Below the pieces are notes generated by a model. It was not told where the DNA came from. It saw only the letters and a program-made list of their open reading frames with translations, and did not search any database. This document shows, piece after piece, positions 1 through 64,000 of a DNA stretch of 64,000 bases. The position numbers and the translations under genes were made by a program. Numbering within the stretch: position 1 is the first letter of the stretch; each line of letters opens with the position of its first letter. Source of the stretch: Parietichytrium sp. I65-24A (taxonomy: Eukaryota > Sar > Bigyra > Thraustochytrida > Thraustochytriidae); contig BLSF01000032.1 in the NCBI GenBank assembly GCA_012862575.1, positions 62,001-126,000 on the forward strand, written 5' to 3'.

Positions 1-291
1 TCTGATTCTACGGAAGATATGTTAGAGCTTCGGAAAAAGTACAATGAGCTGGTGGATTTCACTGTCCAGCTCACCGCAGAGCGGGACCGATACAAGACCT
101 CCTTGAAGGAGACGACCAAGCAAGTGCAAGTCATGAAGAAGTCACAAACCTCGAAAGGGTTTTCAAGTAGTCTTGCCGAGGAGAGTAGCATTGCCCCCGC
201 AGCAGAGGCCACTTCGAGCTCATTTTCTATGTGGCACATGATGCTCATGGCCGTCGTCGCATTTCTCCTGGGTAGACTGGTCACTGCTTAA
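1..291 (+). CDS. VAP-type ER membrane protein, C-terminal part
   Basis: The window opens inside this frame, so only the last 96 residues are present. They begin with a coiled-coil (LRKKYNELVDFTVQLTAERD), which is the typical stalk of VAMP-associated proteins, continue through a Ser/Ala linker, and end in a hydrophobic segment (MWHMMLMAVVAFLLGRLV) four residues from the stop. In VAP proteins an N-terminal MSP domain, outside this window, binds FFAT-motif lipid-transfer proteins, and the C-terminal helix anchors the protein in the ER facing the cytosol. The stalk wording and tail anchor fit VAP well; the MSP domain cannot be checked here. Other tail-anchored coiled-coil proteins are possible but less likely. 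Confidence 0.7.
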   Translation, partial: SDSTEDMLELRKKYNELVDFTVQLTAERDRYKTSLKETTKQVQVMKKSQTSKGFSSSLAEESSIAPAAEATSSSFSMWHMMLMAVVAFLLGRLVTA

Positions 292-1375
292 GGTCTGCAG
301 CTCGCTTCACCAAAAGTCAGGGGAAAACGTGTGCCTTAGCCGCCGTTTTTGCACTCTTTTCCCCTGGCGATCCCGCTGGCTGTCCCAAGATGACATGGAT
401 GGCTGTCAACAAATTTTATCGTTCTGGTAATTTCCCAATAACAACAAAAGCAAAACGTTTTTCATAATGGGGCAGCAAGAAATTTCCGCGTCTTTTTTTC
501 CATTTGTTACTGGGGAACCGAAGGGCTTGAAAACAAGACAGACATTTTAAATGGCTAACTAGCTTACTTAAAGAGTTAAGTGTGCAAAGTAAAACTGTAA
601 ACTAATGCCACTTATACTGTGAATAAAATGACACTTTCTTCGCGAAGCCTTCCTCGATCGCTACGCTTTATCCATCAACGTTCGTAGCATCATCCTAATG
701 CGCCAGTTACACTCGGTTTAGACCCTTTCCCACTTCCCGGCCTAGCACTCTCATAGCGCCCATCCCGCAATGAACTCGTACCGTACCGGCCATACTAATC
801 TCCTTCAACACTACTACCGGTATAGCTAAAGATAGCGTCTGCATTCCTGCATACGCCCTGCTTAGCTGTATCCTTGAGACCCAAGTCCAGCGTCCAGTAC
901 AGTTGATCTAGCGCGGCGAGTATGGCCAACACTATGCGTGGATTCTAGTCGCAGCGGTAAGCCGTAGACCAAACAGACTAAACAGACCAAACGGTCGCCC
1001 ACTTTGTTCAAAATTATTGTTCCATTGATTGATTAGGAGAAAGAGAGAGAGAGAGAGAGACAGAGCTCAACGCGAGACAGGCGCAGAGAAGGAGAGACAC
1101 GCAGGCACAGACGTAGGCACAGACGGAGAGAGGGACAGGGACAGACAAAGGGGGAAGACAGCGAGAGAGAAGTTAGCCTAGGTGAGTTGTGTGGGCAGAG
1201 GTGTTGTGGCTTTTGGCTTTTGGCATGTGGAACGGTGGGTGGGTGGGTGGGTTGGGACGGAATGTGGAGTGGCTGACGGTTTTGTGCTGTGCGTTCATTC
1301 GTTCGTTCGTTCGTGCGTTTTCATTGGCTCCTGGTGGCCTTGCAGAGCTTGTTTGTAGCGCCAAGCAGAGGAAAG
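292..1375. other. Intergenic, no gene seen
   Basis: This holds the 3' region of the VAP-like gene (AATAAAA near 622) and the promoter and leader of centrin. There are GTAC-containing stretches near 778-790 and 896, a GA-rich tract (about 1036-1165) and a small GTTC tandem run near 1300. I see no supported coding region or RNA gene. Confidence 0.6.
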
Positions 1376-2069
<694 letters not shown>

Positions 2070-2293
2070 ACAAACCGATATAATCATCTATCATGCCTCG
2101 AATCTCTGCCATCGTTTTCCCGTACCATCTCCAGTTTTCAGCTCTTTTCGTTTGATTCTTGTCTATCTTGCATTATCGACATGTCATCGAAGACAGGTGT
2201 GCTTACCTATGAGATTGCCTCTAGTTCAAGTTTGCAGGAGCATGTCCTCTCTCGTCCTGGACTCCCAGTCTGTAAATAAGAAGAAAACGTGTA

Positions 2294-2961
2294 TTAGCTC
2301 TTCAGCGCAACCTGAAGAGCAGACGAGACAGCGTTCAGGTCCGGCACCTCACCTTCGTAAGGGAAAGCTCTGATAAGCTGGACTGCCTGGGTTGGCCGGT
2401 CGGCTTTGTCGGTCGGAACCATTCCGATGCGCTGCACAGTCTTCATGCCCGCTGCTACTCTTCCGAAAATTGTGTGTTTGCCGTCGAGCCACGGGCAAGG
2501 AGCAAGAGTGATAAAAAATTGTGAAGAATTGGTGTTCGGGCCAGAATTCGCCATGGACAAGATCCCTGCGCCAGTATGCTTTAAACGAGGAGTGGCCTCA
2601 TCTTCAAAAATCTTTCCCCACACACTCGTCCCTCCCCGCCCTGTACCTGTAGGGTCTCCGCCCTGTATCATAAAATCCTGAATGATCCTGTGAAACACGG
2701 TCCCATCGTAGTAACCTTTTTCCGCAAGACGACTAAAGTTTTCACACGCCTTCGGTGCTTCGTCCCAATACAGCTCTATAGCCAGCGAGCCCTGTAGCGC
2801 GGCGAGCAGTCCGTCAGTCAGTCGGTCTGTCAGTCAGTCATCAGCCTTCTACAGCGCGATTTGCTCTCCACTCACTTTCCCCACTCCTCTTCGCTCCCTC
2901 CCTACAACGAACCTACCATATTGGTCTCGAGGACCACCCCTCCTTCGCGTAGATCCCCCAT
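2294..2961 (-). CDS. PPIL1: Cyclophilin, PPIL1 type peptidyl-prolyl isomerase
   Basis: Two exons are read: 2961-2917 (15 codons, ending LETNM) and 2791-2294, with an intron 2916-2792 (GTAGGT...ACAG). The junction gives LETNM-GSLAIELYW, matching the LETSM-GSIVLELYW start of PPIL1, so the splice is well supported. The 180-residue protein is one cyclophilin domain with the catalytic FHRII, the QGGDPTGTGRGG loop, SQFFITLAPCPWLDGKHTIFGRV-type core and a short extra tail (about 14 residues past the PPIL1 end). PPIL1 enzymes isomerise prolines in the spliceosome. The tail could differ if a further 3' intron exists. Family assignment is firm; spliceosomal role is by homology. Confidence 0.9.
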
Positions 2962-3272
2962 TGTGGCCAAGGCCCCTCCTGCTTCGTCAAAGGGCTATGC
3001 TTCAAGCTCCTCCTCCCTTCGTCACTCTCACAAACGCGCACCTCTTGCACCTCTTGCGAAGCTTTTAGTGTTTTTTTCCAGCTGCTGCTAGCACCGATTT
3101 CTTGCATGTTCGTGAGCCCAGCATGATGCCCATCACAGCGACGATTGTTTCTGGAGTTTCTGGCGTCGTTTGACAACCAAGCCATGTTTTCTTGAGATAA
3201 GAGAAGGTAAATAAAGAGATGTCGTTGATAATGTTACACAATTTTTGGGCAGAATATGCGGATTCATGTGTT
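2962..3272. other. Short spacer between two minus-strand genes
   Basis: This is the upstream region of the cyclophilin gene and the 3' region of PEX2. It has pyrimidine-rich patches but nothing coding that I can support. Confidence 0.5.
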
Positions 3273-4523
3273 TCATGTGCGGGCACTTGATGTAATTGAT
3301 TCGCCGCAAGAAGCGCAGGACAGCCTGCTCGATCCAGAGGCAATTTGTGCAGTCTTGAGACAGTAAAAGCAGTATGTATGGCCGCAATTTGTGCGATAAG
3401 GCATGCAAGCAAGCTCTGCGTCACAAAAGCAGCACGGGTCGCTGTCGAGGTCATCTTGCTCTGCAATCGGAGAGTCTTCATCAGAGTTGGTGCTCTCGTC
3501 TCCACTCGACATTTCGCCATCCACCCAGCTCGCATCGTCGTCTTGTTCATCTTCGTCTGAGCTTTCGTAGGCATCAGCGTCGGGTCTTGCATGCTCTTCG
3601 CCGGCCACGGGTCGGCCTTCGTCGCGATGTAAATATTTTTTTCTAAACTTTCTTGCCGAACGTTTGATAAGTTTCGAGAACTTCACCCACAACCACAGTG
3701 ACAAGGCGCTTAACTTTGTGAGCCTTGGAAGAAAGACGCGGACGTAGACTGCGAGAGCTTGGTTTCCGGCCCAGGAAGCCATTCGTCGGAGTCTGTCCCA
3801 ATCTATGAGCGGAAGCAGGCACATGAGAAGGTCTGAAAATCCGTCGTAAAGAAGCTGTTGATTAATCGCTTCAAAGCTAACCGAACGTGAATCCTCTACT
3901 TTGGAGCTCACCAGGCGCAGCTGCAATATCCGGTCCAGCAGACTTCTATAGCGGCCATCGTAGTAAAATGAGAGCAAATTGAAAACATTCGCAACGACAA
4001 ACCCTTTCTCTACGAGGTCCATGTTGCTAGACGCGAAATGTCTCCACGACTCCGCTGGCTGACCGGACCAATGGTTTACAAGTGCCGCCTCCCTAACCCT
4101 TTCCCACGCCCAAGGAGCAACTATCGTGCCAGCGCCATGGAGAAGCCGCTGCAAGCGTGTCGGTGAGTCGCCGGGCAATCTTATGAGTCCTTGTTTGTGC
4201 GGCATGTCGAAAACAGCCTCATTTCTATACCTCAAGCCAACCAGCGCGTCACCAGGAGAAGGAAGATTGATTCTTTGTGAATAAACCCAGAGAACAAGCC
4301 TCAGCGCCGCATTCACTTCCGGCTGTGCTCTTGCCACAATATCCGCAAACTGCGGGAGTTGTTTAAACACTTGATCGCTTTGCGCTTTCACGAGCGTCAT
4401 GAGCTCCTTATTAATCATTTGCGCGTCCAGCTGCGCTACCCTCGAAGTATCCAGCTTGGCGGCTGCTAGCCTCATGTTCTGGGCTGCCTGCCCAGCCTCG
4501 CTCTCCAGCCCGCTGCTCCACAT
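3273..4523 (-). CDS. PEX2: Peroxin 2, RING-type E3 of the peroxisomal importer
   Basis: 416 residues, single exon. The N-terminal Pex2/Pex12 domain is recognisable by RVAQLDAQMINKEL, GLRYRNE and INQQLLYDGFSDLLMCLLPLIDW, all of which have close counterparts in animal PEX2. The C-terminal RING follows: CCFCDAELACMPYRTNCGHTYC then FYC and CASC, supplying the zinc ligands. Between them lies an acidic Ser/Asp-rich insert (about residues 305-360) that makes it longer than the human protein (about 305). PEX2, PEX10 and PEX12 form the ubiquitin-ligase channel that recycles PEX5 at the peroxisomal membrane. It diverges from a PEX26-like gene across a repeat-rich shared 5' region. Confidence 0.9.
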   Translation of the reverse strand: MWSSGLESEAGQAAQNMRLAAAKLDTSRVAQLDAQMINKELMTLVKAQSDQVFKQLPQFADIVARAQPEVNAALRLVLWVYSQRINLPSPGDALVGLRYRNEAVFDMPHKQGLIRLPGDSPTRLQRLLHGAGTIVAPWAWERVREAALVNHWSGQPAESWRHFASSNMDLVEKGFVVANVFNLLSFYYDGRYRSLLDRILQLRLVSSKVEDSRSVSFEAINQQLLYDGFSDLLMCLLPLIDWDRLRRMASWAGNQALAVYVRVFLPRLTKLSALSLWLWVKFSKLIKRSARKFRKKYLHRDEGRPVAGEEHARPDADAYESSDEDEQDDDASWVDGEMSSGDESTNSDEDSPIAEQDDLDSDPCCFCDAELACMPYRTNCGHTYCFYCLKTAQIASGSSRLSCASCGESITSSART

Positions 4524-4770
4524 CTTGTGTGTTCCGAGCCCAACTTCGCATGCAAAGTGCGTCTCAATCCTGGAGAACGCCCCTCCCGCTCGCGCTTGTT
4601 CTAGCGCTCAGATTCGCGTTCAGCCTTGTCCAGCAATGAACTCTCAGTCTCTCCTTCACAGTCCCCGCAGTCTCTTTCACAAGAGCGACAGCTTGCTCTT
4701 CTTCGTGCAACAAACTATCCAAACTATCCGAACTACCCACCAGGCCCGTCTCGGACTTGAGCTCCTCTCG

Positions 4771-4801
4771 CCACGTCCCACGTCCCACGTCCCACGTCCC
4801 A
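4771..4801. repeat. Heptamer minisatellite (CCACGTC)n
   Basis: Just over four perfect 7-bp copies, about 250 bp upstream of the PEX2 ATG. On the PEX2 sense strand the unit is GGGACGT. Confidence 0.93.
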
Positions 4802-5060
4802 AGCACCAAGTGCCAATCTCTTGCCGCCTCCCAGCCCTTCGGTCCCTCGACCTCCGCAGAGTCTTCAAACGCTCGGCCCCTGTCACCCAGCTCGCCAGCT
4901 CGCCAGCCGCACAAACGCTCAAACTCACACACAGCTCCCTCTTTCGCGCCAAAACTAGCGCCTGCGCCCAGTTTGCCCAGTATGCCCAGTGTGCCCAGTG
5001 TGCCCAGTGTTTCCACTGTGCGGAGAGTACCAGCAGCGTTGGCGGTCAGAGCCTCTGCGA

Positions 5061-5121
5061 TGCCACTTGCCACTTGCCACTTGCCACTTGCCACTTGCCA
5101 CTTGCCACTTGCCACTTGCCA
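5061..5121. repeat. Heptamer minisatellite (TGCCACT)n
   Basis: About 8.7 uninterrupted copies of a 7-bp unit lie between the PEX2 and PEX26-like start codons. On the PEX2 sense strand it reads as repeated GGCAAGT. Confidence 0.95.
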
Positions 5122-5474
5122 ACAGTGCAGTCAAGTCATTGCAGTCATTGCCCAAGCATACCAAGCTTTGAAAAAGAGAAAATTGCGGCCAAGTGCCAAG
5201 TAGTTGCAGCAGGGAATTCCCAAATGCAGAGAGCTTACTCGTAGCGAACTTGCCTAGTGCTGCGTAGCAGTGGACCGGGGAAAAGCTAAATTCTACAAAG
5301 GTCAAGTCTGTGGAAAGTTGTCAAGCTTGCCGGGAGCGCAGAGTGTAGAGTGTCCGCGGGGATAGAAATAGTGTCCGCGGAAAGATATAATTGCCGACCG
5401 AGGGCGAGATCTGTGTGGAAAGGCCGGCCGCGGTTTCTTCGGTCGCAACCGGTCCACGGCGGAGAGAGGGGGCG

Positions 5475-6732
5475 ATGACGGAGCCCGGCGACGATTCCGA
5501 GGTGGTGCGCGAAGTTGAAGATGCGTTTCTGTGTGCAGAGTTTGACAGGTGCCTGGAGATGGCGAGGCCGGTGCTGAAGGAGCGGCTTGAGGTGACAAAA
5601 GCGGCCACGAGCAAGGTGGAGATCGAGCCGCATGCCAAGCAGGAAGTGCCCAGGTGAGTGGATGAGTTGAAGAGATTATTGGAGTCAAGTTGGCTGGTTG
5701 GGCAAATGCAAACTGTTAACCGGAATTGCCTTCTTGTTATTTGTTGACTTGATGCAGCGCCTTGCAAGTCGCTGTGGTGTTCTTGCAATGCCTCTACGAG
5801 AGGGATCCCCGAACGTGCAGCGCGGATGATTTGGTTCTTGCAGAACGATTTCTCAAGCAGAATGGCCCGCTACCATTCGAGCTGGTGCTTACATGGCTCA
5901 ACGTGCGGTTTGCTTTTGGTCACCACGAGTACGTAAAGGAGCTTTGCGAGGCTCTCATGGCCAAGTTTGTGGAGCGAGTTAAACGGTACGTTCGCATCTC
6001 TGTCTCTCTGAATATGAGTGTTTTGCATATTAACTCTTGGCGAAATGGACGTTGCTTGCGCGTAGAGGAGGAGTGGCGACTCCGGTGATGAGCGTGCAGT
6101 ATTTTACATTAGCGTATTTATACACTGTACAAACCTTGCCCCGGCTTGGGGAGGTAGACAGTGCACAAAAGTTTCTTGCCATGCACAGCAATAGCTTGCT
6201 TCTCTCTAGAGAAAAGCGCCAAGAACTTTTGCACAGCCTAAACGAGGAGATTGTTCGCTGGAGGAAAGAGACCGAGGGCTCTGTCTCATCGGATGATGGA
6301 GCCTCTCCCGGTCCGGAAGGATCCGGAGACCAAAATGCGCGAAGTTCTATGGCGCCCGGCGATCGCGCTCAGGAAGGCGGGCATCATCGCCTCTCTCAGC
6401 ACCATCACAATTTGCAAAACAGCGGCGCGGTAGGAAGCGCAACCGCAAACGTGTCTAGTTCGCCAAACGGCGACGGAAGCAGTACAGAAAACATTGACAA
6501 CAGTCGGCGGCGCCGCGGTCGGCGTGATGGAGCGAACCCTGGTTCCAAGAGCAGCAAGCCTTCCCCCACCACAAATGAGGAGGCCGCCATAGTGATAACA
6601 AAGTCGCAGGCTACCTACCTTGTCACCGGGACTGCCCTCGCGGCCATTCTGATATCACAACGCTCTCGGATATCTCGCGCTGCTACCGCCGCGACAGCTG
6701 CCCTTGGTAATTTGATTTTCAGCAGCACTTGA
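5475..6732 (+). CDS. Tail-anchored helical protein, PEX26/APEM9-like candidate
   Basis: Three exons: 5475-5653, 5758-5985 and 6066-6732, with GT-AG introns; all junctions keep frame and give 357 residues. An in-frame ATG at 5391 is an alternative start. The N-terminal two thirds are alpha-helical and TPR-like (VEDAFLCAEFDRCLEMA; LPRLGEVDSAQKFLAMHS followed by REKRQELLHSLNEE), then a disordered Ser/Gly/Asn linker, then a C-terminal hydrophobic segment (ATYLVTGTALAAILI) close to the end. This order, and local resemblance to the animal PEX26 stretch around LPLGCLSEAEEL, suggest the membrane anchor that docks PEX1-PEX6 at peroxisomes. Divergence from PEX2 supports that. Similarity is weak, so another tail-anchored helical protein such as a FIS1-like one remains possible. 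Confidence 0.55.
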
Positions 6733-8032
6733 TTCCCAAAGTCAGATATCATCTCGTCTTAGGCTTTTGCGGACTTGTCAGTCAGGTATCGCAGAGGCAT
6801 GAACTTTTTCCATCGCAAACTTTGCAAACTTCCAAGTTCCCACTCTATTTCATGCACAAGCGATAGCATTCGCTCCTTTGCCAAAGGAAAAAACTATTTA
6901 CAATACAATACGATTAATTATGTCCTTGGCGAGCAAACCACGGAAACAAGCACCAAACCTTTCTATTTCGGCCGGCAAGTGAGAGAATCAGTCTCACCTC
7001 GTTCCACCTCTATACAGAGTCGACGGATTGCAGACTCGGAACGACCGCGTTAAACCGAAATGACTTTGGAGTCTATCTTGGAGCTCCAGCGGCGACGAAC
7101 ATGCTTGATGCACTTTGATGTCGTAACACTGCCACAGCACACACTTTCACAAGGCATCTACGTACACGTGTGTGGCGTGACCTCACTGACATGTGAAAAC
7201 CAATCTATCCATCTATCCATCTATCTTCAGTTCTCTCAGGTCTTTCAGGGCACAGATCTACACCTTGGCCGCAACCAGCCACCATGGCTCACGACCTTGA
7301 AAATGCATCTCACATTCTTGCACCCTCTGGGCCTGAAGCTCCCACCCTGGAGTCAGCGGCACGCAACCCCCACTGACTGCTGACTAGCAACTAGTCTTCG
7401 CAGCGGCATCAGGTACCGGCAGCTACGTCGCGCATAGAGGTGGTTAAGTCGAAGTGGTTGTGTTCTCTTGGTTGATCAAATTCAGGCATGCAAAAAGAAG
7501 GAGAGAGTATGCAAGTGTCCCGCGGTGACGACAGTGACGACCCTGCTTCTCGGAGAGTTGGCCACGCGGAAACGCAGAAGGAAAGTATGACAGCTTGACG
7601 CAGCACGATAGACGGAGGGAGGAAAAGAAACAAGAAGAAACAAGATTGAAAGGGAAAACGGGCTGAACTGGCAGGGGCGAGAAGGTTGACTGGACGTTTG
7701 CCGGCGCTAAAGGGTTCGGGGGTCTGGTGCGCTTCGCTTCGATTCGCGCTGGAGGCTCTTTTGCAGATTGGGTGCTGCTGGCTCCTCGGGATTTGTTCAC
7801 GACTGGGAGACTGTGGAGGTGAGCGAAGGGCCGAGAAGCGCGCACGGCGGCGGCGTTAGACGGCGAGTACGAAGAGTGGGACCGTAGGAAAAGGACATGC
7901 CGTATCGGCTCAACGGTCTACAAAAGAAACGGGCTCGTGTACGGTTTGGCATCTGGGTGGCGTGAGAGCGCCAAAGTGCAAAGGGCAGGTCGACGGTGAA
8001 CTCGCCTTTGCTTTCCACGGGTCTTGGACAAG
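6733..8032. other. Intergenic, no gene supported
   Basis: 1.3 kb between two plus-strand genes. It contains a short CTATCCAT repeat near 7203-7223. Open frames here (6775-7053, 7060-7383, 7444-7845 on the minus strand) have no recognisable domain and low-complexity composition, so they are not called. Confidence 0.5.
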
Positions 8033-10249
8033 ATGGTAACCGCAACCGGTGGCGCAGTGCGCGATCGGGTGTGCTCTCTTGCGTTGGTTCTCACATCTGC
8101 GATGGTGACAGGCGTGCGAATCGCATTTCCAAACGAGGACCCCAAGTTCGTGCGGTCGCTGGCAAAGCAGAAGAAGCTTGCGACCTCTTCGTCAAGGTCC
8201 GAGTGCGGGGACCGTCACAGCCGCAAGAGCGTCACGTTGAAGAAGGCACAAAAGGCAAAGGGGGAGGCAGGAGCGGGTAGCTTGAAGGAAGACTTGACGG
8301 ACGACGGAAACTCCGAAGCAGGCCTGCAGAGCAGATTTGCTGCAGATGAAGAAGCGCTCTTGCAGCAATACAGAGAAAAGAGGAAAAAGAGATCCGTGGC
8401 ATCCGCCCCAGTTCGTGGCGGCATGGCCAGCAGCGTGGCGTCATCTACTTCAGCGACGTCCGCAAGCGGTAGCAACAAGGCTTTGCGTCTAGAGGAGATT
8501 TGCGGGAATCTACGAAAGCAAGGCGCGTACCTCGGGATGTGGAAGCAGCGGTATGTGCGGCTTGCAAGTTTTGAAGCCCACGAACTCACGGCATTTAAGG
8601 GCATAGACGAGTCAGTGAAGTTTGTTGGAAGACAATTTGTGCTCATGTACTGGGCGTGCGGGGCAGGAGATGCTATTTCCGGTAAGATGAGGTACTCTCC
8701 CAGAGGAGCTTACTTGCTGAAAGGTTGTGAAGTTCTCGTCGACGAATCCAATCTACTTGCCTTCACTCTCTCTAATGTTACGGACCTCATGGATCTAAGC
8801 AAAGAGGTCGCGCCTTTCAAGTTGGTTGCGGACTCGCCCAAAAACGCTCTGATGTGGGTGAGCGCGATTACGTTTGCCTCAGCCGCTCAGCCGCTCAAGA
8901 CAGAACAATGCGAAGGATTTTATCCCACTGCTAAAATGGAAGGAGAAATCTCGCTATGTGCGAATGCTGCTGGCGAAGGGGCTTTTAAGTACTTTTTCAA
9001 GTTGTTTGCAGGGGATACAACTGATGCTGACCGTTGCGCGTACCTCTTTGTCTGGGACAGCGAACGCAAGTCGATCTCTCGCCCGATTACTGCAAAGAGT
9101 GTTTTTGATGTCTCCAGCGCGACGGTGCGCATTGAAAAAGCACGACCAAATTTTATAATATTAGAAAAGGCGACCAATTTTATGGGGTTGAACCAGCACC
9201 TGTCTAAAGCAGGGCGATTATATCTGATGGCTGCAGACCACGACCAGGCTATCTCTTGGGCAGAGGCGATCGTTCTGCTGAAGGAGCGGCGTGCAATTGA
9301 GAGGATTGTCGCGGACGTGCGTGCGTCCGACACACTTGAAGGCGAGCCGTCCCCGTCCAGGGGCGGGTACCAGAGCAAACTTTTTAGCATGCTGCAATCG
9401 TTTGGCAGTTCGCTCAGCCGACGTCGCGGCTCACTATCGCCAAAGTCGGCAAGCTCTGCGAGCCTTTCCCCGAGTAAAGCTGAGCAAGAGACGCTGGTGG
9501 ACTCTATGACTGTTGGCCAGAGTGGTTTGCAGAGGGGCTCTGGTAGCTTGAAGAAAGCGCAGGGCTCTAGCAAAGCCGTTGTAGTAGACGAAATGAATGC
9601 CAAAGAGCTGTATAAGATGTACACTGATGCAGAGAAAGGCGAGGAGAACAGCGGAGACGAGGTGGACGATGACGGGGGTGAAAGTTCGGAACCTTACTCT
9701 GCGAGTCTTGATGGCGATGACAATGAGTCGCCGTCCTATGCAAAGAAGCGATATTCCTACCTTGCAGATGACGAGGATTTTACGGACGAGGAGGAAGCGA
9801 GGCTTTTGAGATCGCTCAATGAGTTTTCACCAACGACAAAGGCGCTTTTGGAGCCCGTCTCGGGCTCTTCCACGCCAGATTCTGGGATCCGCTCTCAAAG
9901 TCCAGGGTTCGGCACTGGACCTTCTCGTGAAATTGAGTCGGACGCGAATGAGAACATGTACTCGTTCAGGGATTACATGAAAGAGTTTAAGAGGGGCGGT
10001 GGCGCCGAGGACGCGGGCGATGATGACGAGGAGGAGGGGGATTACATTGGTTCGTTTAACAAGAGCCGTAAAAAGCTTCTCTTTGATGATGATGAGGAGG
10101 ACGCGGAGAACAGCACTCGCTACGAGAACCAGGATGGATCGCGAAGGCTTGAAAAGATGAGCAAGCTTGACGTCGGAATGCCATTCAATAGCGGGCTTCC
10201 TCTCAACCTTTCCCCCGTGCAGGAGGAGGAGTTTTGGGCAGAAGGTTAA
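8033..10249 (+). CDS. Protein with two PH-like domains and an acidic tail
   Basis: 738 residues in one exon, from the first ATG. After a basic Ser-rich N-terminus, a first pleckstrin-homology fold is suggested around residues 150-285 by GNLRKQGAYLGMWKQRYVRL and the closing segment FKLVADSPKNALMWVSAITFAS. A second lies around 300-425: FKYFFKLFAG, CAYLFVWDSE and AGRLYLMAADHDQAISWAEAIVLLKER, the last being a typical PH C-terminal helix. The remaining 300 residues are Ser-rich and strongly acidic and look disordered. PH domains usually bind phosphoinositides or partner proteins, so a membrane-associated adaptor is plausible, but no catalytic domain is visible and no orthologue is recognised. Confidence 0.75.
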   Translation: MVTATGGAVRDRVCSLALVLTSAMVTGVRIAFPNEDPKFVRSLAKQKKLATSSSRSECGDRHSRKSVTLKKAQKAKGEAGAGSLKEDLTDDGNSEAGLQSRFAADEEALLQQYREKRKKRSVASAPVRGGMASSVASSTSATSASGSNKALRLEEICGNLRKQGAYLGMWKQRYVRLASFEAHELTAFKGIDESVKFVGRQFVLMYWACGAGDAISGKMRYSPRGAYLLKGCEVLVDESNLLAFTLSNVTDLMDLSKEVAPFKLVADSPKNALMWVSAITFASAAQPLKTEQCEGFYPTAKMEGEISLCANAAGEGAFKYFFKLFAGDTTDADRCAYLFVWDSERKSISRPITAKSVFDVSSATVRIEKARPNFIILEKATNFMGLNQHLSKAGRLYLMAADHDQAISWAEAIVLLKERRAIERIVADVRASDTLEGEPSPSRGGYQSKLFSMLQSFGSSLSRRRGSLSPKSASSASLSPSKAEQETLVDSMTVGQSGLQRGSGSLKKAQGSSKAVVVDEMNAKELYKMYTDAEKGEENSGDEVDDDGGESSEPYSASLDGDDNESPSYAKKRYSYLADDEDFTDEEEARLLRSLNEFSPTTKALLEPVSGSSTPDSGIRSQSPGFGTGPSREIESDANENMYSFRDYMKEFKRGGGAEDAGDDDEEEGDYIGSFNKSRKKLLFDDDEEDAENSTRYENQDGSRRLEKMSKLDVGMPFNSGLPLNLSPVQEEEFWAEG

Positions 10250-10463
10250 GCAAAGTAGGGGAACAAATTTGCCTTGGCTCAATGTGCTCGACAAACTCTC
10301 GCGAGCTGTGCGTCAATTATGATATCTTCTTTCCTCTCCCCACCGTCCTCTATACTTTCTCAATGAGCCGCGGACTCTTTGTTTGTTTGATTTCCGATTT
10401 TTTCTAACAATAAGTTACATTAATTTATCATTTACAACAATGTTCCCTCCCGAATCTCCACTT

Positions 10464-11699
10464 TTATCCTAATTCCCCGGCGGCAGCGGGATTGACTCGC
10501 GCGTACTTGAGCCGGCACGACTTGGCCGTCCGACCTTTGCCCGGGAAGCGCTCGTTCATGAGCTGGGCGACCTTTGTCCATTGCTTGCCGAGCTCTAACG
10601 CCGCTTGCTTGAGGGCATCAATTTCCGCATCATCCCATCGCAACTTTTCCTTGTTGCCAGCCGGCACTGGCGCAAGGCGCTGAGGCTGAAGAACTCGGCA
10701 CCACCTTTCTCTGCACTGCGTCTGAGAGAAGCCTGGAACATGCTTTTGTATTCTACCCCACTCCTTTTCTTCATACGCCATCGCCGCAATCTGAAGGCGT
10801 TTGTCGTCGATGCTCGTCCAATTCCTGAACGCCTTCGATCCGGAGCTGTGCGAGCACGATTTGAGCGACTGGCGATAGCGCATGGTGAGTTGCCTCACGG
10901 ACTTGTCCGTCAGATGTTGCATCAGATCCGCCACGAGTTGCATTCGATTCTCGCCAAGTTGACCAACCAGCGCCACCAGCGCCTTGTCCTCCTCTTCCGC
11001 AAACGGTTCTGATTTCTGCACATGAGACCTGTACCTCCTAAAGCACTCCCATTTCGTCCTGCCCACGCGCGTCGCCACGCTCTCCCATTCATGGCCGCAT
11101 TCTTTCACCGCCTTCTCCAATGCCGCGTCCTCTTGGTCCGTGAAACGCTCCTTCTCCGACGCGTTGGCGTCTCCAACTCTTGATGCTCCGGCCCCATCGC
11201 CGCCGCCTCTATTGCCCAAGGGTCTGCCATCGATGCCCCTGCGGCCACCAAGGGCACTGGCGCTGGCACTGGCACTTGCATTCGCGCTTGCAAGGCCCGA
11301 TTTCCGCGCCTTTCCGGCTCTGTTCGCGCGCCGACGCTCGTTTCTGCGCACCCTTCGCTGCCGTTCCCGCAGCGCGTTCGCAGAGCGTTCCTCGGCGCGC
11401 ACCGCTCCGTGCCGTCGGCCGGCGTCCGCGTTCTGCGCCGCTGCGCTCGCCCATGGAAGTCCCGCGCAGCCAAAGTACGCGCTCCCTGGGGCGCCATCCT
11501 CCTCTCTCTCCTCTCTCTCCTCTCTCTCCTCCTCCTTATCCTCGGGCGAGGACGGGGCGGACCCCGCGGACTCGGCGGACTCGGCCGCCAGGAGGGCGTC
11601 GTCCAGCTGCGAGATGAGGGTCTGGTATCGCGCGGAGAGAGACGCTTGCGCGTCGCTCACTCGTCCCTGCAGTTGCAGTTGCAGTTGCACGGCGCTCAT
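10464..11699 (-). CDS. Four-repeat Myb/SANT protein, SNAPC4-like
   Basis: 411 residues from the first ATG in frame; the open frame continues 5' without an ATG to a stop, so an upstream exon is possible. The N-terminus is a helical, then acidic and basic low-complexity region. Four tandem Myb repeats follow at about 185-227 (FTDQEDAALEKAVKECGHEW...ECFRRYRSH), 232-279, 293-337 (NWTSIDDKRL...QCRERWCRVL) and 354-402 (RWDDAEIDALKQAALELGKQW). Consecutive Myb repeats with the RTKWECFRRYRS wording resemble SNAPC4/SNAP190, the DNA-binding subunit of the complex that recognises the snRNA proximal sequence element. CDC5- or REB1-type Myb proteins are the alternatives. The 3' end converges with the PH-protein gene, 214 bp away. 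Confidence 0.7.
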   Translation of the reverse strand: MSAVQLQLQLQGRVSDAQASLSARYQTLISQLDDALLAAESAESAGSAPSSPEDKEEEREEREEREEDGAPGSAYFGCAGLPWASAAAQNADAGRRHGAVRAEERSANALRERQRRVRRNERRRANRAGKARKSGLASANASASASASALGGRRGIDGRPLGNRGGGDGAGASRVGDANASEKERFTDQEDAALEKAVKECGHEWESVATRVGRTKWECFRRYRSHVQKSEPFAEEEDKALVALVGQLGENRMQLVADLMQHLTDKSVRQLTMRYRQSLKSCSHSSGSKAFRNWTSIDDKRLQIAAMAYEEKEWGRIQKHVPGFSQTQCRERWCRVLQPQRLAPVPAGNKEKLRWDDAEIDALKQAALELGKQWTKVAQLMNERFPGKGRTAKSCRLKYARVNPAAAGELG

Positions 11700-12605
11700 C
11701 GCCTCTTCGTTCGCGAGACAGATGGCAAGCAAGCTGCCATCAGCATCCGCGAGCCGGTCTGCGGTGCGAGCTCACACAGTGACTGCGTTGGGTTTGGCTT
11801 GCAAGCTTCTCTTCATTGGTTGATTGGTTGATTGGTTGATTGGTTGATCAAGAATGATCGAGATAGCTTTTGCAAGGAAGGAGGTCGAGGTGTTCCTCGT
11901 TGCGAGTTGCGAGTTGCGAGCTGGAGGCATCGGAGCCGAAGTCGGAGCGCTCGAGACTGTTTGAGCTGAACGAATTTGAACGTCATCGCATGTGTCGAGC
12001 TGCATCCAAATGTGTGTAACTTCATCTAATTTTTCATTGCTTTCAAGTTGAAAGCACTCGATCATGTCATATTGTTTGATAGGTCGCCCAACGATCCGTC
12101 GGTAAACTAAGGGTTGCAAAGACGTAAAAGTGTGCGCACGGGTACACACGAGGGGTCAATGAAAGGCAGTGTGTATATTTGATTTCATTTAAAAAAAAGG
12201 ACTGGATGTAAAGGAGAATAACGGAGACGACAGCCGAGGGCAGCGACGACGCTGAGCCAGGCAAATTCGATCACGAACACACGGGGCAAGACACGACTGA
12301 GATGCACATGTGGGCGAGCAGAGAGGCGATTGCGGAACAAAATCTGGCGCTAGAGGTCGGCAGTGAATCTCGACGAACGTGGCAATTCACTCATCTTTCC
12401 AACCTCCTTCCCGCCACGCAAACGCCAACAAGCCGGGCATGTGGACACCTAGGTCGGTGCAGTGTTTGACCCTTGAACTAGTGAGCAAAAAGGACGGGCC
12501 ATCACGAAGTCGCGGCACCTTCGGTGCCGAGCACAGGACTAAGCACGGAACTACAAGACAGAAGAAACAGCGATTACGCCCTAAGCGGCGCTGTCAGCTG
12601 GCAGT
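11700..12605. other. Intergenic with octamer and heptamer repeats
   Basis: This is the upstream region of the Myb gene and the 3' region of the next minus-strand gene. A period-8 array (TTGATTGG) lies at about 11815-11848 and a period-7 array (GTTGCGA, three copies) at 11899-11920. No coding region is supported. Confidence 0.6.
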
Positions 12606-13454
12606 TTAAGCCTGGACGGTCTGGGTCATTGCCTTCTCGGCCTCAACGAGCTTCTCCTTGGCCTCCTCAACGGCCTCCTCAGCGACCTCGACAGCCTCAG
12701 CCTTCTTCTCGGCGGCGACGTTGGCAGCCTCGGTGGCAGCTTCGGTTGCGGTGGTCTCGGCCTTCTTGGCGTCCTCAAGGGTCTTCTTGGAGGAGGCGCC
12801 TCCGCAGAGCTTGGCGAAGAAGCTTACGAAAGGGCTCTGCTTCTTGGCAGGCTCCTCCTTTGCGGTCTCCGCGACAGGGGTCTCCTCAGTCTGTGCTGGG
12901 GTCTCCTCGGCGGCGATCTTGGCTGCTGCTGGGTCCTCCTCTACGGTCACGTCAGCGGTCTTGACCTCGTTCGCATCCCCTGCGGTCTTGGTCTCCTCCA
13001 CCACGGCTGGAGTCTCCTCCACAACAGCTGGGTTCTCCACCACTGCTGGGGCTGCTGGAGCAGCAGCAGTCTCCTCAGCGACTACTGGGGCAGCAGGAGC
13101 TGCGGTCTCCTCGGTAGCTGGAGCAGCTGGAGCAGGGGTCTCCTCAGTAGCAGGAGCAGCAGGAGCTGGGGTCTCCTCAGTAGCTGGAGCAGCTGGAGCT
13201 GGGGTCTCCTCGGTCTTCTTTGCCTTCTTCTTTGGGGTGAGGGAGAGCCTCTTGAAGAAGGAGGTCTTCTTCTTCTTGGCCTCCTCCACAACCTCGGTGG
13301 CTTGGGACTCAGCAGCAGCCTGAACCTCTGCGGCCTGCTCCTGCGCCTCTGCGGCCACCTCCTGCGCCTTCTCTGCGGTCTCCTGCGCCTGCGCTGCCAC
13401 CTCCTGCGCCTTGGTCTCGGCCTGCGCCACCACGGTCTGTGCCTGTGCTTCCAT
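12606..13454 (-). CDS. Ala/Glu/Pro-rich protein with a basic-aromatic patch
   Basis: 282 residues, one exon, from an ATG just upstream of the repeats. The N-terminus is Ala/Gln/Glu helical (AQAQETAEKAQEVAAEAQEQ style). At about residues 60-80 comes a Lys-rich patch with interspersed Phe, Ser and Leu (KKKKTSFFKRLSLTPKKKAKK), then several EETPAPAAPAT repeats, a second Phe-containing segment (SPFVSFFAKLCGG), and an Ala/Glu helical end. This composition recalls MARCKS-type proteins, whose basic-aromatic patch binds acidic lipids and calmodulin, but there is no N-terminal glycine for myristoylation and no detectable homology. Codon use is strongly biased (GAG, GCC, AAG), which suggests high expression. 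Function is unknown. Confidence 0.75.
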   Translation of the reverse strand: MEAQAQTVVAQAETKAQEVAAQAQETAEKAQEVAAEAQEQAAEVQAAAESQATEVVEEAKKKKTSFFKRLSLTPKKKAKKTEETPAPAAPATEETPAPAAPATEETPAPAAPATEETAAPAAPVVAEETAAAPAAPAVVENPAVVEETPAVVEETKTAGDANEVKTADVTVEEDPAAAKIAAEETPAQTEETPVAETAKEEPAKKQSPFVSFFAKLCGGASSKKTLEDAKKAETTATEAATEAANVAAEKKAEAVEVAEEAVEEAKEKLVEAEKAMTQTVQA

Positions 13455-13917
13455 CTTGGCTAGTGCTTGTGCTTTTGCTTGTGCTTTTGGTTTTGCTGTG
13501 CTGCGGAGTGAACGAATGAAGAGTGAGTGGGTTAGACGGACGTGTCAATTCGTGCAGAGTGAGATCGATGACTGATGACTGTTGGTTGGTTGGGTGATTG
13601 ATTGACTCAGTGACAGATTGACAGATTGACTGGGAAGGACTTTCTCCTTCTTTTTCTCCTATCTCTCTCTCTGTATGTGCTGTTTTCTCTTTTCTCTATC
13701 TATGTCTCTTTCTTTGTAACCTTTCTTTGTCTTTGGACTCTTTGGCCTTTTGTCTCTGACGATGATGGATGGCGGCAAGGCAAAGACTGAGAGAGATTGA
13801 GAGAGTCCGCGATTGAGAGAAGCAAGAAGAGAGAGAGAGAGAGAGCGCGATGGAGAGTGAGGAGAGACAGTGAGAGAGAGAGGAAAGCTCTGTCAGACTT
13901 CTTTCTCGATTTCTCTT

Positions 13918-14120
13918 GGTACTGTCAGTACCAGCGTCGACTACTGAGTACTGTAATAACGAGAACCTGAGGACTGCTGAGGACGTGACGGAGACGCAAG
14001 AGACACTGAGCTGACTAGTTGGCAGTACTAGAGGCGGTACTGAGTACTAGTACTTACCGGTCCTTCCCTCTGGAGGAGGAAAGCGGTGAGTACTATGGTA
14101 CGCAGTAAGCAGTACTGTAC
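13918..14120. promoter_or_regulatory. Dense GTAC cluster
   Basis: About eleven GTAC tetramers fall within 203 bp, mostly as AGTACT or GGTACT and often paired head to tail. About 0.8 would be expected by chance. It lies 465-670 bp upstream of the Ala/Glu-rich gene's ATG. Its role is unknown; a transcription-factor site cluster is one reading. Confidence 0.6.
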
Positions 14121-15518
14121 TGCCCGTTTCGATTCATTCCCTTTCTCTCATTCTCATTCTCGAAACTTTCGGAGTCATTTCTCAGTCTCTGTCTCTCCCT
14201 CTCTCCCACGCACGAGCGCAAGAAACAGCGCTATTTTTCATGCGACTTGGCACGTGAAAAACGTGAAATGAATATCATTCATTCCACCCTCTCTCTCTCT
14301 CTCTCCGCTTTCTCAACCCCCTCTCTCTCTCTCTCTCTCTCTTGCATGCCAACTCGAAAGTTGTTGGTTTCATTCAACCAGTACGGGGGTACATAACCAA
14401 TCGCCTACAACTGCCGGACAGAAATTGGGTTGCTGGATGGCCGCTCACAATCAAGTGCAAGATGTGGCAACACACATCCAGTGCAGAAAGTGAAGCAAAC
14501 TTGCAGAGCGAGAGAGAGGGAGAGAGAAAGGAGAGACGAAAGAGGAGAAAGAGCCATCCAGAGCCAGCCCAAGGGATTCCTAGCGCACCGCCAGGGTAAC
14601 GCGTAGGGGGCCGGAAGGTGGAAGGGAGGAAACCAATGGAAGGGAGTCGCTCCACCACCTGTTTCCAAATGTTTCCACATGTTTCCACTTGTTCTTGATT
14701 GTCTTGGATGAATGAAGCAAGCGTCCAAAAGCCGCTCTCACAGATCGATGCCATGTGCTGTGCTGTGAGACTTGTAAGACGTTCCGAAAATCTGCTGAAA
14801 GTCTGGCCCAAGTTCTGAAATAGCTGTTCAATCGCATGCTGCCGCTTTCTCTCCTTTCACCTCCGAGTCTTCATCTTCACATTCTCGACCGTCACTCGCG
14901 ACGAGGGAACAATGTCCACATAGTGTCACCATCCCTTCAATCCCTCTTCCAAAAGCTTCTTTTGCACGCTCCCTCACCACCGTGTTAGCCAGCCTAGCAC
15001 TCGGTACTCGTACCTCCTCTGCTGGCGCAAAGACTAGTACCAGGTACCCTAGCGCCGTGCAACAACCCCTCCACAGGTTTCCCAAAGTGAGTTCTGTAGC
15101 GCCGCTAGGGGCTTCGCTAGTAGCTGCGCACATTTGTGGCTCCCTCCATCTCCCTCCCTCTCGGCTATCTCGCTATCACGGCTCTTCGAGTGCTCTTCTT
15201 CACAGTTTTGCGGTCTCTGTTTTTGGGTCGACTGTGAGGATGAGAATGAGGAATGCAGCACAAAGAAACAATTGAGTGAGGCCTCTTGCCAGCCGGCTTA
15301 GCTTCGAGAGTAGGAACGCGGTAGGCCCGTGAGCCTCGTGCTTGTCGCGTTCCTGCAAACATCTCGTGCCGCCACAAACGCTGTGCACAAAACGACGCTA
15401 TCCAGTCCTAAATATCACTAGGCGCGGCTCTCGCCCGGCGCGGGATGACCGTACATGTGCCTAAATACTGTTATGGCGTTTTGGCTCGGAAGAAATTTCC
15501 GCGCGCTAAGGCAGCACT

Positions 15519-15749
15519 ATGAAGAGGCGTAGAGAGCGGAGCTTATTGCATCGACTCGATGTATCATACGCGACAGTAACGAGCTTCCCGAAGAGTGGGA
15601 TTTGGATGGAGGCCATTATGGGATCGTACGTGAGGGCGGTAGATGACACGTGGCCTCGCCCTTTTTCGCACTTTTGGCAGGCGCCTGAATCGAATAAAGA
15701 TCAGCTCTTTGTTCGCTATTCGGGCTACGGGAAGAGCTGGCTGGTGTGA
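15519..15749 (+). CDS. Small ORF with a sulfotransferase-like PKSG motif
   Basis: 76 codons from an ATG. The stretch ATVTSFPKSGIWMEAIMGSY is similar to the 5'-phosphosulfate-binding loop of sulfotransferases (usually FPKSGTTW), and it is followed by PFSHFWQAPESNKDQLFVRY, which is vaguely like the downstream arginine region. It is far too short for a complete enzyme, so it would be a fragment or one exon of a gene whose other exons I cannot find. It may equally be a chance open frame. Confidence 0.25.
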   Translation: MKRRRERSLLHRLDVSYATVTSFPKSGIWMEAIMGSYVRAVDDTWPRPFSHFWQAPESNKDQLFVRYSGYGKSWLV

Positions 15750-17280
15750 AGGTAAATAGATTTCATTGCTCGCCTTTTGTGAAGGAGAGGATGTAATTGC
15801 AGTGAGGAGTGAAGAAATCGAGCTGCAGTGCTAGTCCGGCGTCTGTGCCCTCTACCCATCCTTATCTGTCGTCGATCCACTTGTAGCAAATACGAAACAA
15901 GAAATGAACTTACTGATTTGGGAGCTCAACTCTCGGGCGATGTTGGTGCTCTCTTGTGGCTTGGGATTTGGTGACTGCTGGCTGCTGGATTTTGGAAGCC
16001 AGGACATGAGCCAGAATTCACAAGTCAGAAGTCAGGTTTCTTCCATTCTATTCTTATAAGAAGAGATAAAAAGAATAGCTTTACAGAGCGCTCTTTTTGA
16101 GTTCGTATCCTGATCAGTCAAGCACTAGCTAATCTGACATTTTTTTAAGACACTTTCGGGGTGCCTCGTCACTGGACATTCTTGGATTTTTTTTTTGGAG
16201 CGCTGTCTCTCTACTGTATTCTTTCTTGCTTGTTTTGCCCTGAGGCTACCAAGTAATAGTATAGTTTCTTTTTCATCAAATTAAATTATATCATATCAAA
16301 TCTCCCCGGCCAGCCTGGGCGTTTTGTTTCGGTTTTGCGCTTTTTGCACCGTCCAACTACTGTAAAAGTTGGACAACAAACGAATAAGTAGTCTACAACG
16401 GCGCTAGGTAGAGAGTAGAGCAAAGAGCTAGCGCTGGTACGGACTGGACTGCTCTTTTCCTCGACAGTTTCATTCTGAAACGCCTGACGCGTCATATAAA
16501 ATGTGGACTAATGGTCTATCTAAGCCACGAACGCTTCTTTTGTTCGTTCCTTATTTTTGCGTCGGAAAATGGCCAAAAGACAGACAGGACAGCTTTGCGA
16601 GTGCAGAGGCACAAGCCGGTGCGTGCTGGTTCCGACGATTTTTTTCCATTTTGGCTAGGCCGAGCTAGCGCATGGTCACGTTGAGCGCCAAACACAAGCC
16701 TAGGGCTTGAGGGGCCGCGCCGAAAAAGAAAACGGAACTATTTCATCGCGGTCACCAGCCTGTCCATCTTACACAACCGGCTGTTGTGCGACCGTAACAC
16801 ATTTCGCGAATCTCAGAATTACCTGGGTTGAAAATGGATTCCTGGAAACGGTGAAGCACACATATCTACAGCATAAACTCTATCTCAAGACTCCCAGCAT
16901 TGACTTTCCCGCTCAGCTATTCTCCAAGTAAAAAAACGCATCCAGGTGCGTCGCGATTTATTTCCCCCCACAGGAGAACGTTTCCCCCCTTGATGAATTT
17001 TGGGGTCGAATCGGGACAACGGATTCGAGATCCATACATGAGTCACAATGGATCCCGGAGTGGCTTGTGTTGAAAGTTAGAAGTTTGCCTGCCATGCAAC
17101 GAATCTCCGCGCTGTATGGGACCCCAGAAAGAAACACAAGTCACTTTAATTAAGATGGATACAAAGCCAAAGAGATGAGTGTAGAGAGAGAAATCGTTGT
17201 TTTAAAAGTGGAAATTCATTTCGCTTCCTATTTACTAGTACATGTCTGGTGGCGGTTTCCGATGTCGGTTGAGCGCTACT

Positions 17281-18093
17281 TCACACTGTGTTGAGCAAGT
17301 TTTCTTTGTTGTTAGTTTGAGTTGTGTCAGCCTTGGTGTCATCTTTAGAAGCATCTTTTTCTTCTTCAGTCTGCTCCTTTTGGCTCGTTCTCGAAACGTG
17401 TGATGATAACCGACAATCTGTTTTGGTGGCACTTATCCTCGCCGAGTTGGGACCGCCGGCTTCTTTGGCTTGCTTGTTCGGGCCATCTAGCCCGCCCAAA
17501 ACGGCATCCGCGGAACGCTTCTTCTCTCGCAAACCCGCATCGACTTCTTTGGTTTCTTTGGCGTATATTGTTCCCGCAGAAGCGCCAATTTCTCTTGGTG
17601 CGGCCATCTCCTCGGGACTGGAGTCCAACGTTGATGTTCTGGCGTGCTTTTCAGTCATGTTTCTCGCGATGCGCTCAAATTCCTCCTTGTCGGAGCCATA
17701 TAGTTCGCTGATTTCTGGCATGAGCGGGTCACTTGGGTTCGGCTCTCCGAGCAACAGTCTAATCTGCGAGAGCACCTGACCAACATTCAAGGATGGCTGC
17801 CAGCTCCCTGCCGGGGGCATTTTTAGCGAACTGAGGCAAATCCTTCCCTGCGTGTCTATGTTGGGATGGTAAACTGGCGTCAAGAACTTGGCTGCAGGGG
17901 GCTCAAATGGGTATCTTTGCGGGACTGTAATTTGCAATCGAAACACGCCTTTCTCGTACGGGCTCTCTGGCGGACCATCCACCTGCGCTTCCAAAACCTG
18001 CAACGAATCCTCGTTTTTAGGCCACACAGCAATGCCTGGAATCGGCTCTTTCGTGAGTAGCTCCATCTCTCGAGCCAACCGGGTCGCCCACAT
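17281..18093 (-). CDS. UBE2T: Ubiquitin-conjugating enzyme E2 T
   Basis: 270 residues, one exon. The UBC fold covers about residues 1-155, with YEKGVFRLQITVPQRYPFEPP, FLTPVYHPNID, the catalytic cysteine in GRICLSSLKMPP (Cys86, the same number as in human UBE2T), and EPNPSDPLMPEIS. Along its length it is closer to UBE2T than to other E2s, including the TEKHAR segment after the fold. In animals UBE2T works with FANCL to mono-ubiquitinate FANCD2-FANCI at DNA crosslinks. The C-terminal 115 residues are a charged disordered extension, longer than in humans (197 residues in total). Two AGTACT motifs lie about 205 bp upstream of the ATG. Confidence 0.9.
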   Translation of the reverse strand: MWATRLAREMELLTKEPIPGIAVWPKNEDSLQVLEAQVDGPPESPYEKGVFRLQITVPQRYPFEPPAAKFLTPVYHPNIDTQGRICLSSLKMPPAGSWQPSLNVGQVLSQIRLLLGEPNPSDPLMPEISELYGSDKEEFERIARNMTEKHARTSTLDSSPEEMAAPREIGASAGTIYAKETKEVDAGLREKKRSADAVLGGLDGPNKQAKEAGGPNSARISATKTDCRLSSHVSRTSQKEQTEEEKDASKDDTKADTTQTNNKENLLNTV

Positions 18094-18971
18094 TCTCCAG
18101 ACTTCGTCCCCTTGCTCCTACCTTACTGCTCTTCTGATCTCCCAGCAGTGCCACAATCGCGCCGTACTTATATGCACAAGTCGCGGGCGAATCTTTTGCT
18201 CGTTTCGTCTATCCCTCAGAGTGGCGCGTGCTCCAACATACGCGCCGCTCTCCTCCCCTTTCAGCACGGCCGCGTACACTGTTCGCGTCCTGTTTTAGTA
18301 CTCAGTACTCAACTCCTCCTCCTCTTGTAAGAGACAGAGCATCCCAAAATATGCGCAAAAGTCGCAAAAGACGAAGAACCCACTTTCACCTACGCTTCAC
18401 TTAATTTAAAACCTAGTACGCGATTTCTGTTCTTTCTGTTCCCTCGTTTGAATTTCCTACTCTCAATTTCTATCAAGGACTAGGTTGCGAGCACGTCTAC
18501 TGCATTATTCACCATTTCTCTAAGACTCTGCGGTACCAAACCTGACTTGCTATGGTGTAACACCCATCGATCGAAACCTATTCTTTTCTACTGGGCGTAA
18601 TATACAAAGCCAATGCGAAACCCATATCCACATCTGCGGAACGCTAATCGTCGCGACAGTTAGCATGGCAACCTCGCAAACCTCGCGCACACGAGGGACT
18701 ACAAAAAGTGCTATCCACTGTTAAGGCCTTCGCTAAAATCCAAAATGAAAGGAAAGAAAGGTTTTCTTTCGTTGAAAGAGTTGAAAGCAAATAAGCAAAA
18801 TGTAGAATTTAGAATTTAGATGGACTCGACTCTTGGAAAAGAAGGAAAACGCGGACACAGCAGCCAGTTGGGCTCACAGGGAGACGGATACAAGAGAGAA
18901 AGAGAGAAAGAGCGAAAGAGAGAAACCGGGAAGCGGAAAGGACGAGTGGAAACGCAAAAGCGTTGTTGAGA
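18094..18971. other. Divergent intergenic region
   Basis: This lies between the UBE2T start (minus) and the coiled-coil gene start (plus), so it should hold two promoters. AGTACTCAGTACTC lies at about 18297-18310 and a GA-rich tract at 18893-18925. No coding region is supported. Confidence 0.6.
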
Positions 18972-20286
18972 ATGCCGCCTGTGTGGAGAGATGCAAGGCG
19001 GGTGGATGAGAAACGCAAGGAGGCTAGCTTGCTGCCCATTCCTGAGCCGGTAAGTTGATGGGTGGAGTGGATTTCAGTGAACGTGGCGTGGCGTGGCGCT
19101 CGCTGATTTGGGTGGACCTGCGTTTGGATCAAAGATGCACCGCGTGTCAGTGCTCGCAAAAGGCATCTCGCTTCGAAATAGGAAACGCGCAAACTTGCAA
19201 AGCATTCGCAAGGTGTGCCTGGATTACGAGGCCAAGTGCGCCGGCAAGTACTCCAGCAAAACTCTTGCGGCAAGATACCTCTTTGAGCTTTCTCGAGAGG
19301 TTCAAAACATGCTGCCGGAAATTGCCGAGGACAGTCAAGAACAGAGCGGGAAGATGGAGTACCTTGAGCGGACCATGAAAGAGTGGGAAGAAAACTTCAG
19401 CCCTGTACACACATGTCTTGCGGAATCATGGCTTCAAAACCCAAGCTCGCAGCAAATGATTGCCGAGGAGGACCAGGAGAACAAAGTAAGCAACCATGTT
19501 CTCTACACTTGCAAAGATGGAGAGCAGCTTGACACAAACCATGCTAGTCAACTGAAAGGACTGCGAATCATCACACCGTCTCGGCTTCGTGTCATGTTGG
19601 ACGAATATGTCGCTCAGATCGCGTCGCTTCAACGTAAAGTTTCAGAATCTGACTCTCGTTTTGCAGAGCAAGAGAGATCATTTAAAATAAGATTAGAGAA
19701 ACAAGCTAAGGTGTTTCGAGACCAGTATGCACTTGAGCGGGAGTACCTGGAAAGCCTGCACAAACGGCAGCTTGAAGATCTGCGGTCGGAGAACCAAGCG
19801 AGTCTGAGCGAAGCCAATAAACAGCGAGAATCGTCCAAGCACGAGTTCGCCGTAGCCAAAGCAAGTACAAAAGGCCTTCATGCAACAATTGAAAAGCTTA
19901 AAGAAGAGTTAGATATCTTGCGAGAGGAAAACAATCAGCTAGCTGACGCATATGAGACAGAAAAGGTCAAAACGGAGCGGGACTGGGACCATCTTGTTCG
20001 GAAAGCTGAGAAAGCAGTGAGCATGGAGCATGACAACCAGATAAATGCCCTTGAGAAGAAGATTGAGAACCTGCGGTCCACAAAGCAAGACGTAGACGAC
20101 TTATGGGCTCGACGAGCGGAAAAAACAAAGCAAAACGTGATTAAGCCACTAGAGACACGACTCAACGTGGAGACGCGCCGTTGCTCCGAACTCAAGACCG
20201 AGAACGAGTATCTTCGAGACCGCGTGAGAGAGCTAAATCGACTTTTACAGGCTTGCCAAAACGCTTTACGGGAAGACGAAGGTTAG
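18972..20286 (+). CDS. Coiled-coil protein of unknown function
   Basis: Two exons are proposed: 18972-19049 (26 codons, MPPVWRDARR...IPEP) and 19135-20286, with an 85-bp GT-AG intron. The second exon begins with ATG, so a single-exon start at 19135 is an alternative. The spliced product is 409 residues. The first 130 residues are mixed helical and basic; from about residue 165 onward the sequence is an almost continuous coiled coil rich in Glu, Lys, Arg and Leu (LREENNQLADAYETEKVK; RDRVRELNRLLQACQ). No named domain is recognised. It converges with an outer-dynein-arm docking gene, 250 bp away, and a cytoskeletal or axonemal role would fit, but that is only inference from structure and position. 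Confidence 0.75.
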
Positions 20287-20536
20287 CTAGCTCATGTGCC
20301 ATGTGAAAACGCCGTCCTCTTCATGCTCGAGTTGAATTCATTGCAATGTACAAACAAAAGAAAAGGGGGCAAGGAGCTGGCTGGCTTCAAGGGGAACTTC
20401 GAGTTCTGAACTTGAGTATATAACCCAGAATTTTGACGCTCATCTTCCTCCTCATAGTCGATTCGTGTTTCAACACCTTTCAAATTGAAATCAAAGTTAA
20501 TATTAAAACAAGGGGGAAAAAAGATTAGTGTACAAG

Positions 20537-22426
20537 TTATTGTTCTGATAGGACTCTGCTGGGAGATCGCGGAGAGACAGGAGACGCTGGCCCAGTTGTT
20601 GCTGGCTTTGCGAGCGTCATTTGCACCATCTGGCGCAGATCTTCCGTGGAGATAACTTTCAGAGAGTCGTTTTCGTCCATGTCCGATGGCGGTCCGCTAG
20701 TCAAACCACGCTGCTCAGGCCTGGCGTCAAATATTGCCGTGACATCTGACTTATTCAGCGACGGGATTTTGATACGAGCCTCCTTTCTGGAGCGGACCGG
20801 AGAAACGGGGCCTCCGTACAGATCCATTCCACTTCCGGTCCCGTTCCGGAAGAACGCCCTCGCCCCACTCAAGCTAGACTGTCTCTGTCTCGTGTTGTTG
20901 ACCTGCGCCTCCACGGTCGATACCCTCGCCCGGCGCTCTTCCTCCAACTGCGATGCAAAGACGTTCTTCTGTATATTGCGACACATTTCGATGGTCTTCA
21001 ACTCAACTTGACCAAGCGTCTGCATGATTGACTTATGATAGCTCTCCGCATCCATTTGCGACTCTGGCATGCACACCCCGCGGTCCTTGAAAAGCTCCAC
21101 TATGCGCTGGATTGCCTGCATAAGGCCTGACAGGGTCCCTTCCCTGGTCTCAATATTACTCTGCAGTTTGCTATTGGTGGACACGATGTGATCATGTTTG
21201 CTTTGGAGCTCGTTCTTGATTCTCTCCTTATTCATGTCATGTTTGCCCTGCTCTTTCGAGTACTTGCTGAACTCTTGCTTTTTTGCGTTCAGTTGGGACT
21301 CCAAATTGTAAGACTCGTCTTGAACTTGCTGAATGTAATTCAGGAGACTAAAAGCCTCATCGTAGTTTTGAACGTATTGAGTTACAACCTCGCCCAAGTC
21401 CATCTCGCGGCCGGCTTCCCTGCTTGCTTCGGTCAAAATTCGCTGGAACGCATCCTCAAAGTTCCAAATTGCCTCCTTCTGCACGCTCTCGATTTCTTGC
21501 GACTTCTTCTCGATCTTTGCGTTCAGCGCATTGAGCCGTGCCCGAAGTTTGGCTTCCTCCTCAGGGTCCAATGCACCGCTCCCAATTTGCGCTTGAAGCT
21601 GCTGCATCCGACGTTTTAAGGACATGGTCTGTAGCTCGTTTTGCAGATTTTCTTGTTTTCGAATGATATCGTCAAGTTCACGATGCTCTTCTACAGCCCG
21701 CTCTTTCTCTTCCTCTTCTTCTTGAATGACCAGTTCAAGGTCGCGCTGTGCTCTAAGCCTACTCTCATTAAGTTCGTTGCTTGATCTCAACAGTTCGGCC
21801 ATTTGCTTTTCCTTCTCATGAAACTTCTTCCTGAGCCGCTCCTGGAGACTCTCAAAAATCTGTCGCTCCTTTCGCCCCTCGTTGATTTGTTTTACCAATT
21901 TGCAATTTTCACTCTCGGTTTTGCTGGTGCGCACCAAAATGCGGTCTAGCTTGGAGGCGAGGATCTTGCAAGAGGCTTGTATCTTGACGTGCTGTTCAAA
22001 CGTAGCCTGCACACCACCCCTGTCCATTTTCTTCTTTTTCTCTTCTAAAATTCGCTGTTGCAAGGCCTGCTTTTTAAGCTCAAGGCTCTCAAGCCGCCCT
22101 TTCATCAGCTCCGTTGTGCGCAACGTTTTCTCCACAGCCTCTTGCAGCTTTTGACGCTCCACGACCGGATCGTAGGTCGGTTTCGAGGCGGCTTGGCTTG
22201 GGCCCGGAATGACCTTCCGTCTCGACTGGGCCTTGCCCACGTCGGCCTCTTCCACCTCACCCCCTCTGCCTTTTTTCCCCTTCGATCGTTTCCCTTTGCG
22301 ACTCTTGCCTTGCTCGCCATGATTGCTCGTCAGCGCCGCAAGAAGACTGAACTCCACCTCCTTGGGCAGCATGCCGCTGAGCATGTCGCTTGCCAAGCTG
22401 GCTTTGATCTTCTTGCGCTTGACCAT
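20537..22426 (-). CDS. ODAD1: Outer dynein arm docking complex coiled-coil protein (ODAD1/CCDC63/DCC2 family)
   Basis: 629 residues from the first ATG, one exon. A basic Lys-rich N-terminus is followed by long coiled coils through about residue 500. The family signature is the central block VVTQYVQNYDEAFSLLNYIQQVQDESYNLES, which corresponds to the FxxYxxxxDENFxLFNYVNELNxE region of ODAD1 (CCDC114), CCDC63 and Chlamydomonas DCC2. These proteins form the docking complex that sets outer dynein arms on the doublet microtubules of motile cilia. The C-terminal 130 residues are Ser/Pro/Arg-rich and disordered. Which of the two animal paralogues it matches better cannot be settled by eye. Confidence 0.82.
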   Translation of the reverse strand: MVKRKKIKASLASDMLSGMLPKEVEFSLLAALTSNHGEQGKSRKGKRSKGKKGRGGEVEEADVGKAQSRRKVIPGPSQAASKPTYDPVVERQKLQEAVEKTLRTTELMKGRLESLELKKQALQQRILEEKKKKMDRGGVQATFEQHVKIQASCKILASKLDRILVRTSKTESENCKLVKQINEGRKERQIFESLQERLRKKFHEKEKQMAELLRSSNELNESRLRAQRDLELVIQEEEEEKERAVEEHRELDDIIRKQENLQNELQTMSLKRRMQQLQAQIGSGALDPEEEAKLRARLNALNAKIEKKSQEIESVQKEAIWNFEDAFQRILTEASREAGREMDLGEVVTQYVQNYDEAFSLLNYIQQVQDESYNLESQLNAKKQEFSKYSKEQGKHDMNKERIKNELQSKHDHIVSTNSKLQSNIETREGTLSGLMQAIQRIVELFKDRGVCMPESQMDAESYHKSIMQTLGQVELKTIEMCRNIQKNVFASQLEEERRARVSTVEAQVNNTRQRQSSLSGARAFFRNGTGSGMDLYGGPVSPVRSRKEARIKIPSLNKSDVTAIFDARPEQRGLTSGPPSDMDENDSLKVISTEDLRQMVQMTLAKPATTGPASPVSPRSPSRVLSEQ

Positions 22427-24244
22427 CTTTCTTCGCTCGCACCACACTCTTCGCGCACTGCTCTACCACGCGAGCAGGACAGCAGATCTGCACAACTTCA
22501 CAACTGCACAACAACAGATCTGCAGATCCCCAGAGATCACAAGGTCTATCTGGTGTCGGCGCGCTGGCACTTGGAGCTCCAGCTCTGCTCCCTCAAACGG
22601 AAGATTGCCTCGAGCGCCACGACCGGATGGATATTCTTTCTTTCTTTCTTTCTTTCTTTCTTCGACCCTACGCGGTCCCAATTCTTCATGCTACGCCTTC
22701 GTGCTATGACACGAAGCTCTTCCCCTCGGCGCCAAGGGCTACAAGGGCTCCATGGGGCCAGGCTATGCAAAGAGAGAGGTACTGGCAGTAAATATTGCAT
22801 CAGCTACGCTGCTCCGCGCCAGGATGGAACCAGATAGGAGATTTAGGAGGTTTAGGAGATTACGTCCATGCAGCGTAGGCAGTAGCTGCCTGGTGGCCGT
22901 CGCTCGCCCGGTTAGTGAACGCGGCAGAGAAGTTTCGAAGAGGATCGTTTCTCCGCGTCTTGGCTTTGGCGCATTGAAAAGTTGGGCTGCGAGAGAGAGG
23001 TGCAGAATTGGCGATTACCTGTTTAATGCGGCCGTGCTAGGCTGACCGCGCTGCTCGCCCTGGCTTTTGTCTTCTGAAAGTTTGCTCACTTGAAAACAAA
23101 TTGGAAGAGATCGCTGCGATAAACCAAGTTTCGCAAAAGAACACAAAGTTGACAAACTTCGTCGAACGGATATATTGAGAACAATGAGCAAATCATGATT
23201 GTTCTTTTATTCTCCAAGTAGCACCCACATTGAAGTTCTATCCATCTCTATCCACCATGTAGCCACCGCTAGACCAATAAATAATTCCGTCTCGTACTGG
23301 TAAACGATAAACGATGGGCATTCTTGTCAGTGTGGAAGTCATCCAAACGTTGACATCCTCTCCCTCTTGCTTGGCGATAAGCTTACGGTAAGAAAAGATT
23401 TGCGAAGGGCAGGACGATGCAAGACGATGCAAGACGATGCAAGACGACAAAGAGAAATTTCCCCCACCTCATTAACAGTGCTAACGCTAGCCTAGCTACT
23501 AGAATAGACCTTGGAAGCAGAGAAGGAAGTTTCTCCTCAGTTTCAGACATGAACAGACATCCAAAAGGTTTGAACAACGTTTGAACGTCTGCGCAGCCTT
23601 TCTTGCTTCAGACTCACTTTCGAGCTCGTCGACCGGATCCAACAGTGCGCTCAATCGACCACCTTCGTTCTTGTCATTCTTGTCAATGAGCAGAGAGGAT
23701 TCTTGAGATTCTCAAGATTCGAATCATTCGAATGCACTTCGTTTTTCAGGATTTCCGAGTCGAGATTTAGAACAGCAAGAACTGCTGTAGCTGCTGTAGC
23801 AAGCAAGAAAAACACCAACTAAGTTATAACAGTGAATTAGTAAAAATAAGGCAGTGAGTCAAGTGAGTCACTCCATGAGTCCCAAAAAGAAAAAGCGCAG
23901 AAGAAGCCAAACACTCGTCTACTTCAAAGTTCTCTTTCACGGCCAGCGGCAGTCCCCACAGTACTCGCAGTCCTCAATACCGTACCGTACTGACTGCGAA
24001 CGGGAGTACGCTGCGCGAAAAGGTGAGCGTCTCGTCTTTGCGACTTTCACAGCTTCACAACGAGGGAGGAGATCTTCAAGTTGTCCCGGAAGGCAAGGAG
24101 CAAGTGTCCCCGCGGGACTCGTGGTTTTTGCGGAGGTAGCTGTAGAGCTTTCCAGTCAGGCGGAGCTGAGAGCGATTGCGAGAAGGGAGGCGCGGGACTG
24201 GCGCAAAGGAACGCAACGGAGGACAGTGAATAGTGCGAGCGAGC
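22427..24244. other. Divergent intergenic region
   Basis: 1.8 kb upstream of both the docking-complex gene (minus) and the LRR gene (plus). It contains a TTTC microsatellite at about 22636-22664, a period-10 array (GATGCAAGAC) at about 23411-23444, and a GTAC group at 23958-24010 (about 240 bp before the LRR ATG). No gene supported. Confidence 0.55.
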
Positions 24245-25990
24245 ATGAGCGCTTCAGAGGAGGCTGTGAGGCCTGCAGAGGCTGGGCAGCCAAGCGCAAA
24301 GCGCGCGAGAACAAGTTTGGAGACGTTCAAGTGCCTGCCTTTGTCGAAGGACTGCAACAGTCGCGCAGCTGACAAAGCGCGCAAAATTACTCGCGCGTGT
24401 GACTTGCTGAGGCGAGTCGCGTGCGTGATCAGGGAAGTGGGGTCGGAGCAGTTCGAGAAGGGCATCTTCGATGTGCTTGACACCGGTTGCAGAGGTCCGT
24501 ACCCGGAAGACCTTCGTGTGGTGAGGACGTGTCTGGACAACGTGGATCGTCAGAGCAAAGAAAAGCTGAAATTTGAGCTCGAGAATGGACTCAAGTTTCC
24601 TTGTAAGAGCAACAGTGTTTTGGACCGACTGGATAAGAGTTTGATTCAGCGGATCGAGAGCTTTCTTGGAGAGATAGTAATATCAGAGCTCGATGATCTG
24701 AGCCAGTGGTGTTCACCATACTTTGCCACGATGGGCATCCCGGTCTGCCCGATTGCAATTGAGTGGCGCTACCCAAATCCTGCGTGGCTGGAGGCGGTCG
24801 CTGCCATGACAATAGAGAACCAGCTCTCATTGCAGCGTTTGAGCATCGAGAATGTTGGCGAGGCGTGTGCGTCTTCGTTTGGAACACTCCTACAATTTGC
24901 GAAAACTCTCAAAGAACTCAGCGTACACATTGGGGGGGTGTCAAGGGAGTTTTGCCAAAATCGCTCGCACTTTATCCAGAGCCTTTCAATGGGTTTGCGC
25001 TATTCTCCATCTCTCGAAAAGCTTATCATTCGAGGTCGATACCTGCGCGTCGAGGACGCAATTGATCTTTGCGTTGGCCTTGAAGAGTCTTGTCTGCGCT
25101 CACTCGTTATTTCCTTACCTTGCCACGCGTCCTCAAAGGCCGCTGTATTACTGTTCCGCGCGATCCCTCAAATATCCATGCTTGAACACCTCACGCTAGA
25201 ACCGAGCTTGGATCGTTCCAACAGTGAAATGGACGATTTAACCAAAGCTCTCATGCGATGCCTTGGCAAGAGCGCTTCCCTCCGCTCTATAGACCTCTCC
25301 GGCAACTATATTGGCCCTTGCGTTGTTGAGTCGCTTTTGTACCTCCTAGAGATACCAAAGATAGAGAAAATACATCTTCGAGGGCTGAAGAGTCTAGACG
25401 AAGCGAGCGATGGGCCGTTTCGCAAGCTTTCCGATGCAATTGCGCATCATCGTACACTGAAAGTGCTAGATGTGTCCTCGAACCAATTCTCCCGGAAAAT
25501 GCTCTCGTGTATCCTTTCTGGTCTGGGCAAGAACGCGTCCATACGTTCCCTGTACCTTGGTGGCGCCGTTTATGGATCCGAAAACCTCCTGCAGCTAACG
25601 GAAGCCCTGAAATCAAACGCCTCCCTACGAGAGCTAAGTTTCGAGTCCTGTACAACACATCCAGAGAGCGGCCCTTCTCCACTCTCGAACCTGGAGTTTA
25701 TTGGCTGCAGTTCCTCCCTCCGGAAAGTATGCCTCAAAGGCAACATCCTGAATTTCGAAGCCTGTGAAGCCTTAAAAAAGGCAATTTCAACCAGTCCATG
25801 CCTTGAATATCTAGATTTGCGGGAGTGTGGACTTGGAGACACGCACGCCCTCATGTTCTGCTCGGCTGCTACTGACCAGTCGCACGGGGTTATGGTCCTC
25901 AATTTGACGGAGAACGAGTTCTCTAGTTTCGGGAAAGAAGCAGTTCAGAAGCTCCTTGGTAGTAAAAGTTCACTGCGCGCAATTTTGTGA
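24245..25990 (+). CDS. Leucine-rich-repeat (ribonuclease-inhibitor-like) protein
   Basis: 581 residues, one exon, start at the first ATG. An N-terminal 130-residue region contains an F-box-like helix (LDKSLIQRIESFLGE). From about residue 195 to the end there are LRRs of the ribonuclease-inhibitor type, e.g. LEKLIIRGRYLRVEDAIDLC, LRSIDLSGNYIGPCVVESLL, LKVLDVSSNQFSRKMLSCIL, LRKVCLKGNILNFEACEALK and LEYLDLRECGLGDTHALMF. Such repeats form a curved scaffold for protein contacts. If the F-box is real, it would be a substrate receptor of an SCF ubiquitin ligase, but it is degenerate and I do not rely on it. No orthologue is recognised. Confidence 0.8.
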   Translation: MSASEEAVRPAEAGQPSAKRARTSLETFKCLPLSKDCNSRAADKARKITRACDLLRRVACVIREVGSEQFEKGIFDVLDTGCRGPYPEDLRVVRTCLDNVDRQSKEKLKFELENGLKFPCKSNSVLDRLDKSLIQRIESFLGEIVISELDDLSQWCSPYFATMGIPVCPIAIEWRYPNPAWLEAVAAMTIENQLSLQRLSIENVGEACASSFGTLLQFAKTLKELSVHIGGVSREFCQNRSHFIQSLSMGLRYSPSLEKLIIRGRYLRVEDAIDLCVGLEESCLRSLVISLPCHASSKAAVLLFRAIPQISMLEHLTLEPSLDRSNSEMDDLTKALMRCLGKSASLRSIDLSGNYIGPCVVESLLYLLEIPKIEKIHLRGLKSLDEASDGPFRKLSDAIAHHRTLKVLDVSSNQFSRKMLSCILSGLGKNASIRSLYLGGAVYGSENLLQLTEALKSNASLRELSFESCTTHPESGPSPLSNLEFIGCSSSLRKVCLKGNILNFEACEALKKAISTSPCLEYLDLRECGLGDTHALMFCSAATDQSHGVMVLNLTENEFSSFGKEAVQKLLGSKSSLRAIL

Positions 25991-26248
25991 GCTGCAGTCG
26001 TTCTGTTTGTCACATTGTTTAAAAAAAGTGTCCACAGATCTGGGAGCGCGGAGTCTTCTCCCTAGCGTACTTCCGTCTCTCTCGTCAACGAGCGCTTTGT
26101 TGATTTTCACTTTGCTTTTATTTAAAAAATGTATTTGCGACATCTACCAAGTTCCCCTTCTTCAGTGATTACGTAATTAAATGGCGCGCTTGCAGGAAAC
26201 CTAGAAAATCAAAAACACCCAAATCATTTGTGAATTAACAGTAAAGGT

Positions 26249-28438
26249 TTAGTGATGCTGCGCTTGCAAAAGTTTTTCTCGAAGCTGGCGTACTTCTGCG
26301 CGCAGACCGTTTATTACAGCTTCTTGCATTGCGACTTTCTTTTTCAATTCCTCGGCCAGAAAGCGACTCTTATCACCGCAAGCAGAACAAAATATTTTAT
26401 CCTCGGCGATCTTGGCGCACCTCGGAGATACTGGACTTCGGGGCTCCTCTTTCGTCTCCTCAGAGGAATTTGTCTCTGGGCTGCAATCAAACTCGAATTC
26501 GGAGCCCGAGTCCGATGCAAGGAGCTCAATCTCATGTGCGCCCTCTCCTTGCCCTCGCTTCACGCTGAGAGCTGGGAGGTCTCCGAGGTTCATTCGCTTC
26601 AACTCTGGGCTACCAAGTGACTGCACTTCCAGGTCTTGCGAGGATGACCCCGGGCTTTCAAGCTCAGTTACGTTGTACGGCTCCACTGCAGCTGCATGGT
26701 TGTGTCTCTCCCCAGCAGCACTGTCTGGAGAGACCGGGGTGAACTCATCCGAGATACTCAATGTCTCCTTCATATCACCTCCACTTTGAATCTCCACTGG
26801 TTCGACCCAATGAGCAGCATCTTCATGACGCTTCCTCCTCTCTGTCATAAAGGGGGGCGGAGGAGCGAGTGGTGAGGTGACCTCCTCCTCTTCATCGACT
26901 TGAATATCGTCAAACTCATCATCGCTTGCCGCACCTCCACTTCCAGGAAACCGAGAATCCTCGTTGCTCGCGGTTTGATCAGAGCTATTAGGAGATCTGC
27001 TGCTGTTGTGTTGCAGTTTTTCATTCGCGTTTTGATAGTCCTCATCATTGTCGTCGTCGTCGTCGTCGAGCGCGTTGAGGTATTGCGAAATGACTTTTTT
27101 TCGCTCCATGCTATTGGCGCGCTCCACGAGTAATTTGGTCCTCGGAGACTTCTTAGGCGACTCCACGTCAACTTTTGCATCCATAGACTGATGTTCATCA
27201 TCGACCTTGGTGAGTTTGGGGTTGGCATGATGCGGAGGACTCATGTTAAAGTCCTCAATTTCTCGAGCCAAGTCATCAACCTCCTGAGTTAATATGCGAA
27301 GCGCGCTTCCTTTTCTGCTGAATAGATGTTCGCTCCCTTCGATCGAGACACAGTCTCCACTGCTCGTCACTTCGGAAGCCTCCTGTGAGTGACCGCCAAT
27401 GCCTTCTAAAAAGGCGTCAATCTCGCCCTCTGCGGCCGAACTTGGGGGCGGTGGCGGACTTTCTCGAATCTGTTCGGGGACCTTTTTCCCTTTCAGAAAG
27501 CTGTGCTGCAGACATTCCTGCGCAGATGGACGAAGGTTCGGGTCCAATTGCAGCATATCTGATATCAGAGAAACGCAGTCGCGAGCTTGATCTCCGTACT
27601 CGGCGCTGCTCGGGTCGTAGTATGTTGACTCGAAAAATCTGTCAAACAAAATGGTCTTTATTTGAGAAGTGGCTCCACTCCGGGGAAGCTTTACGCCCTG
27701 TTGGATAAGCAATGCATATCCAGCAGACCAGGTCTTGCTCGTGATCGGACCCACCTGGCTTGAGATATAAAGCATGTGTTCAATTTTGTCTTTTGCTGGG
27801 AAGAGAGCTTGTAGCGTAAGCATCTCCGCAATCACGCACGCGCATGCCCATATGTCTACGGGGCTGTTGTACACCGAAGACCTCAGCACAAGCTCTGGAG
27901 CCCTGTACCAACGTGTGGAGACGTAGTTTGTGTATGGCGGTCGCGAACGCACATCCCTCGCAAGGCCAAAATCACAGACCTTTATTGCACCGTTGGCATC
28001 CAACAGTAGGTTCTCGGGCTTTATATCCCGATGGAAGAATCCATATCGGTGCATGTAAGAAAGCGCAGACAGGAGCTGCGAGGACCATGTCGCTACTTGC
28101 TCAAACGAGAATCGGCGGTGTGGCCCCACTTGACTTGCGTTCTGTTTGCGCATTTCTTGAATTTTTCGATGCAACGTACCTGGATGGTAATCAAACACCA
28201 GGAAAAGCATCTTGTTTTCCCTAATCACCTGCCTCAGCACCACGATGTTCTCATGATTGGTGCCAATTTGCCGCAGCGCACGGACTTCACGCAGCTTCAA
28301 ACACTCTTCCCAAGTCTCATACTTTTTGTTCGAGATGACCTTCACCGCGAACCTCGCTCCAGTGGCTTTATCTCTACACTCTGTCACTTCTCCGAACGCT
28401 CCCTGGCCAAGCTTCCTCACCACGTCAAAAGCCTCCAT
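26249..28438 (-). CDS. MAK: RCK-family (MAK/ICK/LF4-type) protein kinase
   Basis: 729 residues, one exon. Kinase domain at residues 4-290: glycine loop GQGAFGEV, Lys in FAVKVI, HRDIKPENLLLD, DFGLA, and an activation segment SRPPYTNYVSTRWYRAPELVLRS. That segment is nearly the MAK/ICK one, but the usual TDY dual-phosphorylation motif reads TNY (residues 170-172). The 430-residue tail is acidic and Ser/Pro-rich, ending in a short coiled coil (LRAEVRQLREKLLQ). MAK, ICK and algal LF4 kinases travel into cilia and limit their length. With flagellar genes nearby, a flagellar-length role is the natural inference. Its 3' end converges with the LRR gene. Confidence 0.88.
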   Translation of the reverse strand: MEAFDVVRKLGQGAFGEVTECRDKATGARFAVKVISNKKYETWEECLKLREVRALRQIGTNHENIVVLRQVIRENKMLFLVFDYHPGTLHRKIQEMRKQNASQVGPHRRFSFEQVATWSSQLLSALSYMHRYGFFHRDIKPENLLLDANGAIKVCDFGLARDVRSRPPYTNYVSTRWYRAPELVLRSSVYNSPVDIWACACVIAEMLTLQALFPAKDKIEHMLYISSQVGPITSKTWSAGYALLIQQGVKLPRSGATSQIKTILFDRFFESTYYDPSSAEYGDQARDCVSLISDMLQLDPNLRPSAQECLQHSFLKGKKVPEQIRESPPPPPSSAAEGEIDAFLEGIGGHSQEASEVTSSGDCVSIEGSEHLFSRKGSALRILTQEVDDLAREIEDFNMSPPHHANPKLTKVDDEHQSMDAKVDVESPKKSPRTKLLVERANSMERKKVISQYLNALDDDDDDNDEDYQNANEKLQHNSSRSPNSSDQTASNEDSRFPGSGGAASDDEFDDIQVDEEEEVTSPLAPPPPFMTERRKRHEDAAHWVEPVEIQSGGDMKETLSISDEFTPVSPDSAAGERHNHAAAVEPYNVTELESPGSSSQDLEVQSLGSPELKRMNLGDLPALSVKRGQGEGAHEIELLASDSGSEFEFDCSPETNSSEETKEEPRSPVSPRCAKIAEDKIFCSACGDKSRFLAEELKKKVAMQEAVINGLRAEVRQLREKLLQAQHH

Positions 28439-29351
28439 CTCTCCTCCTCGAATAGTCAGGCGTTCACCCCTTTCCCCAAGTTCATGCTAAGCCCCGCTCG
28501 GAATTGCTCTTGGCACCAGAGGGTTGGTCCCGACCCTGGGTGCTCGATTCGCGCTACTTTACAGCAGGCCACGATTTGCCGCCGCCGCCACCGCCACCGC
28601 CTCTGCCCCGCCCAGAGCCTCCCAAGTTCAACTTTGAAGACGTAGAAGCAGCAAGCTTTAACTCGAGACCAGAGCGGCGCGAGGACACCCTTCGCTTGCT
28701 TCCAAACATGCAATGATAGCCGCCTACTTAAGTCACTCACTCATTCACGTTATCGCGTTCACAGATTCTCGGCTTGTGGCACAACTGGTCAAGTAAAAAC
28801 CTCCCTTTCCCTTCACTTAGTTGGTTTACAGCTCGCTTCTACTCGGCCTTTTGAGGTCTGCGACAAGCTAGTCCTTACTTCCATGGCGGATTATGCTTTT
28901 TCAATCTTACACTCTTTTGCCCTTTAACACTGCTTTTATATGCTTTTACATGCTATTACGCTCTGAGCCTGTGAAGCTCTAAGAATAGTTCCGGTAACGG
29001 TAACTTTTCTTAGTTTTTGCATTGCAGGAAGTGCAGCGCATTGCCATCTGGAATTTGGGAGTTTGCATTTTGTTTTGTGGCTTTGGATAAGTCATATTGG
29101 GTTTTGGGTTCTGGATTTGGGGGTTTGGCGTGAATTAATTATCGTGGTCAGCTGAGCTTGTATGAGGTTGTGGTGCTTTCTGTTTTACCTAAAATAGATG
29201 GATGTGGGTGTATGAATATGAAGAAGACTGCAAAGAAGCGTGTGGAGATCGTGGCGGTTTAATGGTCATCAAGTTCGCAATTTAACTCACTGCTAATTCA
29301 GTTCCCGTCGTTTATGGAACATCGAAAGTGTTTGGAAGGGTTTTAGTTCTG
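28439..29351. other. Intergenic, one doubtful small ORF
   Basis: Upstream of the kinase gene. An open frame at 28504-28716 (plus) encodes an eight-proline run and the stretch FNFEDVEAASFNSRP, but it overlaps an open minus-strand frame and has no support beyond openness. The part at 28760-29350 is AT-rich and looks non-coding. Confidence 0.4.
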
Positions 29352-29987
29352 CTAGTGGTCGTCGCGCTGCTGGTATTTTCGGAATAGCTCTACAGCCGGA
29401 GTGACCGCTTGCGGACTGGAGCAAATGTCTGCGATCGGTGAGTGCTTGATAGAATCTGCCGTTTCAACCCGCGCTTGATTGGCCCTTAAGAACACTTCCT
29501 GTGGATCTGCAAGTAACCTGGACGAGTCCGGATCCAAAAGGGACTCAAAGGCGCTTGCAATGTAGTCGTCGAGAGCCCTGGAATCGATTCGCCGAAGCGC
29601 CGGCTCCGCAAAGTCTGTAGTATGTTCGCTGGCTGATTTGCTTTCGCTCGACCACTCGCTGGCAGCTTTGCTCGGACGCCTCTCAAGACCAGCATTTTTC
29701 GGAACCTCCTTTTCCATTGCCAGCCCTTTGACGATTTCCAGCAAGATCTTCAGATCCACCCGGGTCCGCTCTGTTTCAACCTGTGCAGCCGCAGTCTTCT
29801 TGCGCGTCTTTTCGATCTCTCTTGCAGCGCGTTCCGCCGTGTCGTTCAAGGAGTCCAGCTCCTTTACAAGTTTATCAATCTCCTCCTGCATGAAGCGCGG
29901 GTGGCGGTATTCTCGTTGACTCGTGATTTGCGAAATTTGCGAGCTTTTCTGCCTGCGCCTTGCGCCCGGCTTGGCATTTTGAGACAT
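29352..29987 (-). CDS. Small coiled-coil protein of unknown function
   Basis: 211 residues from the ATG at 29987. The open frame runs further 5' through a GTCT microsatellite that encodes DRQTDRQ, so I place the start after the repeat. The N-terminus is basic (GARRRQKSSQISQITSQREYRHP), followed by one strong coiled coil (about residues 30-95: IDKLVKELDSLNDTAERAAREIEKTRKK). The C-terminal half is Ser-rich with two amphipathic stretches. The layout is that of a small adaptor or cytoskeletal subunit, but nothing identifies it. Confidence 0.6.
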   Translation of the reverse strand: MSQNAKPGARRRQKSSQISQITSQREYRHPRFMQEEIDKLVKELDSLNDTAERAAREIEKTRKKTAAAQVETERTRVDLKILLEIVKGLAMEKEVPKNAGLERRPSKAASEWSSESKSASEHTTDFAEPALRRIDSRALDDYIASAFESLLDPDSSRLLADPQEVFLRANQARVETADSIKHSPIADICSSPQAVTPAVELFRKYQQRDDH

Positions 29988-30419
29988 CTTCGCCGCTCTT
30001 TCCGCAACTCTGTCTGCCTGCCTGTCTGTCTGTCTGTCTGTCTCTCCTCTCCTCTCCGCGTCGCGCACCTCCACTCTCCGTGACCCAGGGAGCCCAGGGA
30101 TGGCAAAGGTCGAAAGGGGGACAAATTGAGGAATAATTTTTCTGCTACTCGAAAGTATAGTAATAATGATTATAATATTCCCCCCTTACCGGTACAATAG
30201 ACAACTCTATGAAGCTTTTAGTGTTCCTGCGCATTCTATTGTTTAGTGAAGGAAGTAATAAGGGGTTTTTCCCGGAGATGGCATCATCTTCTACTCTAGG
30301 CAAGCTCGTCTTTGGGGAGCGAGTCAAGAGACCACCTTCAAAAACAACGTCAATGATGACGAAACACCGCCACAGTGTTGAGCACTTCTGGGATGGTAAA
30401 GATCCAAAAGAGTCCACAA
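29988..30419. other. Spacer next to the transposon
   Basis: Contains a GTCT/CCTGT microsatellite (about 30010-30060) and AT-rich sequence. The transposon's outer end should lie here (about 30125-30400), but I could not find a terminal inverted repeat. Confidence 0.5.
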
Positions 30420-33400
30420 CTATTCGTCAGTCAGGTCAATGGTTTCTTCTGCAATTGGTCGTCCGCTTTTCTCCCACCCAATCACGGCAGGGATACTGCC
30501 TTCTGGCCAAGGAGACAAGGGCATCTCGGGAGTCACAACGTCGAGGATGAACGCTCGCAATGCCATGGTAGGAAATGGGGCCTCGGGGACATCCAGTCTA
30601 TGCATCAAACACCAAGCATTCAGTAGTACATACGCACCGCAATCGTTTGAGTCATGGGGCTGTGTTGCGCACGTTTCGTCTGAAATCTCCCACTTCGAGC
30701 TATCCGCACAAATCTCGGGGTTGATCTCATGCAAATTCTGAATCTCCCACCTAGCCATGTCTTCAAGACTTTCGACTATTGATGGAAGCGAGTTATACAG
30801 TGTTATTCTCTGCCGTGTTGGTTCAACAACCAACAGTACGAAGTGATTTGAAAACCAAAAAACCGAAAATAGCAAGTCGGCGTCTGTACCCCCCACTTCT
30901 GACCTCCACTTCTGACAATAATGCCTCCGCGTTTTATCCTTTTTCGCCCATATTCCATTGTGATCGCGCTCAATCTCTACGGAATATCTGAAAGCCCAAC
31001 GGGGATTCCCTTCAGCCCACGAATCTTGCATACACAAGAAGAAGCGCAAAAGGAGTTGAATGCCCAGCATTCTTCCTTCAGTCAGGAGCGGATCTAGGTC
31101 CCCTTTGCCGAAGATACAGAAGGGACTACTAGCTCGGCAGGGATGACCAGAAGAATAGTTCGCCAGCTCACTGTTAAGCTGGTCGGCATTCTGCAGAGTC
31201 AAGAATTGGTAGTGCTTCAACTTTTGTTGCCTTTCCTCCGTCAGCTGCACCTTTAGCCCCACTTGCGTTATTTCAGTTACCTCCCTTCCAGCGAGCCGAT
31301 CAAATGTCGCGAGTTTCAGACGCTTCACTTTGACATCCTCATCAGGTGCTGGCAGGTCACATGAGGCGCCCCATCGCCGGCCGTGATGCGCGCTACGCGG
31401 AAGACCACACGTCTGGCAAATCTTTCGATAATCTACGTGAACAGGTGCGTTCGAGGTCTCTGCACAGCTCAGATCCATCTTAAATGGTGCCATAAGCCGA
31501 GCCATACTATCAGTTTCAGCCTCTGAATCGAATCTAGTTGATAGTACGGCATTTTTTGCATTTGTGAGACTGCCAATGTCCTGTTTGTAAAAGCCAATGT
31601 CGTCAAGAACCGAGTTCTCCAATGTGTCGTGAAGAGTGTAGTCTCCGACTAAGATGTCTTCGACCACATCTTCAGATGCTGGATTGTCAAGGGGATCTAC
31701 TGGCGCCTCAGGCAAGGGGTCGTGCTCGAAATTCGAGATTTGGTTTTGTCGCAAGAACAAGGACGTGCTCAGTCTTTGACGAGACTCTCTGAGAAACTCA
31801 GTCACGTGAGACACATTCTTGAAAGCAAGGTGCTGGACGACACCATTTCGCTTGGAAATAACTGGCTTTCCATTATGGCGATCTAAAATGCTTCTGACAG
31901 CAAAGTTGAACTTTCTCGTGAGCAGTTCCGCACTCAGATTTGCAGCACCTTGAGACCTTGCAATATTGAACAATATGCCGCGCTCTATCACCCCTGAGTT
32001 CCGATTGTTGAAAGGAGCTGGGACATTGTTGATGCCTGCCCGTGCCACGAAGTGCTCATACTCGCTTCGATTAGGTGCGCTAGCAGGCCTTTTCCGCTTC
32101 GTAAAAGCTTCTGGGTTTTTGCTTGGGGGAGCAATGTCCACCAAGTCGTCTGGAAAGACGCAGCAATATGTTGGGGAATTATTTTCGCGCGGGACATACT
32201 GCAGTTCCATTGAAATGGTCGCAAACGGTTCGTCTGCATCTCGAGTTATCCAAAGCAGGTCGCGCGTATCCAACAGCTTTCTCCCGTTTTTCTCGAACAG
32301 TGTCAAGCAAAGGCGAATCCTCAAGCCGTATTCGAGCGCGACAGCAAGAAGGCTCAGGTAGCTTACTCCCTTACACTGCTCGTTCGGAGTAAGCTCCTTT
32401 CGCTTCCATTGCGGCTCCTGGCACTCTTGCTCGCCGAGAACAGTGACAATCAGGCCTCTGAGCCTCTGCACCACGACGACGCGAGGAATCGAGCCCTCAA
32501 AGTCATCCTGACTCAAGTAGTTTCCTTTGAGCAATATCTCGCGCAGGACTGGCACCCACGCGTCGCTCGCTTCTGCAGCTTGAGCAGCAGTCTCGAGTAC
32601 CGCAACGCGAGACGCGGCGATGAACTTCCTCGTGGACTCCCCCTTGCCATATCTAAACACATCCCCAGGAGAAGCTTTGTTCTTGTCTGTAAGAGGAAGG
32701 GCCCCAAAGTTAATATTCCTGCCAATCTCAAACAGGCTGGCTTTGGGATCTTTTCTGCCATGACTACTAGCCCAACGCATGTGCTCGCCTATTACACCCT
32801 TAATTGTTTTGGGGTCGTCGGCAAGGTCCCAGGGGGGGAAAAAATTCGTTACTCGATTGAGCAATAGGTGGTACTCTTCGGAGTTTTCAGATGACGATTT
32901 CAGAGAACCTAAAAGAGTGCAGAAAAACGCACGGTCGCAATCCCGTCCATCGTTCACCACCCACGTTTTCGGCTTGATACTCGTGCTATGAGCCTCCGTA
33001 CGCGCACTTTGAACGTCAGTCGTCCCATTGTCCGATTCAGAAATTGCACCCTCTACCCGATCATTCTCCTCCACCAATCTGGAGAGTCGAAGCACCGCTT
33101 CAAGTGTGTCAACGGCTTGCTGCTCCACATATTGACGATTAGGTTTGCCGTCTGGGCTTACACCAATTCCAGTGTCTTTCCTCTTGGTAAAACCGAATTG
33201 CAAGTTGTCTGAAGGTAGTACACTTGCTTTGATGGCTGGGAAAGGATATTGCTGCCGATCGCATTCGTAACCTCGCAAATAGCTATTCATCTGAAGTTGG
33301 GCCTCACGAGATTGCAGCGGTAAGAGCTTATCCCCCGTCAAGCTTGACAAAACACTTCTTGATCGATGAAATGCTCCCTCCAAGATCAGCATCTCTACTC

Positions 33401-33644
33401 GTTGTGAGGAGATGAAACTTTGATTTTCGCAGAGTCCGCGGACGACGCGAAAGAAATTCTCCAGGTTGGAAGTTGATCGAACACTTCGCAATGTTCCGTC
33501 TTGATTTGCATAAAACAATGGTCGTCCATCCTCTATAGGGTCCGAGAGACAACCTAACGCGATGTGTTTCAACATTCTACCAACGAATACTTCAAAATTC
33601 ACCTTTCCCCCTTTGAAAAGAAAGTGCTGGATCAGAACTCTCAC
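30420..33644 (-). pseudogene. Transposon protein, transposase tail plus Ulp1-type SUMO protease
   Basis: 1,074 codons open, without an ATG at its 5' edge, so it is a continuation rather than a free-standing gene. The N-terminus (GCLSDPIEDGRPLFYANQDG, then RSTSNLENFFRVVRG) resembles the end of a transposase. The middle includes a Cys/His cluster, CQTCGLPRSAHH...GASC. The C-terminal 200 residues are a C48 cysteine protease: His in FSNHFVLLVV, Asn in LYNSL, Gln and Cys in TQPHDSNDCGAYVL. The last residues, EETIDLTDE, form a textbook SUMO-interacting motif. All four protease positions are intact, so this half seems less decayed than the transposase. Confidence 0.65.
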
Positions 33645-34719
33645 GTAGCTCTTTCAGTCGCTCAGGAATATTCTTCAGCGCCTCAATTTTTCCGGCCCCA
33701 ATACCTTTCACTCCTACTTTATCCTGTTCCCAATGGCGAGAGTTTTCTCCAGATTTTGCAAGAAATGTCAGACTTCGAGCAAAATTTGCCTTTTTGCGCT
33801 TCGTTTCCCACTCTTGCAGAGCCTCTTCTTCTTGTGTCGCTGGCGCTGGTGCTGAGCGTTTCTTGACCCGCTGATATTCCGATGACTGTTGTCGAAGACG
33901 CTGGTGCTCCATCATTTCTAGTATTGAGTTGGATTTTGGTGTTTTCTCGCTCATCTGGCTCTGGCTTTGTGCTTTGAATGCCCCTCGGGTCACGACGGCA
34001 AGATATTTTTTATGCTTTGTCTCATACACCTGGATGTACCTTCTTTGCAGCACGTTGGCAATATTTCGCGGCCCAAATGCGGCCATCTTGTACACATCGT
34101 CGATGAAGTCGGTTGTGTAGGCGAGGTTCTGACGGGTAACGATGCTGAAAGATTCTCGCACAACTGCTGGGAGACTCCTTATGACTTCGTCGTCAGTATT
34201 CAGGAAACTCTTGTGGCAGCCTGTGCAAGTCATCCTGGTGTACACCAAAATAAAGTTGTTTGACAGCCCAATCACATTTCGAAACTTCTTCTTTCCGCCT
34301 CTCGAGAACAAACATGACATCTTGCAAAATGGACATGCTATGTACGGCAAAACTTTTTCCGAAAACTGTCTCAAAGGCTCCCAAACAAAAACATCCCGCA
34401 GGTAAAATGATGCGCGGAGCTCGCGAGGGTTGCCACCTCCTTCCTCGCGCGACCTGTCCGGGGCATTGAACCACTGTGGCACAGCCGGGCCACGGGGCCT
34501 ATAAATGACTTTCTCGTGACATTGCAGAGCGAAGCTGATTTGCTCTGACCCGTGCGTCTTCCTGGCTCCCTGAAAATCATCCATTTTCTGGCTTCCCATC
34601 CTATCTTCGCAGCGGTATAAAGCTGGCAGTCCTCCGATCTTCCTTGAATGTTCTTCTGTGGCTGGGCACGTCAGACTTCCATCCGTCAAAAACCTCCAAG
34701 CTCGAGTCTTTCCTTTCAC
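33592..34719 (-). pseudogene. Transposon protein, DUF6729-like N-terminal part
   Basis: Open for 375 codons, with the first ATG at 34599. The core is WEPLRQFSEKVLPYIACPFC, then RNVIGLSNNFILVYTRMTC and TGC, giving two CxxC pairs for a zinc ribbon, then SLPAVVRESFSIVTRQNLAY. This order (W-P, CPxC, an Arg-Val block, CxxC, LP-x-F) is that of DUF6729, a domain found at the front of transposases. The C-terminal 100 residues are basic and helical. The frame closes before any transposase catalytic core. Confidence 0.6.
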
Positions 34720-35154
34720 TCCAAAAAGCTTTTGTCTTCATTCACACGTTTTCGGAAAAAGGTGTATTCGAGATTTAGAAAAATACTATACCACGAATAC
34801 TGCAGGTCCGAGTCGGAGAAACTAGACCAATTTTTTTATCTACCCTGGTTCTGGTACACGTTTTCGAAGAGACCCAACCTTTTGTAAGTGCGTCTGAAAC
34901 AAGATCGGAAATGGGGTTCATCCTCTCGTGCTACTAGCTAGTCGTCGCACGCCTACGGCTGGCGCCTGGCAGGGATTTCTCTGCAGGGGCGGGAAGGTAA
35001 TTGACCTGAGCCACTTTCGGCCTCGCAACTTTCACCGGATTACTAGTTAAACGGCTATCCACCTTCACGAGAAGACGAAGCCAATGAGCAGAAGGTGAAA
35101 AGAAAAGAAAATTGGAAAGGTTTTTAGTTAGAAAGACAAGTCAAATGAGAAACT
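34720..35154. other. Spacer between transposon and fusion gene
   Basis: 435 bp with no coding support. The other end of the transposon should be here; no inverted repeat matching 30125-30400 was found. Confidence 0.5.
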
Positions 35155-38100
35155 TTACTGCGGAAGGACAGGCGCATTCTTCAAGATCATGATACGAATC
35201 TCGGTCATGTGCTCGATTGCAGAGCGAACGCCTTCACGGCCCAAGCCTGAATCCTTCACGCCACCGTAAGGCTGCGCATCGATCCTCAAGGAAGGGACAG
35301 AGTTGATGCACACTCCGCCTGCTGCGATTTCTTCAAAGGCATAGTTGGCTTTGTTCCAGTTATTGGTGAAGACGCCAGCTTGAAGACCATAGCGAGAGTC
35401 ATTGACGCGAGCGACCGCGTCCTTGAAATCATCGTAACGCTCAATGCAAGCTACGGGTCCGAAAGCCTCTTCACAATAGATTTTGCAATGCTTTGGTACA
35501 TTCTCGAGAACCGCAGGAGAAATAATGTTTTCTCCAAGCCTTTCGCCACCGCACAAACGTTTGGCACCAGCAGAAACTGCTTCTTCGATCCACTCGCACA
35601 ACCTATCAGCCGCATCCTTTGAGATGACAGGGCCGATAAAAGTGTTTTCGTCTTTTGGATCTCCCACAATTAAATCCGAGGTGCGCTCCACCAAGCCGTC
35701 TCTGAACTTGTCGTAGATATCGCTGTGCACCATGAGACGCTGTACACTGATGCAGCTCTGACCAGACTGATAGAATGCGCCGTGCACCACTCCGGAAAGA
35801 GTTGTGTCTTCGCCTTGCGAAAAATCGTCGACAATACATGCCGCATTGCCGCCGAGCTCCAAAATGACTGGCTTCTTGCCAGCTCGAGCTTTCATTGCCC
35901 ACCCTGCATCGGCGGAGCCAGTAAACGACAGTAGCTTGAGGCGGTCGTCCTCGATCAGGGCGTTTCCTGCGTCGCGCGTGCAAGGCATAATTGAGAAGGC
36001 TTCCTTTGGCATATTTTCATCCTTGCTAAGGATGTCGGCGATGAGGAGCGCACCGAGTGGGGTCTTGGATGCTGGTTTCAAGATAAAGGGGCATCCGGCA
36101 GCAATAGCTGGAGCAATTTTGTGCGCCACGAGGTTCAAAGGGAAGTTAAATGGGGAGATAAATGAGCATGGACCAATCGGGAAACGCTTGGTAATTCCGC
36201 TGACTCCTTTCGACGCTTCAGAGACCTGAAGATCCATGTACTCCCCGTAAATGCGGACAGACTCTTCCGCTGCGAGCTGGAAGGTGTCAATTAATCTGGT
36301 AACTTCGCCGTACGAGTCATTGATTGCCTTGCCGTTTTCAACTGTCAAGAGCATTGCAAATTCATCTCTTCGCTTTTTGACTTCCTCCACAACATTCAGC
36401 AAAATTTCCTTTCTCTTGAAGGGTGGAAGATTCCGCATCTTCTCTGCACCAGGGCCAGCGGCGAGCTGAATTGCCTCATTGACTTGCTCCTCAGAAGCCT
36501 TGTACACGTTGCAGTAAACCTCATTGGTGTATTTGTCCATCACTTCCAACTCTTCCTCCCCCTCTACAGGCTGACCTCCGATGTAGATCGGGACTTTACA
36601 GCCACGCTTAAACAGGAACTTCTCGTCGTCCACCTCTTTTGCATCCTGGCTAGAAAAGTCCATGCTCTGACACCGGCTGTGATGACCAGAGCGGGCCTCA
36701 TTTTCAGCGTCCGAGCTAGAATCGGCGCCCTCAGACTCCTCCGGCTTGTCTTGTTCTTGGTGGCCAATTTTGTCGACGCTGTTCTGCCTTGACCGGTCAG
36801 AATGTGCGTCTGTTTCGCTTTGAACAGTCGTGGCGTCGTCGTTTTCGTCCAAGTCGAGGTGTGGGAACTCTTTCATGAGCCTCTTCTTGAGTTTGATCTT
36901 TTGTTCCGCCGCGCAGCTCAAGGTCTGCTCAGACGACTCGTACGACACTGGCACTTCAATGACGTGGACACCGTCTTGGTTCAAACAAGAGTTGAGAAGC
37001 TGCTCAAGTTTGGAAGGTCCATCTACCCTGTAGCCTTTGGCTCCGAACGCTTCTGCATGCTTCACAAAGTCTGGATTCTTCAGATCGAGGCCGAATTCTT
37101 CCAGGTCCCCTTTGTGTTGCTTCCATTTAATCATGCCAAGGGCGTCATCGTTGAGAATGATAACAACCAGACTGAGGTTATGCTGCACTGCAGTGCTGAT
37201 CTCAGCACAGTTCATCATCCAGCCACCGTCTCCAGTTACGGCGACCACGTTGCGTGATGGGTGAGCCATCTTGGCGGCGATTGCGTTTGGAAGCCCTGCC
37301 CCCATTGTTGCCAGCGCATTGTCCAAGAGCACATTATTGGGCAAAATTGACTTGAAGTGCCGGGCTGTCACACGATCGATTCAAGAGTTAGAACATGGTC
37401 AACAACTCTTCAAAATGAATAAGAGCAGATTCGAAAGCCAAAACTTACCAAAGAAAACTTTGTACAAGCCGTTGTCGAGCGACAAGATGATGTCGTCCGG
37501 CACGGCGGCTCGAACCTCTTTCACAACGCGAAGAGGACTGAGAGGGAAGCTTTCGTCTTCCATTCCCTTTGACAAGATTTTGTCAGTGTACGACTTGATG
37601 TGCTTGAAGACACTGGTGTCGAACGATTTGCCTCCTCCTTTTCCTTTGAGGCGTTCCCCCAGCATCCACATCGTATGTGCGACATCTCCAACCACTTGAT
37701 GGTCTGGGTACCAGTGGTTGGTGACAGATGCACCAGTGAGGCCGATGTGAATAATCTTGCTGCTCTGGTGGCCGCAGAGAATAAATGGCGGTTTCTCCGT
37801 TTCATCGTGCCCGATGGAAATGATGCAGTCAGAGACCTCCACAGCGGCGTGGATGAGGTCTTTGGAAGGGATAGCGGCGCATCCCATGAAGAGGTCGTAA
37901 TCTTCGCGAATCACGCCCTTGCCCATTTGCGTGCAGATCACTGGAAGGCGATGGTTCTGCACGAAAAGCTGTATAGCTTGCACAATGTGGGGGCGGTTGG
38001 CAGCCGCGCCTATAAGCAGAATGGGGCGCTCTGACTCAAGAATGACGTTCACGACTTCATTCACGTCTTCTTCATCCGGCTTCGGGCGTTGAATGGTAGT

Positions 38101-38757
38101 CGGCTTGAACACAAAGTCTTTTGCGGGTTGAGACGCGACATCTTCGGGAATTTCAATGTGTACAGGCCCGTTCTTTTCGGTCATTGCTTGCTGAACGGCG
38201 TTCCGAATGGTGCTAGCGAGCACAAGGTTGTTGGATACGCTGGTGGTAAACTTGGTGATTGGGCGCATGAAAGCTACTATATCTACCACCTGGAAGGAGC
38301 CCTGCATTGCATCTTCCGCGCCTTTCTGCCCGGTGATGAAAAGACAGCTAAAGCCGCCAAGCTTTGCGAAAGCTACCGGCGTTCCCAAGTTTGTTGCCCC
38401 AGGTCCCAGTGTGCTCAATGCCACGCCGAGTTTTCCCGTGAGTCGACCGTATGTCGCAGCCATGAAGCCTGCTGCCTGCTCATGACGAGTCGTGACGAAA
38501 GTAATCTTCTTGGACTTGCGCAAGGCTTCCATCATGGGGATGTTCTCCTCTCCTGGGATCCCAAAAATGAACTCCACGCCCTCGTTTTCGAGGGCTTTGA
38601 CCAGCAGATCTGACGAAGTAAAGTTCTTCGATCGGTGGCCAGCTTTCGATTTACTTGAAGAAGAAGCGGCGGAGCTCGCGCGAGTACGTCTCTCCTTCGA
38701 GCTCTTGAGCTTGGTCCACTCAGATTCAGCAATCATGTCCTCATCCATCGTCGCCAT
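35155..38757 (-). CDS. Fusion of acetolactate-synthase-like ThDP enzyme and aldehyde dehydrogenase
   Basis: One gene, two exons: 38757-37449 and 37364-35155. The GT-AG intron 37448-37365 lies inside the ThDP domain, and splicing gives DNGLYKVFFA-RHFKSILPNN, in frame, for 1,172 residues. Residues 45-610 are a ThDP enzyme: catalytic Glu in RHEQAAGFMAATYGRLTG and a cofactor motif GDGGWMMN...LNDD. After an acidic Ser-rich linker, residues 695-1165 are an NAD(P) aldehyde dehydrogenase: ISPFNFPLNL, FTGSADAG, Glu in ILELGGNAA, catalytic Cys in GQSCISVQR, and EEAFGPVACI. The ThDP half probably cleaves or decarboxylates a 2-oxoacid to an aldehyde, which the second half oxidises. The substrate is unknown. 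No targeting signal is clear. Confidence 0.9.
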
Positions 38758-39994
38758 CGTTTCTTGCAATTTGTTTCACTTGTCTCCCTCTTCAAAGCGC
38801 GTGCCGCGTTGACGGTGCTCTATCCTTCTTGTTGTCGTAAGCCTTCAAAGATGACTAGTTTTCAGGTTCGCGTTTGGGGTCTGCTGCCCAGGTGCTTTTA
38901 ACTCCGCACTGGTACTTACTGCCTTGGAGGGTCTCGTATTTCGAATCAATTTCGAGTCTCCAAAGATTGAATCTAAAAGACTAAAAGCCCTTTGTGTACA
39001 CTCACTGCAGGTACTCGGGTACTGCAACCCAGAGTTGTGGGTGTCACCGGTGAGCTCTAGTCAATCGGGATTCGGATCTGAGAGCTTCTGAATGTAGACT
39101 TTAGAACTTAGCAAAGAAGGAGAGCGCAGCCGTCACGATAGCGATCATGGCGCCGAGTATCTTGCTCAAGAGTGACTCTCTGCACGCTGAAAGATTAGAA
39201 TCGCAGTTTTCGCTCATTTCTCCGGGACGAGGCTTACGCGTAAACGATAGCGCACTTTCGTCTCCATTCCAGGAGGTCCAGTCGTGAGAACTGGCAGTGG
39301 CGTAGTATGTGCACTCCAGTGTCGGCCCCAGTTGCTTTGCCAAGCTAGGTATCTCTACGGTAGCGAATCTCAGGCAGAGGCAGTTTCTCATCTCGAACAT
39401 CTCGAACAGAGAACCTCTGTTGTGGTGTAGTAGGCGTTGCACTTTCTCCAATTTTTAAGTTTAGAATTTAGAGAAATTTGAGAGTGGGAAGAATGCTGGT
39501 CAATGGTCCAAGATCAATCATTGTAACAGTTCATCCAGCGCAGCGAGCTTACACGCGTCGGCAGCCATTTCTTGAGTCGCCGTTCCTCACCGGGCTCGCC
39601 AAACCTAGCGACCTACGTTGCGATCACGAGATTAGTGAGTCACAGAAATATCTTCAGTGCCTCCAGTATTGCCGTGCAATTATTTTAGTTAGCAAAACAC
39701 TTAGCAACACCACATTACACTACATTACAGTGTATTTAGCAAAAGGAAGCCTGTACACGTTGCTCAGCAGGTGAAGTATACTTGATGGTGAGAACGATGA
39801 TATTGGTGCACAACCTGACTCAGTTCAATGCTTCGAGAGTCAAGAGTGTGCAGCGAGATAATAGAGGCTAGGCCGACCTCGAGGTTTCGAAATGTTTGGA
39901 TTGAACAGATTGTGGTTGTGAAAACCGTGAAATTCTATATTATGATAAAAGTAAAACGCGTGAAGTAAATAAAATAGATAGTGCGCTCCGGGGT
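38758..39994. other. Intergenic, one doubtful ORF
   Basis: Upstream of the fusion gene. A paired GTACT/GTACT lies at 39010-39024, about 255 bp before its ATG. A minus-strand open frame at 39101-39451 ends in a hydrophobic helix (KILGAMIAIVTAALSFFAKF), like a tail anchor, but has no ATG before 39400 and no homology. I do not call it. Confidence 0.45.
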
Positions 39995-42136
39995 TTAGAG
40001 CTTGGCTTGGAACTTGGAGCCGTTGGATTCCCAAAACTTTGACAAGTTTTGGTTGCTCTTGACACAGTCGACGAGAAGCTGGCTAGGCTTGAAGTATTCA
40101 GCCTGGGGGAACTTTTTCGAGTAGCCCTCCAGAGCCGAGAGGATCTTTGGCAAGCCAATCACATCGGCGTCAAACATGATTCCACCCTTGTACCGAGGTG
40201 TGTTATAGCCGTGCACGAGCACAACGTCAATGTCAGCTGGGCGGGTCGCAAATCCACCCTCGAGAACCTTGAAGCCCTCATTCATGGTGGTGAAGAAGAG
40301 ACGCTCAAAGATCTCGTCCTTAGTGACCTTGCGCGGATTGGTGATGCCAAGCTTCTTACGGGTCTCTGCGATGCGCTGGGAGACCTGTGGGTTGCTCGTC
40401 CTCTTGCGGTTCTTATCGTAGTCATACCAGCCTCCAGAGGTCTTCATTCCCTGTCGGCCCTGCTCCAACAGCCAGTCTTGCACATTGGTCTCTGGGTTGT
40501 ACTGGCCACGCTTCTTGCGAGCTTCGACACCAATGCCAAGGCCGGTAAGATCAGTGAGCTGGAATGGTCCAAGTGGCATTCCGTAGTCCGTTACGACCTT
40601 GTCGATCTCTTCGATGGTGGTGTCGCACTCCATCAGAATGTTGCGAGCTTCCACACCCTGGTTGGCCATCATGCGGTTTGCGACAAAGCCGTGGCAGTTG
40701 CCTACGAGCACAGACCATTTGCCGATCTTGGTGCCGATGTCCATGGCGGTGGCGATCGTTGTTGGCGAAGATTTGGCTCCGCGGACTACCTCGAGAAGAG
40801 GCATCACGTTTGCAGGAGAAAAGAAATGCATACCAATGACATCCTGTGGACGCTTGGTTGCGCTCGCCATCTCATCGATGGAAAGGAAGGAGGTGTTACT
40901 TGCGAGAATGCAACCTTGCTTGCAGGTATCGTCCAACTTCTTGAAGATCTCCTTCTTGAGATCCATGTCCTCGAAGACAGCCTCGATCACGAGGTCCGCG
41001 TTTTTGATGTCGTCATAAGAAGTCGTTGTGGAGAAGCAGGCGAGGGCTTTGTCCACGGCGGCCTGGGTCTTGCTCTTGCGCTGCACACTGCGAGCATAGT
41101 TGGCCTTGATGACAGACATTCCTTTGTCGAGAAACTCTTGGCTGCGGTCAAGCATGATGACCTTGACGCCCTTCTCCGCGAAGTTCATCGCAATTCCTCC
41201 AGCCATGAGACCTGAGCCAATCATGGCGACAGTGGAAACCTTGTTTGGCTTTGCCTTGAGGCCAGGAACCTTTGCAGCTCCGCGCTCAGCAAAGAAAACG
41301 TGCTGCAGAGCGCGTGCTTCAGGAGACTCGAGGAGCTGCTTGAAGAGTCTGCCTTCGGTTTCGAGGCCCTGGTTGAAAGGCTGCTTGCACGCGGCTTCCA
41401 CGCAGTCGATGATGCGTTGTGGGGCAGGCTGTCCCTTTCTCTTCATACTCATTGCCTTGCGAGTTTTGTCGAAGATCGCAGGATCCTCCGGCTGTGGGCA
41501 GGGCATCTCGGAGATGCGTCGGCCCTTGTTGGTAGGGTTTTCCTGTGCCATTTTCTTGGCAAACTCGATGGCGCTGGGGATGAGATCCTTGTGGTCAACC
41601 ACCTGGTCGACCACCTTTGTCTTGTGCGCCATAACTGCTGGAACGTGGTTTCCGCTGACCATGAGGTCCATAGCGAGCTTTGGGCCCACGAGGCGAGGCA
41701 GGCGCTGAGTTCCTTCCCCGCCAGGGAGAAGACCGATGTTTACCTCAGGGAGACCCACAGCGCCGTTCTTGGCAATCATGCGGTAATGGCAAGACATAGC
41801 AAGCTCGAGTCCACCGCCCAGAGCAAAGCCCTGAATGGCGGCGACGACTGGGACGTTGAGGTTCTCAAAGTATTCCGTGAATCGGCGCTTTGGGTATCGT
41901 GAGTGCTTCTTGTTCAGGTCCACCACATCTGCACCAGCGCAAAACGCACGAGATCCCGCTCCGCGCACCACGACAGCCTTGACATCCTTCCTCTTCTCAA
42001 TCTGCTCAGCGGCGTCTTCGATTCCGAGCTGCACTGCGTTCGAGAGCGTGTTCAGTGGGAAATGGTCCAACGTCACCACCGCAACTCCGTCCGAGCGGAA
42101 CTCCACCTCCACCTTGTTCGTGCCTGGCGCGCTCAT
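39995..42136 (-). CDS. EHHADH: Peroxisomal multifunctional enzyme (enoyl-CoA hydratase / 3-hydroxyacyl-CoA dehydrogenase)
   Basis: 713 residues from the first ATG, one exon. The N-terminal hydratase/isomerase domain (residues 1-200) has AFCAGADV, the oxyanion segment QGFALGGGLELAMSCHYRM and the catalytic Glu in LPEVNIGLLPGGEGTQRLPR. The NAD-binding domain begins at about 300 with IGSGLMAGGIAMNFAEKG; the 3-hydroxyacyl-CoA dehydrogenase catalytic His is in MHFFSPANVMPLLEVV, and GNCHGFVANRMM follows. The protein ends in AKL, a type 1 peroxisomal targeting signal, so it is the peroxisomal L-type bifunctional enzyme catalysing steps two and three of beta-oxidation. Length matches the animal enzyme (about 720). 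With PEX2 and a PEX26-like gene in the same window, an active peroxisomal route is clear. Confidence 0.95.
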   Translation of the reverse strand: MSAPGTNKVEVEFRSDGVAVVTLDHFPLNTLSNAVQLGIEDAAEQIEKRKDVKAVVVRGAGSRAFCAGADVVDLNKKHSRYPKRRFTEYFENLNVPVVAAIQGFALGGGLELAMSCHYRMIAKNGAVGLPEVNIGLLPGGEGTQRLPRLVGPKLAMDLMVSGNHVPAVMAHKTKVVDQVVDHKDLIPSAIEFAKKMAQENPTNKGRRISEMPCPQPEDPAIFDKTRKAMSMKRKGQPAPQRIIDCVEAACKQPFNQGLETEGRLFKQLLESPEARALQHVFFAERGAAKVPGLKAKPNKVSTVAMIGSGLMAGGIAMNFAEKGVKVIMLDRSQEFLDKGMSVIKANYARSVQRKSKTQAAVDKALACFSTTTSYDDIKNADLVIEAVFEDMDLKKEIFKKLDDTCKQGCILASNTSFLSIDEMASATKRPQDVIGMHFFSPANVMPLLEVVRGAKSSPTTIATAMDIGTKIGKWSVLVGNCHGFVANRMMANQGVEARNILMECDTTIEEIDKVVTDYGMPLGPFQLTDLTGLGIGVEARKKRGQYNPETNVQDWLLEQGRQGMKTSGGWYDYDKNRKRTSNPQVSQRIAETRKKLGITNPRKVTKDEIFERLFFTTMNEGFKVLEGGFATRPADIDVVLVHGYNTPRYKGGIMFDADVIGLPKILSALEGYSKKFPQAEYFKPSQLLVDCVKSNQNLSKFWESNGSKFQAKL

Positions 42137-43335
42137 CCTTGCAGCTTCTCTCTTCTTGTCCAAATCCAAGCTCTCCTGCGCCGACTTCTTTCAGCCTTTC
42201 TAAACTCTGACCTCTGCTCTTCTCTGAAAGAGGACTGCCGTCTTGTCTTCACATGCCAATCTTTCAACTCTGTATCTCCAAGTTAGCTAAGTCCGACTGC
42301 GTCCTGGCAAACATTGGCGAATGAAAATAAATGTTTCCCTTCCCTGTGCTAGTGTACTCGTTAAGTGCGCTCTACTCCTCACTTCTCTGTCCGTGCACAA
42401 GAAACACTCAAGTGTTTGATGAGTTTGATGTTTGATCCGTCGAGAGTCTCGGACTTTTCGCGAACGCTTTAGCTTCGCAGGACCTGCGTTTACTTGCGAA
42501 TTGGAGTGAGAAATTAGAGAACATAGACTTGCCTGGTTGTTTTCGGTCTTTGCCTTTGCCGAAAGAAACGATAAGAATGTTGTCGCAAGTGCCATGATGA
42601 CCTCTTTCTTCTCGTAGAATGGATTTATTTTGTGGAGGATTTCATCTTGTAAGAGGGGCGCTAACAAGTGCGCTCGACAAGATCTGTTTTCCCAAGCGAG
42701 GGTCGTAGTATGTCTTATACGTTTGATAGAGTGGTGGGGAACGTTTTCCGGCCTTCAGTCCGTCCCAAACGCGCGTTCTGCGATGTGTAAGCTGTGTCCT
42801 GAAGGACCAAACGCTGCTCTGCGGTGCTAGTTCTTGAAGGAAGAACCGATATCGAACAAGAACCGTCTACACCAAATACTACCAAATGTCTCTGTATACA
42901 TTAAACGAAGTTTTCACTTGAGCAACATCGCAATATTTAGCGCAATGCGACGAAACCGGTTGTATGAAGGACAAGTAAAACATTGAATCATCTCTGCTGC
43001 AAATTCTCTTAAAAAATTGTTGTTTTGTCCTTGCAATAAGTACTTATTGCAATGGCACAATGGCACTAATACATACTAATATGCACTAACGGCACGTTCG
43101 AGCTGCGACAGAGCGTCACGTCACAGGCACCTTCCAGTTACGAGACGTTTGTCGTAAGTCTCGATAAGGGCAATTGGTTGGCGGTGGTGGTAAAGGTGAA
43201 CGGAGGAGTATACGGAGAAAGGGCGTTAACACACTTTGCAACTTTGCAAAGCGCAAAGAGGACGAAAGAGACGAGGAGTAGCGCGTGAGCGGGTCGCGTG
43301 CGTGGTTAGTTTTGCCCGCTGTCCGGGACATCAAA
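42137..43335. other. Divergent intergenic region
   Basis: Between the start of the multifunctional enzyme (minus) and FCF1 (plus). The minus-strand frame at 42287-42667 has no recognisable content. Sequence 42880-43090 is AT-rich. No gene supported. Confidence 0.5.
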
Positions 43336-44056
43336 ATGGCGAAGAACAGGCAGAAGATACGAAAACCGGCGGCAGTGAAGAAGACCATCAAGCCGCGCGA
43401 CACACGAATCAAGGAGAACAAGGAGAAGGAGGACGCCAAGAAAGAGGAGGAGAAGAAGGCCGAGGGACCAAGGTATGTGGAGCGCGCGCCGACAGAGCTG
43501 TTTTTCAAGTTTAATGAGCGCTTGGGACCGCCATACCACGTCATTGTGGATACCAACTTTATCAACTTTAGGTGAGTTTTTCGTGGAGGGGGATTTCTGT
43601 TCCTGTAGAGCAGCGCAGGAGTGCGCGAGCTTTTCTTCTTCATGGGAGGGTCCCACGTGTGACTGACAAGTTTCTGTTTTTTTGGCCATTGTCAATTACC
43701 ACAGCATTCGAAACAAACTGGATATTGTGCGGTCGATGATGGACTGCTTGTACGCAAAGTGCATCCCTGTCATCTTGGATTCCGTCATGGCAGAATTGGA
43801 GAAGTTGGGCAGCAAATACAGAGTCGCCCTCAGACTCGCGAAAGACCCGCGCTTCCTAAGGCTCTCTGGCTACCTCGACAAAGGACACTACGCTGATGAC
43901 GACATCATCATGACTATCAAACAGCATCGCTGCTTTATTGTTGCAACCTGCGATAAAGACTTGCGCCGGCGCATTCGCAAGATTCCCGGAGTGCCTATCA
44001 TGTACATATCCCAGCACAAATACTGCATTGAGAGAATGGGAGACTCTGTAAAGTGA
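43336..44056 (+). CDS. FCF1: FCF1 (UTP24), PIN-domain rRNA processing nuclease
   Basis: Exons 43336-43571 and 43705-44056, GT-AG intron 43572-43704; splicing gives [17 protein letters not shown], matching human [17 protein letters not shown]. The product is 195 residues (human 198). A basic N-terminus leads into the PIN domain with the metal-binding Asp72 in VDTNF, then [27 protein letters not shown] and [27 protein letters not shown]1 cuts pre-18S rRNA in the SSU processome in the nucleolus. It shares the region with two other ribosome genes (eL30 and RRS1). Confidence 0.96.
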
Positions 44057-45117
44057 AGTGAACACACGCTATAGTTTATTGTTAGGCAAAAATTGAAATT
44101 CATTCGTTGTATATCGTTTCGGAAGCCCCGCTTCGCTTCGTCACGGCAGCAGCCAAAAAGCAGCAAACATGGAGGGTCCATTCGGACTGGGGACTGGCAA
44201 GGTGCTCGCGGGTGAAAGAGCCTTCACGGTGCTTCACAAGAGCCCACTCTCGCATGATGGTTGCGAATTAGAAAAGCCTCAGATGAGCGCTAAACGGCAC
44301 AGATAAAGAAATAGAAGAGCGAACATACCACTTGAATCTGATTTTTACGTTTCAAAACCGGGACGCTCACCCCACCTTCCGATGGGGTTTGTTTACGCTC
44401 TCACTTCGTGGCTTCACTGTGGGACGCTCGATCTGGAACATGATGGAACCCATTTCCGAAAGCCCGCAACGAAACGAAGCGAACAAAGGCGAACGGAATT
44501 CGGGTTCTCAGGTTTCCGAGCCAGTTTACTAGCTTTGACTTCTAACTAATGTTCCACCTACATTTTGGGATAGCATGGCGTTTCCCCCTTTTTCAGGGTT
44601 AGGGTAAATGAACAGTGAACCATTCTCTTGCCTTCGTGGTTCACGCTCCCTATCATTCGGCTACCCCAGTTACTATTCGTCCACTATCGCAATACCACTA
44701 TCGTATCAACCAACTACTGCTTCCGCCACCCAAATGTATGGTCACGCTCCTCCCTACCTCAATCTCCTACTCCACCCCACCGCTCCACACCACCATTCTC
44801 CCTACTCCCCCACTATCCCCCACCCACTCTCTAACCCCATCCACCACTTCCTACCGCCTCACCTTCACTAGCCTCTCCCGCTAGCAGCGCCTAGCGAGAA
44901 CAAGAAAAGGCCACTAGGCCATCCGCCTAGCGTGCGGTTACGGGGGTGCTAGGCAGCGGTAGAGAGGTGCTATGCAGAAAGGAGTGGAGAGGAGGCAGTG
45001 GAGAAGAGAGAGAGAGAAAAAGAGAGCAAACACACGTCGGGGAGGCAGACACTGACGCGAAGGAAGTGACAGGCCTGAGATCTGACGAAGCGACCAGCTT
45101 AAATTCATTCATCCACA
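44057..45117. other. Intergenic, no gene supported
   Basis: Contains a pyrimidine (C)-rich tract at about 44680-44870 that stays open in all forward frames, which is typical of composition rather than coding, then the GA-rich leader of eL30. Confidence 0.55.
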
Positions 45118-45984
45118 ATGGCTCCAAAGCAGGTAAGTGAGAGGCGTGCGTGAATGAGTGAGCGAGTGAGTGATTGAGTGAGGGCGGGGGAGTTGCACGG
45201 AGGCAGCTGAGATCCTTTCCGGTTTGAGATGGGTAATGTGGCTGGCGGCGCTTGGGATCTCTCTGGGTTGGACGAGATCCGAGCGCGTGCCTGGCTGAAT
45301 GCCACGCGGCGAGCGGAGCTTGGAGCGTCGAATTGCAAGCTTGATGACGGCGCAACCTGGAGGTCTGATTGATTCGATCGAATCGGACCTCTGTGGGGCG
45401 AGTTGGATTGCGGCGAAGAGACGCTTGAGAGGTTTTGCTTGTTCTTGGTGAACCGAATGCCGTCGACTCAGGCACTGCGTGAAAGCGATGCATGTCGCCG
45501 CGCGGGGACTGAACCTATCCGTCGAGCCGAAATGAAGGGATCTCAATCTGCCTGTGCGTAAATTTCCACCGTCCTTGCGGATGCGTAGGTGTCTGCATTT
45601 TGCTTTTGCGGAGTACTGGTGGCCTTGTGTTGTTTTCTAACGACAGTCTTTCGGTTTGCTTGTTCGATTTCACAGAAGAAGAAGGGTCAGGAGACCATCA
45701 ACTCCCGCCTTGCTCTTATGATCAAGAGTGGAAAGTACTGCCTCGGCTACAAGTCCACCCTCAAGTCCCTCCGCTCTGGAAAGGCAAAGCTCGTTATCAT
45801 CTCCTCCAACTGCCCGCCATTGAGGAAGTCTGAGATTGAGTACTACGCTATGCTTGCAAAGGTTGAGGTGCACCACTACACTGGAGGCAACACTGACCTC
45901 GGAACTGCTTGCGGTAGACATTTTCGCATCTCTATGATTAGTGTGACCGACCCAGGTGACTCTGACATTGTCAAGACCGCTTAA
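45118..45984 (+). CDS. RPL30: Ribosomal protein eL30
   Basis: Exon 1 (45118-45132) codes only for MAPKQ; a 543-bp GT-AG intron follows; exon 2 is 45676-45984. The 107-residue product has the eL30 hallmarks [62 protein letters not shown] and [12 protein letters not shown]. It is a large-subunit protein of the L7Ae family that binds kink-turn RNA. In budding yeast eL30 represses splicing of its own transcript by binding near the first splice site. The intron here is the longest I resolve in this window and holds an 11-bp hairpin (45360-45391). Confidence 0.97.
45360..45391 (+). promoter_or_regulatory. RPL30: Hairpin in the eL30 intron
   Basis: GAGGTCTGATT (45360-45370) can pair with AATCGGACCTC (45381-45391) as eleven base pairs, one of them U-G, around a 10-nt loop. 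It lies 228 bp into the intron. The function is unknown. Confidence 0.6.
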
Positions 45985-46927
45985 GTCCTCTATTCATCCT
46001 TTTGCGAATAACGTTTCTTCCCAAATTGCCGTTTTGTTTCCTTGTTCAACTGGGAACTTTAGTTTTCTTTTAAAATCGACCCAACGGAACCTGGAAAGTG
46101 ACTACTTTGGACCTCTTTGTTTTCCTGAGAAATGTTGTTTTTTGCTTCATTCGAAAGTCGTGAAGTTCATTGCACGTACACCGATGTGAGTGATTTTGAG
46201 GGAAACGTGGACGACTCTTCGCTTCTGCACAACTCGAGAAGATGCTTCCATGCATCGCTATGCTCGGCGGAAGAGTGCTGAGCTCAGAGCTTTGCCATTT
46301 GCTCAATACGCGAAACGTTGGACCGATCACGCTGAGGGGTCTCCAAGGCGTTCTGGCCGCAATCTCTCATTGATTTCGCTGAGAAGTGCCCAAGTCATCA
46401 AAGCATTTTAAAGCTGTAACAACAGTAACAACCCAACTATGAAACAAACCCAAACAACGCACCGAAAAAGTAGGAGTGTTCATGTTGTTCACGAGTGTTC
46501 GCAATTTTGAAATTTCGCAATTTCTCTCATTCTCAACTTGGTCTGCTTTTCAAAATGGGACTGACGGCGAATGCGAGCAAAGGTTTGGGACTCTGTGGCC
46601 ACAGCGATTACATTGCGAAAGATTACATTGCGAAAGGGCAATCGACGCCGCAAACAACGCGTAAGGCGACGAAGGCCACGACCAGCGTTGCCCATAAACA
46701 AACGAAGAACACTTTGGGTCCACAGCACAGATCGGATCAAGTCCAGGGCGACGACTCGGAGCGGCAGAGAAGAGCTGTGGGCGGAGAAGCTCTTCTCTCT
46801 TGAAAGGATTTGAAATTCGCGAAGGGAAGAGTGAGAACCCCGCGAGCAGCTTGCGGTGTGCTGGGTGCTGCGTTCCAAAGTGGATAGACTGGCCCCCGAA
46901 CTGGGCTAGGTAGTTGAGAGGCTGAAT
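45985..46927. other. Intergenic, no gene supported
   Basis: Open frames at 46489-46878 overlap one another on both strands and show no domain. A short direct repeat (GATTACATTGCGAAAG, two copies) lies near 46607-46637. Confidence 0.5.
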
Positions 46928-47728
46928 ATGGATTGGACTCCGAAACGAGCTCGGGTGACGTGTTGGAATGATGCAGACAAGGACGTATGGAGCTCTAATG
47001 ATTTGGAGCTTGAACCGGGCCTGCGTAAAAGCAGGAAGCGGAACAGGCAGAAAGCCGAGGATGGAGAGCGTACTTTATCAATTGGCAATGAACCTTCGGG
47101 AGGGGATGCTGCCGCCAAACTGTCAACGAGGACACGGTGCAAACTGCTAGAGAACTTACCAAAGCTTGGAACGCTCACGGACGTATCAAAGGCAGAGGCT
47201 GCCGAGCGCTGCCAGAAAATTTTGCACGTTGCCAGCTTGAAACCGACACACAGCGCCTTGCACCCTAGATGTCGGACCGTGAAGAGCGATGATACTAACG
47301 TTCTGGTCCGAGCGCTGCGGATGAAAAAGCGCAAGGAGCGAAGACAGCAGCGAGAGATTTCCAAGAAGCGCAAATCGTGTGACGCTGGCGACGTCGGTGC
47401 AAGCTCACATCACGATGAAGACCGGATTGACGATGGGGCGAGCGCTTCCGGTGCACAAGATGTCCCCAGAGTTGTGGACTCTAAAGCAAAGTCATCTTCC
47501 TCATCTTCCTCCACCGCAAACGCTGCCTTAACTCCTGCCCGCGAAGATCAGAAACGGTGCATGCGCACTCCTATTTCTGTACCCGACTCCTCGGGTACTT
47601 CCGCGCCAACCGCTAGTTCGGGAGGCGAGAGGCTAGAAATATCTTGTGCAATGTCCCCTCGTCTGGGGGCCTCAAGGGTTAGCACGCCGCCGTTGGACGG
47701 TAACCGCCAGAATGGCTCGCGAGAGTAA
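46928..47728 (+). CDS. Basic, disordered protein of unknown function
   Basis: 266 residues, one exon, start at the ATG after GCTGAAT. The N-terminal half is basic, with nuclear-localisation-like clusters (RKSRKRNRQK; RMKKRKERRQQREISKKRKS) and one conserved-looking helix (AERCQKILHVASL). The C-terminal half is Ser/Ala/Thr-rich with poly-Ser and several Ser-Pro or Thr-Pro sites (VPDSSG, AMSPRLG, VSTPPLD), so CDK-type phosphorylation is plausible. A nuclear location is the reasonable guess. No family is recognised. Confidence 0.6.
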   Translation: MDWTPKRARVTCWNDADKDVWSSNDLELEPGLRKSRKRNRQKAEDGERTLSIGNEPSGGDAAAKLSTRTRCKLLENLPKLGTLTDVSKAEAAERCQKILHVASLKPTHSALHPRCRTVKSDDTNVLVRALRMKKRKERRQQREISKKRKSCDAGDVGASSHHDEDRIDDGASASGAQDVPRVVDSKAKSSSSSSSTANAALTPAREDQKRCMRTPISVPDSSGTSAPTASSGGERLEISCAMSPRLGASRVSTPPLDGNRQNGSRE

Positions 47729-48043
47729 GCCCATCGTGAGATGGAGACTGTACAAAAGCTCCTTTTTGGCATGAGTAAGGAAGAACAAGAAGGCCACAAA
47801 TCTTAGATGTAAATCATATCGCGTGGTTGCGCAGCTCCTTAGTTTCCGCTCAACCTCCTACACGATTCCGTCAAGCGCTGGGTTTCATAAAGCGTAGCAC
47901 AAGAGGCTGGCGACCTTGATGAGAGGCCCTTTTCTCTCTCTCTCATTCTTCCCATTAAAAAAAAAAATGTGTCGCGCGAATGGAGCTCGGAAAGTATGCA
48001 TACACTGTACTAAAGAAGAAATCTGAAAATTGCAACCTAGTGC
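47729..48043. other. Convergent 3' region
   Basis: The 3' ends of the basic protein (plus) and the Ran-binding protein (minus) meet here. There is a CT-rich tract at about 47930 followed by an A run at 47956. Nothing else seen. Confidence 0.5.
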
Positions 48044-49354
48044 TTACTTGCTTTTGCTACTTTCCATAGCGTCTTTAATGGCATTCATTGTCGAGGTGCA
48101 CTGGTCCGCACGCGGCAAGCGCAATAGAAACGTTTCAGGTCCGGGGCTGCTGCCTTCAGCAGATGAGATGCAGGTGAAGCGTATGGCCTTGTCCGAAGCC
48201 TTCGCAATCGGCATGGAGTCCCAAATTATCGCGTTCAGAAGCAATTTGTATACACCGTCCCGGCGCATTACAAGGCGCGGCCGCAGGCCTTCAGAGTCCT
48301 TTGGCCGATTTATCTTTAGCCATCCAAACCCTTGCTCCTTGTACTCCAACTTTGGGGCGGCGCTATCATCGGCCTTCTCGCCACTCTTTTTGGCGTCGCC
48401 GTTATCCTCCGCCGTTCCACTGCTCGCCGCTGGCTCCTTGGTGTCTTCGGCGCCAGGATCCACGGCAGTGAGCCGATAGAGTTTGGCCCGTATTTTGAAG
48501 ACGCACTCCTCTTCTTCTTCACCCGTGAATGTAGCATTTTCTTCGGTTCCATCCTTGTCAGATTCCTCGTCTTCCACTTGCTGTTTTGATGCGCCAAATA
48601 CTGGTGCGCTGGACGTCTCCGTTGACGCGCTGCTTCCAAAAACGGTTGCTTTCGCTTCCGAAAACGCATTTCCGGAGCCAGTGAACGACGCAAACGGAGA
48701 TGGGCCCATCGCTAACGACCCAAACCCGGTCCCATTGACCGCTGCGAACGGTGAGGCGTCCGTATTTTTCGACTGCGACCCTTCAGAGTAGGACACGAAT
48801 CCAGCAAAGCCGTCGGTCGCTGGCTTCTTCGTCTGACTCTCCTCTACCTGAGGCGTTTCCTCCTCCTCGCGCTTCCGTTTGGACCCATCCTCGTCGGACT
48901 CCTTCTCTGCAGCCTCGGCACTCTTTCCCTCTTCTGCTGCAGCCTTGGTCTCCTCTACGGCGCTCTTGCCCTCAGCGGCTGTGGCCATCTCCTCGTCCGC
49001 AGCGGCCTTGTCGTCTGCAACGATCTCCGCATCCAAAACGGATTCCTCCTGCACGTTCGCACCAGCGTCTGCGCCAGTCGTTATGTCCCCATCTCCCTGA
49101 CCTCCATTGCCGTCTTCTTCTTCTTCTTCCACGCCGTCCAAAAGCGACTCCTCCTGCCCGTCTTCCTTCTCAGCTGCCTCGCCAGCATTCTCGGCAGCGC
49201 CATCTTTCTGCTCCTGTTCCTGTTCCTTGTCCTTGTCCGTGTCCTTGTTCTCCTCACTGCTCGCAGCTTCAGCAGCCTCCACCTGCTGTGCTTCTACTGC
49301 GCCCTCGCCATCTGCTGCAACCTTGGGCACTGTGCCATCTGCTTCTTCTGCCAT
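48044..49354 (-). CDS. Ran-binding-domain protein with FG motifs (Nup50/RanBP3/Yrb2 type)
   Basis: 436 residues from the first ATG. The N-terminal 190 residues are acidic, Ala/Glu-rich and disordered, with a KRKREEEE nuclear-type signal. The middle (about 190-275) has spaced FG and F-x-F-like motifs (TGFGS, TVFGS, PVFGAS, SPFASF). The C-terminal 140 residues are a RanBD: TFTGEEEEECVFKIRAKLYRL, FGWLKINRPKD, RLVMRRDGVYKLLLNAII and ETFLLRLPRADQC. FG plus a C-terminal RanBD is the layout of Nup50/Nup2 and RanBP3/Yrb2, which act in nuclear transport at the pore basket. The exact subgroup cannot be settled by eye. Confidence 0.85.
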   Translation of the reverse strand: MAEEADGTVPKVAADGEGAVEAQQVEAAEAASSEENKDTDKDKEQEQEQKDGAAENAGEAAEKEDGQEESLLDGVEEEEEDGNGGQGDGDITTGADAGANVQEESVLDAEIVADDKAAADEEMATAAEGKSAVEETKAAAEEGKSAEAAEKESDEDGSKRKREEEETPQVEESQTKKPATDGFAGFVSYSEGSQSKNTDASPFAAVNGTGFGSLAMGPSPFASFTGSGNAFSEAKATVFGSSASTETSSAPVFGASKQQVEDEESDKDGTEENATFTGEEEEECVFKIRAKLYRLTAVDPGAEDTKEPAASSGTAEDNGDAKKSGEKADDSAAPKLEYKEQGFGWLKINRPKDSEGLRPRLVMRRDGVYKLLLNAIIWDSMPIAKASDKAIRFTCISSAEGSSPGPETFLLRLPRADQCTSTMNAIKDAMESSKSK

Positions 49355-49945
49355 CTTCGACCACTCTCTCCGCCCTCGGCTTCTCACTTTCTCACCTTCT
49401 CAACTTTTCAACTTTTCACTTTCTCAACTTGTCAATTTGGCGCAAGTAGTTGGAAACCCCTCTGAGAGACCGCGCCTCCCGTGTTTCGTGTATCGTGTAT
49501 CGTGGTTTGTGGTTAGGAGGAATCGTAGGCGAGGACACTTGGGGGTTGGTACTAGTACGCGAGTGCTCGTCGGATCTGCGAGGACAGCTAAGGTACGCGT
49601 TGCTAACTATCGCGTACGTTTGGGTAGGCAGGTCTGTAGGGTTGGTTAGCGGAGGAGGGATAGGGTAGTGAAGGAGTTGTAAGGAGATGGTAGCTGCGGA
49701 AACTGTGGAGGGGAAAAATATCTGCGAGCACAGCATGTGGAATGTGAAATTTGGATGTGTGTCGAGGTTTTGATCGGAAAAGAAAGCGGGGTTGCGACCT
49801 CTGCTTCGGCATTTTGGACAGACCTGGCCAACAAGTGACGTTGTGCGGAGGAGGGGATATTCAAAACACACCAAACATCGAGTAGCAGATCTGAGTGAGG
49901 GGGTTAAAGTTGTGCATTTATACGAGTTCAACAAAAACAAAGGAA
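49355..49945. other. Spacer between two minus-strand genes
   Basis: Upstream of the Ran-binding gene. A paired GTAC (GGTACTAGTACG) lies near 49549-49560, about 195 bp before the ATG. No coding region supported. Confidence 0.55.
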
Positions 49946-51121
49946 TTATTTACGTTGCTTCTTGCCTCCCTTCTTCTTTTTGCCAGAAGAAGCAGCTGCA
50001 GCTGGCTTTTGGTTGCCGATATGTTTGCCGAGAAGACGTCCAAGAATCTTTTTATCACGATCGTTGTCGTCCGCGCCTTGCGTTGGAAGGAACTTGCGGC
50101 GCTTAGATCCGTACTGCCGTGTGCCTTCGCCATCCATTTTGGCGTCGAACCGGCCGAGCGAAGCAGTGGACACCTGCGCGACTTTCAAGGTATCTTCGAC
50201 CTTGCGCTTTCCGCGCTTTGAATTTCCAGATCGCTCCTCGCCAGTAAGCACCTGAACGTTTTGAGCAATTTGTTGTTTCTGATCAGACTGAGAGAGATTG
50301 CGAAGGTACTTTGAGCGGTTCTTGAGCACGCGCATCTTCTTCTCCTGTCTACGCTCCTGGAATTTGTCCACGTCGTTACTTTCGGATTCTTTCATCTCAA
50401 TCAACCAGTCATTCTGATCATCATTGGCACGCTTGTAACCCCAGCGAGGAAGCCATGCTTGTTTCTGCTCATCCCAGATCATGCGGTCGCGCTTGCGCTT
50501 CTGGATGCCCTTCTCCTTTGCAAACTTTTCCCACTTGGTCTCTGGTTTTGGCTTTGGGAGCGGCTTGTGGCGCGGCAATCTGAACACCGGGCGAGGGAGT
50601 TCCCGAATAGATGCGCTTCCTTCCACTTGCGGAAGCGCGAGCAGATCGCGAAATAACACTTTCATATTCTCCGTGGCCATCTTCCTCATCAGTGCATTCG
50701 GTGTCTTCTTCATGGCCTTTGCGTCCACCTCTCCCGTGTTGAACACGAGAACGTGTCCAAGATCCGACTTGTAATCGCCACGCTCCTCCTTCTTTCGCTC
50801 CTCGTTCTCCGGCTCGTCTTCATCGTCCTCGTCGTCGCTTCCATCTTGCTCTTCGTCATCTTCATCTTCATCGCTATCCTCCTCGAGAGCAGCGCGAAAG
50901 CCAGCTGCAGCTTCATCTTCATCTTCCTCTCCATCATCATCATCATCATCTTCTTCTTCTTCTTCATCTTCTTGTTCTCCTTCTACGTCAACCTCCTCCT
51001 CATCTTGCTCCTCCTCTTCAACTTCCTCCTCGGAAACTGCTTTCTCCTCCTCCTCCAACTGCTTCTTCAACAGAGCCTTGCTCTGCTTCTGCGCGGACGC
51101 CTGCTTCTTCCCGCGAGCCAT
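49946..51121 (-). CDS. RRS1: RRS1, 60S ribosome assembly factor
   Basis: 391 residues, one exon. The front 110 residues are highly acidic (runs of Glu and Asp). The RRS1 domain follows: YKSDLGHVLVFNTGEVD, LFRDLLALPQVEG, LPRPVFRLPRHKPLPKPKPETKWEKFAKEKGIQKRKRDRMIWDEQ, LPRWGYKRANDD and WLIEMKES, all typical. The basic C-terminus ends in KKKKGGKKQRK. With RPF2, RRS1 recruits the 5S RNP to pre-60S particles in the nucleolus. In most eukaryotes the acidic stretch is shorter or absent at the N-terminus. An octamer array sits just 25 bp upstream of the ATG. Confidence 0.95.
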   Translation of the reverse strand: MARGKKQASAQKQSKALLKKQLEEEEKAVSEEEVEEEEQDEEEVDVEGEQEDEEEEEDDDDDDGEEDEDEAAAGFRAALEEDSDEDEDDEEQDGSDDEDDEDEPENEERKKEERGDYKSDLGHVLVFNTGEVDAKAMKKTPNALMRKMATENMKVLFRDLLALPQVEGSASIRELPRPVFRLPRHKPLPKPKPETKWEKFAKEKGIQKRKRDRMIWDEQKQAWLPRWGYKRANDDQNDWLIEMKESESNDVDKFQERRQEKKMRVLKNRSKYLRNLSQSDQKQQIAQNVQVLTGEERSGNSKRGKRKVEDTLKVAQVSTASLGRFDAKMDGEGTRQYGSKRRKFLPTQGADDNDRDKKILGRLLGKHIGNQKPAAAASSGKKKKGGKKQRK

Positions 51122-51704
51122 TTTATTTATCCTCTGAGAGATTTGCGTCCCAGCGTCCCAGCGTCCCAGCGTCCCAGTGTCCCAGCGTCCCCGTATTACC
51201 GCCTCCCAGGCTCTCAGTACTCTCAGTGTCCGCGCACACCGAGTCCGTTTCTATGCGCTTTGCTGTCGCAGTCCTTTCGCGTTAGTTGGTTGGTTGGCTT
51301 ATCGAAATTATCGACAAGTATGGACTTTTTGACTGGGAGATGCCACTCAAAAGGGTTCCGGACATGCTGGTGTAGGAATTATTAGAAGACGCTAAGCGGA
51401 GTTAGGAGCAAGGAACTGTTCGCTGCTGGAGAAGTGCCATAGACGACATTAGAGTGATTTTTTATTCAAATGTATATAGTAACACTTACGATCACTTACG
51501 TGGTGCGATGTTGGACATGTGGGATCTGGTGTCAAAGTCGGACGCCGTATGCGCAACGGATTGAAGCTTTGGCTGTTTGGTCAAGTTTGGTCTGGTGGGA
51601 CGCGAAAAGGCAAAAGGCTGGTGAGACCCGTCACCATGCAGAGGAATATATGAACTTGCAAATACGGTTTTTCTTTCTTCAGATGCAGGAGTACAGGTGG
51701 GATA
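51122..51704. other. Spacer between two minus-strand genes
   Basis: Holds the RRS1 leader and promoter (octamer array, AGTACT) and the 3' end of the TTL-like gene. No coding region supported. Confidence 0.55.
51146..51193. repeat. Octamer minisatellite upstream of RRS1
   Basis: Six copies of GCGTCCCA, one with a single change, starting 25 bp upstream of the RRS1 ATG. On the RRS1 sense strand it reads TGGGACGC. It is followed by AGTACT at about 51215. Confidence 0.93.
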
Positions 51705-54065
51705 CTAAGTTTTTTGCATGTACTTGGTCGCTTGTTCGAGATGCATGAGCACGTCGTGCAATGCGAGACGAGCAGGATTTGGCTTTTGCTGCTCCAAAAA
51801 GGCAGAGTGCAGCTTGTCGTCCTTGATGTTTGGATAAACTTTTTTCCAGCCGCCGCGATGTTTGCGCTCCTTCATGTAGGAGATGATGTACTCCCAATCC
51901 TGGGTCGTCAAAGTCTGAAGGACGTTTGAATCAAGCTCCTGCAGCGAAAGGAGCATTTCGTTAGCCACCGAGTCTTCGTTGAAGAGCATATGCACCATGT
52001 CCTCCATCATAGATTGCTTCGTGATGGAATAGTGGTCGTGCTTGTCTTTGGACTGCTTCATGTTTGGCTGGCCGTTCACTTCGATGACGCGCGGGTTCAT
52101 TTGACTGTCCACAATCAAGTCGACACCCATGATCTGGAAACAGACATGGCACGACTCTCCACGACTGTTGTAGTACCTACGCCACTCTTGCTCGGCACTC
52201 AAGAACACGATGGAAATTGCACTCTGCAATCGACGAAAGAGCTGATCATACGTCCCTGGCGCCTGGTGTTCGAGTTCACTCTTAAGGTCTGCAAATGCCC
52301 ACGTGATATCCGTAACATTCTGTTTCGCAAACTTTTTGTTGACTGAAGTGTTTGTCAAGAATTGCGAGCGCTTTCCGCCGTGGCGAGCATTCGGGTCGTA
52401 CTCGCTCGATGCAAAGCGGATCAATCCACGGTAATAAACGTACGCGCGCATAGGGACCGTGTTGGTAACCAGTACGTACGAGCGGATATCCCACTTGTGG
52501 TTATTGATGAGGTGGGGGTTGTACAAGTAGTTTTGCACGAGCTGCGTCTTGAATCGAATGGCTTTGAGACCCTTCTCCCCGTCCACGACAGAAATTCCTT
52601 TCCCACCGCCCATGGTCAAAGGCTTTACGATGAAGGAGTCATCTGGGTGGTTTTGCGCGTACTCGCGAGCGGAAGTCCACTCATTCGGGAAAATCCAGCA
52701 GTGGAACGTGTAGTCGGAGAACATTGCCTCGCCTTTGGTGCCAGAAGAGATTGTCTTACAGAAGCTATCCTTGCTCCAGAGTACTGCGCGCAATCCAGTA
52801 ATACGATTCACACGCTGGTATCGCTTGAGTTTCGTCACACCTGCAGAAGAAAAGCAGTCGTCGTTCTTGAGCGCGAGGCAGATGAGCACAGGATGCTCGT
52901 TCGTCGTGATAGCTTTGCTGGTAAGCGGGCCCTCCTTCTTACGCTTCTCCACAGAAAAACCTGCCTTCTGAAAGGCACGCTGATAAGTATCGATGTCACG
53001 GTGCACGTATGCGGCACTTCCAAACACGAGGATCGATTTCTCCGTTGTGTGAGCCCAGAAGGAAATTTCTTTTTCTAGGCCACGCACCATCTCCTGAAAC
53101 TCTGCGATCGCTCCGTCGAGTTTAACCGGCGCTCCTTGGCCACTTTGTCGCGCGCTCGAGACCACGCCTCCTTCGCTGTGTCCAGAGTTTGATGAAGAAG
53201 CACCTTGGTGAGAGGCAGCCTGGCCACTGCTACGCGAGCTGTCAGAGTGGTGCGCATTGTACTCGTCATAATCACTCAAGGAGGCCTCAGGACCTTGTTC
53301 ATACTCGTCTGCAGGCTTCACTTGGCGACCACTCAAAGTCGAGAAGTCTTCCTCGCGAATGACGTCTCGGAGCCTGGTGAGCTCTGTTTCTTCCCACTGT
53401 TTCTGGTCCTCGACGCTAGTTTCCCAGCCTGCCTCCCCGCCTTCCTCACCCTTGCCACTCGCGGCACGGTCGACGTCATCAATTATAGATATCCACTGCT
53501 CAATCTGTGCCTGGAGCTTTTCAGCAAAGTCGCGCTCTTCATCGTCCATGTCGTCTTGGGATAAAAGCTCGCTTGGCTCCATCTTTACGTTGAAAGATAG
53601 TTTGGTCTCTGCGGCGAGCTGTCCTTTGGACATCGACTTGCGCATCTCTTCTAGCTTGATCGACAAAACAGAATCCTCCAGAAGCATTTTACGAGCTTCC
53701 TCTTGCGCCTTGCGTTTGTCGTCATCGAACGCCTCTGAATTCTCGCCTTCGTCGCCGAACCTTGATCCGCCATCGTCGCCATCTTCAGGCGACTCCTCCT
53801 CGGCATCTTCCGGCTCAGGCTCGGACGGATCTTCGTCGTCCAAGTCTCCTGAACTCTCATCATCCTGCCTCTGCGTCGTCTCCACAGTGTCGATTCTCGA
53901 AAACGCCGCGAGCGGGTTCAGCACCGCCGCCGGTATTATCTCCTGCTGGCTCCTCAGCTTGCCCTGCAGCTTGTGGTATATCTGAACATTCGACCCAAAG
54001 TTCCACGTGAACGCCACCAGCACCAGCGCCAGAATATACAGCACGTCCAGCTTGCCCAACTTCAT
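51705..54065 (-). CDS. Membrane-anchored tubulin-tyrosine-ligase-like protein
   Basis: 786 residues from the ATG at 54065, one exon. Residues 8-21 are a hydrophobic helix (VLYILALVLVAFTW), a signal anchor. Residues 60-330 are acidic and Ser-rich. The TTL domain covers about 330-700: WIFPNEW, the ATP-grasp Lys and glycines in FIVKPLTMGGGKGISVV, the conserved Asp-Ile-Arg in KWDIRSYVLVTN, and RVIEVNGQPNM with the metal-binding Glu and Asn. TTL-like enzymes ligate amino acids to tubulin or other proteins. The catalytic residues look intact, but an N-terminal membrane anchor is unusual and, if the protein is type II, would put the enzyme in the secretory lumen, away from tubulin. The substrate is unknown. 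Confidence 0.85.
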   Translation of the reverse strand: MKLGKLDVLYILALVLVAFTWNFGSNVQIYHKLQGKLRSQQEIIPAAVLNPLAAFSRIDTVETTQRQDDESSGDLDDEDPSEPEPEDAEEESPEDGDDGGSRFGDEGENSEAFDDDKRKAQEEARKMLLEDSVLSIKLEEMRKSMSKGQLAAETKLSFNVKMEPSELLSQDDMDDEERDFAEKLQAQIEQWISIIDDVDRAASGKGEEGGEAGWETSVEDQKQWEETELTRLRDVIREEDFSTLSGRQVKPADEYEQGPEASLSDYDEYNAHHSDSSRSSGQAASHQGASSSNSGHSEGGVVSSARQSGQGAPVKLDGAIAEFQEMVRGLEKEISFWAHTTEKSILVFGSAAYVHRDIDTYQRAFQKAGFSVEKRKKEGPLTSKAITTNEHPVLICLALKNDDCFSSAGVTKLKRYQRVNRITGLRAVLWSKDSFCKTISSGTKGEAMFSDYTFHCWIFPNEWTSAREYAQNHPDDSFIVKPLTMGGGKGISVVDGEKGLKAIRFKTQLVQNYLYNPHLINNHKWDIRSYVLVTNTVPMRAYVYYRGLIRFASSEYDPNARHGGKRSQFLTNTSVNKKFAKQNVTDITWAFADLKSELEHQAPGTYDQLFRRLQSAISIVFLSAEQEWRRYYNSRGESCHVCFQIMGVDLIVDSQMNPRVIEVNGQPNMKQSKDKHDHYSITKQSMMEDMVHMLFNEDSVANEMLLSLQELDSNVLQTLTTQDWEYIISYMKERKHRGGWKKVYPNIKDDKLHSAFLEQQKPNPARLALHDVLMHLEQATKYMQKT

Positions 54066-55167
54066 TTTACCCAACAAACTGAGCTCACTCCGGACAAGGA
54101 CTCCGCGACTCTCTTTCCAAACAGCAGCACTCAGCACTCAGCACTCAGCACTCGGCACCCGGCACCCGGCACCCAGCACCAGCGATGTCCCACACAGCTT
54201 ACGGTCGTCTCTCAATTATAGGTTTCGTTCCCCAAAGCCGCAAGTGTCCGCGGCGCGGATCGTCTAGGCGTTTATTAATAAACTAACTAACTCTCTCTCT
54301 CTCTCTTGGTTGTCTTGGTTGTTCACAACTCAGTGGACCAGTCGCTACTGTACGTATAGCATAAACGGTAGCTCCGAGGAGGATGGAATTCGACCCCTGA
54401 AAATGCGTTCCGCAATAGGGACGGGTAGCAGAGGGAGTAGGCCCGGCTCGGTTCTCGCGCACTGTCTCCATAGTGGAGTCGCAGAGCGGAGTACATCGCA
54501 AAGCAGGCGAGCTCTTGTCGGTCGGCTTCAGGGCGAACAAGGAGTTGCTCTCTGGGATGCTTGTGTTGCGGAACTCTTTGACGATGCCGGCCGTTGGAAC
54601 TGAGTTTTTGGATGTCTTGGAATGTCTTGGATTGTCTTGGAAATGTTAGATTTTGTTGGATGGTTGTTGGATTTGCTGGATGCCAATATGCTGCGGAGTT
54701 TATCAACCGCGCAACAATGGTGAGGGCTTGCGTGCTCCATGAATCAAGTTTTGTAGTTACAGAAATAATACTCAGAGCTTTGAGCCTCGACTTGAGTATG
54801 AGCTGCGAGCTTGAAGGCTTTACGAAAATCCGCCACGGCTCAGAGTAGAGTGGGAACCCGCGCTCCAATTCACGACGCTGTCTCGCGCTCACTGGTAGTC
54901 CGCCTACAACCTGGGCACTCGGATACATACGCGCTGGGTCCATGAAGACAGCTCAGCTGTGGAAATGTCTTTGCCTTTGCACCGGTGAGAAGCTCGCCTC
55001 GGCCCTCGAACCTTTCGAGCGAATCTTTGTAAATCGCCGACTGCAACGGGCTGGAAGATTCAACCACAAGGCGAAGCGAAATATCACGGATTCGGCGATG
55101 ACTACTATAAACGGTCTCCGCACGCAGCGCGATGACAAGTGGTCGACCTTCCCAACTCTCAACTCTC
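54066..55167. other. Intergenic, doubtful ORFs only
   Basis: Minus-strand open frames at 54323-54943 and 54870-55169 have non-repetitive composition but no recognisable domain or clean splice signals linking them. They might be exons of an unrecognised gene or noise. A CT run lies at about 54292-54306. Confidence 0.4.
54125..54180. repeat. Heptamer minisatellite upstream of the TTL-like gene
   Basis: Eight 7-bp units: four AGCACTC-type followed by three GGCACCC-type and a closing AGCACC, 60-115 bp upstream of the TTL-like ATG. The shift from one unit to a derived one suggests stepwise expansion. Confidence 0.92.
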
Positions 55168-55917
55168 AACTATCTATCTCTCCGACTTGAGAATTTGCGG
55201 TCAGGGTTATGTATCTGTTCTTGTTCAAGACAATCATTGCAGAGCGAAAGCCTTTCCTCTTCTTGTCCTCCAAATTCCAATTTAATTTATTTATTCATTT
55301 GAACAAAAATGGATACGAAAATGTTTTCAAATTTACATTCACTTGGTTGGTGTAAAAACAGTAACGTACTACCATTCGTCAGTAAATGAGTTAGGAAGCC
55401 GCTAACATCTACCACACCTAGTGAAGTAGTGCCAAAATGAAATAATTTAATCTAGGAGCGAGTGTGTAAGTATCCCTACCACCTTTAGCAGAATATACTA
55501 GACTGCCATTGTAAACCCTTCCCGAAACTTACAGTGGCCTCTCGTAGAGCAGTCTTAATCGAGCGCCTATCTACGGGAAGGGTGAGAACAAGATGGTGCT
55601 ACGATGGACGCGTGGTGTAGGACTTACTGAGTACGAATGTTGAAACCTCGTTGGTTCATTACCCCATAACATCACTTACCACCTACGGTAACAATGCCTG
55701 ACTCGCAATGTCAGGATGAGAGTCAACTCATTTTCGTATGGCGTATAAAAAACTACTGTACGGGTACAGGAAAGGAGTTGAACTTGAAGAGGCCAATTCT
55801 GCATGAAAAGTTCTCTTTCTTGAAATCAAGATTGAAATCAAGTTGAAATAAAAATCAATCAATCAATCACAATCAATCAATCTTGGAACCTATCAAATAC
55901 TAGTTTTCAAAAACGTG
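55168..55917. repeat. Duplicate block 1, copy a
   Basis: About 750 bp that recurs almost unchanged at 55919-56671, the two separated by a single N at 55918. It is AT-rich without ORFs and contains inverted repeats: CCCTTCCCG (55516) with CGGGAAGGG (55574), and CCTGAC (55697) with GTCAGG (55710). Best read as overlapping contig ends. Confidence 0.85.
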
Positions 55918-55918
55918 N
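55918..55918. other. Single N, contig join
   Basis: One ambiguous base exactly between two near-identical blocks; it looks like a scaffold join. Confidence 0.85.
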
Positions 55919-56671
55919 AACTATCTCTCTCTCCGACTTGAGAATTTGCGGTCAGGGTTATGTATCTGTTCTTGTTCAAGACAATCATTGCAGAGCGAAA
56001 GCCTTTCCTCTTCTTGTCCTCCAATTTTAATTTATTTATTCATTTGAGAGAACAAAAATGGATACGAAAATGTTTTCAAATTTACATTCACTTGGCTGGC
56101 CCGGTGTAAAAACAGTAACGTACTACCATTCGTCAGTAAATGAGTTAGTAAGCCGCTAACATCTACCACACCTAGTGAAGTAGTGCCAAAATGAAATAAT
56201 TTAATCTAGGAGCGAGTGTGTAAGTATCCCTACCACCTTTAGCAGAATATACTAGACTGCCATTGTAAACCCTTCCCGAAACTTACAGTGGCCTTTCGTA
56301 GAACAGTCTTAATCGAGCGCCTATCTACGGGAAGGGTGAGAACAAGATGGTGCTACGATGGACGCGTGGTGTAGGACTTACTGAGTACGAATGTTGAAAC
56401 CTCGTTGGTTCATTACCCCATAACATCACTTACCACCTACGGTAACAATGCCTGACTCGCAATGTCAGGATGAGAGTCAACTCATTTTCGTATGGCGTAT
56501 AAAAAACTACTGTACGGGTACAGGAAAGGAGTTGAACTTGAAGAGGCCAATTCTGCATGAAAAGTTCTCTTTCTTGAAATCAAGATTGAAATCAAGTTGA
56601 AATAAAAATCAATCAATCAATCACAATCAATCAATCTTGGAACCTATCAAATACTAGTTTTCAAAAACGTG
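55919..56671. repeat. Duplicate block 1, copy b
   Basis: Second copy of the block, with a few substitutions and small indels relative to copy a (for example an added GGCCC near 56099 and an added GAGA near 56047). The differences are at the level expected between haplotypes. Confidence 0.85.
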
Positions 56672-57801
56672 CTTTTCTAAACTCTAGATCCAGAGGAAGT
56701 GAAGCACAACACACACCACTCTGCAGTGGTGGCTTCGAATCTCCCGGGAAAGGCTCTCAGCGCACTCTCAGCGCTGTGTACTGCATGTGGTTCGTTTCAT
56801 TTCCTGAGCGAAGGTGTGAGTGATTGATTGATGAGTGAGTGAGTGAGTGAGTGAAGTAATGAAAAGTCTTGCTCTCCCTCGCCTTGTCTAGTTTTCATAC
56901 ACTCCCTCACATGCCAGCTCACCAACTAACCCCCGCCCTCAAGACTTTCCTCTACATGGTGTCTTCACCCACTCACTCTCACTCTTATACTCTCTCTCTC
57001 TCTCTCTCTCAGCCGCTTACAGGATGTCACAGACCGGTACTCACCGTGAGAACTGGTAAGTGCCAAGTGAGAGTGTGAGTGCTGCTACTAATACTCACAC
57101 CTTGTGTACTGATTATTGGCGCCGGTAATCAGTACAGTACTCCGCCAAACTCGTCCAATGCAGCTCAGTTGGCTGATGTTGACTCTGAAAAAAGAAAAAA
57201 AAGAATAATGCGGTGAGTTCTGTACTAAATTTCTTACTTGTACGTGGAGAGATAGAGCGACAGAGGATGACAGAGGACAGAGATAGAGAGGGAGAGAGAT
57301 GGGTGAGAGAGGGGGAGAAGAGGAGGAGAGGGGGACTGTAACTTACCGTTTGCTGCCGTTTAAGCCTTTTGATACTATATATAGCCTTGACCCTGGCTTA
57401 TGTCCTGAGCATTGAGCATTGAGCATTGAGCATGCATGTGTGACAAAGCTAGGACGGTTCATAGACGAGGTGCAGTTTCCTCCTTTTGTTTCCGTCCTAT
57501 TCCACACCTATTCCTCATCAAGTTATTCCTCTCTTCCGCTTCCCCTCTGATCCCCTCTGTCATGATATAACTCAAGCTTAGTCATGTCATCAGCACTGCG
57601 CCCACTGCGCCTACTCCTAAGAAGGGCAAGGTGTGAGTTTGTTGTTTGTTGTTTTAGCTGTTTTGTTTGTTTCATCTTGCTGTGGTCGTCCGTGCTCTTT
57701 GATGCTGTTCGTGCGCGACGCTTTGACGCTTTGACGCTTTCTCTGCACCGCTCAAGGCAGACACGACGTTAGAACGCAGAGCGCAGGGACAGGGCGCAGC
57801 A
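56657..57801. repeat. Duplicate block 2, copy a
   Basis: About 1.15 kb that recurs at 57803-58985 after a single N at 57802. It contains CT microsatellites, a GAGCATT heptamer array (57407-57433), and a 32-bp palindrome at 57105-57136. Splice-like signals are present (GCTTACAG before an ATG near 57024, and GGGCAAG before GTGTGAG near 57630), so it may hold small exons, but the two copies change the reading frame between these, so no gene is called. Confidence 0.8.
57105..57136. other. 32-bp palindrome with GTAC ends and a GGCGCC core
   Basis: TGTACTGATTA and TAATCAGTACA are perfect inverted arms around a 10-bp core containing GGCGCC. The same element is at 58266-58297 in the second copy of the block. 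It could be a dimeric protein-binding site or a hairpin. Confidence 0.75.
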
Positions 57802-57802
57802 N
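57802..57802. other. Single N, contig join
   Basis: One ambiguous base at the boundary of the two copies of block 2. Confidence 0.85.
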
Positions 57803-58985
57803 TTGTTTTCAAAAACGTGATTTCTAAACTCTAGATCCAGAGGAAGTGAAGGACAACACACACCACTCTGCAGTGGTGGCTTCGAATCTCCCGGGAAAGG
57901 CTCTCAGCGCTGTGTACTGCGGTTCGTTTCATTTCCTGAGCGAAGGTGTGAGTAGTGTGTGAGTGATTGATTGATTGATGAGTGAGTGAGTGAGTGAAGT
58001 GAATAAAAAGTCTTGCTCTCCCTCGCCTTGTCGAGTTTCATACACTCCCTCACATGCCAGCTCACCAACTAACCCCCGCCCTCAAGACTTTCCTCTACAT
58101 GGTGTCTTCACCCACTCACTCTCACTCTTATACTCTCTCTCTCTCTCTCTCTCTCAGCCGCTTACAGGATGTCACAGACCGGTACTCACAGTGAGAACAA
58201 CCAGTAAGCTTTGCGGGTAAGTGCCAAGTGAGAGTGTGAGTGCTGCTACTAATACTCACACCTTGTGTACTGATTATTGGCGCCGGTAATCAGTACAGTA
58301 CGCCAAACTCGTCCAATGTTTTGCAGCTCAGTTGGCTGATGTTGACTCTGAAAAAAGAAAAAAAGAATAATGCGGTGAGTTCCACGAGTTCTGTACTAAA
58401 TTTCTTAATTGTACGTGGAGAGATAGAGCGACAGAGGATGACAGAGGACAGAGATAGAGAGGGAGAGAGATGGGTGAGAGAGGGGGAGAGGAGGAGGACT
58501 CGGAGAGGGGGACTGTAACTTACCGTTTGCTGCCGTTTAAGCCTTTTGATACTAAAGCCTTGACCCTGGCTTATGTCCCGAGCATTGAGCATTGAGCATT
58601 GAGCATGCATGTGTGACAAAGCTAGGACGGTTCATAGACGAGGTGCAGTTTCCTCCTTCTGTTTCCGTCCTATTCCACACCTATTCCTCATCAAGTTATT
58701 CCTCTCTTCCGCTTCCCCTCTGATCCCCTCTGTCGTGATATAACTCAAGCTTAGTCATGATCATCAGCACTGCGCCCACTGCGCCTACTCCTAAGAAGGG
58801 CAAGGTGTGAGTTTGTTGTTTGTTTGTTGTTTTAGCTGTTTTGTTTGCTTTCATCTTGCTGTGGTCGTCCGTGCTCTTTGATGCTGTTCGTGCGCGACGC
58901 TTTGACGCTTTGACGCTTTCTCTGCACCGCTCAAGGCAGACACGACGTTAGAACAGAGCGCGCAGAGCGCAGGGACAGGGCGGAG
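57803..58985. repeat. Duplicate block 2, copy b
   Basis: Second copy, with more indels than block 1 (for example an insertion of about 15 bp near 58199 and one more GTTT unit near 58820). Another single N follows at 58986, after which 58987-59010 repeats the last 24 bases of copy a. Confidence 0.8.
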
Positions 58986-58986
58986 N
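58986..58986. other. Single N, contig join
   Basis: One ambiguous base; the sequence after it overlaps the end of block 2 by about 24 bases. Confidence 0.8.
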
Positions 58987-59180
58987 CAGAGCGCAGGGAC
59001 AGGGCGCAGCAGTATTGCTGGCGTGGTGGGGAATTCCTGCGCTGTGGGAGAGCAGCTGGACCGCTCGGCCACGCGAACCGAGGAGAGGCGAGGCGCGAGC
59101 TCCGACAGGCGTGTCCGGCACGCAGCGGTTGGACGGAGAGAGGCCGCAGAGCGAGCGGGTCTGTGTTAGTGTAGCGGCAA

Positions 59181-60091
59181 ATGTTGCCCGACATGAAGAT
59201 CAATCAAACTAACGTTACCATCAGCGTAGATGAGTTGCGCACGGCGGAAAGTAAGTCACTATGCTGCGGTTGGTGATCCTCTATGGAGGTGTTGCAAATG
59301 CAGCGCGATATTTGTACTGACAGGTTTGTGTTTTAGCAACAATCTGGGCGCTGTCCTTTATTCTCATTTCGTGTGTAGGCATTTTCGCGAGGTATCTCGA
59401 CGACATTGAGGAGCAACGATGCGGGCGTCTGAAACTGATGTTCTCTAACCTCTTTTGCGCCGCCTTCACATCCATAATGGCCATATTTTACTTCTCCGTT
59501 CTTATTATCCAGGCAGGCCAAAGCTCTGTCTCCGGCCTCAGGGACGTCCTTCTCGGCAAGTCGGCACTCAGCCCTTTGCAGGAGTTTCAGGCTTGCATTG
59601 TCCACGCTCTCATGCTAGGCTACATGTGCCAAGACCTCTTCGGTCGCTTCACGTGGGGAAATTACAGGTGGCCATACATCATCCACCACATTGCCTGTAT
59701 CGTGGGCCTTCTGCTCTGCTTAGGCTTTAACCAATCTGCAGTGTTCGGCGCAGCAGCAGGAATCAGCGAGTCGACTACCCCGCTCGTTGCAGTCATTGAG
59801 ATTGCTCGAGCCGATGGAATGAAAAAGACCCTCACCGGCTGCGGCCTGCTCCTCAATTTGGTGTTCCCTATTCGCGTCGCGCTCTTCACTTACATCACTT
59901 ACATTTTTGCGTTCCAACATGTGGACGCACCTTTTGGAACCGGCGCACATCTCCCATTAGAAGAATATAGCGCCAATGTAATTGGCGTGTTGACCATATC
60001 TGTTCTGGCCGGTCTCAACTGGATGTGGTGGAAAGAAATCTTGGCGGTGACGGTGAGCACACTCTTCAAACCAAAAGCAAAAGCTTCGTAA
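59181..60091 (+). CDS. TLC-domain multi-pass membrane protein
   Basis: Exons 59181-59250 and 59337-60091 with a GT-AG intron give 274 residues; an ATG four codons later (59193) is an alternative start. Six hydrophobic segments are visible, beginning with IWALSFILISCVGIF and LFCAAFTSIMAIFYFSVLII. The TLC signature is QDLFGRFTWGNYRWPYIIHHIACIVGLLLC, with the paired histidines; then GLLLNLVFPIRVALFTYITY and VIGVLTISVLAGLNWMWW. It is of the TLCD/TMEM56 kind rather than a ceramide synthase, since there is no Homeobox-like insert or full Lag1p motif. Members sense or remodel membrane lipids in the ER, Golgi or plasma membrane. The C-terminus is lysine-rich and cytosolic (FKPKAKAS). Confidence 0.85.
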
Positions 60092-60392
60092 CCTGCGCAC
60101 ACAATTTAACGGTACTTCACACAAATAAACGATGTCATCTCTTTTTTGCTTAGTTTTTGATCAACTCTTTTCTCGCCTAGCTCTGGCAGAAGATAGAACC
60201 AGAATAAATTTGGAATTTGGTTTCTTTAATGAACTAACTTGTTAATTATAAAGGAGTGTGAGATAATGATCAAGCACAAGAATCACTGACTCGCGCCATG
60301 AATCTTGCTCTTCTGAAGTATTCTGCAGAACAAGTATGCGAGTGAATCCCTTGCGCAGGGACAATGAAACAGAGAACGAAGGAGAGTACATA
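60092..60392. other. Convergent 3' region
   Basis: About 300 bp where the TLC gene and the mucin-like gene end. AT-rich, no further feature. Confidence 0.5.
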
Positions 60393-61340
60393 TCACCGCA
60401 GCCTGAGCGCAGATGCTGAACCTGAGGTTGTTGGCGATGCCGTCGCCGTCGCCGTTGGGGGTGTTGTCGGAGCAATCGTTTGGGTTGGAGCCGTCGTTGG
60501 CGCTTTGGTTGTTGCACCTGGAGTTGGGGCCAGCGAAGGAGCATTGGTTGGTGCATTTGATGGCGCCTTTGTGGTGGGTGCATTTGATGGTGCATTTGAT
60601 GGCGCCTTTGTGGTGGGTGCACTTGAGGGCGCCTTTGTGGTGGGTGCACTAGAGGGTGCTTTGGTTGGTGTACTTGAAGGTGCTTTGGTCGGGGCACCTG
60701 AAGGAGCATTTGTGGTTGGTGCACTTGAAGGCGCTTTCGTAGGGGCACTTGATGGCGCTTTCGTAGGGGCACTTGAAGGCGCTTTAGTTGGCCCACTCGA
60801 AGGTGCCTTAGAGGGCGGTGCGGTCGTGGGCTCACTGGTTGGAGCAGATGTCGGTACTGCACTGGGCTCTTTCGTAGTTGGTGCAAACGACGGACGAACA
60901 GAAGGGGTTGCCGTGGGCGACTTGGAAGATGGAGCTTTGGTTGTTGGCTTTGGAGTCGGAGACTCTGTTGTAGGTGACCTGGAAGGCGACCTTGTTGGCA
61001 CGCCTGTTGGGTCCAGTGCTGTCGGAGGTCTCATCGTTGGGGTTTTGGTTGGGGACGCCGTGGTCGGCGCAAGTGCCGAGGGAGAGAATGTTGGGCTCAG
61101 CGTTGGTGCGGTGCTGTTTGAAGCAATATCATTTTCAAGTGTAACAGAAACAACAGTTCCGGAGTTGCCGTTCGTTGCGGCGACTGCTATTCCCAGCGTT
61201 GCCATCGCAAGCACAAACGCGGTTACCAAGATGAGGACCGTCTTTCTCGCAGGTTTGTGTTCCTTCCACCAGTCCTTCATCTGCTGCTCACGGGACTTCT
61301 CGCTCCATCTATCCTCCAAGCTCACAACACGCATAGTCAT
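60393..61340 (-). CDS. Mucin-like type II membrane protein with Pro/Thr/Ser repeats
   Basis: 315 residues, one exon, first ATG. A basic cytosolic head (WSEKSREQQMKDWWKEHKPARK) is followed by a single transmembrane helix (TVLILVTAFVLAMATLGIAVA, about residues 34-55) and then 240 residues of PT/PS-rich sequence. The repeat unit is 8-12 residues, of the kind KAPSSAPT and TTKAPSNAP, with at least ten copies between residues 170 and 285. Positive charge before the helix predicts the repeats are outside or in the lumen, where Ser and Thr would be heavily O-glycosylated. Similar PTxxPSxxPT proteins are frequent in stramenopiles. It is probably a cell-surface or secreted-matrix protein. Repeat number may vary between strains. 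Confidence 0.8.
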   Translation of the reverse strand: MTMRVVSLEDRWSEKSREQQMKDWWKEHKPARKTVLILVTAFVLAMATLGIAVAATNGNSGTVVSVTLENDIASNSTAPTLSPTFSPSALAPTTASPTKTPTMRPPTALDPTGVPTRSPSRSPTTESPTPKPTTKAPSSKSPTATPSVRPSFAPTTKEPSAVPTSAPTSEPTTAPPSKAPSSGPTKAPSSAPTKAPSSAPTKAPSSAPTTNAPSGAPTKAPSSTPTKAPSSAPTTKAPSSAPTTKAPSNAPSNAPTTKAPSNAPTNAPSLAPTPGATTKAPTTAPTQTIAPTTPPTATATASPTTSGSASALRLR

Positions 61341-63776
61341 TCCCGCTGCAACCCAGTTTCACTCCTCGCTCATCCCTGCTCCCCGGCCGGTCTTCTCGAG
61401 CCTCCCAGCAATCGGCGCGCTCTCCTTCTGTCCCAAACAGCCCTGTGCTCCCTGTGGCTCTTTTTCATTCACTGCCGCCCTGCGTCCTGCGTCCTGCGTC
61501 CTGCGTCCTGCGTCCTGCGTCCTGCGTCCTGCGTCCTGCGTCCTGCGTCCTGCGTCCTGCGTCCTGCGTCCTGCGAGACGTGGTATACTTGCTCGCCGCC
61601 AAGTCCAGCACTGGTGGAACGTGGGTGTGCGACGAGTCCGCTCGGTGAAGGAAAATGGCAACGGGCCAGGCGTGAACTGTGACTACTGTGACTACTGTGA
61701 CGGTGAATGTAATGTCGTGAGAACACTGCTCCTGTCTCTACTGAGTCTGCAATGCTGTGGCTGAAACGCTATGAGAGCCGCCTTGACCTTGCCCACTTTC
61801 ATCGTTTTTTTTTGTAGCTCCTTTGGCTGTGTCCTCATGTCACCATTCACTGCAAGTTGCTTACTCATGCAAATTAGTAAAAAGCCAATCCAGCATCATA
61901 CACACACACAAGTCAGTACTGACTCATTGAGAGTAGCAGTGCATGGCATTTGGATCTGTGTTGTGACTTACTGTGTTCCGCTCATGTTCATTGATTGATT
62001 ATGTCCTGAACATGAATGAATGAAATGGTTGCAAAAAAGCAACGCGAAAACTTTGAACAACCCATTTCACGTGCGATAGGAAGGTCGAAGGACTCACCCA
62101 CCTGCAGTAACTTACCTCAGGCTTCACACAACACAAACAAACTCTTATTCTCTTCTCCCCCCTTCCCACCTTTACCCTTATTCATCATCTCGCCTCTCCC
62201 CCCTTCCCCATTGCACTGGTGAGCCTTGTACGGGACAAACGCTACGAATCCTCCATTTCCCCCGCTCGCTCCAGCGGTTGGACCCCAGGTGTGCGCGTAA
62301 GGTTATGGTGCGCTCGAACTAATGTGAAGTGAACAACACGAACGCTTGTCCAGAGAAGGTTGATCGCACCAAGGTTGACTATGTCATGCTTCATGCTTCA
62401 TTCTGCAGCTTCATGGTCCACGATCTGCGATCCGCGATGTACGACGCAAGGCAAGGCGACGCATTGACTCGACGATGGGAAACGAGCAAAGGAAAGCAGG
62501 GCTCGGCTGTATCTGTGACAATGCGGAATTCTGCAGTCTGAGTGAGTTGTGGAAAGAAAGGCTTTTGAGCTCGGTCCGCATGCGAAAAAGCGGTTAGTCG
62601 AAGCCCTTTTTCGTTTGATTTTAACGATTTCGGAAAGGATGGAAGAGATCCAACGCACGATGCCCAGCCTTTCGCTTGCGGCCTGGCTTCAGAAGGCCTC
62701 AGAGCGCGAGCCATCCCCGCGCGATGGCAATGGTGCTCGCAGAGTCTATTTAAAAAGGGAAATGCGCGTTGCTTCCTGGTCCGTCGCGCCGCTCTTCTCC
62801 CCCTGGCATTTTCAGGCCTGCCAACTCTGGCCACACTAAGACGCCCGCAAGAGAGCTTTTCGTCGTCGCCAGCAAGTGCTTTCGGCTTCTTACCCCGGTC
62901 GGTTCCATCCATGGCGACCACACCATGCTTGCACAGCAAAGATGAGCAGAGCAGAGAAGAGAAGAAAGAGCTTGGCGTGGGCCCGGCGACGCCCCTTTGG
63001 AACCCACCGACAGTGGCTCCTCAATACAACCAGTTAGAGCAGAGCCCGGCACTTCACTGCATCATGATCTCCCGGACCGACCATGTATCAGTAACTCTCG
63101 TTGCTCTCTTCGCGTTTCACGCGTTTCACACGCGGACGACGACGCTCATCTTGTGAATGTCCAGTCCGTGCGTACTTTGGTTCATAATTCAGAACTAACT
63201 GTAAATCACAACTCAGATTTCTGTTGGATCAGTTCAATTCATTCATACGAATTCTGAATTCGCTGTCAGAGCAACATTAAGAAACAAGGGGATCAATAAA
63301 CGAAGAAGCGAAGAAAGAAAGAAACAAACAAACAAACAAGGAAGGAAGAACAAGAAGATGTCGAACAGTGAGTGGAACCAGTGACTGATTGCCTGACAGC
63401 GAGTGCCCGAACAAGTCAAGTATTGAATATTGGTTCTGTCCATTCAGACCGGACAAATCAATCCTCGCAAACGATATCGCACCACTTTCCGCCAAAACCA
63501 GCATTTACCTCCATCTCTCCGCGCACCTCCGCGCACCTTCGCGTACCTCCACGTCCGTCCACGCACGTTCACTGCGCACAATCTCTCCACCCACCCCTAC
63601 TCTCCCGCTAACCAACTCCTACCCACCGGATTGACAGCCCCCCCGCCTTCTCACACTTCCCCACACTCCCCACACTTCCCACGGCCCCTCAAGTCCCACA
63701 GTAAAGAGAAGTAAGGAGAAAGAAAGAGAGAGAGAGAGAGCAAGAGTACGCGCGTTGCACAGCAGCAGCATCATCG
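61341..63776. other. Intergenic, no confident gene
   Basis: 2.4 kb. After the minisatellite there are mixed-frame open stretches (62391-62939 minus and 62549-62839 plus) that overlap each other and show no domain. AGTACT occurs near 61915. A GA-rich tract at 63712-63742 forms the leader of the next gene. Confidence 0.45.
61481..61574. repeat. Heptamer minisatellite (TGCGTCC)n
   Basis: 13.4 uninterrupted 7-bp copies, 141-234 bp upstream of the mucin-like gene's ATG. On that gene's sense strand the unit is AGGACGC. Confidence 0.95.
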
Positions 63777-64000
63777 ATGGGCCAGGAGCGCGAGGATCAG
63801 TACTACCGTGAGCTGCTGGCTCGCGTGGACAATGCGATCGTGGAGACGCGCGACACGCCGCGGAGAAGCGCAGCCACCGCCGCGTGCGCCAGCGCCTGCT
63901 CGTCGTGCGCGCAAAAGGCCGCAGCTGGCGCTCTCATCGCCGCGGCGGTGTTGGTAGAATGCTGCGTTTCGCTCAAGAACACCGTCACCGGCGCCACTGC
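63777..64000 (+). CDS. N-terminal part of an unknown protein starting MGQ
   Basis: An ATG at 63777 opens a frame that runs without a stop to the window end (74 full codons). It begins MGQEREDQYYRELLARVDNAIVETRD and continues into an Ala/Cys-rich helix with several Cys residues. Gly at position 2 could allow N-myristoylation, although the following residues are not an ideal match. GC-rich third positions, as in other genes here, and a GA-rich leader ahead favour a real gene. The family cannot be recognised from this part. Confidence 0.5.
   Translation, partial: MGQEREDQYYRELLARVDNAIVETRDTPRRSAATAACASACSSCAQKAAAGALIAAAVLVECCVSLKNTVTGAT

Follow-up and report, generated by a model that had tools for sequence, protein, structure and literature searches.

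Among the systems closest to the gene described here are those of cyanobacteria and moss. PMC5160925 treats the cyanobacterial genes ogdA and ssaD as a single operon. In Microcystis KGD, Lys386 and Lys471 contact docked 2-oxoglutarate; the docking used a predicted model, and the KGD variants described in section 2.6 include neither lysine (PMC10418658). Two further papers identify Lys154 and Ser157 as the NADP+ determinants of a cyanobacterial succinic semialdehyde dehydrogenase (SSADH; PMC7510979) and describe moss ALDH21 as a tetrameric, cytosolic, NADP+-dependent SSADH (PMC7823795). What appears to be new in our gene is the joining of two such enzymes, the two-step chemistry being already known from cyanobacteria.

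The window, by which we mean the whole stretch of 64,000 nucleotides that was analysed, contains a minus-strand gene with its ATG at 38757 and a spliced frame of 1172 amino acids free of internal stops (Table 1). The sequence-only reading had described an 84-bp GT-AG intron whose removal lets a complete ThDP enzyme read in frame into a complete aldehyde dehydrogenase (ALDH). Its coordinates proved exact, and both domains retain their catalytic residues: Glu93, GDG 481–483 and ND 508–509 in the ThDP half, and Asn843, Glu939 and Cys974 in the ALDH half. Pfam places TPP_enzyme_N at residues 48–162, TPP_enzyme_M at 232–365, TPP_enzyme_C at 428–574 and Aldedh at 707–1160 (456 bits). The intron has a G+C content of 38%, compared to 53% and 51% in the exons; retaining it leads to a stop at codon 453, and removing it restores a conserved block that aligns without gaps to bacterial homologues (LYKVFFAR in the fusion, VYKIWFAR in homologue L002). 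Because the C-terminal part of the ThDP enzyme, the linker and the ALDH share a single open frame of 741 codons, the domain join is independent of the intron.

Table 1. Features of the fusion gene, with positions in the window.
Feature	Residues	Position	Strand	Content	Basis
Exon 1		37449..38757	-	1309 bp; N-terminal extension (residues 1–46), PYR and middle domains, start of PP domain; catalytic Glu93 and Lys433 of ThDP enzyme	Splice model; content by Pfam and alignment; residues by alignment
Intron		37365..37448	-	84 bp, GT-AG, GTAAGT...CAG	
Exon 2		35155..37364	-	2210 bp including stop codon; remaining PP domain (GDG 481–483, ND 508–509, Lys518), linker, ALDH domain	
Linker	592–693	36595..36900	-		Coordinates derived from exon positions
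ALDH21-like domain	~694–1172	35158..36594	-	Arg793, Asn843, Lys866/Ser869, Glu939, Cys974, Arg1130	Pfam Aldedh, solved-chain matches

The linker, bounded by the PRK08322 match (residues 47–591) and the start of the matches to solved ALDHs, is 25% Asp/Glu, 13% Ser and 22% hydrophobic. An acidic, Ser-rich linker of about 85 residues had been described; the linker is polar, at a length nearer 100. The accompanying suggestion of a regulatory tether, read as a CK2-type regulatory segment, is not supported: CK2-like sites occur at shuffle frequency (4, against a mean of 3.9) with no excess.

We give a probability of roughly 0.5 to the reading that the fusion is a 2-oxoglutarate decarboxylase and NADP+-preferring succinic semialdehyde dehydrogenase derived from a fused bacterial gene pair, with substrate and cofactor suggested by sequence comparison. 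Fusion of a bacterial ThDP gene and its ALDH neighbour would have produced a single-polypeptide 2-oxoacid decarboxylase/aldehyde dehydrogenase. Its ThDP half would decarboxylate 2-oxoglutarate, releasing CO2 and succinic semialdehyde; its ALDH21-like half would then use NADP+ to oxidise this aldehyde to succinate. Overall, the OGDH and succinyl-CoA synthetase steps would be bypassed without CoA. Inspection by eye reveals no organelle signal in the fusion, and a cytosolic location is therefore probable. Given that characterised relatives (cyanobacterial KGD and moss ALDH21) are tetramers, we infer two linked tetrameric cores, which the flexible linker of ~100 residues could tether; this could keep the reactive semialdehyde near and allow it to be channelled.

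In the ThDP half, Lys433 and Lys518 correspond by residue number to KGD Lys386 and Lys471, in a register set by published residue numbers and not by an aligned cyanobacterial KGD sequence. The alignment shows lysine at both positions in 51/51 bacterial ThDP partners; the ancestral catabolic acetolactate synthase (ALS) 9zgl has Tyr and Gln there, and this genome's own ALS has Gln and Gln. Relatives without an adjacent ALDH (L092, L094–L097, L099) carry both lysines as well, and the nearest solved chain, 13bb, keeps Lys518 and has Met at the Lys433 position. Glu50, GDG...ND and Met410 of the KGD ThDP core (MaKGD numbers) are matched by Glu93, Asp482, Asp509 and Met457; most of this core is common to ThDP enzymes generally. 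Among the docked 2-oxoglutarate contacts of KGD, Gln254, Val382, Lys386, Ala408, Leu467 and Lys471, the fusion keeps Lys386, Ala408 and Lys471, has Asn for Val382 and Met for Leu467, and leaves Gln254 unmatched, a residue that 9zgl alone matches among the proteins tested. Overall it departs from KGD at Val382, Ala384, His385, Tyr465 and Leu467. The wider KGD motif (GVGAHK or DVGAHK; GLIxWKQ) marks a separate clade of 7 of the 51 bacterial partners; six of the seven match 12–14 of the 17 named KGD residues at one shift, and all seven have Cys in place of Ala408.

The ALDH half, whose nearest solved chains are 5j6b, 5kf0 and 5mz5, is 51% identical to moss (Physcomitrella) ALDH21 over the domain (545 bits against 5mz5). 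The ALDH tree, built like our other trees by a quick method without bootstrap, groups the two (96% SH-aLRT) on long branches that may make the grouping false; placed apart, they share the same nearest row by path (L075_a). Arg793 and Arg1130 align with arginines of moss ALDH21, putatively Arg121 and Arg457, which may bind the substrate carboxylate. Both arginines and the catalytic residues are conserved in 80/80 aligned bacterial homologues. Lys866 and Ser869 match the Lys154/Ser157 determinants of the cyanobacterial SSADH cited above, which fits an NADP+-preferring enzyme. Against the canonical SSADH model TIGR01780, the half scores 314.2 bits, under the cut-off of 646.35.

Using the ALDH half as query, we fetched 80 bacterial loci. 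In 53 of them the ALDH21-like gene is preceded, on its own strand, by a ThDP relative (within 900 bp in 52), and the gap between matched regions is 43–318 bp in 50 of these 53 pairs. Bacterial neighbours as separate genes, which the sequence-only reading had proposed to look for, therefore exist in the same order and on the same strand, and its suggestion of a ThDP enzyme and an ALDH that originate from a bacterial gene pair and probably work one after the other is supported. Identity to the fusion is 35–50% for the ThDP enzyme and 52–57% for the ALDH, and none of the 51 bacterial pairs examined is fused. The pair is widespread, being found in Alteromonas, Burkholderia, Sphingomonadales, Planctomycetota, Desulfobacteraceae and others. 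It looks like its own unit, since every other neighbour family is confined to 7 or fewer of the 52 close-pair loci. The ALDH often stands without a ThDP partner, given that 12 of the 27 loci lacking a ThDP match have ~10 kb on each side; 6 of 10 plasmid ThDP relatives inspected lack an adjacent ALDH. On the ALDH tree the type of ThDP partner switches at least five times (a quick tree, and a count without a shuffle control), which suggests that the partner types are functionally interchangeable. In the open-access literature searched, we found no paper on the function of the PRK08322–ALDH pair; passages of PMC8305402 contain nothing on it.

It is unlikely, in our view, that the same two-step scheme serves a different substrate, the ThDP half decarboxylating some other anionic 2-oxoacid (2-oxoadipate, oxaloacetate, sulfopyruvate or phosphonopyruvate) and the ALDH oxidising the corresponding anionic aldehyde. 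The lysine pair and the two conserved arginines would suit any anionic tail, and the top NCBIfam scores of the ALDH half, every one below cut-off, are to lactaldehyde, sulfoacetaldehyde, glyceraldehyde-3-phosphate and phosphonoacetaldehyde dehydrogenases. However, moss ALDH21 uses succinic semialdehyde, and gdhA and an SSADH gene adjoin ThDP relatives: in Sulfitobacter the relative sits after gdhA, and in Haloarcula it overlaps a gene annotated as NAD-dependent succinate-semialdehyde dehydrogenase, whose product shares no more than 31% identity with the fusion and lacks both arginines. Moreover, the seven recurrent neighbour clusters, judged by eye and with most neighbours unannotated, resemble transporter, ferrochelatase, HflK/HflC, methyltransferase and GST genes and not sulfonate or phosphonate genes. 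The active-site lysine pair and some of the gene neighbourhoods point to 2-oxoglutarate over pyruvate, sulfopyruvate and phosphonopyruvate as the probable substrate.

Less probable still is a genuine acetolactate synthase, or a pyruvate decarboxylase, as the ThDP half, whose ALDH partner would then remove either acetaldehyde, as part of a pyruvate-to-acetate bypass, or some unrelated aldehyde. The ThDP half scores 679.5 bits against PRK08322 (NF006187, NCBIfam; curated cut-off 509), a model named acetolactate synthase large subunit, and 13bb, which the quick ThDP tree joins with the fusion (both on long branches), is deposited as acetolactate synthase. The number of matches to the 17 named KGD residues at one shift is also the same, 10, for the fusion and for the ALS control 9zgl (8 for 13bb, 6 for the genome's own ALS), and we rejected this count as a discriminator for the fusion. 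Yet the scores against AlsS (TIGR02418; 382.3 bits, cut-off 551.1) and biosynthetic ALS (TIGR00118; 343 bits, cut-off 538.35) fall well short. The earlier label of an acetolactate-synthase-like ThDP enzyme is refined to this extent: the half lies below the cut-offs of the true ALS models. In addition, at the positions of the fusion's two lysines the ALS controls carry Gln, Tyr or His, the genome holds a separate biosynthetic ALS at C3 (643.8 bits on TIGR00118, cut-off 538), and a downstream ALDH is of no obvious use to an acetolactate maker. A merged gene model, a misassembly or a decayed fusion is very improbable: we have the fusion from a single eukaryotic genomic sequence, but the join is encoded by one uninterrupted exon, the checked catalytic residues are intact, the linker resembles the flanking domains in G+C and third-position G+C, and the window's three Ns (55918, 57802 and 58986) are distant from the gene.

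The host is eukaryotic, as the window carries genes for ODAD1, tubulin-tyrosine ligase and RanBP1, and it is probably non-photosynthetic; a search of the genome gave no light-harvesting match (the control was positive in Synechococcus). The genome has no PUFA-synthase PfaA match over cut-off and no elicitin match, the latter showing little because control genomes are likewise silent. Two OGDH-E1-like genes are present, one of which may be a 2-oxoadipate dehydrogenase, and locus C18, with 512.6 and 136 bits on TIGR01780 over two pieces, looks like the genome's ALDH5-type SSADH. Given these matches, we rejected the bypass as the sole succinate route.

It is tempting to speculate, at somewhat less than even odds, that this eukaryote, alongside a normal OGDH, uses one protein to turn 2-oxoglutarate into succinate with a yield of NADPH and no need for CoA and that, in addition, the large bacterial family PRK08322, annotated as acetolactate synthase, consists of 2-oxoglutarate decarboxylases, many acting together with SSADHs, far beyond cyanobacteria. 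If so, the fusion would be a natural Rosetta stone linking a bacterial ThDP family that is very common and probably misnamed with an ALDH partner, and the decarboxylase bypass, so far described in cyanobacteria, euglenids and a few other groups, would be predicted to be widespread. The fusion would also offer a ready-made two-step enzyme for CoA-free succinate and NADPH and would suit the study of reactive semialdehyde handling within a single protein.

The open-access literature searched yielded no report of a ThDP–ALDH fusion, in line with the initial statement that no named enzyme with this fusion is known, and the main text of the oomycete domain-fusion paper PMC2705460 has no acetolactate or thiamine entry. 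Among viral contigs, one matches the ALDH alignment, with no ThDP match on the same contig, and none matches the KGD-motif ThDP query. No cyanobacterial KGD sequence was seen among the plasmid records listed (25 of 1731).

Compared to known systems, the fusion can be set beside cyanobacterial OgdA/SsaD (SynPCC7002_A2770-A2771), which also pairs a ThDP decarboxylase with an ALDH in a CoA-free bypass, though as two separate proteins. Cyanobacterial KGD and the fusion have two active-site lysines in common, by residue number; KGD itself is placed with the KGD-motif sister clade by motif and not by direct sequence comparison, and the Synechococcus SSADH 3VZ3 is absent from the best 60 of 257 solved chains for the fusion ALDH. 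Euglena and Rhabdomonas, compared by description only, run the same bypass in eukaryotes through a 2-oxoglutarate decarboxylase and an SSADH; those enzymes are described as separate and mitochondrial, and the OGDH complex was not found there. AdhE and other ALDH–ADH fusions likewise join an ALDH to an enzyme sharing its aldehyde intermediate (PMC12454647), but the partner is an alcohol dehydrogenase and not a ThDP enzyme. Moss ALDH21 (5mz5) shares both arginines and the three catalytic residues (Cys, Glu, Asn) with the fusion ALDH, yet is a stand-alone protein. The bacterial PRK08322–ALDH pair agrees with the fusion in both families, order and strand, and differs in consisting of separate genes without a linker.

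A single gene joins a ThDP enzyme to an aldehyde dehydrogenase (ALDH), as the sequence-only reading had proposed: the Pfam domains are complete, the motif residues are intact (Glu93, GDG 481-483 and ND 508-509 in the ThDP half; Asn843, Glu939 and Cys974 in the ALDH half), and a 741-codon open frame runs through the linker. Because this frame, within one exon, holds the end of the ThDP domain, the linker and the ALDH, the fusion is independent of any splicing guess. Splicing yields a protein of 1172 residues, while intron retention leads to a stop at codon 453; the window's three Ns all lie away from the gene. Upstream on the same strand is a 731-residue fusion of enoyl-CoA hydratase and 3-hydroxyacyl-CoA dehydrogenase (FadB type), a known sort of bifunctional enzyme. 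Two overlapping open frames, one of 1077 residues that encodes a C48/Ulp1 peptidase domain (32.6 bits) and one of 381 residues, are possibly mobile-element genes.

Coordinates of the fusion gene, its protein and other loci discussed in the text
Feature	Position	Strand	Remark
Exon 1, fusion gene	window 38757-37449	-	
Intron, fusion gene	window 37448-37365	-	84 bp; GTAAGT start, CAG end
Exon 2, fusion gene	window 37364-35155	-	
Three ThDP-enzyme domains	residues 48-162, 232-365, 428-574		Pfam
Linker	residues 592-693 = window 36595-36900		polar, ~100 residues
Aldedh domain	residues 707-1160		Pfam
FadB-type fusion	window 39995-42190	-	
C48/Ulp1 frame	window 30420-33653	-	
381-residue frame	window 33592-34737	-	
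5583-residue frame	G000:C66:8562-22499	+	another contig of this genome
gdhA and ThDP gene, Sulfitobacter	L092:2133-6281		plasmid locus
AEC-family transporter and ThDP genes	L094:2397-5153; L097:2495-5144		plasmid loci

Among the best 25 of 55 models, the ThDP half passes the cut-off of NF006187 (PRK08322) alone, with 679.5 bits against 509; it falls below those of AlsS (382.3 against 551.1) and of biosynthetic acetolactate synthase (ALS; 343 against 538.35). The ALDH half reaches no cut-off among the best 25 of 41 models. Its nearest solved chains, at 542-553 bits, are 5j6b (55% identity), 5kf0, 5jry and moss ALDH21 (5mz5, 51%), the last described in PMC7823795 as a cytosolic, tetrameric, NADP+-dependent succinic semialdehyde dehydrogenase (SSADH).

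With the ALDH half as query, a scan of bacterial and archaeal genomes confirmed 585 stretches, of which the best 80 are the loci considered here. The separate, adjacent bacterial genes anticipated from sequence alone were found: in 53 of these 80 the ALDH gene is preceded, on its own strand, by a ThDP relative (within 900 bp in 52), and none of the 51 loci with a long ThDP match is fused. Among the other 27, three (L018, L040, L043) hold less than 1.4 kb of upstream sequence and 12 show no ThDP match despite ~10 kb searched on each side, so the ALDH also occurs without a ThDP partner. Apart from the pair itself, every neighbour family is limited to 7 or fewer of the 52 close pairs (the representatives displayed come from Alteromonas loci), and the surroundings are thus varied. 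On Rhizobium plasmids the same ThDP family adjoins a more divergent ALDH, which shares 34-36% identity with that of the fusion. The highest identities to the compared bacterial proteins are 50% and 56% for the two halves, and both sit on long branches, so the fusion was not acquired from those lineages by a recent transfer. The ALDH half groups with moss ALDH21 in one quick tree (96% SH-aLRT); this may be long-branch attraction, but when the two are placed separately, L075_a is the nearest bacterial row to each.

We compared the ThDP half with the Microcystis 2-oxoglutarate decarboxylase (KGD), using 17 active-site residues named in PMC10418658. Ten fit at a fixed shift of 47 from the published numbers (Glu50 corresponds to Glu93 at a shift of 43), including both lysines, Lys386 (Lys433 in the fusion) and Lys471 (Lys518), whose 2-oxoglutarate contacts come from docking rather than from experiment on the lysines. 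The total does not single out the fusion, since 9zgl, an ancestral catabolic ALS, also has 10 and alone among the proteins compared matches Gln254; the nearest solved chain, 13bb ('acetolactate synthase'), has 8, this genome's own ALS 6, fusion-clade members L088, L002 and L100 11-12, and two haloarchaeal ThDP proteins 8 at one shift. At the two lysine positions, all 51 bacterial partners have Lys; 9zgl has Tyr and Gln, the own ALS Gln and Gln (the second Trp in ungapped register), the solved control 24pi His and Gln as read from the alignment, and 13bb Met and Lys.

A separate clade with 87% SH-aLRT support holds seven of the 51 partners (L024, L049, L053, L054, L057, L069, L070), all with Cys at KGD Ala408. 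Six have 12-14 of the 17 residues at one shift; L069 has 8, yet in the alignment its motif (GVGAHKMW ... YGLIVWKQ) belongs to the same type. The same ALDH21-like partner therefore accompanies both KGD-motif proteins and members of the fusion's clade, although 6.2 kb separates the two genes of L057. The other 44, the fusion's clade, differ from KGD at Val382, Ala384, His385 and Leu467, and the fusion additionally at Tyr465. ThDP type switches at least five times on the partners' ALDH tree, a quick tree of 52 labelled rows without shuffle control. The KGD-motif protein of L049 scores 754 bits on NF006187, far over the cut-off; that model's name, 'acetolactate synthase large subunit', is probably wrong for many members.

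Ten plasmid relatives were opened, of 25 listed among 1731 records matching the KGD-motif ThDP protein of L054. An ALDH-type gene adjoins the ThDP gene in four: upstream in Vibrio and Leisingera, downstream in Croceicoccus, and with a 4-bp overlap in Haloarcula, where it is annotated NAD-dependent succinate-semialdehyde dehydrogenase. This Haloarcula protein is another kind of ALDH, being 31% identical to the fusion's and missing both conserved Arg that we take, from ALDH21 work, to be carboxylate binders. None is adjacent in the remaining six. In Sulfitobacter, gdhA (NADP-specific glutamate dehydrogenase) ends 21 bp upstream of the KGD-motif ThDP gene, and the next gene, on the opposite strand, encodes an aminotransferase; in Streptomyces a glutamate synthase family gene follows; in Pectobacterium and Roseomonas an AEC-family transporter gene stands directly upstream, in the ALDH's place; Octadecabacter has no adjacent ALDH; and in Halorussus an SSADH lies ~2 kb off on the opposite strand. 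Lys433 is Lys in all ten and Lys518 in nine (His in Leisingera): the lysine pair marks the ThDP family, not its ALDH-linked members only.

We put at about three in four the probability that the fusion acts as a ThDP decarboxylase and then an ALDH on some 2-oxoacid; that its main substrate is 2-oxoglutarate we regard as an even call. We lowered both estimates slightly in view of the residue total reached by 9zgl and of the relatives with no adjacent ALDH gene. At the ThDP site 2-oxoglutarate would lose CO2, and the succinic semialdehyde released would be oxidised at Cys974 by the ALDH half, whose two conserved Arg would hold its carboxylate. NADPH is the likely product, since Lys866/Ser869 correspond to the Lys154/Ser157 pair on which the NADP+ preference of Cyanothece SSADH depends (PMC7510979). 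Because KGD (PMC10418658) and ALDH21 are each tetrameric, the fusion may be one tetramer with two cores. Its N-terminus starts MATMDEDMIAES and its C-terminus ends APVLPQ; by eye, neither resembles a mitochondrial or peroxisomal signal.

A biosynthetic ALS is encoded apart from the fusion, on contig C3 of this genome, and scores 643.8 bits on TIGR00118. The genome also shows two OGDH-E1 C-terminal family matches and, on contig C18, an ALDH5-like SSADH whose two pieces score 512.6 and 136 bits (cut-off 646.35), so the fusion enzyme would be an extra route. Elsewhere, a 5583-residue frame on contig C66 with four ketosynthase-region and three later-region PfaA-model matches, all under cut-off, resembles a giant type I synthase of polyketides or fatty acids.

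In the open-access literature searched, we found no report of a ThDP-ALDH fusion or of a function for the PRK08322-ALDH pair. The two-step chemistry proposed is already known; cyanobacteria have an alternative TCA route of a ThDP 2-oxoglutarate decarboxylase and an SSADH, encoded by ogdA and ssaD (PMC5160925). The novelty seems to lie in having both enzymes in one protein, and in PRK08322 perhaps needing a new name.
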